Positions 1 through 45,000 of a stretch of DNA of 45,000 nucleotides are shown in pieces. The notes under the pieces were generated by a model. The model saw nothing but the letters and a program-made list of their open reading frames with translations, was not told the origin of the DNA and made no database searches. The position numbers were made by a program, and so were the translations under genes. The stretch is taken from assembly GCA_002104895.1 (NCBI GenBank), contig MCFG01000370.1, forward strand, positions 7,501 through 52,500. The letters are read 5' to 3'. The first letter of the stretch is position 1. Every line of letters starts with the position of its first letter. The stretch comes from Anaeromyces robustus. Taxonomy: Eukaryota > Neocallimastigomycota > Neocallimastigomycetes > Neocallimastigales > Neocallimastigaceae.

Positions 1-2363
1 TACATTAGCGTTACAATAATAGTTTTATATAAGTAAATTGTACAATACAAATATTAAGAATATTTTTATTGGAGGAGAAAGTAGATTTCCCCACGAATTT
101 ATAATCATTAAAAATATTATAATAATATATTATAATTATTCAGTCATAATATATTATCTTTATATTATTAATATAAATATTTATGATATAATTTTTAAGA
201 TGCTTATATAATACAATATAATAATTATATGAAATACTTTATTCTATTCTGTCTTTTTTTTTTCTCTTTTCTATTTTTATTTTATTTTTATATGATTTAA
301 TAAAAATAAATAAAATAAATAAAATAAATAAAATAAATCAATTAATAAATATAATTAAATATAAATAAATATAAATAAATATAATTAAATATAAATAAAT
401 TGAATTAAAAGGTATAAAAATAAATAATAAAAAAATGTGTTTTATATATTGATAAAAATTATTTTTATTTAATTATTTAATTATTTTGTTTTGTTGATTG
501 TTTGGTTTTTTGTTAATGGTTAAGTTTTACTTTTTACTTAAAACTATATGGTGAAGCTAAAAGAAATTTAATGTGATAAAGAAAATAATTATTTATTTTA
601 TTTATTTATTTATTATGTGAAATCTTATTTATTTTACGTGAAAAAATTTTATGTAAGCCATTTTATGCCAATGAGTGAAAAATTGAAAATTTTTTTTAAT
701 AATAAAAAATTGTGGAGTAATGATTAAAAAATTTTTTTGTAATTATTAATCATAATTATTTTTTTTAAATATATGATACTTTTTTTCTTTTTTAAGTTTC
801 TACTTTTTTTTTAATTTCTTTCCTTCTTATCTTTTATTTAAGTTCATTTTTTTTTTACTTTATTATTCATTTATTTGTTCATTATCATCTTTTTTTTATT
901 CTTTTTGTTTATTCCTTACCTTTTTATTGTTGTTGTTTTTTTCTTTTTTTGTTTGTTTTAGCGTCAATAATTAAATCTTTTTTTTTTTTTCTTTTTTTTT
1001 TTTTAATATATACTATTTTAAAAAAAGTTGATTCTATTTACCATATAATATATTAATTTATTATATTATATTATATTATATTATATTATATTATATTAAT
1101 ATTGTCTATTTCATATATTATTTTATATTTTATATTACAATACTATAAGAAAAAAAAATTAAATTTTTTTATCCTAAATAATACGAATTATATATTAATG
1201 CATATATAAATATATATTATAATATATTATAATATATTGTATATCTATAATATTAAATTTATTATTTATATGTATATATAAATAAATAAATAAATAAATA
1301 AATAAAAAAAAAAACAAATAAAAGTAAAAAGAATTCACCCTTTTTATAAAAAAAAATTTTTTTAGTTTCTCTTTAATTTCATTTTCATTTATCCATATAA
1401 TAAACCTAAATATCTTTTATTATTTTTTTTTTTTATAATTTATATATTTCATTTCATCTTTTTTTTTTTTTTTTTTGAAAAGAATATAATCAAAAATAAA
1501 AACATTTAAAAAAAAAAAAAAAAAAAAGAGAGAAAAAAAATAAACAAGAGAAATAAGAAATAATAAAATTTTATTGTATATTATTTAAGCAAATAGAATA
1601 ATAAAAAAAAAGGTAAAATATTTTTAGAAAAAATTAACAATTTGATGAGTATTTAGAAAATAAGGATAGGAAAAAAAATATAAAGTAAAAAAAAAAAAAA
1701 AAAAAAGAATAAAAAAGAAGAAAGAAAAGAAAAAAACAAACAAACTTATTTTAACAATTTTAGTTGTATTGATAAAATATTGTACAATAATAATAAAATG
1801 TAACAAAAAAAAAAAAAAAAAAGAAAGGAATTGAAAAGCAAGATTTATAAGCGTATATAAATAAAATGAGGAAAAACTGAAAAAAAAACTGAATTAATAT
1901 ATATACAAAGTAATTATACTTGAAGAGACATTATTAGAAAGAAAAAAAAAGTATTATAAGAGGAAAATTGAGGAAAAAGTATAATAAAAATAAATTAATG
2001 GTTTTGATAAATATAATCTATAATACATCTTAAAAAAAAGAAAAAAAATCAATTTTAAATAGTAATAATTATTTTGAAAATGTATCTAAATACTCGTATT
2101 GAAATAAATAAAATGTTTATTATAAACGTTTTAAATGATATTTTAATAAATAAAATAATTACAATATTTGTAATAATGATTACAATTATTTTTAATTGTT
2201 TTAATATTTATAAAAAAAATATAAATAAATATTAAATATTAATATTATAATATTTTTTTCAATTTATAAATATAAATATAAATGTATAATTAATATATAT
2301 TAATATTCTTTTATTTTTCTTCATATTTTTTATCTATAAAGTAATATCATATATAATTAGAAA
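1..2363. other. AT-only spacer upstream of the hydrogenase gene
   Basis: No coding region can be supported on either strand. The stretch holds poly-A and poly-T tracts, a TATAT-type microsatellite at about 1059-1098, AAAT repeats at about 300-345 and 1280-1305, and long A runs near 1510 and 1690. The promoter of the hydrogenase gene must lie at its right end, but in such AT-rich DNA a TATA element cannot be picked out. Confidence 0.7.
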
Positions 2364-4277
2364 ATGTCTATGTTATCATCAGTATTAAATAAGACAGCTT
2401 CAGCTGCTAACACTAAGATTACTCGTTCTTTAGCTACTGCTGCTGCTGAAAAGATGGTTAACATTACCATTAACGGACGTAAAATACAAGTTAAGCCAAA
2501 GACTACTGTTCTTGATGCTGCTAAAGCTAATGGTTTCTATATCCCAACTTTATGTTACCATCCAAGATTACCAATTGCTGGTAATTGTAGACTTTGTTTA
2601 GTTGATGTTAAGGGTTCATGGAAACCTTTAACTGCTTGTACTACTGAAGTTTGGGAAGGTATGGAAATTGAAACTGATAGTCCAGCTGTTATTGAAACTG
2701 TTAGATCCAGTTTAGCTATGATGCGTGAAGAACATCCAAATGATTGTATGACTTGTGAATCCAACGGTGATTGTGAATTCCAAGATTTAATTTACAGATA
2801 CCAAATTGATGCTCAACATCCAGTCAGATCTCTTCTTAGAAACAAATTCAAGAAGACTAACCACAGTATTACTGAACCATGTTACTCTCCATATGATAAT
2901 TCTACTTTCTCTATTGCTAGAGATATGAATAAATGTGTTAAGTGTGGTCGTTGTATTAGAGCTTGTCACCACTTCCAAAATATTAACATTTTAGGTTTTA
3001 TTAACCGTGCTGGTTACGAACGTGTTGGTACTCCAATGGATAGACCAATGAATTTCACTAAATGTGTTGAATGTGGTCAATGTTCTCAAGTTTGTCCAGT
3101 TGGTGCTATTGCTGAAAGAAATGAAGTTATTGAAGTCTTAAAACAATTAGATAGTAAGAGAAAGGTTGTTGTTGTTTCAACTGCCCCAGCTATTAGAGTT
3201 GCTCTTGCTGAAAACTTCAATGTTGAACCAGACTTTGATTTCACTCCAAAGATGGTTGCTGGTTTAAAGAAACTTGGTTTCGATTACGTTTTCGATACTA
3301 ACTTCTCTGCTGATCTTACCATTATGGAAGAAGGTACTGAATTAATTACTCGTTTAAATGAAGGTGGTAAATTCCCAATGTTCACTTCATGTTGTCCAGG
3401 TTGGATTAATATGGTTGAAAAGAGTTACCCAGAATTACGTGATAACCTTTCTTCCTGTAAATCACCACAACAAATGATTGGTGCTGTTATTAAGACTTAC
3501 TTTGCTAAGCAATTAAACTTAAACCCAGAAGATATTATTCACGTCAGTGTTATGCCATGTACTGCTAAGAAGGGTGAAGCTAAGCGTCCAGAATTTGTTC
3601 GTAAGGGTAGTGATGGTAAGGATGTTCCAGATATTGATTATGTTATTACTACTCGTGAATTATTAACTTTATTAAAACTTAAGAAGATTAATCCATCTGA
3701 ACTTAAGGATGCCAAATTCGATAGTCCATTAGGTATTGGTTCTTCTGCTGGTAACTTATTCGGTGTTACTGGTGGTGTCATGGAAGCTGCTGTTCGTACT
3801 GCTCAAATTATTACTGGTGTTGAAAACCCAATTCCATTAGGTGAATTAAAGGCTATTCGTGGTCTTGATGGTATAAAGGCTGCCAATGTTCCATTAAAGA
3901 CTAAGGATGGAAAGGATGTATCTGTTCGTGCTGCTGTTGTCAGTGGTGGAGCTAACATTCAAAAATTCTTAGAAAAGATTAAGAATAAGGAACTTGAATT
4001 TGACTTTGTTGAAATGATGATGTGCCCAGGTGGTTGTATTAATGGTGGTGGTCAACCAAAATCTGCTGATCCAAAGGTTGTTTTAAATAAAATGCAACGT
4101 ATGTACACTATGGATAATCAAGCTTCTCTTCGTTTATCCCATGAAAATCCTGAAATTAAGGAAATATATGAAAAATTCCTTCATGAACCAAATGGTCACC
4201 TTTCTCATGAATTATTACATACTCATTACAATGACCGTTCAAAGAAGATTCAAGATATGAGTCTCCACCAAAAGTAA
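2364..4277 (+). CDS. [FeFe]-hydrogenase, hydrogenosomal, 637 aa
   Basis: Reduces protons to H2 with electrons from low-potential carriers; in gut fungi this enzyme works in the hydrogenosome. Residues 1-30 form a Ser/Ala/Thr-rich, Arg-containing presequence (RSLATAAA at 21-28) of mitochondrial/hydrogenosomal type. A plant-ferredoxin-like [2Fe-2S] domain follows (C64, C75, C78, C92), then a His-ligated [4Fe-4S] site (H124, C128, C131, C137) and two ferredoxin-type [4Fe-4S] sites (C191/194/197/201 and C234/237/240/244). The H-cluster domain has all three signatures: TSCCPGW at 341-347, MPCTAKKGEAKRPE from 397 and MMCPGGCINGGGQP from 552, so C344, C399, C554 and C558 are the expected ligands and C343 the proton-relay Cys. 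The C-terminal small-subunit-like region is present. Length and domain order match the long multi-cluster hydrogenases known from Neocallimastix and Piromyces. There is no intron, unlike every other intact gene here, and coding bases are richer in G+C than the surroundings. An AATAAA lies about 30 bases after the stop. Confidence 0.98.
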   Translation: MSMLSSVLNKTASAANTKITRSLATAAAEKMVNITINGRKIQVKPKTTVLDAAKANGFYIPTLCYHPRLPIAGNCRLCLVDVKGSWKPLTACTTEVWEGMEIETDSPAVIETVRSSLAMMREEHPNDCMTCESNGDCEFQDLIYRYQIDAQHPVRSLLRNKFKKTNHSITEPCYSPYDNSTFSIARDMNKCVKCGRCIRACHHFQNINILGFINRAGYERVGTPMDRPMNFTKCVECGQCSQVCPVGAIAERNEVIEVLKQLDSKRKVVVVSTAPAIRVALAENFNVEPDFDFTPKMVAGLKKLGFDYVFDTNFSADLTIMEEGTELITRLNEGGKFPMFTSCCPGWINMVEKSYPELRDNLSSCKSPQQMIGAVIKTYFAKQLNLNPEDIIHVSVMPCTAKKGEAKRPEFVRKGSDGKDVPDIDYVITTRELLTLLKLKKINPSELKDAKFDSPLGIGSSAGNLFGVTGGVMEAAVRTAQIITGVENPIPLGELKAIRGLDGIKAANVPLKTKDGKDVSVRAAVVSGGANIQKFLEKIKNKELEFDFVEMMMCPGGCINGGGQPKSADPKVVLNKMQRMYTMDNQASLRLSHENPEIKEIYEKFLHEPNGHLSHELLHTHYNDRSKKIQDMSLHQK

Positions 4278-4846
4278 ATTTAGTAATATATTATTAATTA
4301 AAACCAATAAAAAATACAAATACAATTACAATTACAACAAAAAAATAATAACAATTCAACAAATCAAAAAATTATATTAATCATACCATTATAAAATAAC
4401 ATGTGAAAACAATGATTAAATAGAAAAATATATATATAAAAAAAAAGGACTAAAAAAAAAAAAGAAAGTGTTTAAAAAAAAAAAAGTGATTTTGATGGTC
4501 ATTAATAATTTTCGAATAAAAGAAGGAATAAAAAAAAATGATACCAAAACCAAAATAAAATGATATAGAAAAATAAAAATAAATAAAAGAAATATTAAGG
4601 AATAAAGGAAAATTTAAAAAGAAAGAATTATTTTTTGAAAAAATAATTTTATTTTCTCTTTATTCATTAATTATTTTCTTTTATTTTATTTTATTATCTT
4701 TTTATAAAGATTTAAAAGAACAATAATATTTTTTAAACATTTAATTTTTTATATATCTTTTTTTTTTTTTTTTGTATTTAGTCAATAACATCTTACATAA
4801 CATTAATAACTTTAATTTATCTATAATATAATACTATTTTTAATTT

Positions 4847-4887
<41 letters not shown>

Positions 4888-5669
4888 CACATCATCTAAA
4901 TAATTTATAATTTTTTTATCAAATAATTTGCATATATAATATAAAAAATAGTTTTTTATAATTTTTTTTTCTCTATAAATATATTTAATTAATGATTTTT
5001 TATAAAAAAAAATAATTTTTTTAAAAAAATTACCTAAAAAAAGGCTTTCCCAAGAAAAACAAAATAATAATAAAAAGTTAAAATAAAAATTAAAATAAAA
5101 AATAAATAATAAATAATAAATGATAAATAATAAAAAAAAAATAAAATAAAATTGAAAAAAAAAAAATAATAAAAAATAAATAAATAAATAAATAAAATAA
5201 AATAAATAAATGAATAAATAAATAATAAAATAAATAAAATAATAAAAAATCTAAAATAAATAAATAAATATATTAAAAAAAAAAAAAAAAAAAAGAAGTC
5301 AAGAAAGAAAGTAAGAAAAGAGCAAGAAAAAAAACAAAGAGAAAAAAAAGAAAAAAGAAAAAAGAAAAAGAAAACAAATATAAATATAAAATAAATAATA
5401 AAAAAAAAAAAAAAAAAATATTTATTTAATAATAATAAAAAAAAAAAAAAGAAATATAAAATTAATAATAAATCATGAATAAATGATATAATAGAACGAA
5501 GAAAAATATAAAAAAAAATATAAAAATGTAAAGATATAAAGAAAATTGGTATAAGAGAAAGGAAGTAAAAAAAGAAGTAGGAAGAAAAGAAAGAAAGAAA
5601 GAAAAAAAAAAGAGAAATATTTTGTTATTATTATTGTTCTTTTCTTTTTCTTTTTCTTTTTTTTTTAAA
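4278..5669. other. AT-only spacer between hydrogenase gene and LINE relic
   Basis: No gene seen. It contains the presumed 3' UTR of the hydrogenase gene, long A and T homopolymers (for example near 4850-4890), AAAT/AATA repeats at about 5095-5275, and purine-rich GAAA tracts at 5285-5370 and 5570-5615. Confidence 0.65.
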
Positions 5670-6279
5670 TGGGGGTGTACTTAAAGGGATGATTTGAAAA
5701 TCTTAGTATTTAATAAGGGATATATGTTATATGTTAATATGTTATATAAAAGTAGTGGTTCTAATAATGAAAAAAAAAAAAAAAAAAAAAAAAAAGTTTA
5801 GTATATGTAATATTGATATTTTTTGAAATTAAATATTATTTCATCTTGGTATTCAAAGAAAAAGGCTTTGATTTCCTTTTTAACTTATATTTTATCTTCT
5901 AAAGCTCGCGCTTATTTTTTCTTGATATGTTTCCCCGAAAAATTTCCAATTAATCGTGGCGTTCGACAAGGCTGTCCCCCTTTCACCAATTCCAATTCCT
6001 TTTTAATCTTTTTTTTTTCATTTTTAATGATATTTTAAATAAATAATTGTGAAAATCTCGATGTTAAAATTGGTAATAAACATTGCTGTGGTGGTTAATT
6101 TGATGATGATATCGTCCTTATAGCGCCTTCTGAAAAAAGAAAAAAGATTACAAAAAATTTTAAAAAGAGAGTTTTAAAATGGGCTTGATCTAAATGAAAT
6201 GTCTTTTGGTATTCAGAAATGTTCTACTATCGTTATCAAACTTTTGTCTTTTACGGAACCTCCTAACTATCTTGGAACT

Positions 6280-6288
6280 TACTTTTTA

Positions 6289-6292
<4 letters not shown>
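6280..6292. repeat. SINE target-site duplication, left copy
   Basis: TACTTTTTATCTT; its last two bases merge into the poly-T tail. It is identical to 6777-6789. In the LINE frame it lies just after the YLGTYF stretch, and coding-like sequence resumes after the right copy. Confidence 0.88.
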
Positions 6293-6359
<67 letters not shown>

Positions 6360-6776
6360 GACTTATCATGTGATTTTTCACATGAATGTATCGGAATTAA
6401 ATTCCCTGCCTTACCTTTTCGGCGTCGACGCCCTTGGTATATTCATATATTTTACATTTGTACTTAAACCCTAACGCTAACTTAATAACGGGTCCAGTCT
6501 ACAAGCCCCATATATGAATAGTAGTCACCAAGGAAACCGCCCAATAATTTAGAGCCGCACCCCACATTATTAGACTTAAAGATCTACTCATATACTTATA
6601 TTATTTAATGAGGCGTGAGTAGCTACGCCTCAAATACTATACCTGTGCACTACCTTGCTACAGTGTAAAACCCGTGAAGGAGAAAACCACTTTGCTTGGG
6701 GTAGATGCGGTGTCGATCCAGAAGCCTTATGTATGCTAAGGAAACGCCTTAACAACCAGGATAGAAACTGGTCGAC
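6291..6776 (-). mobile_element. tRNA-derived SINE inserted in the LINE
   Basis: The insertion has a 420-bp body (6357-6776) with a 66-nt poly-T on the plus strand (6291-6356), so it is an element on the minus strand ending in poly-A. Direct repeats TACTTTTTATCTT flank it exactly. Read on the minus strand from 6776, the head looks like a tRNA gene: a D-arm/A-box-like TGGTTGTTAAGGCG (6758-6745), a perfect 5-bp stem with a 7-base loop in the anticodon-arm position (CCTTA, GCATACA, TAAGG; 6741-6725), and GGATCGACACC (6719-6709), which differs from the Pol III B-box consensus GGTTCGANNCC at one base. A T-arm-like stem with 4 of 5 pairs surrounds that box. No acceptor-stem pairing is seen. The tail half is unrelated to tRNA and holds several strong hairpins. 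The source tRNA is unsure; the D-arm recalls Ser/Leu tRNAs. Confidence 0.82.
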
Positions 6777-6789
6777 TACTTTTTATCTT
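6777..6789. repeat. SINE target-site duplication, right copy
   Basis: TACTTTTTATCTT, directly after the tRNA-like 5' end of the SINE (GTCGAC on both strands at 6771-6776). An A-rich target on the element's own strand fits LINE-type target-primed integration. Confidence 0.88.
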
Positions 6790-7605
6790 AATATGTATAC
6801 AATTCCTTTTTCTAATAATTTATCTTTAAAACCTATTATTGATAAAATGTATAATTGTACAAAAAAAAAAAAAAAAAAATATATTCTCTTTCTAACTTTT
6901 TTTATGAACCTTAGTATTCCTTTAGCCTTTAAAAAAGAAGGTTTTACAATCTTACGTCATCAATAAACCTCTATACTATACTATACACCTCTTATTGGCT
7001 CTAATCAATCCAATACAAAGAAAAAATTCAAACGCTTATTAATACTGGTACTGGTATGTTTTGGTGTATCGACTCTTTCAATAGCAAAAAAAAAAAAAAA
7101 ATCATTACTTAAGAATATAGATGATATCTCCTTGGATAAAAAGTATAGCTATGTTCAAAACCCTACTATGAGTACTTTATGCTCTCAAGAGAGACCTTCA
7201 GATACCTCCTATCGCTGGAGTTTATGCTGTTAGACAGGTTAAGTGTTTCAAAAAAAAAAAAAAAAAATGGAAATTTTCACATTGTATTATTAAAGACCTT
7301 GTTTTACACTATAAAAGAATTAATAGATTTTCTTCTTGAGCGGTTAAATCTAGTGCATTAGTGGAAAGATTCAAAAATGAGTTGGTTAGTGAATACAAGA
7401 GAAATTAAAAATTGGTATTGGAATGATCTGCGGCTCTATTGAAATAAATGATTATTATACTTGTGTTTGTCTGTAAAAGATTATATATATATATATACAT
7501 ATATATTGTTTAAATATAATATAATTTAAGACCAACCTCTCCAAGAAAGGAACGTTAATACTGATAACACAGTAGGACAGCCTAGTAGGGCAAATGCCGA
7601 TTGAT

Positions 7606-7647
7606 CAAGTTATTATCGAAAAAAAATTGATTTCCCATAATAACTTG
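7606..7647 (+). repeat. 3'-terminal hairpin of the LINE
   Basis: A perfect 11-bp inverted repeat: CAAGTTATTAT at 7606-7616 and ATAATAACTTG at 7637-7647, with a 20-base loop. It sits directly before the 16-base A tail (7648-7663). Its place suggests the 3' end structure recognised by the element's reverse transcriptase, as known for several LINE families; this role is inferred. Confidence 0.7.
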
Positions 7648-7694
7648 AAAAAAAAAAAAAAAATTCATTTTTTTTTTTAAAATTTTACACAAGG

Positions 7695-8000
7695 TGGGGG
7701 TGTATTTAAAGGGATTTGAAAATTTTAGTGTTTAAATTTTGGTAATAATACCTTGCTTTCAATGGTTTATTTACTAATGATATATAAAAATGATATACAA
7801 ATTATGTGCTTAAAAAAAAAATGTGTTACCATATTTTTTTTTTTTTTTTATGAAGAGTATTGAAATGGACTTGATGATCGATCTTGATGAAATTTCTTTT
7901 TATGTGAACTCAAATATTTCATTAGGTTAATAAAATAAAAAAAAAGATTTTTTACAATCTTACATCTATTTAGTAAACCTCTATACTATTATATTTTTAT
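7695..8000 (+). mobile_element. Second, internally deleted relic of the same LINE
   Basis: Three blocks of the upstream LINE recur here in the same order and strand, with shorter spacing. Block 1, starting TGGGGGTGTA, is at 7695-7734 (matching 5670-5712). Block 2, the ATGG(A/G)CTTGAT region, is at about 7852-7920 (matching 6165-6222). Block 3, ending TAAACCTCTATACTAT, is at about 7941-7990 (matching 6931-6980). The RT core, the SINE and the C-terminal region are absent. The right end is uncertain. Confidence 0.65.
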
Positions 8001-8599
8001 TAAATATTTTCTAGAGATGAATCCAATGATCGGTTTAATTCAATTTGTATTTATCAAGCAATTGATAATAAGATAATAAATAAAAAAAAAATTTTTTTAA
8101 ACAATATCAACAATAAAAACAATGATTAAAAAAAGATATATATTTTTGAAATTGTAAAAGAAAAATCAATCAATTAAACTCAAAAAAAATAAAAAGAAAA
8201 AAAAAAAAGATTACAATTCATAAAAGAAAATATTAAAGAAAATCGAATTTCATATTTATCAAAATTTTTGATAAAAATGAATTTTTTATTTTAAACCTTT
8301 TGTTTTATAATTTTTAATAAAAATAAAATACACACTATCGAGGAAGAGTGAAAACATTATTATTTATTTTTAATATTATATATACTATTTATTAAAAAAA
8401 AAATTTTTTTTTTTTTTTTTTTTTTGAATAAAAATAATAAATAATAGTTATATAGTATTATTAGTCATTCCTAATTAGTAATAATAAATATTTAAAAAGA
8501 AAAATAAATGATGATATACAATGATGTATTAAAGTAAAAAGTAGAAGAAAAAAAAATTATATATATATATTTTTGTTTTAATTTTTATTAATATTTTTT

Positions 8600-8645
<46 letters not shown>

Positions 8646-9121
8646 TTTTCTTATTTCTTTTTCTTTTTTTTTTTTTTTTTTTTTTTTTATTTTTATTTTT
8701 TTTTTATTTTTTACTTTATGTATTTTTATTAAATAAGATTAAATTAAAAGAAATAAAATAATACGGTTGTGTATATTTATTATTTATATAAAAATAGTTT
8801 ATTTTTATTTTTATTTTTTCTTTTTTTCTTTTTTCTTTTTTTTCTAATATTATATATAAATATATATAAAAGTCTTGATAATATTTTATTTTTATTAATA
8901 TTATTAATATAATTATTATATTATTTTTATAATAAATTTATTAATAAGGAAAAAAAAAATAGTGATGTAAAACTACTAAAATTTTATTTAATAAAATTAT
9001 AATTTTTTAAAATTATTATTAATATAAAATATAAAAGAAATCTTTTTTTTTTTTTTTATACTTATTTTATATATATATTATATTTTATATTTTTTTATTT
9101 ATTTATTAGATTTTTGTATTT
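8001..9121. other. AT-rich spacer, LINE relic to MGCGASK gene A
   Basis: No gene found. It contains an imperfect hairpin at about 8246-8283 centred on TTATCAAAATTTTTGATAA, and long T tracts at about 8607-8690. The 3' UTR of the minus-strand gene ending at 9122 must lie here. Confidence 0.6.
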
Positions 9122-10389
9122 TTAATCACATACTGAAAATGGATGGAAATTTTCTGTATTATTATTATTATTATTATTATTTTTATTTGTTTTATTACCA
9201 TGTTCTGGTATATCATTTAAATCACATTCAAGTGAACTGGATGAATTATGTTCTGAATTTATTAAAGAATCATTTTTTATTACAACAATATCATTCTTTT
9301 TATTTTTATTAAAATCTATATTAAAAAGTTTATGATTACTCTTTTTCTTTTTTAGTTTAAAATTTTCATCTTCTGTGAAAAATGAATTTGTTATTACTTT
9401 TGGTCCATCTTCTTCTGTATCATCTTCTTCATTATTTATAGAATCTTCTGTTTTTTCTTCTTCTTTCATTATTGGTATATTTCCATTATTTCCATTATTT
9501 CCATTAGGAGAATTAGTTAAATCTTGATTAATGGTATAATAATCTCCTTTATAACCTAAAGGTTTTTGAGCTTTTAATAGATTTCCTTCTGTTTGTTCTA
9601 TTTCATCTTCAACATTTAATATTTCTAAATCATCATTAATTATAACTTTATTATTTCTTTTTTTTTTCTTAGATGATTTATTACTATTATTATCATTTTC
9701 TTCTTTTTTTTCATTATCTTTATCTTTTTTATTATTATTATTATTATCAACTTTTATAATAATAAAATCAACATTATTATCAATTTGTATACTACTAGTC
9801 GATTTTTCAAATAATTTATTATTCATTTCTAATGTTTTTGGTGATAGTGAATCCATCTTTGAAGGATTATTATTATTATTATTATTATTATTAATATTAT
9901 TATTATTATTATTGTTATTATTATTATCAAAGAATGAAGAATTTTTTGAATTTATCATGGTATTTGTAGGATTTGATTCTTCATTTTTTGAGGATGTATT
10001 ATTAATAATTTCGATAGAATTTGAATTAATATTATCCATATTGGTTGTATTAGTTGTATTAGTTGTATTATTATTATTATTATTACTATTATTGTCTTTT
10101 TTCGAATTATTATTTTTATTATCGGTATTATTAATACTGTTAGTATTTAAAGTTTCAATTTCTGTTGTTGTAACTTTTTTATTATTATTATTATTATTGG
10201 TGTTATTATTTTTATTATTTTCGTTAGTATCTTAAAAATAAAAATAAAAATAATATATATAAATATATATAAATATATATGTATTAATTAAAAAATTTAA
10301 AAATAGATAAAAAGAAAAAGAAAAAAAAAAGGTAATTGTTAGTTGTTAAGTTAAATAATAATATACTTTAAAAATATATTATATATTAT

Positions 10390-10439
<50 letters not shown>

Positions 10440-10503
10440 GTATTAATTTAATATATATATATGTATATAAAATATAATTACTCTTTGATGCACCGCATCC
10501 CAT
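9122..10503 (-). CDS. Predicted N-acylated MGCGASK-family protein A, Asn-rich, 376 aa
   Basis: Two exons, 10503-10482 (22 nt) and 10230-9122, joined across a 251-nt intron (GTAATT donor, TAAG acceptor); the join keeps frame to a TAA stop. The protein begins MGCGASKNTNENNK. Gly2 followed by Cys3 and a Ser at position 6 is the classic dual signal for N-myristoylation and palmitoylation, so I infer anchoring to a cytoplasmic membrane face. The rest is low complexity: Asn runs, Lys/Glu-rich charged stretches (KKKKRNN near the middle), an acidic part, and a C-terminus ending FHPFSVCD. No catalytic domain, signal peptide or membrane segment is seen. A less repetitive stretch, LLKAQKPLGYKGDYYTI, might be a conserved core. 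It is the last of three tandem paralogs sharing exon 1 and intron phase. A start at the internal ATG 10039 would lose the family signature. Function is unknown. Confidence 0.8.
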
Positions 10504-11685
10504 TTTTATCTGTGTTCATTCTATAGATTTATTTTATTTTATTTTATTTTATTATTTTTTTTTTATTTGTAAATATTTTATATTATTTATTATCGAGAAT
10601 AAATAATATTAAACAATATATAAAATATTTTTTAAAAATATTTTAATCACTTTTAATAATGTATCTTTTTTTTTTTTTTATATATATATAAAATATTATT
10701 ATTTTAATAATGTGCCTTCTCTCTCTCTTTTTTTTTATTTATTTATTTATTTTATATGATTAAATTCAATAGCTTTTTATTATTAATATCTTATAGTTTA
10801 AAATGTATATTTTATTATTATTTTATTTATATTACTTTTCTATTTTTATTTTTATTTTTTTTATTTTTTTATTTTTTTATTTTTTTATTTTTTTATTTTT
10901 TTTTTTTTAAAAAAAATATTATTAAATAAAAAAACAATTTAAAAAATCAATAAACATTTTTTTTTATTTTATAATTTGTTATTAAATTATTATTATAATA
11001 AAAATTTTAAAATAAAAACTTTTTTAAGAGTTTATTTATTAAATCAATTCTTAATAAACTATAAAATTATTAAAAATTATAAAAAAAAAAAAAATAAAAA
11101 ATAAAAATAAAATAAATATATAATAAATATAAAATAAAATAAAATAAATATAAAAGAAAATAAATGTAAAAATAAATAAATAAATATTAGTAAATTCATA
11201 ATTAATAAATAAATTAATAATAAATAAATATATATACATATATAATTAAGTAAATATTAATAAATAAATATGAAAAATTAAAACATTAGAAAAAAAAAAA
11301 AAAGAGAATTATAAATGATAAAACAATGTATCTCAATTATTTATTTATTTAATAATATAGATACTTTTTATTTTATTTTTTTTTATAATTTTATTAATAC
11401 ATTTATACAAATTATGGTTATAGATGATTCTAAATATTTTAAATATGATAATAATATTATATTTCTATGAGGAAGTATTATTGTTATAATATTTTTATGA
11501 TTATATTAATTATGATTATTAATTATGATTATTATTATGAGATTATGAGTATGATTATAATCTAATTATTTATGATTTTTAATTATGATTATGATTATGC
11601 TTATGATTATGCGTATGATTATGTTTATGATTTATTGATTATTGATGATTTATGTTATAAAAATTCTAATTTAATTATTAAAAAA
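10504..11685. other. Spacer between MGCGASK genes A and B
   Basis: Nothing coding is supported. It contains TTTTA/TTTTTTA repeats at about 10840-10905, AAAT/AATA repeats at about 11090-11270, and ATTATGATT-type repeats at about 11505-11650. The promoter of gene A and the 3' end of gene B fall in it. Confidence 0.6.
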
Positions 11686-12574
11686 TTATTTATGATGTCC
11701 TCCTGGTCTTTGTGGTGGATGAACACCTGGTCTTGGTGGTCCACCAATTAAACCAGAATGTCCCATTGGTTTTTGATATGAATAATTCATTTTATTAAAA
11801 TCAGAATTCATATTATCAATATCAGCATAATCAATTTTATTGTAATCTATACCATTACCACCCATTGGTGGTTTTTTACCTGGTTTTCCATTTGGTTTAT
11901 TATTAAATCCTTCCTCATTATTTCCATTTCTATTTCCATTTCCATTTCCATCTCCATCTCCATCTCCATTTCCATTTCCATTTTCATTACTACCATTATT
12001 ATCTGTTGAAGAATTTATTCCATTTCCATCACTACCATCTCCTCCTCCTGAAGAAGAATTACCATTTCCATTACCATTATTATTACCATTTTCATTATTA
12101 TTTGAATTTTCTGTAGTAGAAACTACATTACCGTTAGAATTATCATTTGAAGTAGATTCTACGGTTGTTTCTTCCGTATCTTATATATATTATATTATAT
12201 TTATTAATTTCAATTTTTTTTTTGTAATATATTAAGGAATGAATGATAAATATATATAAAAGGTAAATTTTTTTTTTTATTTAAAAAAAAAAATTATATT
12301 TTAAATATAACATAAAAAATAAGTTATATAAATAATATTTTTTTTTCTATTTTAAATAATATATAAATTATTTTCTTCGAATTTTTATTTTATTTTTTTT
12401 TTAAATAATACAATATATTAATTATTATTATAATAATTATAATTATAATTTTATTTTATTTTTATTTTATTTTTATTTCACTCTTAATTATTTTTTTTTA
12501 TCTATTTTTTTTTTTTTTTTTTTTTATAAAGAAGAAAACCATAAATTTTTACTTTTCGAAGCTCCACAACCCAT
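11686..12574 (-). CDS. Predicted N-acylated MGCGASK-family protein B, Gly/Asn-rich, 171 aa
   Basis: Exon 1 is 12574-12553 (22 nt) and exon 2 is 12179-11686, with a 373-nt intron (GTAAAA donor, TAAG acceptor). It was missed as a single open frame because the start lies in the tiny exon. The protein starts MGCGASKNTEETTVESTS, with the same Gly2/Cys3 acylation signal and the same phase-1 junction as its neighbours. The middle (about 20-110) is Gly/Asn/Asp/Ser-rich with NGNGNGDGDGDG repeats. Next comes a Pro/Lys patch (KPNGKPGKKPP), a Tyr/Asp/Asn stretch (IDYNKIDYADIDNM) and a Pro/Gly/His-rich end (GGPPRPGVHPP, then RPGGHHK). No known domain is recognised. It probably works as a lipid-anchored disordered tether or adaptor, which is inference only. 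Confidence 0.78.
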
Positions 12575-12922
12575 TTTTAAATTTTTTTTTTTTTTAAAAA
12601 AAATAATGAAATATTTAGAATATTTCTTTTTTAATACCTTTATTTTTTTATTTTTTTTATTTAAGAAACTGTTAATATAAAATTTTAATCCTTTTTTTTT
12701 TACGGTAATAGTAATAAATTAATTCTATAAAAAAAAAAAAAACCAAAAAAAAACAAAAAATAAACTTTTTAAAAATTAAACTTTAAAAATATTATTAAAA
12801 AGAATTATAAATAATATTATTTTTTGGTATTTTATGAAAATGTATAATAATAATAATAATGATAATAATCATACATAATAATAATCATACATAATAATAA
12901 TCATACATAATAATAATCATAC

Positions 12923-12978
<56 letters not shown>

Positions 12979-13038
12979 CATACATAATAATAATCATACA
13001 TAATAATAATCTACATAATAATCTACATAATAATCTAC

Positions 13039-13095
<57 letters not shown>

Positions 13096-13916
13096 TATGT
13101 GTCACTCATATTGCTCACATTGGATTAATATAAAAGCATGTAATATGTAATATATAATAATTTTTTAATATTTGTAACTTTCTACCACAAAATATATTAA
13201 TAAAATTAACCATAATTATTAAAACTAAATCAATAACTATTTAATATATAATATTAATATTTAAATATTATTACATTAAAAAAAAAAAAAGTATTGTTAT
13301 TACTATTTTACACATTATTATTGTATTAAAAAAAACTAATATTTTATTCAGTAATGAACAAATATAGATTATTTTTTTTTATTTTATTTTATTTAATATA
13401 TTTTATTTTTTATTTTTTTTTTAATTCTATTTTTTTTTATATTCTTGTTAATATTATAAAATAATGAATAATAATGAAAAAAAAAAATGAGCAAAAATGA
13501 GCAAAAATAAACGAAAAATAATTAAAATGAAAATATATTTAAATGATTGAAAATTGCTATTGCTTTTTTTTTAATAATTTATATTTTGAATTGAATTGAA
13601 TTGAATTATAAAATTGATGAAATATTTAACTTTTATATAAAAGCCTTTTTTTTTTTTGTAATAATTATCTAAAAAATGCTTGCATTATGATAATTTTTTT
13701 TTAGTTAATCATAGGATTAAATTATTATCTATATTTTTTTTCCATTTGCTTTTCTTTTTTTTTTTTATATTTTAAAGGTGTATTAGAGAAATGATACTAT
13801 TTATTTTATTTTTTAAATGTCAATTAAGTTTTTTTTTTTTTTTTTAATTCTTTTTATTTTTGAATGTCAATTAAGTTTATTTTTTTTTGTAATTCTTTTT
13901 AATTTTTTTTTATATT
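12575..13916. other. Spacer between MGCGASK genes B and C with AAT arrays
   Basis: No gene is supported. The main content is the CATACATAATAATAAT/(AAT)n satellite described separately; the rest is AT-rich with homopolymers. Gene B's promoter should be near the left end, just upstream of 12574. Confidence 0.6.
12850..13094. repeat. Compound satellite: CATACATAATAATAAT units and (AAT)n
   Basis: About four tandem copies of a 16-base unit, CATACATAATAATAAT, at about 12869-12935 grade into a pure AAT run. Two more units follow, then three CTACATAATAAT variants and a second pure AAT run to 13094. The layout suggests one unit amplified and then eroded into triplets. It lies 0.3 to 0.5 kb upstream of gene B's start. 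Confidence 0.85.
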
Positions 13917-14706
13917 TTATTCAGCTGGAGCAGGTTCTTCTTCAGCTGGAGGAGCGGATTCTTCTGCAGCTGGGGCAGATTCTTCTGCAGGTGGAGCAGG
14001 TTCTTCAGCTGGAGGAGCAGGTTGTTCTTCAGCTGGTGGAGGTGGAGCATCATCCTCTTTTGGTGGTGGTGGATGGGGATGATCTTCACCTTCACCTTTA
14101 CCTTCACCTCCTTCTAATGGTGGTGGAGGATGCATATCATCATGTGGTGGTGGAGGATGTGGATGATCAGGTTTTTCTCCATCAGCTGGTGGAGCACTTG
14201 GTTTTGGCATTTTATCTTTATCCCCTTTTGGTGAAGGAGGTCTTTTATTATCATCTTTTTCTTTCTTTTTATCTTTATCTTTACCTTTAGGAGGTGATTT
14301 TTTTCCTATTTTACCATTAGGCAATTCTGCATTAAATTTAAAATCTCTTGTTTTACCTTCCTCGGTTGAAGCTACTGTATTATCAGTATCTAATTATTTT
14401 CAATTTTTCATTATATTCCATTTAATTCATATATTTCATTAATTTCAAAAAAAAAAGAGATTTTTTTTTTATCCATTCATATTGTAATTTATTATAGTTA
14501 ATGTTCATTATATACAACAAAAATATTTTTGTTTTAATTAATTATAATTTTTATATTCAAAAAAAAAAACAATAAAAAAAAAATAAAACAAAATAATAAT
14601 CAATATATATATTTCATAAAAGAAAACATATTATGTCTTTAAGAAAAAAAAAATTTTTTTTAAAAAAATTATATATATAATTACTTTTTGATGCACCACA
14701 ACCCAT
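13917..14706 (-). CDS. Predicted N-acylated MGCGASK-family protein C, Pro/Glu-rich, 164 aa
   Basis: Exon 1 is 14706-14685 (22 nt) and exon 2 is 14389-13917, separated by a 295-nt intron (GTAATT donor, TTAG acceptor). The protein starts MGCGASKNTDNTVASTEEG; the Gly2/Cys3 myristoylation-palmitoylation signal is identical to the two downstream paralogs, and the next residues match protein B best (NT-x-x-T-V-x-ST). A short ordered-looking part, RDFKFNAELPNGKIG, leads to a Lys/Asp-rich stretch (about 45-70). The second half is strongly repetitive: runs of PPPP with His and Asp, then repeated PAEE units to the end. The Pro-rich runs could bind SH3, WW or profilin-type partners at a membrane, which is inferred from composition only. 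No enzyme motif is present. It is the first of three head-to-tail genes spaced about 2.1 kb apart. Confidence 0.82.
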
Positions 14707-15055
14707 TTTTATTTAATTAATTTTTTTTTTATTTATTTCCTTATAATGATATATATTTTTGTTTTTATTTTATTTGATTATATTATTATATGTTAAGTAT
14801 AAAATATATTTATGATCAAAACTATTTTATTTTATTTTATTATTTTTTTTTCTTTATTTAAATTGTATAAAAGTATTAAAAAGATAAATCAATAAATAAA
14901 TAAATATATATATAGGAAAAAAAAAATTATCGTAACATTTTTACATAAATTTTTAGAATAGTTAACAACAAAGTTTATTAATAATAATTTTTTTTTACAA
15001 TATCAAGTAACTTTGTATTTCTATTATAGAATCATAATTATGTACATTTCTTCAT

Positions 15056-15094
<39 letters not shown>

Positions 15095-15385
15095 AAAGTA
15101 AAAACAATAATAATTTAATATTATAAAAATACTTTAAAATGAAAAAAAAAAAAAGAAAATAAAAAAGTAAAAAAGATAATAATATAAAATAATCTTACAG
15201 AAAAAAATAATAAATAAAAAAAAAAATAAAAAATAAAAAATTAAAATTTAATAAAGTTTTTTTTTTTTTTTTTTTCAATTTCTTTTTTATTTTAAATACT
15301 ATTAAAAATAAAAATTGCAATAATAAAATTTTTAAAAATTTTTACGTTTCAAAGTAATATCATTTTTAATAAGGTTTCCTGATTA

Positions 15386-15419
<34 letters not shown>

Positions 15420-16545
15420 GAAAAATTATTAAGAAAAACATTTGTAATACATTAAATTCTTAAAAGCTAATATTATATGTTATTTCTAAATATATTTATA
15501 TAGAATATACATAGATTGTTTATTATATTTATTATTATTATTCTTTTATTATCATTTCATTTCAATATCTTAAATGAATTAAATTTCATATCTATATTTT
15601 TTTTTTTTTAAAAAAAAAAAAGTATAAAAAAAGTATATATAAAAATCACAATATATTCTATTTATAATATATCAAAACGAAATATGAAATATTATTTAAT
15701 GTAATAATAATTTTTATCAAAGATTTTTTTTCCAAATTATCCTAATAATCTTTGTTTTTGTTTTTATATTATAGGCATTCCAATAATTATTATCATTTTT
15801 TATTTTTTATTTTATTATTTTCATTTCCAGAGTTTTTTTTTAATATTTTTTATTATCTATAAATACTTCTTTTTTTTATATATATTTTCATTTTCATTAT
15901 TATTTATTATTTAAAAAATAATAAAAAAGATAATTTGTAATTAATTTTTTACAAATTAAAATTTACTTTTAATAATTAATTATTATATAATTTAGTAATA
16001 TTATTAATTAGTATTATTATTTTATAGTATTAAACTATTTTATTTCTATAGTAGTAGTAATACCCATATATAATATACTTTTATCATTAAAAAAACAAAA
16101 ACAAAAACAAAAAAACTAAAAAAAAAAAACCTCATTTTTTGAAAAAAAAAGATAACCAAAAATTTTAATATTAATATTATTGGTTAAAATTATATATTAA
16201 ATCTAATTTTTTATTTTTTAAAACTTTTTTTTTTAAAATTTTATTTATTTATTTATTTATTTATTCAATTATGTATCTGTTAATTGATTATGTAATAGTT
16301 AGAAATATTTTAAAATCTACCTAATAATAATAAACTATTTCTAACTATTTAATTTAATTCATTGTAAATTATTTTAAATAATATAATGTTTTATTCATTT
16401 GTTATTTTTTTTTTTTTTTTTTGCTTTCATTATTAGCATATATTAAATAATTAATGTTAATAGTAATAATAATAAATGATAATTATTTAATATTATTAAT
16501 TATCATTAAATAAATATATTATTTAATTAAATTATAATAAATTAA

Positions 16546-16585
<40 letters not shown>

Positions 16586-17454
16586 ATCAATTAAATAAAT
16601 AAATAAATATATATATAATAAATGAATGAATATAAGAATATAAAATAAATAAATAAATAAATATATATATAATAAATGAATGAATATAAGAATATAAAAT
16701 AAATAAATAATATAAATTCATTTAAATATTTGAAATTTTATTAAAAAGTTAAAAAGAAAAAATTTATTATTAAAATGTATTATTAAAATTTATTAATAAT
16801 TTTTTTTTATTTTATTTTAATTTTTGTATTAAAAAAAAAAAAAAAAAACAATAAAAAAAAAGTTAATAATTAATAAATGTAAATTTTATTAAAATAATAA
16901 AAAAAAAAAACAAAAACAACATTTGTAATACATTTAGATATTAAAAGTTAAATTTTACTGTTATTACTTCTTTAAATGATATTTATTTATTAATTAAAAT
17001 ATTATTTTTTTATATCTATTAAAATATTTATTTTTTTACTATTGTTATTAAATAATATATACATCAATTTATAAAAATTTGGAATTTTGTTTGAAATTTA
17101 TTCATCAAATTTTTTAATTTTTTTTAGAAAAAAAAATAAAATTATTTTTATTGTCTATTATATTTAATGTCCTTATTATAAAACTATTAAAAATAATAAT
17201 AATAAAAAGAGAAAATAAGGAATAATTTTTAATTTTATTTTGTTTACTATATTTTTATATATTGATATTTTGAATTAATTTACTATTAATTTTTTTTTAA
17301 AAAAAATTACATTTAATTTATCTTTTTTTTCCTTTTTTTTTTAATAAAGTAAATATTTGAAGTTCTATATATATATACCTTTAATATTTTTTTTTATTTT
17401 ATAATTTTGTTACTTTTTGTATTATTATTATATTTTTTTTTTTAAAATAAGAAA
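14707..17454. other. Spacer between divergent genes (MGCGASK C and SOSS-B-like)
   Basis: This is the only place in the window where two genes diverge, so it must hold two promoters; none can be distinguished. It contains many homopolymers, AAAT repeats at about 16535-16590, and a tandem duplication of a 54-base unit at about 16594-16700. Confidence 0.6.
16594..16700. repeat. Tandem duplication, 54-base unit
   Basis: A unit containing ATATATATAATAAATGAATG and AATATAAGAATATAAAAT occurs twice in direct tandem; AATGAATGAA recurs at 16621 and 16675. The copies look identical, so the duplication is recent. Confidence 0.8.
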
Positions 17455-18287
17455 ATGAATTTACAAAAACAAAATAGAATGGGAAATCCGTTACATCAGA
17501 ATACGTTTCCATTTGGTAAAAATACGTCTTCTGTAACAATTTCCCAATTAGTACCTAAAATGAGAATATCTCGTTTAGAAGTTATTGTTTTAGAAAAAGG
17601 TAATTTTTTTTTTTTAATTTAATTTTATTTTATCTTTATTAAACTTTCTTTTTTATCATTATATTTTATTATTTGTAAATCATTAAATTGATGTGTATTA
17701 ATATATGTATATAAATAAATAATGTTTTTATTTTTTTTTTCTAATGTTATTAATTTTTTTTTTTTATTTTTATTTTTATTTTTATTTCTATATATATATA
17801 TTATCAACTATAATAAAGATGAGGATTATGTAATTAGTAAATTAAAGACTCCAATTTATTCATTATATGTTGCTGATAAGACAGCAAGTGTAGTAATGGC
17901 CTATTTTGGTGATAGTGCTAGAAATATTAATATTGGTGATGTTTTACGTTTAGAAAATGTGTAAGTAAAAAAAAAATATTATTATAATATTATTAAAAAT
18001 TATATATATATATTATAAAATCATTATTAATAATAAATATTTAATTATTAATATATTTCTAAAATGTAAATATAAATATATATATATATTATATATAATA
18101 TTTTACTTTCTAAAAACAAATATTAAAAAAAAAATTCAATATTTAAAGAACAACTAAGTTATATTGGAATTATTTACAATTAATTGTATTAGAAAACAGT
18201 AAAGTTAGAAGACTTGGAGAGTAAATATTATTAAAATTATTATATAACTAATTTTACATTTTGAAATTTCATTTAAATGAATTATAT

Positions 18288-18318
<31 letters not shown>

Positions 18319-18443
18319 ATTAATAAAATATTTTTATTTATATTTATTAGAGATATGATGGTATTTTCAGAAGTACCAAATATGAGTCATATGGAATGGG
18401 TACCTGATGAATCAGGGAATTCAGAAAGTTTGGTAAATATCTT

Positions 18444-18478
<35 letters not shown>

Positions 18479-19364
18479 TAATTGACTATTATATAGTCAA
18501 GATTAAACTATTGTAAAATTATATAATACTATATTTTATTAATATTATATTTCTAATTTCTTATTCTAAAAAATATTATATATATATATATATGTATAAA
18601 TTTTATTATAAATATTATAATTATTATGATAATAATAATTATTATTATATATATAAATTTTATAAATAATAATAATAATAATAATAATAATAAAGAAACC
18701 AAGACCAAGTGAAATACCAATAAAGCATTGGATGCCACCACAAATGGCAAAAGCACAAGAAAATGCTCGTAGTATTACAAGTAAATATAAAATAAGACCC
18801 CATCGAGATTTTGATAAACCTATGGATAGAGATAATTTAAGATCATCATCACAACTTTCTTATTTCCCTAATTATGTTGATCGACCAGATCAACGTCAAA
18901 TGAATAATATTCAACAACCTTTAATACCAGGAAGACCACAAGTAAATTATAGTGAATTTTCCAATAATCGAAATGATCATATGATGATGATGAATAATCG
19001 AAATCGATATGATATGAATGATATGAGAAATTATCGTACCAATAATAATAATAATAATAATCTTAATAATGATTTAATGAATAATAATAATGGTATGTTA
19101 AATAAACGTCAAAAATTAAATAATAATCCACTTAATGGAGGTATGGGTAATAATGGTATAGGTAATATGAATGGTAATCGTTTAGGCCTACCTAATATGT
19201 ATGGAAATCTATCTATGAATAATAATAATAATAACAATAATAATAATAATAATGGTAATAACAACGGTAATAATAACAATAATAATAATGGTAATAATAA
19301 TGTGAATGATTCCAATAATGAAGGTTATAATTCACCACCACCATTAGGACCACCATTAATTTAA
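17455..19364 (+). CDS. SOSS-B/NABP-like OB-fold single-stranded DNA-binding protein, 369 aa
   Basis: Five exons: 17455-17599, 17819-17960, 18149-18220, 18351-18432 and 18696-19364. Every junction keeps frame. Residues about 29-132 match the SOSS-B (NABP1/NABP2, hSSB1/2) OB fold: ISQLVPKMR and VIVLEK for the first strands, YVADKTASV (65-73) against the family's VADKTGSI, IGDVLRL (87-93), and a GEDMMVFSEVPNMS end (119-132) matching GEFCMVYSEVPNFS in the human protein. In animals this protein binds single-stranded DNA and serves in double-strand break repair within the SOSS complex; the same role here is inferred. Residues about 148-369 are a tail rich in Asn, Met, Arg and Pro with long Asn runs, ending in PPPLGPPLI, and probably disordered. 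Family members also carry a disordered tail, but not an Asn-rich one. The ATG at 17455 is the first in frame; residues 1-28 are not conserved. Confidence 0.88.
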
Positions 19365-19883
19365 TTAATATAATTAAAATATTTCTAAAAAAAAAGAATG
19401 AATAAATGACAAAATGAATGTAAGATGAAAAAAGTTGAAGAAAAAGAAAAAAAAAAAAAAAGAAAGATAAAAAATATATATATATATATATAACAGAAAA
19501 GAATGACAAAAGAAAAAGTAAAAAAAAAAAAAAAAATCAATCATATACCAAATTATAATTTTATCATTTTATAATTATTATAATTATTATTAATATTATA
19601 TATATATATATATATCTTTCATTTATGTATTTTTACTTTTAATTTTTACCTTTTTTTTTTTTTTTTTTGACTTTAATACTATATAGTATTGTTAAAATTT
19701 TGTTTTTAAAATTAATTTTTTTTTCTTTCTATATTTTGTAATAATAAATAAATAAATAAAATAAATAAATAAAATAAATAAATAATAAAAAAATAAATGT
19801 TAAATAGATATTTTATTAATGATTAAATAAAATTAAACTACTTTTACTACTTGTTATTTTAAACTAAATTAAACTTTTACTGC

Positions 19884-19935
<52 letters not shown>

Positions 19936-20168
19936 TAATAGTTAACTTGTATAATCCATCAAAATCTTATTATTTTTTTTTATTATTTTTATATAAATAT
20001 AAATATTATAGATTTATTATTTATAATAAATTAATATATTAAATTATTATATATTTTTAAATATATAAATCAATTTAGTGTTTTTATTTTTTATTAAAAA
20101 AAAAAAAAAATTTTTTTTTTTTTCATATATAAACTAGCTTTTTTTACTTATCCTAATTAATATATAAA

Positions 20169-20201
<33 letters not shown>

Positions 20202-20210
20202 TAGAAGTCA
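19365..20210. other. Spacer between SOSS-B-like gene and PfkB kinase gene
   Basis: No gene seen. It contains a long T tract at about 19887-19928, AAAT repeats at about 19745-19790, and an AAT run just before the kinase start at 20211. The two genes point the same way, so the kinase promoter lies here. Confidence 0.6.
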
Positions 20211-20488
20211 ATGAAAACTAAATCTTGTATTTGTTTTGGTAATTTTTAATATATATATTATTTTTAAAAAAAAATAGAATGTATTTATTATTTATTTATT
20301 TTTTTTTTAATATGATAAATATTTTTAAAAATATGAATTTTTTTTTTTTTTAAAAAGAAATTTATATTTTTATACAAAATTTTGAAATTTCATTTTATTT
20401 ATTTATAATAATGAAATTTCATTAATATATTTAAAAATTTAAATTTAAATTTAAAAATTATAATATATTTCTCTTTAATATTTTTTTA

Positions 20489-20519
<31 letters not shown>

Positions 20520-21512
20520 TATAATACTTCTTTTTTTCCAGGAAAAACAAATTTCCATTTTAAATTTTATTTATTAAATGTTACATTTATATTATAATTA
20601 TAATTATAATTATAATTATAATTATAATTATAATTATAATTATAATTATAATTATAATTATAATTATTATTATTATTATTAATTAATTAATATTTATTAT
20701 TAATTATTAATTTTTATTGTTTTTTTTTTTTTTTTTTTTTCCTTTCTTTCTTTCTCTTTTTCTCTCTCTGTATATCCATATATTAATATATATAGGACTT
20801 AATCCAGCTTACCAATGTACCTTAAAATTTAATCATTTTAAGTTTGGTGAAGTTAATAGAGCAGAAGAAGCTATACAATTTGTTGGAGGAAAAGGTCAAA
20901 ATTATACAGTAGCATGTGAACAATTAAATAAAGCAGATAAAGTTCGTTTTATATATATATATATACTATTGTTAATATTAATACTAATATTAATATTAAT
21001 AATTATTACAATTATAATTTTACTTTTTTTTTTCCTTTTTTTTTTATTTTTATTTTTTTATTTTATTTATTTATTTATTATATAATTTTTATAAGAAATT
21101 CATTTTTTTATTTTAATTTTATTATATAATTATATAATTATATAATTATATAATTATATAATTATATAATAATAAATATAATTTTTAAATTTTTTATTTT
21201 TTTTTTTTTTTTTTTTTAATTTGAAATGTGAAATTCAGATTTTGAAATTTGTTTTTAAAGAAATTAAAATTAATATATAATTAATATTTTGTTATTATTA
21301 TTATTATAATTTTTTTATATATTTAAAATATTATATATAAATATGAATATATATAATAAATAGATTACTTTAGTTCAATTCACTGGTGGTTCTACTGGAG
21401 AATATATTAAAAACTTTTTTGATAGTCAAAATATACAACATATAAGCAGTAATTATTATTTATTATAAATATTAATATTATAATAATTATTATTGGATAT
21501 TATTAAGAAAAA

Positions 21513-21543
<31 letters not shown>

Positions 21544-23511
21544 AACTTCAAATTATCGAACTAATTTATTATTTATATTTTATATATATAATGATAATAA
21601 TAATATTTAATATTTAATATTTAATATTTAACATGATAGTTGAAACCAAAGGTAAAACAAGAACATGTACAACTTTATTAGATAAAAATACAGGTGTTAT
21701 GACGGAGTTGATTGTAAGTTAAGTTATAATATATTTAATAAAATTATAAAAAGAAATATTTAAATATTTAAATATATAATATATAATATAAAATATAAAA
21801 TATAAATAATTAACTTTATATATATATATATATATATTTAACTTTTTTAATAAGGAACCTTCTGCAGAAATTACTAATGAAGAAAAAGAAACTTTTGAAA
21901 AAGCTGTATTAGATATGTTTAATGATCCTCAAAATAATATAGAACTTATTTCAATTTGTGGTAAGAAATTTTTAATATTAAAATATAGTATTATATTTAT
22001 TATATATATATATATATATATTAAATAATAAATGACTTCTTTTTTATTGATTAAATATTAAATACTAAAATTATATATATATATAAAATAACTATAAATA
22101 TGATATATATATATATATATTTATAATTATAAATTATAATACATTTATATTATTATTATTATTATTATAATATATAATAATAATAATAAAAAAGGAAGTT
22201 TACCAAAAGGTTTAAATAGTTCAACATATGAATTTATTGTAAAAAATAGTCCAAAAAATTCATTTGTATTTATAGATGTAGCTAAAAGTATTGAATGTAT
22301 GAAAACAGGAAAAGTGGATGCCATAAAAATTAATTTTGAAGAAGCTTATGGTTTATGTCCAAATGGGTAAATAAATATTTAAAAATATATCTAAATATAT
22401 TTAAATATATATTAATATATAGAAAAAAATTTTTTTTATATATTTCAATTCTTTGTTATATCCTTTTAAATATATGGATAATAAATTTCTTTAAAAAAAA
22501 AAAAAAAGAAAATTATAAATTTTGACTTTTTAATAAATTATGTATATATATTTTTTATTTTTATTTTTATTTTTTTTTTATTTTTTATTTTTAGTTCCAT
22601 TAAAGATGAAAAAAATATTCATGAAATTGGAAAAACATTAATGTCCCTTTATCCAGTTAAAGTGGTTGCTATAACGGATGGACCAAATAAGTAGGTTTAA
22701 AATTATAATAATAATAATATAATAAAAAAAATTAATAAAAAAAAAATAATAATATATGATAATAAGAATATTTAAAATTTAATATTATATTATATTATAT
22801 TATATTATATTTTATTTTGTTTTATTTTATTATATTATTTTTTTATTATATCATAATTATATTAATTTATATATATATAACCCTATGAATATGTAAATAG
22901 TGCATATATGTTTGCTCGACAAGAAAGAAATACTTCTATTCCATATAAAACCTATCAATATACCATTCCAAATATACTTAATTATTTAGAAGAAGAAAAT
23001 TTAGATAATAATAATAATGATAATAATAATGATAATGATAATAATAATCTACGTATTAATCCATTAGGTGCTGGTGATACATGTAGTGGTGTTTTTACAA
23101 TGAAATATATTGAACTTAAGGTAATTAAATTATGATAATGATTAATAATAATAATAACAATAATGTAAAAATGTTATTGATAATGCTAATAATAATGATA
23201 ATGTTAATGAAATAGTTTAATAATGATAATAACAAGTTTTTATTATTTAAGATAATAATAAATTAATTTTGATAAAAAAATAGTTATCAACATGATTAAT
23301 TTTAATTTTATTTTTTTTTATTTTTTTTTATATATCATTATTCATGATTCATATCAAAAAAAAAAAAAAAAAAATAAAGGATTTTGTTCAAGCCTATAGA
23401 TATGGTTTAGCAGCAGCATCCGCTTCATGTTTATTTACTAATAATATTGCACATTATCAATTAGATAAAATGGAATCTATCTATAACGCCATTAAAGTTG
23501 AAGAAATATAA
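20211..23511 (+). CDS. PfkB-family sugar (phosphate) kinase, 1-phosphofructokinase-like, 352 aa
   Basis: Nine exons: 20211-20238, 20796-20941, 21364-21448, 21640-21713, 21855-21960, 22195-22366, 22595-22690, 22901-23120 and 23380-23511. All phases agree and total 353 codons. PfkB enzymes phosphorylate sugars or sugar phosphates with ATP; the subgroup features here are those of FruK/LacC kinases. LNPAYQCTL (11-19) corresponds to their LNPALDRTL, and FGEVNRA (26-32) to PGEVNRA. VGGKGQN (39-45) is PfkB signature 1, GKTRT (91-95) the substrate-side loop, and ICGSLPKG matches SGSLPPG. IKINFEEAYG matches KPNxxE, and NPLGAGDTCSG is signature 2 with D295 as the expected catalytic base. An Asn/Asp-rich insertion sits just before signature 2. 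Exon 1 is only 28 nt but restores the first strand. The donor of intron 2 (GTTCGT) is irregular. Substrate is uncertain: fructose-1-phosphate or tagatose-6-phosphate are the best guesses. Confidence 0.9.
20583..20665. repeat. (ATAATT)n hexanucleotide array inside kinase intron 1
   Basis: About thirteen copies of a self-complementary-type hexamer (ATAATT/AATTAT) followed by TTA triplets. A similar but octameric ATATAATT array lies in intron 2 at about 21119-21172. Both lie inside introns of the PfkB gene. Confidence 0.85.
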
Positions 23512-23900
23512 AAAAATTAAAAAATTACAAATACAATAAAAATTAAACAATTAAAATAATAAAATTAAAATAATAATAAAATATATAAATAATAAATTAT
23601 AAATAAATAAATGAATAAATAAATAAATAAATAAAATAAAATAAAATAAAATAAAAGATGTGTTTTTTTTTTTTTTATCTTATCTTATAAATAAAAATAA
23701 TATTAATTTATATAATATATAAACATATATTTATTTATTAATTTTATACAAAAAAACAAAAAAAGTCAAGTACTTTTTTATTAAACAAAAATTTATCAAT
23801 AAATTTATCAATGAATTTATCAGCAATTAGTAATAAAAAATAAATAAAATAAAAAATGAAAATGAAAAAAAGAAAATCTATGTATGTAATTAAATATATT

Positions 23901-24035
23901 TTTTTATTTTCTGTATTTTTTTATAGTTGTATTGTAATTTTTTTTTTTTACATTTTTTACAAATAAAATTACAATACAATATAAAATACAAAAAAAAAAA
24001 ATTACTACTACTATATAGAATACAGAAAATAAAAA
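23901..24035. repeat. Nested inverted repeats (foldback, MITE-like)
   Basis: Outer arms are a perfect 17-bp inverted repeat (TTTTTATTTTCTGTATT at 23901-23917 and its complement at 24019-24035). Inner arms are a perfect 15-bp inverted repeat (TTGTATTGTAATTTT at 23927-23941 and its complement at 23965-23979). The right side carries about 30 extra bases between the two arms. Together they look like one long hairpin with a later insertion in one arm. A decayed foldback DNA element is possible; no target duplication is clear. Confidence 0.7.
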
Positions 24036-24249
24036 TAGTAGAGATATTTTTGATGATATTTTTGATAATATTTTTGATGGCATTGATTATGACGTGGATT
24101 AAATGAAAAAAAAAAAAAAAATTTTTTTTTTTTTGTTACTTTATAAGTAAAAAAAAAAAAAAGAAAAAAAAAAATTTTTTTATAATTTTTAATTTTATCA
24201 GATAGATAATTTCTTTCTTTTATTTTCTTGATAAAAATGATGATGATGA

Positions 24250-24333
24250 TGATGATGATAAAGTACAAAATACTTGTACAAAAAAAATTTTTTAAATTTT
24301 AAATTTTTAAAATTTTGTACTTTATCATCATCA
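24250..24333. repeat. Perfect 22-bp inverted repeat
   Basis: TGATGATGATAAAGTACAAAAT at 24250-24271 pairs perfectly with 24312-24333 around a 40-base AT centre. The left arm is the end of a longer GAT array. It lies 0.2 kb from the nested repeat at 23901 and may belong to the same element. Confidence 0.85.
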
Positions 24334-25666
24334 AGTAAAAATTAATAAAAAATAAATATATGACTTAAAAAAAAAATAGAAATATATTTAATAATAATTG
24401 ATTAAAAGATAAAAAAAAAGAAAAGTTAAATATAATATAATATAGTATATATATATATACATTATAATTACTATGAAATAAAATATATACTAATATAAAA
24501 ACACTTTAAGAAGAAAGAATATAATATAAAAAAAGAGAAATTATTCCCTTTTTTTTTTTTTTTTTAATATCATTTCTTTTTTTTTTTATTCATTTTCTTT
24601 TTTTTGTTTAAAATTATTTATTTAATATTTTTTTTATTATAATTTATAATTTATAAAATTTTTATTTTTTTATTTAAAAAAATAAAAAAATATCTTTTTC
24701 TCTCTAATTTTTTTTAGTTATTGATTTTTTAAGTTTAAAATTTATTTTACTTTTTTTATATTTTTCGTTCTAAGATCTATTTTAATTTTAATAAATAAAT
24801 TATTTTACTTTAAAAAAAAAATAAAATAATAATTAAAAAAAAAAAAGATAAAATAATATATATACATAGCATTTGTTTATTTATTATTTATATTTATTTA
24901 TATATATTTATATATATATTATATTTTTATCTTTTTTTTTTCATTTCACTTTATTTTATTTTATTTTTTTTTTTATCTTTTTTTTTTCTAAAATTTGTTA
25001 TCTTGTTTAGATTAAGAAAAAAAATTTAATACCATATATTAATACGAATTGTATGTGTGTGTATGTTATTTGTGTATTATGTATGTTTTTTGTTTTGTGT
25101 GTGGGTTTTTGTGTGTTAATTTTTATTTATTATTAATTATTTTCAATCTAATTAAAAATTATTTTATTGCTTTATTTTATTTTGTTTTGTTTTTTCGTTT
25201 TCGTTTTCGTTTTCGTTTTCCTTTTTTTGTTTTCTTTTTTAATTTTTAATTTTTAATTTTTTTAACTTTAATTTGGTAATTTTTCTTTTTTTTTTTTTTG
25301 TTTTAATATACAATTCGTATTTAATATATAATATATTGAATTATGTATTAACGTGTGTTTTGGGGTTGTTTTTTTTTTTTTTTAAACGTTGCTGAAAAAT
25401 TGTTTTCTTTCTTTCTATATATATATATAAATATAATTAATTAGTTTATATATATATTTAATAATGAAATTAGTTAAAATTATTAATTTCTTTTCTTTTT
25501 TTTTCTTTGTGTTGTGTATGTATTTTTCTTGTTTTTAAAAAAATATATATATATAAAAAAAAAAGTGTTAAAATAAATATAAAAATTATATATATATATT
25601 TTTTTTTGAAATGAAGAGTTTGTTAAAATAAAAAAATAAAAAAAAAAAACTTTCTTTTTTATCAAT

Positions 25667-25697
<31 letters not shown>

Positions 25698-26110
25698 TTT
25701 TATTTTATTTTATCATTTTCTTTTTTTTTTTTTTTTTTATATATATATTATTATTATATACATTTCTTTTAATAATTTTATATAATATTAATATAAAATT
25801 ATTTATATAATAACAATATTTTTAATTTATTTTTTTTTTTTATCATTTTTTAAACTAAATATATATTTATATATTTATTTAATTATTTTTAAAAAAAAAA
25901 TAATTAAAATATACATATATATATTATTTTTTTTCTAATAAAATAAAAAAAAAAATTATTTTCTTTTATATATATATTATTTAATTATATATACATATAT
26001 ATATAATTTTTTTCTTTTTCTTTTTCTTTTTTTTAAAACATATTAAAAATTATATCATAATATATATATATAACATTTAATATTTTCATTTCTTAAATTA
26101 AAAAAAAAAT

Positions 26111-26143
<33 letters not shown>

Positions 26144-26867
26144 TTACTGTTAAAAATTTTTTAAAAGAATTTTTTTTTTTTTTTTAAACTAAAAAAAATA
26201 TATATATAAAATTTTTATATAAAATTCTTTTTAATAAAAAAAATATAATAAAAAAAAATATATTAAATTAATCTTTTTCTGAAAAAAAAAATTTTGCTTA
26301 AATTTTTATAAAAATTTTTTTGAATTTTCTTTTTTCTAATTATTTGTTTTTCTTTTTCTGTTAGGTTTGGTTTGGTTTGGTTTTTTTTTTTTTAAAAAAA
26401 TATTATTTAATAAAAATTAATGATATTTATTTACTATTTATAATCTATATAAATAATTAAACAAATTTCTTTTTTTTTTTTTTTGTTTTTTTTTGTTTTT
26501 TTTGAAAAAAAAAATATTACTTTATCTTTCTGAAATAAATAATGTTTTCTATTTACTATATAATAATTGTTGTTATTTTTCTAGTTTTTTTTTTTTTTTT
26601 TTGTATTACGTATTGTTTTTTTTCTTTTCTTTTAAATAAAATAAATAAAAAGAATTAAAAGGGGATATATTTAAATAAAAATAAATAAAAAAAAAAAACA
26701 TTTTTTTTAATTATTTTTCTTTAACTGAACTTTTTTCTTTTTTCTTTTTTTTAAAAAAAAAAAAAAAGAAATTTCTTTCTTATTTACTTATTAAAGAAAA
26801 AAAAAAGTGAAATTTAATAAATTAATAAAAAAAAAAAAAGGTTTCTTTTTTTTTTTTTTTTTTCTTA

Positions 26868-28781
26868 TTAATCTACTAAGGTACTATCACTTTTTATATC
26901 ACATTCTTCTGATGATAATGAATGTAATTCTAATTTTTTAATAAGTTCTTCATTTAATGTAGTTGATGTAAGTTCATTTTCATCCTCTTCTGATTTTATT
27001 AATTCTATTTCTTTTTCATTTTCTATTGGGGTTAAAATTTCAACTGAAATATTATCCATTTCTGTTTCATCTTCTTCATCTTCTATATGATGATTTTTAT
27101 ATATATGATTTTTTTTTATACTATTATGATTATTACTATTATTATTAGTAGCGTTAGTATTAGTAGTATTAGTATTATTATTATTATTTTCAATTTCTTC
27201 TTTTGAAATAATTTCTACTTTATCTATTTTCTTTATTTCATTTTCATTTTCATTTTCTTCTTTTATTTTTATTTGTCTATGTTTGGGTATTTGTTTATCT
27301 TCTTCGGATAAATCATCAAACCATGGATGATTAATAACTTCATCAATATTTGGTCTCTTTTTAAAATCACGATTTAACATACGACACATTAAATCATGAG
27401 AACCAGAAGATACAATAACTGGAAATTGTACTTCACTAGTTATAATTTGATCTAAAGTACGGAATGGATTACTACCATAGATCATAGTATATAAAAGAAT
27501 ACCTAAAGACCAAATATCTTGTGGTGGTCCATCATATTTTTGACCTGAAAGTACTTCTGGTGCAGCATAGCCACCTGTACCACAGAATTTATCGAATTTT
27601 TTACCTTCTTTTACATAAGCACTTGAACCAAAATCAATAATTTCTACGGTATCATCATCAGTACGTATAAGAATATTTTCATCTTTTATATCACGATGAA
27701 CAATATTTATATGATGAAGATGTTGTACACCTTGTACAATACGGTAAAATATTTTCTTTACTTGAGCTTCTGTTGTAAAACGTCTATTATCAATACATTC
27801 AAATAAATCTATGACATTTTGGGATTCAAATTCTAAATAATAATAATAATTATCTTCCCAAGTATTTAAAAGTCTCAATACATATGGATGTGGGAAATTT
27901 TCTGTTATATATTTTAAAATATGTATTTCTGTTGGAATCTTAACACCATCTTCACGAGTCCAGCATCCGTCTAAAACTAAAGATTTAACAACGTATTTTA
28001 TTATAACTTTCTTACCATCTGATTTTCTTTTAGCTAATTTTACGAAACCACAGGAACCTTTGCCTATGGTATCTAAAATTTGGTAATCACTTATTGATAT
28101 TTTTTCTATTATATATATATATCATTTAAAAAAAAAGGTTTTTTTTTTTTTATAATTTAATTTTTAAAATGGTTTTTTTTTTAATGTTATGAAATTTAAA
28201 ATATAATGATAAATATAATATATATAATATAAATAAAAATAATAATATAAAAAAAGTTTATTAATATATTATTATTCAAATAGTTATTTAATATATATTT
28301 TATATTTTTATATTATAAATAAATTTAACATTTTTTTTTTTTAATCTTTTATTCTTAATAAATTTGATGACATTTTTTTTTTAATATTCTATTTTTTTTT
28401 TCATTATTATTTTTATTATTTATATATTATTATGTTTTTCTTTTCAAGTTATTATTTATATTATTATTTTATATTCTTTTATAGATATATATCTATGGGT
28501 ATGTATAATAAAAAAAATGAAAAAAAAAAAAATTATAATATATAATATATATATTTACTTTCTGGCATAGCCATTTTAGCTTTAGGAGGTGAATTACTCA
28601 TATAATTATTTAATAAAGTATTCTTCAACATATTGGAATTATCTTTTTGGAATTTTGATATTTTATTATATAAAAGTGGAATAGTATGTTGTATAGATTG
28701 AAAAGATTGCCAATTAGGATTTATATGTTTATTTGACGATGATAATAAATACGTTGAATTTGTGTTAGATACTTTAGACAT
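26868..28781 (-). CDS. Ser/Thr protein kinase, PAS-kinase-type catalytic domain, 486 aa
   Basis: Exon 1 is 28781-28559 and exon 2 is 28105-26868, with a 453-nt intron (GTAAAT donor, ATAG acceptor). The joined frame has 487 codons. Kinase domain about 80-337: Gly loop GKGSCGFV (89-96), ATP lysine K111, HRDIKDEN with D213, DFG at 232-234, CGTGGYAAPE ending at 258, and a DIWSLGILLY helix. The stretch DGCWTREDGVKIPTEIHIL, the FECID...F insert and GKKFDKFCGT are characteristic of PAS kinase (PASK/Psk), which couples nutrient state to sugar and glycogen metabolism in yeast and animals. The 74 residues before the domain are Ser/Asn-rich and show no PAS fold, so the sensor is missing or was never there. 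Residues about 338-486 are acidic, Glu/Asn-rich and probably disordered. All catalytic residues are present, so it should be active. Confidence 0.93.
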
Positions 28782-28989
28782 TTAAAAAATTTTTTTTCTT
28801 TTTTTTTATAAAAATTCTATTCTTTTTTTTCTTTGTTTATCAAATAAATTGAATAATATATTACAATATAATAATAATATATTATCGAACTTTTTTTATA
28901 TATTTGTTTACAAAACATTTAAATATAGAAGAATATTTTTTAAAAAAAAATATTATAGAATTAGAATTAGAATTAGAATTAAATATAAT

Positions 28990-29100
28990 TAAATATATTT
29001 TATATATTTAAAATATATAATAATTATAAATGTTTATATTATTTATTATATATTTAAAATATATAATAATTATAAATGTTTATATTATTTATTATATATA
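28990..29100. repeat. Tandem duplication, 46-base unit
   Basis: TATATTTAAAATATATAATA and the following TAATTATAAATGTTTATATT occur twice with a period of 46 (TGTTTATATT at 29031 and 29077). A short TAGAAT array precedes it at about 28960-28980. Confidence 0.75.
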
Positions 29101-29979
29101 ATGTATATATTAACAATTATAAATTTTTTATATCATTTATTATATATAATATGCAACATTAAAAAAATTCTATACAATAATTTATTTGATGGTTACACTA
29201 TTTAAATTTTTAATTTATTTCATATATATATCAATATACTTTAATATATATTAAAATTATTTTTCAATATATTTTGTATTACAAATTATTAAACATGTGA
29301 CAAATTTATTGCTCTATATGATTCAATAATAGAGTATAAAAATTGTGGTAAAAAAAATTATTTTAAAAATATATAAATATATATAATATTATGTAATATA
29401 TAAAATAATTTTTTTTTTGCTTATTATTAACAAATTTAATGCGGTTTTTTTTTTTTTTTAATATTGTTTTTTTTCTTTTTATAGTATATAATTGATAATA
29501 TTTTATTTTTATACTATTATTGATTTTTAAATTTGTAATTATTCTTATTTATTATTGCTATCATTTTGCTATTTTTTTTTGTTATCAATTTATGTTAAAT
29601 GTTATTAAACCATTAAATAAATCTTTATTCTTTTTTTTTATATATATTATATATATTTTTTATCATTTTATTACAATCAATTAAAATAATATAATTTTAC
29701 GTCTTTTTTTTATATTATGTATTATATATTGTATTGTATTGTATTATATTAAATTAAATTAATGTATTTTTCAATTTTCAATTCAATAAAAAATAATTTT
29801 TTAATATTTAATCTAATCTTTTACATTTTTTTATTTTACACAAATTTATTACGTTATTTCCTATAATAGAAATTTTTTTTTTGATTATTATTATTATTAT
29901 GGTTGGATTTATTGTGATTGTTGATTGTTGATTTTTGCTTTGCTTTGCTTTGTTTTGTTGATACAAAATCATTGTTTTT

Positions 29980-29987
29980 ATTTGTTT

Positions 29988-30030
<43 letters not shown>

Positions 30031-30058
30031 TTATTTATCTATTTATTTAATTATCTAT

Positions 30059-30153
<95 letters not shown>

Positions 30154-30190
30154 TCTATTTATTTATTTATTTATATATTTATTTATTTCT
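29980..30190. repeat. (TTTA)n microsatellite, about 200 bases
   Basis: Nearly uninterrupted TTTA/ATTT units with a few TCTA variants and one short break near 30030. It reads as an open frame only because a 4-base unit without stops cycles through Phe-Ile-Tyr-Leu; it is not a gene. Confidence 0.9.
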
Positions 30191-33100
30191 ATTTATATTT
30201 TATTTATTATTAAATTATTTTTTTTTAATTTTTAATTTTTATTATTTCTACCCAGATTATGACCATTTTTTAAGGATAGTTTTTATTAATATTATATTAA
30301 ATTTTTAAATTTTTTTTGATTCTTATTTTATTATATTTTATTTTAATTAATTAATAAATTATCCTTTTTTTTTTATTATTATTATTATTTATGATTTATT
30401 ATTATTATTTATGATTTATTATTTATTATTATTATTTTATTATTATATAGAAAAAAAGGCTTTGTTTTTTTTTTTTTAAAGTTTATCACATTACTTATTG
30501 ATAATAATTAAAAACACATTTTATTTTTTATTAAAAGTGTTTTTTTTGTTTTGTTTTATTTTGTTTTTGTTTTGAAATATTTTTTTTTAAACTTTTTTAA
30601 ATTATCATTCATGATTTTTTAATTTTTGTCACTGTTTTTTTTTTTTTTTTAATATTTAATTTTTAATATAAAAAAATTCCTAACACATTTTTTAATATAT
30701 AAATTTCTTTAATTAGATTATATTATTTGTTATATATCATTTATAACTTATTATTATTAAATCTTTTATTATAATTTTTGTTATTATTATAATTTATATT
30801 ATTTTTCTATTTTATTTTTTTCTAATTTATTATTAATCTTTATTTTTTCTATTATTTTTCTTTTTTTCTTTTTTTCTTTATATTATATTATTTTTTAAAA
30901 TTTTAAATTTTTAAATTTTTAAATTTTTTTTATATTAAAAATTTAATCATTTGATTATGGTCCTAATGGCTATCAAATAATAATATAAAACTATAAATTT
31001 TAATTAAAATTTTTGGTGCTTTTGTAAAAAGGGAATTTCTCCTGTTTTTTTTTTTATGATTGGTGTCTCCCAGGTATATTTTTATTTCTTTCTTTTATTT
31101 TAACTTAAAAAATAAATATTTTGTGGTGACAGTGACGTGATATGACATATTGTTATTGTTATTGTTATATTTATATTCTATACTAATAAAAACTATTATT
31201 ACTATCCCTATAACACTATTACTACTATCACCTAATACTACTACCTACTATGATTTTTTATATCATATATAAATCCCTTTTTAATAATTAATTAGTTATT
31301 TTTTTTAACATATTGTTAAATTATAATATCATTGTTATAATTTTTTTTGTTATATTATTAATATTATTATATATATCTATATATTAAAGACTTTTTTTTT
31401 TATTTTAAAATTTTTTTGAAAATATTTTTATATTTCATAATATGATATTATCTCATTATGTTAACTTTTTTTTTTAGTGCAACATATTTATATTTTTATC
31501 TCTTTCTTTTTTTTTATTTTTTTTTATTATTATTTCATCCTTCCTTGTTCACTTTATTTTTTTTATTTAACAACTAATAATTATATATTACATATATTCT
31601 AAACATTAAAAATACTAAATATAACATAGAAAAAAAAATGAATAATTTACCTTCTTAATATTAAAAGGTCGTTTAATTATATAGCTATTTTAGTTTTTTT
31701 TTTTTTTTAAATTATTAAATATAGAAAATATGTAAATTAATATTTCAGAAAAAAAGTAAAAAATAAATTGAAATTTGAATTATTGAGAGATTCTTTTTTC
31801 TTTTCTCGTTTTTTTTAAAAACAATTTTTTTTTCAAATTTAAAGTGTGAACTATATATATTAAGTTATTAGTATTTCATACACAACTGTTCAATTACTAA
31901 AATATTAAAATTATATTAATATTTTTTCTATTACTTTAGATATATAACAAAAAAAAATTATATATATATTATTGTTGAAATTTGACAAATTGAAAAAAAT
32001 ATTATTAGTTTTTCTTTTTTCAATTTATCCTTTTTCTTTTTTTTTTATTATTTTTATTGTTATATAAAAGTATTAAATACTTTAAATTTATTAGTGTCTT
32101 TTTTTTTTTTTTAAATGATGAAATTATAATTGATTAATGTTAAAAATGATGAATTGTGTAAAAAAACTGATGATGTTTTTTTTTTATAAAAAAAATAACT
32201 TGAATATATTATATATATATAAAGGTTAATAATATATTTAAGTTTAGTGAAATAATTTTTTTATTTAATATTTTAGTGTGTAAAGGATTTCATAATATTA
32301 TGTATATCTATGTGTTTTTTTTTTTTTTTTGAATTATCTTTTTTTTTTATTATATTATGATTATGTTTTATTCTATGAAAAAGGTAAAAAGATAAAAAAA
32401 AAAAAAAAAAGAAAAATAACTTTTTTTTTTACTATTATATTTTGTTATAATATTGTTTAATATTATTATTATTAATAATATTATTATTATCTTTATTTTA
32501 TTTTATTTTATTTTATTCTTTTTTTTTGATATTTACTTATTTTATTATTAATTAAAATTTATCAAAAGTTTTTTTATTTTTATTTCTTTATTCTTTTTTA
32601 TATTTATAATATAATATTATAATATAAAAATATTTTTGTTTATCTTTTTAATTAATTATTGTTTTTTAATATCTTTTTTTAATATATTAAAATAAAATAT
32701 ATAATAAAAAAATAAAGGATTTTAAAAACTTTAATTATTAAGATAATTAAAAGATTAGAATAACTAATTTTTATTGATTGTTTTAATTTTAACTATTTTA
32801 TAATATTATATTATATTATATTATATTATTATATTATATTATATTATATTATATTATATTATATTTATATTTATATTAAATAATTCATATTATTTCTTGT
32901 CCATATAATATTATCCAATATTAAATAATATAAATAACTACAAATAACTGCAAATAACTGCAAATAACTATAATTATAATAATTATAATTATTATATTTA
33001 TTTATTTTTATTTTTATTGTTATTTTTTTTTGGTTATTGTTATAAATGGCTTATTTTTTTGATTATTAAATTATTATCTTTTTTTTTTGTTATTTATTTA

Positions 33101-34200
33101 AAATTTATTGCGTGTGTGTGGTGTGCGTTGATTTTATTTTAATTATAGATAAAAAAAATTATTTTTTTTTTGGTATTAATTATAAAAAGATAATAAATTT
33201 TTATAATCATTAAAGTTTTTAATCAAATTGTACATTAATGTAAATGTAAATGTAAATGTAAATGTAATAGATAAATTTTAATTCTTATAAATTATTATTA
33301 AATAATATAATCTTATTAATTAATAATTTTTTATTATCATTTGAAAAATTATAATTATAATTATAATTATAATTATAATTATATATTAATTTCTATAAAT
33401 ATTGTAAAATTTTAAACAAGTGTTCAATTATTTTAATATAATCTATTTGCATTGTATATTATTAATAATATAATATAATATAATATATTATAATATATTT
33501 AAATATTTATTTATTTATTTATTTTAATATAATTTAATTTAATTTAATTTTTATCTCAGTATTTATTTATTTTGAAATTTGAAATTTGAAAATTGAGATA
33601 AAATTAATTTATTTATTTATTTATTTATTTACTTATTTACTTATCTATCTATTTATTTAATTATTATTTTATTTATTGATTTATTATCTATTATTTATTT
33701 ATTTACTTAATTATATTTTATTTTTTATATGATTAATTTATTTATTTTAATTATTTTTGTTTTGTTTTTAATTGTTTTAATATTATGTATTATGTATTAT
33801 GTATTATGTATGTTCTAGTCTTTCTATGTTTTTTATTTATGTCTTTATTATCTTTTTTTTTCACGTTTTAATTTTTTATATAAATAAATTAATTACTCTA
33901 AATTTATTTAATTATTTAATTATTTGGTTGTTTCAATTGATTTAATTATTAATTAATAATTATTGATAGATGATATTTCTCTTTTTCTTTTATGTTTTAT
34001 ATTTGTTAATAAAATCAGATTTTATTAATTTTACATAAATTTAAATATTTTAAATATTTATTTAATATAAATTCTTTATATGATATGATATGATATTACT
34101 ACAATCTAATATAATCTAATAATATAATCTAATTATAATCAACTTTTTTATATATAAAATATTTGAAAATTTAAATAGAATTATTTATTATTTAATTATT

Positions 34201-37200
34201 TATTATTTAATTATTATTTATTATGATAAACTTGGTTATGCTATTGATTCTTTTTTTTTTAAAGTTATCATGTTATTGATTATCATTATTAATTATTAAT
34301 TGTTTATTCATATATTTTATGGTAAAGGTGTTTGTGTTAATTATCAATTTATATTTTTATATTTTATTTTTAGTAATTTTCATTTATTTTATTTAAACTG
34401 TTGCAATATTCAAATTTCAGTATTTCTATTAGTAATTATTTTTATTTTTATTTTTATTTTTATTTTTTATTTTTATTATTTTTTTAATAAGATATTTTAA
34501 ATATTAAAATATTTAATTTTTTTTGTACAACATTAAATTTAATCTATTTTAAAAAATTAAAATTAATATTTTTTTTTTTTTTGAATCCAAAACCAAAAAT
34601 TTTTAATTTGGTGGAATATTTTTTTAATTAAATATTATTTTATTAAATGAAAAACATATTTAACCACAACCAGCACTTAAAACTAAATAGTAAATAGTTA
34701 GTTAAATAATACTACTATTACTATTATTCTAATTCTTATTATTATTTATTGAATAAATAACTATTATATGGATTATTAATCAACATTATTATTCAATATT
34801 ATTATTCAATATTATTACTCAATATTATAAAGCTGTATTTATTATTATCAGTATTTATATATTATTATTTTATGTGTTTATGTTGATGTTTTTTATAAGT
34901 ATTAATTTTTTTTTATTGAATCTTTTGTATTAATATAATTTTTATTTTTATTTCTTCTTACAATGAATTTTTTTTTGTTTTGTTTTTTAAAGAATCTCTC
35001 TATTCAATAATAATAGAAATAAGAAAAGAAAAAAAATTTTTTTCAACTTACCTTTTTTTTTTCTTGTTATCAATTATTTTTGTCTTTTCTCAAGAATTTT
35101 TTTTTTAATTAGTTATTAATAATTATGATATTATTGTATAATAAATAATAATATTTAAAATATTTATAATAAAAAAAAAACTTCTTTTGTCTTTTAAAAA
35201 GTAATATTATAAAATTCAATAATAATAATAAGAAGAAGAATTTTAAGTATTTTTTATAAAATAAGAATAAAATATGATGTTGTTTATAGAGATAAAAATA
35301 AATAAATAATAATATATAATATATATCTAAATATAATAACTATAATATAATAAATAAATAAATAATTATTTCTTAATAAAAATAAAAAAAAACTAATATT
35401 ACAAATATTAATAGGTGTTGATTATTAAAATTTGAAATATTAATTTATATAATTTAAAATAAAAAAAAAAAAAAGGAAAGACTATTATTAAATATATAAA
35501 GTTGAAAATAAAATAAAATAATTATATATTTTTAATAAAAAATATAAAGATGTAAAATAAAAAATAAAAAAAGAAAAGGAAAAGCGCTATCTATTAAAAA
35601 GTAAAACTAAATAAATAAATAATTAAAAAATTTTTTAAAAAATATAAAAAAATTTTTTTTGAATAATAATATAAAAATTAAATATTTTTTGTTGTATAAA
35701 AAATATATAATTTAATTAATGAATCTATATATAAAATCTTTAGTTTGAATTTTTTTTGGTTTTTTTGGTTTTTAGTTTTTGGTAATATTTTTGGTAGTTT
35801 TTAGTGTTTTTTTTTTATTTTAATAAATTATTGTTAATTACTATATAATTGTTTTTTTTTTGTTTTTTTTTTTAATATTTTTTTAAATTATATATAATCA
35901 AATCCAATATTATTATAATAATAATAAATGTTAAAAAATAAATTTAAAAATAAAAATATTTAATTTAGTCTTTAATAATAAAAATAAAAACGTTATAAAT
36001 ATCCAGTTGTTATAAAGTAATATATATGAAAAAAAGAGTTATTTCTTTTAAATTAATATATTATAATGATAATTGTTTTTTTTGTTTTTTTTGTTTTTCT
36101 TTGTTTTTAATAATAATATTAATAAATTTGTTTAAGGTTGATAAGAATGAATTTTGTTTTCTTTCTTATATTTATATATAGAATTAATTTGTTAAATAAT
36201 TAAAATTAAGTAATAAAAATAAAAGTTTAATAAAAATGATTGAATTAATTAGTTTTAAAATATAACCATATCAATAATATAATGAATGAATGAAATGAAG
36301 TAAAAAAATATAACCAGTTTTTTTTTTTTTTTTTGTTTTTTTTTTTTTTTTTTTTGTTTTTTTTTTATATTAATACATAACCATTTTAAATAAATATATT
36401 AAAAATATAAATGAAAAGTTATTAAAAAGAAAAAATTAAAAAAAAAATTAAAAAATTAAAAAAAAAGGTTGAAATGAGCGTTGTATTTTAATTAATATCA
36501 ATATATATTTCAAAATTTTTAATTTCTAAAATAAAATATGTTATATTATGATAAAATGATGTTTTTTTTTTCTTTTTGTTAGGTTTTTGTTTTTTATTGA
36601 AATAAATATTTTATTGTTATTCGTTTCTTTTTTTCATTGTACTGTATTTTAATTTTTTTATTGTAATGTATTTTATTTTATTTTATTTTAATAAAGAAAA
36701 AAATTAATTTAATAATAATTTAATTATTTTATATAATTTAATATTATCTTTGTGATTTATATATTCTTTTATTTCTTATTTGGTTTGGTTTTTATTTTGT
36801 TTTAAATTGAAATTAAGAATTAGGAAAAAAAAATAATTCAAAAAAGTTAAATTCTAATTTGAAGGAGGAATAATTTTATTTGGATTGGAAAGAGAAATAT
36901 TTATATTTTTTATTTTATTCATTATCAAAAAAAAAATAATAATAATAATAAAATTGTTATTTAATCCAAGTTGATTAATTCTTTGTTGAAAAGAAAATTA
37001 AAAAAAAATATATATTTTTTTAAAATAAAAACAAAGATTATTAAAAGGAAAAAATAATAATTGTTTTATTATTTGATTATTATTTTTTGGTTAAAATAAA
37101 AAAAAAATTTTTTTAAAATAAAATAATATTGAAACAATTGAATTTTGTTTTTTTGGTTTTTTGGTTTTTAGTATTTTATTATTTTGTTATTTCGTATATA

Positions 37201-38318
37201 ATATTTCTATTTTATAATATATTATATCATAAAAAAAATTATTATATAGTTAAAGGTGTTTGTAGTTTTTGTGTGGTTTATTTTTATTTTATTTTATATT
37301 GGTTTAGTTAGTTTTAAAAGTTTTTTTTTTTTAAGTGATATAAATATAAATATAAATATATATATAAGGTGTAATATAAAATATAATGTATATTGTATTA
37401 ATAAAATATAAAAATATAGTTTCTAAAGTGAATTAGAATATAAGTAATGGCGTAGATAACGTATATATATATTAAAAATAATCATAAAAAAAATAATAAC
37501 AATAAAAATGTTTTTATAGAAAAGTTGTTTTTTATTTTTTTTTTTTTAGAAAAAAATAATAATATAATAAAGAATATAATATAAATATAAAGTATAATCT
37601 AATATAATATTATATAAAAAAATAAAGGAATATCTAATATTAATATATTATTTTGTTTAATAATAAATTAAGAATATACATAATATGTTGTCGTTTTTTT
37701 TTTTTTTTTGTTTTTTTGTTTTTTTGTTTTTCAATTTTTTTTTTCTAGTGTTTTTTATTTTTTATCTTTTTTTTTTTCTATTTTCTTTTAGTATGTTTTT
37801 TTTTTTTTTTTTATTTTTATTTTTATTTTAATTTTTCGTGTGTGTATTTTTTTTTTTTTCTGTTCTAATATTATACTTTTTTTTTTTATATTTTATTATT
37901 TCTCTTTAATTAATTATTTATTAATTAAAGATAATATATCATTTCTTTTTTTTTTTTATTTGATATTTTTGATAAAAAAAAAATCGTTTTGCCTTTTTTT
38001 TTTTCTTTTTATTATATTTTAATTTTTTTTTGTATTGTAATATTAACTATTATGAAAAAAAGAAATTTTCAAAATTTTAAAAAAAATTTTTTTTCAAAAA
38101 AATTGGTGAAAGAAAAAAAGAGAAAGAAAAAAGAAGAAAAAAAAAATAATAATTATGAATATATATAATAAATAAATAAATAAATAAAAAACGTTATTTA
38201 AATTTATGTTAATACATATTTTAATTTTTTAATATTAGTATATATATATTTATAAAGTTATTTTTAAAATATATAAAAAAAATATATATATAATTAATAT
38301 TATACATACATATATATA

Positions 38319-38357
<39 letters not shown>

Positions 38358-41008
38358 ATAATACATTTATTTTATTTTAATTACTAATAAATATTATAAA
38401 TAATATATTCCTAAATTCACACACGACATATTAAAAAAAGTAAAAATATATTATAAATAATATATAATTAAAAACAAAATTAAAAGCTTATTCATATGTT
38501 TAAATTTAAAATATAATAAAATATCTAAAAATTTAAATTTTTTTATTTTATTTTATTTTTTATTTTATATTTTATTTTATATTTTATTTTTTTTTATTTT
38601 ATTTTATTTTTTTTTTTTTTTACCTTTTTTTTATTTTTGTTAAAAATAATATATATATATTTAATATAATTTAAAAAACTTTTTTTTTAAAAAGGTTATA
38701 ATAATAATAATAATTATTATTATTATTATTATTAATATTTATTAATATTTATTATTATTTAATCTTATGTTGTAATAAAGAAACCTTAATTTCAACTCTA
38801 TGATTATAATTTTAATAAGTTTAATAATTTTAAAATTGATGTAATTTATTATTTTTTTGCTTTAATTAAAACTCTTCCAATGTGGAAAATGTAATATATT
38901 ATTATTAAATTTTTTTTTTTTAAAAAAAAAATATATATATATTATAATATATTTTCTATTATTACAATTATTACAATTATTCTTGTTATTTTTATTGATA
39001 GTCTTATTATTATTATTAAAAATATATATATTTTAATGAAAAAAAAAAAAAATAACAACTCTTTTTTTTGTTTTTTTTTCATTTATATTATTATATAATT
39101 TTAATAAAATAAAAGAAAAAAGTTGATGTACAATATATTATTTTAATATATTCGAGTGTAAAGAATAAAATAAAATTTTTATTTTTAATTATAAATTTAA
39201 TTATATACATTTAAGGTAAAAAAATAAAATTAAATTTTAAATTTAATTTGAATTTAAATAAGGAAATCAACATTTTTTTTTTTATTTTTTTTTTTTTTTT
39301 AATATTAATAATTAATAATTAATAATTAATAAAAATAAATACATAAAAATTTTATATAGAAAAAAAATTTTTTTTTTATGTTAATAAAACTATAAAAAAA
39401 TTTCATTTTAGTTTTTTTTTTTTTTATAGAATAAATTAATAACAAAAAAAAAAAAAATACATATAATTATTAGCCTCTTTTCTTTTTTTAAATTTTTTTT
39501 TCATGTTTTACATTAATTTTATTATAGTATTAACAAAATATTATGTATATTATGTAATATTAATAAATTAATTAAAAAATAATTAAAATAAAGAGAAATA
39601 AAAAAAAATAATAATTTTATTTTTTTAATCAAGTATATCATCTTAATAAAGATTTAACATAATTTTTTATTTGATAATCGATTAAAAAAAAAAAAAAATT
39701 AAGGTAGATGCATAATAATTAAAATTGATAATATTTATATTTATATAAAACTTATCATATATATATATATAAATGGCTTACTATTAATATTATAAATTAT
39801 AAATTATAATTAATACAATAATAAATAAATTTTAAATTTTAAATAATAAAAAAAAAAAAAAAAAAAAAAAAAAACTGTTCATGATATAAGATTCATATTC
39901 ATAGGATTCATAATTATAAATAATATAATTTTTTATTTCATTATTATTATTAATTATAATTAATTCGAAAAGAAAAAAATTTATTTATTTATTTATGTAT
40001 GTATTTATTAATTTTATATATATATTTGTTTTTTCTTTTCTTTTTTTTTTTCTTTATATAAACTTTTAATAAATTGTTTTATTTTGGTAAAAATGAAAAT
40101 CATATAAATTATATATTATAATAATATGACTTTAATTATTATTAATAATAAATAAATAAGTAAATAATTATATAAAATAAATAAAAACTAAAAAATATAT
40201 ATATTAGATTTATAGTATTTTTATTTTATTTTTAGTTTTATTTTAAAATAAAATAAACGTTAAAATTAATGACAACACAACAAATATTTTAGTGTGTTAT
40301 AGATATATAAGGTTTATTTATTATAATATAAAATGACAATATATATACCATTTAAAAAAAAAAAAATAACATTATAAATTATCATTATATATGACAAATG
40401 ACAATTTTAAATTATCATTTGATATAAATAAATAAAATAAAATAAAATAAAGAAATAAAAAAAAAAAAAGAAAAAAAAAGTTTAATAATATAGAATAATT
40501 ATAAATTTTTTATTAAAATATATATATAAAAAAAATTATGTTTCAAAATAACCTGCTTTTTTTTCTGTATTTTTTAATTACTATTGATTAAGATTTTTTT
40601 TAACAATGAAAAAAAAGAAAAAATAAGAAACTATAATTTTTAATAAATTATATCTATATTATTAGTTATGTTTTAATTAATATATTATAATTATTATAAT
40701 TTTTTTAAAAAAAAATATATGAACATAAATAGAATAATAAATAAAAAGATAGGGATTAAAATAAAATATCATTTGAAAAGTAAAATAGAAAAAAAAATTT
40801 TTTTTTTTTTTTTATATTTTGATTTTATATAATATTGTTTAAAAAGATTATTATTATTATTAAAAATATTTAATAATAATAAAAAAAATAAAATTTTTAA
40901 TTAAATCTATTTATTATTATATATGTTTTTTTTTTGTTTGTTTGTTTTGTTTGGTTTTATAGTTTTAATGGTTTTAATAGTTTTTAAATGAAATAATTTT
41001 GTTCTTAC

Positions 41009-41053
<45 letters not shown>

Positions 41054-41699
41054 TGCTCAGTCTATTTTATGGAGTTAAATATTTACTTTAAAAAATACTT
41101 GATTCATATTTATCGGAATTATATTATTTTATTTTTTATTATTATTATTATTTTTTTTTTTTAATTTTTTAATATTATAAAAAAAGAAAAATATATACAT
41201 AACATGGTAAACATATATATTCTATAATATTTATTTATAAAATATCTTTTTTTTTTTTTTTTTAATTTTAAATATATTCATCATCATTATCATTATTCAT
41301 AATTATTCATTATTATTTATTATTACACTATTATGATTCATTATTATTTATTATTACTCTTATGATTATGATTCTTCAAAAAATTGTATTTGTATTTGAA
41401 TTTGTATTTATAATATTTATACAAAAAAAAAAAAAAAATTTTTTTTTAAATATTATATATCTTATATTATTATATATTGTTAATGTTGTACAAAAATTTT
41501 AAAAAAAATAATTTCTAAAAAAAAAAACATTTTAGATGTAACTTTTATATTTCTTTTTTTTTGTTTCTTTTTTTTTTTTTTTAAATTCAGTGGATTATTT
41601 ATTTACTTATTTATTTATTTAATATTTATTTATTTATTTTATTATTATATTTATTTTATTATTATATTTATTTATTTATTTATTTATTTATGTTTTCAT

Positions 41700-41734
<35 letters not shown>

Positions 41735-41774
41735 TGTATTTATTTAATTTATAAATATATTTTATACTAATATA

Positions 41775-41806
<32 letters not shown>

Positions 41807-42653
41807 TTAATAAAAATATTTTTTTTAAAAGTAATTATAAAAAAACTAATTAATAATTTTATATAGATATGTATGTAGGTAGGTTGGTATATGTATATAT
41901 AACTATTAATTTTAGATAATTTTATATTATTATCTATTGAAGAAATATATATAAAAATTATTTATAATAATAATTATCATTTTATTATTAGAATTAGAAT
42001 TAGAATTATTATTATTATTATAACTTTTAATAATAATAATAATTTTATTTTTTTTTTTTACATTTTTTATTACTATGAAAAAGTATTATTATTACATTTT
42101 TTTTTATGTTCATAATCAAATAATAAATAATTTCCTATATACATATAAAAAAAAAATTTTTTTTTAATCATTAATAATTATGATTACAAGTTATGTCATA
42201 ATTTATTAATTTTATTATTATTGTTATATTGTTATTGATCTTTGTTATACGATATTTATTTTGATATTACTATTAGTATTATTATTATGATTATGATTAT
42301 AATTATTATGATAATTATTATTATGATGATAATTATGATTTATTTGTATTAACTATGATTGAAATTTACTACAATTAACAATTTTTAAATTAAATGATTT
42401 AGTAAATATTATAAGTTATTTTATACTTTATTATATTATATAACTTATAATAATAATAAATCATTTAATTATATTTATCTTATTATTTAAAACAATAAAA
42501 CAATTAAAAAATTTTTAGAAAAAAAAAAAAAAAAAAACTTTTATAATTTTTTTTTTAATTTCTTATATAATATTTTCTTTTTTTTTTATTATTTTATTGT
42601 TTATTATTATTATTTTATTTTTATTTTTATTTTTATTTTTAATGGTAGAACTA
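34201..42653. other. Gene-free AT-rich tract, right part
   Basis: No gene or RNA is recognised. Contents are homopolymers, a TTA array at about 41010-41052, TTTA arrays at about 41600-41735 and 41778-41803, and ATTATGAT-type repeats at about 42280-42340. Small open frames here (for example 34300-34500, 37129-37311, 37840-38022) are Phe/Ile/Tyr/Leu-only readings of poly-T tracts. Confidence 0.6.
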
Positions 42654-44405
42654 TTAATTTGATTTTATTGGATTATCATTAGAATTATCAATAATTGGTT
42701 GGTGATTCATTGCATTATTAGTATTTGTATTTGTATTGGTATTGGTATTAGCATTGATTTTGGTATTAATAAGAGTAGGAATATTCGAAAGAGTAGTAGT
42801 TGTAAGAATAACAGTTGTAGTAGTAGTATACAATGGTGGACGATTCATTAAATTATAACCTGTTAAATCTTTACTTTCTTTTTCTTGTTGAGTTAAAAAT
42901 TTATCAAGATCCTTGGTTAAAATACTTTGAACATAATTAGATAAATGGGAATCATCTCTCCAGAAATATAAATCTGGATTAACATTATTATTTTTACCTT
43001 TACTATAATCATCCGTATAAATAATATTATATTGATACTTATTTTCCATAATATGATAAACTTCATCAAAAGCATTATAAATAAATACATTAGTATCTGG
43101 TTTAGAAGATTGGAAATTCTCAACATATTTTTGAATGACGTTATTAAATTTGATAACATAATCAATGATATCAGGATAATCTTTAAAAATTGGAAATTTA
43201 TCCATAGGTGGAACATTCATAAATAAGAAATTACGTAAACCATGGTCATAAAGTTTATTAACTATATTAAACATGGATTTAGCTGTCATTTCATCAATAA
43301 CTTCATTACTATACTTTTGCATAATAGGGGCATAAGTTTTACCAAAAACATCATTAATACCAAACCATATAGTCATTAATGTTTCATCACTTGTCCAATT
43401 GGAATATTTTTTACCAACTGTCATTTGATTATTGAAAAATTCATATTGTTCTGTCATTGAATAACAACTTTTATCATTATCAATACTATAAAATATTTAA
43501 AAAAAATTTATATATATATATATATATATAATGAAATGGTCATTAATAATTATTTAAAAATAAAATTAAAAGAAAAAAATACTTATATATAAATAATAAT
43601 AATAATAATAATAAATTTTTTTTTATTTCGTTTTTTGATTTTATTTTATAAAACTTACATATCATGATCAACAGGAGCACCACCAACAGCAAAATTATAT
43701 ACATTTATTGGATGTTCTTTAATTAAATGAGTAGGCCAGTTTTTAATACCTTTAACTTCATCAGTTAAATTTGAATCAATTTGCTAAAAAATAATTTGAA
43801 TTGAGGAAATATTAAAAAAAATAAATTATTTTAATATATAATAAATAAATAAATAAATAAAAAGAAAAGAAAAGAAAAAAGAAATAAATTAATATTTGTT
43901 TATAATAAAACATTTTTAATTAATTATATATTATTTTATTATTTCATTAATATTAATATATATTTACCAAAACATCATTAACCATAGAATCATGATTAAG
44001 AAAAGAAGTAGAATAGGAATCACTTATTATTATAAAAAAAAAATAAATTATTAATTATTATAATATTTATTAAAAAATTATTTATTATATTTTCATATTA
44101 AAAAAAAAAATTTATATATATATATTTATTAATAATATATATTTATTATACTTATTATATTATATATAATATAATAAAATTATTATATTTATTTACCCCA
44201 ATATAATTAAATCTTTAAAGGATGAATAATTAAATGTAATTGTATTTGATAAATATGCAAAAGAAGTTTCAGAACCACTTTTTCTCAAAAAAGCATTATT
44301 ATCAGGTTTTAAAGCTTCCATTTGATTAGTTAACAATTTTTTTTCTGTTATATAAGATAATGCACCTGCTGTAACTTTTATTAAAGTTGATATACCTGAG
44401 ACCAT
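42654..44405 (-). CDS. GDSL/SGNH-family esterase or lipase, 406 aa
   Basis: Four exons: 44405-44197, 44022-43968, 43783-43659 and 43485-42654, in frame throughout (407 codons). All SGNH blocks are present: block I GDSYS (70-74) with S72 as nucleophile, created across the first exon junction; block II NFAVGGA (118-124); block III GINDV (172-176), with the GxND motif that builds the oxyanion hole; and block V DDSHLSN, with D307 and H310 as the other catalytic residues. Family members cleave ester bonds in lipids or acetylated polysaccharides; gut fungi secrete many such esterases. Here, though, residues 1-25 (MVSGISTLIKVTAGALSYIT...) do not make a clean signal peptide, so location is open. Another exon further upstream is possible. 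Residues about 340-406 are a Thr-rich then Asn/Thr repeat tail (NTNTNTNTN), perhaps a glycosylated linker without a following domain. Substrate is not predictable. Confidence 0.9.
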
Positions 44406-45000
44406 TTTTTATTAAATTATAATTTACTATATATATTATATATTATTATTTTTTTTTTTGTATATATTACAATTATTAATTTTTTTATTATTTATTTAAA
44501 GTTTTATATTTTATATTTTATATTTTATGTTTTATATTTTATATATATTTATTTTTATATATTAGTTTTTTTTTTTTTTTTTTTGTTTTTTTATATATAT
44601 ATAATTTCGTTCCGATTTTATTTTTTTTTTTGGAAAAAAAAACTTTTTTTTGAACATTTTTGATTATATTTATATAATTTTTTTTTTATTTTTTTTTATT
44701 TTTTTTTATTTTTGAAAAAGAAAAAAAAAGAAAAAAAGAACAACAATTTTTTTTAATAAAGTTTTATTAAATTTTTTTATATTAAACTTTATTTTATATT
44801 AAAAAATGAAAAGAAAAGATTCATCTAAAAAAATTATTTAAAAAATTATTAAAAATTTAAATTTTTTTTTTTTATTTATTTATTTATTTAATTTCATCAT
44901 ACAAAAAAGAAAAAAAATGGAAAAAAAAAAAAAAAATTATGAAACGAAATTATTATTAAAAAAAAAAGAATGAAAAGAAAATACGATAAAAAATAAAAAA
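44406..45000. other. AT-rich spacer upstream of the GDSL gene
   Basis: No gene seen. It would contain the promoter of the minus-strand hydrolase gene. A TTTATAT-type repeat lies at about 44505-44550, with T and A homopolymers beyond. Confidence 0.6.

Follow-up and report, generated by a model that had tools for sequence, protein, structure and literature searches.

Gene models and the first exon

The window analyzed here is a 45,000-nt stretch of contig MCFG01000370.1 from the gut fungus Anaeromyces robustus. On its minus strand lie three genes, designated A, B, and C, which are arranged head to tail (14706-13917, 12574-11686, and 10503-9122, respectively), forming a tandem array of three copies on one strand within 5.6 kb. 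The window also carries an [FeFe]-hydrogenase gene. The features of the array are as follows:

14685..14706, minus strand: gene A exon 1, 22 nt, encoding MGCGASK plus one base
14390..14684, minus strand: gene A intron, phase 1, 295 nt, GTAA...TAG, 10.5% GC
13917..14389, minus strand: gene A exon 2, Pro/Glu/Lys-rich tail, 43% GC (43.1)
14262..14321, minus strand: most basic 20-residue patch of gene A, residues 31-50, PNGKIGKK..., net +7
12553..12574, minus strand: gene B exon 1, 22 nt, encoding MGCGASK plus one base
12180..12552, minus strand: gene B intron, phase 1, 373 nt, GTAA...AAG, 6.7% GC
11686..12179, minus strand: gene B exon 2, Asn/Gly-rich tail, 32% GC
11851..11910, minus strand: most basic 20-residue patch of gene B, residues 98-117, with PNGKPGKKPP, net +4
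10482..10503, minus strand: gene C exon 1, 22 nt, encoding MGCGASK plus one base
10231..10481, minus strand: gene C intron, phase 1, 251 nt, GTAA...AAG, 6.4% GC
9122..10230, minus strand: gene C exon 2, Asn-rich, followed by conserved motifs, 18.5% GC
9122..9811, minus strand: gene C residues 148-376 plus stop, with the conserved linear motifs FEKSTSSIQIDNNVDF, EQTEGNLLKAQKPLGYKGDYY, ITNSFFTEDE, and HPFSV

All three genes pair a GTAA donor with an AG/ATAC acceptor, and exon 2 yields Asn8-Thr9 in each of them; the joined frames of A, B, and C comprise 164, 171, and 376 amino acids, with stops at 13917, 11686, and 9122. The acceptor chosen in each gene is the most upstream AG that leaves the frame open to its stop. 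If exon 1 is left out, the earliest ATG in frame is codon 68 in A, codon 113 in B, and codon 72 in C; the same starts left unspliced reach a stop after 30, 16, and 50 residues. In addition, GC content climbs from 6.4-10.5% in the introns to 18.5-43.1% in exon 2. Taken together, these properties leave the splice models well determined by sequence. Since later AGs within 60 nt also keep the frame open (four in A, three in B, and one in C), the exact junctions are predictions.

The joined frames bear out a preliminary description of this DNA, which had proposed three minus-strand genes sharing a 22-nt MGCGASK exon, a phase-1 intron, and Asn8-Thr9, and had stated that the copies of exon 1 differ only synonymously. 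The differences number three between A and B, three between A and C, and six between B and C, all at the six degenerate third positions and all synonymous, compared with no nonsynonymous difference in any pair. Such exclusively synonymous change implies that the duplications were not recent and that the peptide has been under constraint.

The exon-plus-donor pattern, with up to three mismatches allowed, was matched three times in the window but never in 100 shuffles. Across the AT-rich 70-Mb assembly (769 contigs), an uninterrupted coding sequence for MGCGASK (Ser as TCN) occurs at four places, namely A, B, C, and a locus designated L001, where it opens the 164-residue frame of a different protein, with no 22-nt exon and no intron after codon 7. 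The peptide can therefore also arise separately. When a 22-nt exon and a GTA donor were demanded of MGCxxSK (Ser again as TCN), only A, B, and C were recovered assembly-wide, and the control gave none. With the motif relaxed to MGxxx(S/T)K and the build unchanged, nine matches were obtained assembly-wide versus none in the reversed control. The six matches outside the array were rejected as anchor exons, all of them lying inside longer open frames, whose reading frame three of them share and the other three do not. For L020, a junction to a frame of 285 residues can be drawn on paper, but an open frame crosses its site in another phase, and this candidate was likewise rejected; L019, another loose-pattern match, presumably lies within a phosphatase-inhibitor-3-like gene. 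With the donor dropped and the pattern relaxed further to MGC, 17 matches were obtained (4 in the control), of which 13 belong neither to the trio nor to L001.

The shared N-terminus combines Gly2, Cys3, a small residue at position 6, and Lys7, features of proteins that are both N-myristoylated and palmitoylated. Cys3 is available for palmitate, and Lys7 and Cys3 have roles in dual acylation. The genome encodes both N-myristoyltransferase and DHHC acyltransferase genes, and the MGxxxS/T consensus for myristoylation given in PMC6478813 matches the start of A, B, and C. Judged from its sequence, exon 1 should fasten the proteins to a membrane: N-myristoyltransferase would acylate Gly2, a DHHC enzyme would palmitoylate Cys3, and the protein would then sit on the membrane face with its tail flexible.

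Gene C and its relatives

A search with residues 200-376 of C retrieved seven relatives (E 1.9e-50 to 2.3e-28), two of which carry species names: P0001 from Piromyces sp. E2 (PIROE2DRAFT_4179) and P0006 from Piromyces finnis (BCR36DRAFT_406122). Both resemble gene C over the tail and are hypothetical or uncharacterized by name. The P. finnis protein starts with MGCGASKN, while the given Piromyces sp. E2 gene model lacks the anchor and begins inside the tail. Altogether, four of the seven relatives (P0003, P0004, P0006, and P0007) start with MGCGASK, with N or D as the next residue and the tail after it, in support of the splicing proposed for C; the given sequences of the remaining three begin at a later Met, without the anchor. 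P0003, P0004, and P0007 come from contigs of 1242-1315 bases in which the frame is already continuous, and these contigs probably represent transcripts or intronless copies.

In the alignment of C with its seven relatives, invariant motif columns appear from residue 138 onward. For blocks of 20 residues, mean identity to C, calculated over columns occupied by at least four relatives, ranges from 0.24 to 0.32 for residues 21-140 and from 0.34 to 0.81 from residue 141 on. The structural model of exon 2 is of low confidence (mean pLDDT 43.7) and shows no fold, with a single 3-residue helix as its only secondary structure, while residues 151-160 of the exon average a pLDDT of 76. The tail of C is thus predicted to be disordered yet conserved in its motifs, and the conservation of these motifs across seven relatives indicates that the tail is not freely changing cargo.

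Searching the assembly with C (E <= 10) returned C itself and three weak matches (E 0.008-0.69), and the relative P0007 matched the C locus at E 5e-40 and otherwise a single site at E 0.33. A close second copy of C was not found in the genome among the best candidates scored. The viral collection held no confirmed relative, and the search of sequences of solved structures gave no credible match (best E 0.13).

Tails of A and B and the origin of the array

For A, no homologues were found at E <= 0.1 among 3227 candidates. B was searched after its Asn/Gly repeat had been replaced by X, and none appeared at E <= 10 among four candidates, a weak search because masking left few search words. In the assembly, A (E <= 0.001) and B (E <= 10) matched nothing besides themselves. 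The conserved motifs of the C tail are absent from A and B in the alignments, where only weak low-complexity similarity was seen, and the three tails differ in composition. The net charges of A, B, and C are -14, -8, and -13, respectively, and the most basic 20-residue stretches of these proteins carry +7, +4, and +7. The tails of A and B have in common the stretch PNGKxGKKxPP, located inside the most basic 20-residue stretch of each. The best ungapped 12-mer shared by A and B contains eight identities. Among 2000 shuffles of each kind, 5 attained this number when A was fully shuffled, 31 when A was shuffled in blocks, and 13 when both sequences were shuffled in blocks; by BLOSUM score, the patch was equaled in 70, 124, and 58 of 2000, respectively. 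The shared basic patch is therefore a weak, suggestive signal. According to PMC11878562, Neocallimastigomycota rank first in the number of low-complexity regions per genome, with C-terminal positions favored and asparagine abundant, so that divergent tails alone are not surprising in this phylum.

As for the relationship among the three genes, A, B, and C have the same phase and the same residues 8-9 across the junction. Comparisons of introns, upstream DNA, and downstream DNA between the copies revealed no convincing similarity, with eight of nine inside the shuffle range; the upstream DNA of A and B was the sole case to exceed all 100 shuffles. Given this lack of convincing intron or flank likeness, the argument for common descent draws on exon 1, phase, residues 8-9, tandem position, and weak tail signals. 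Local similarity between tails, measured from residue 10 on with standard gap costs, was reached by 12 (A/B), 9 (A/C), and 5 (B/C) of 1000 shuffles, and over three gap settings by 3 to 14, 3 to 53, and 2 to 29 of 1000, respectively, scores that low complexity can inflate. From residue 21 on, the same pairs were reached by 15, 2, and 0 of 500 shuffles, against 302, 72, and 65 of 500 when the tail of L001 was compared with A, B, and C as a control. Thr9, common to A, B, and C, is replaced by V, E, V, and V in the four anchor-bearing relatives of C, a pattern that could reflect duplication within this lineage or chance.

These observations are probably best explained by an old tandem duplication in a gut-fungal (Neocallimastigomycota) family of doubly acylated, disordered, small peripheral membrane proteins, in which C is the conserved member and A and B are fast-diverging paralogues. 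A, B, and C would share one ancestor and would have been copied by tandem duplication, after which the tails of A and B may have diverged by repeat expansion under weaker constraint, while purifying selection would have kept the anchor.

An alternative is exon capture, in which a single ancestral gene supplied copies of its promoter, exon 1, and donor that became attached to unrelated frames, leaving homology in exon 1 only. The different tail compositions, the introns without detectable similarity, and the mostly dissimilar flanks would fit such an origin. However, residue 9 and most of codon 8 are encoded in exon 2 and are nevertheless common to A, B, and C, and few shuffles reach the similarity observed between the tails, which makes exon capture rather unlikely.

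The preliminary description had gone further and proposed that the locus generates novel membrane-tethered proteins, with the anchor exon kept and the disordered cargo renewed. Part of its reasoning holds: the tails of A, B, and C do differ in composition, no relatives of A or B were detected, and the anchor is protein-identical in the three copies as well as joined to the tail as MGCGASK in four of the seven C relatives, in line with selection for the anchor. The claim that the tails diverge completely and that the cargo changes freely does not extend to C, whose tail is conserved in its motifs across seven relatives, and A and B share their weak basic patch; free tail divergence may still apply to A and B. 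With only three copies found in 70 Mb, no extra 22-nt anchor exon among the six other pattern matches, and nothing that shows turnover, a generator of tethered proteins is highly improbable.

Independent gain of MGCGASK in each gene, as a peptide preferred by N-myristoyltransferase and the acyltransferases, finds a precedent in L001, a different gene of this genome that starts with the same residues without a 22-nt exon, but it would have to account for the common exon length, phase, residues 8-9, strand, and tandem position of A, B, and C, a combination not found elsewhere in the genome, and such convergence appears scarcely plausible. Least probable of all is an artefact of gene modeling, in which the tails would be chance frames in AT-rich repeats to which exon 1 is never spliced: the low-complexity composition and the Piromyces sp. 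E2 model starting inside the tail would agree with it, but MGCGASK is joined to the tail in four of seven C relatives, GC content climbs from introns to exon 2, and the motifs of C are conserved.

Comparison with known membrane-anchored proteins and implications

In the family envisaged here, the tail of C would act as a flexible scaffold of short linear motifs, and the tail of A, and weakly that of B, would form a charged brush whose basic patch binds lipid. G-alpha subunits have MGC N-termini and undergo dual acylation, the same kind of N-terminal signal as in A, B, and C. A Pfam scan of A, B, and four C relatives detected no family above threshold, including G-alpha and MARCKS/BASP1; one sub-threshold match to a phage family was seen in P0004 (E 0.15) and otherwise none up to E 1. 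As to a possible origin of exon 1 from a G-alpha gene, no MGC start was found in 5 of the 12 fetched G-alpha loci, although the first exons of these loci may lie outside the fetched DNA. A likeness in architecture is offered by the MARCKS/BASP1/GAP-43 class, which combines an N-terminal acyl anchor (MGxxxS/T in MARCKS) with an acidic chain and a basic domain, as gene A combines a +7 patch with a net charge of -14. The patches of A and B lack the Phe-rich effector domain of MARCKS. A, B, and C thus appear to resemble MARCKS and BASP1 in build, with no homology seen. MARCKS, BASP1, and GAP-43 are themselves characterized in PMC6478813 as having unrelated primary structures but acylation, a cationic domain, and an unusual acidic composition in common.

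The three genes appear to form an ordinary, though undescribed, gene family rather than a device that makes new proteins. In one open-licence literature collection, neither the string MGCGASK nor a description of this family was found under acylation, first exons, gut-fungal introns, tandem low-complexity families, or fungal MARCKS-like proteins. C represents an undescribed conserved gut-fungal protein, likely membrane-anchored as its N-terminal sequence suggests, with clear motifs that can be tested, and the Piromyces sp. E2 model, which starts downstream, suggests that a 22-nt start exon can be overlooked in annotation. A more ambitious and tentative reading, which we consider doubtful, is that a set of MARCKS/BASP1-like membrane proteins evolved independently in gut fungi, each acidic, disordered, doubly acylated, equipped with a basic switch patch, and built from a separable anchor exon and tail; C would be the core member with conserved signaling motifs, and A and B would carry lineage-specific tails formed by repeat expansion. 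If this is true, disordered regulators tethered to membranes would have arisen convergently in fungi.

An MGCGASK start outside the trio

The tandem minus-strand trio, genes A, B and C, each opening with a 22-nt exon that encodes MGCGASK, is joined by a further MGCGASK-start gene elsewhere in the same assembly (L001):

L001 1501-1995 (G000:C272), MGCGASK-start gene, frame of 164 codons

Its N-terminus reads MGCGASKVSNQ and is encoded without a 22-nt exon, and the gene differs from those of the trio. The 164-codon frame is Asn/Ser-rich, and open stretches further downstream look like later exons.

Sequences adjoining and within the trio

On its downstream side, gene C is adjoined by a relic in interrupted pieces (window 5900-8000), presumably a decayed reverse transcriptase of the LINE type, in which a frame at about 5952 reads NRGVRQGCP. 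Between genes A and B, at 12844-13095, ATA/ATT trinucleotides form a long array whose units have diverged.

Other features of the window

2361-4277, plus strand, [FeFe]-hydrogenase (domains Fe_hyd_lg_C, Fe_hyd_SSU and ferredoxin)
17456-19364, plus strand, intron-split gene with a long, Asn-rich C-terminal exon
26868-28121, minus strand, protein kinase (Pkinase, E 6.3e-62)

A stretch of about 2 kb (36001-38000) exhibits strong GC skew, 0.455 in each of two 1-kb steps, and contains no open frame of at least 90 aa. The Asn-rich exon of the intron-split gene, which we take to resemble a single-stranded DNA-binding SOSS-B-like protein, has no Pfam match, and the kinase carries a low-complexity Asn/Glu C-terminal tail.
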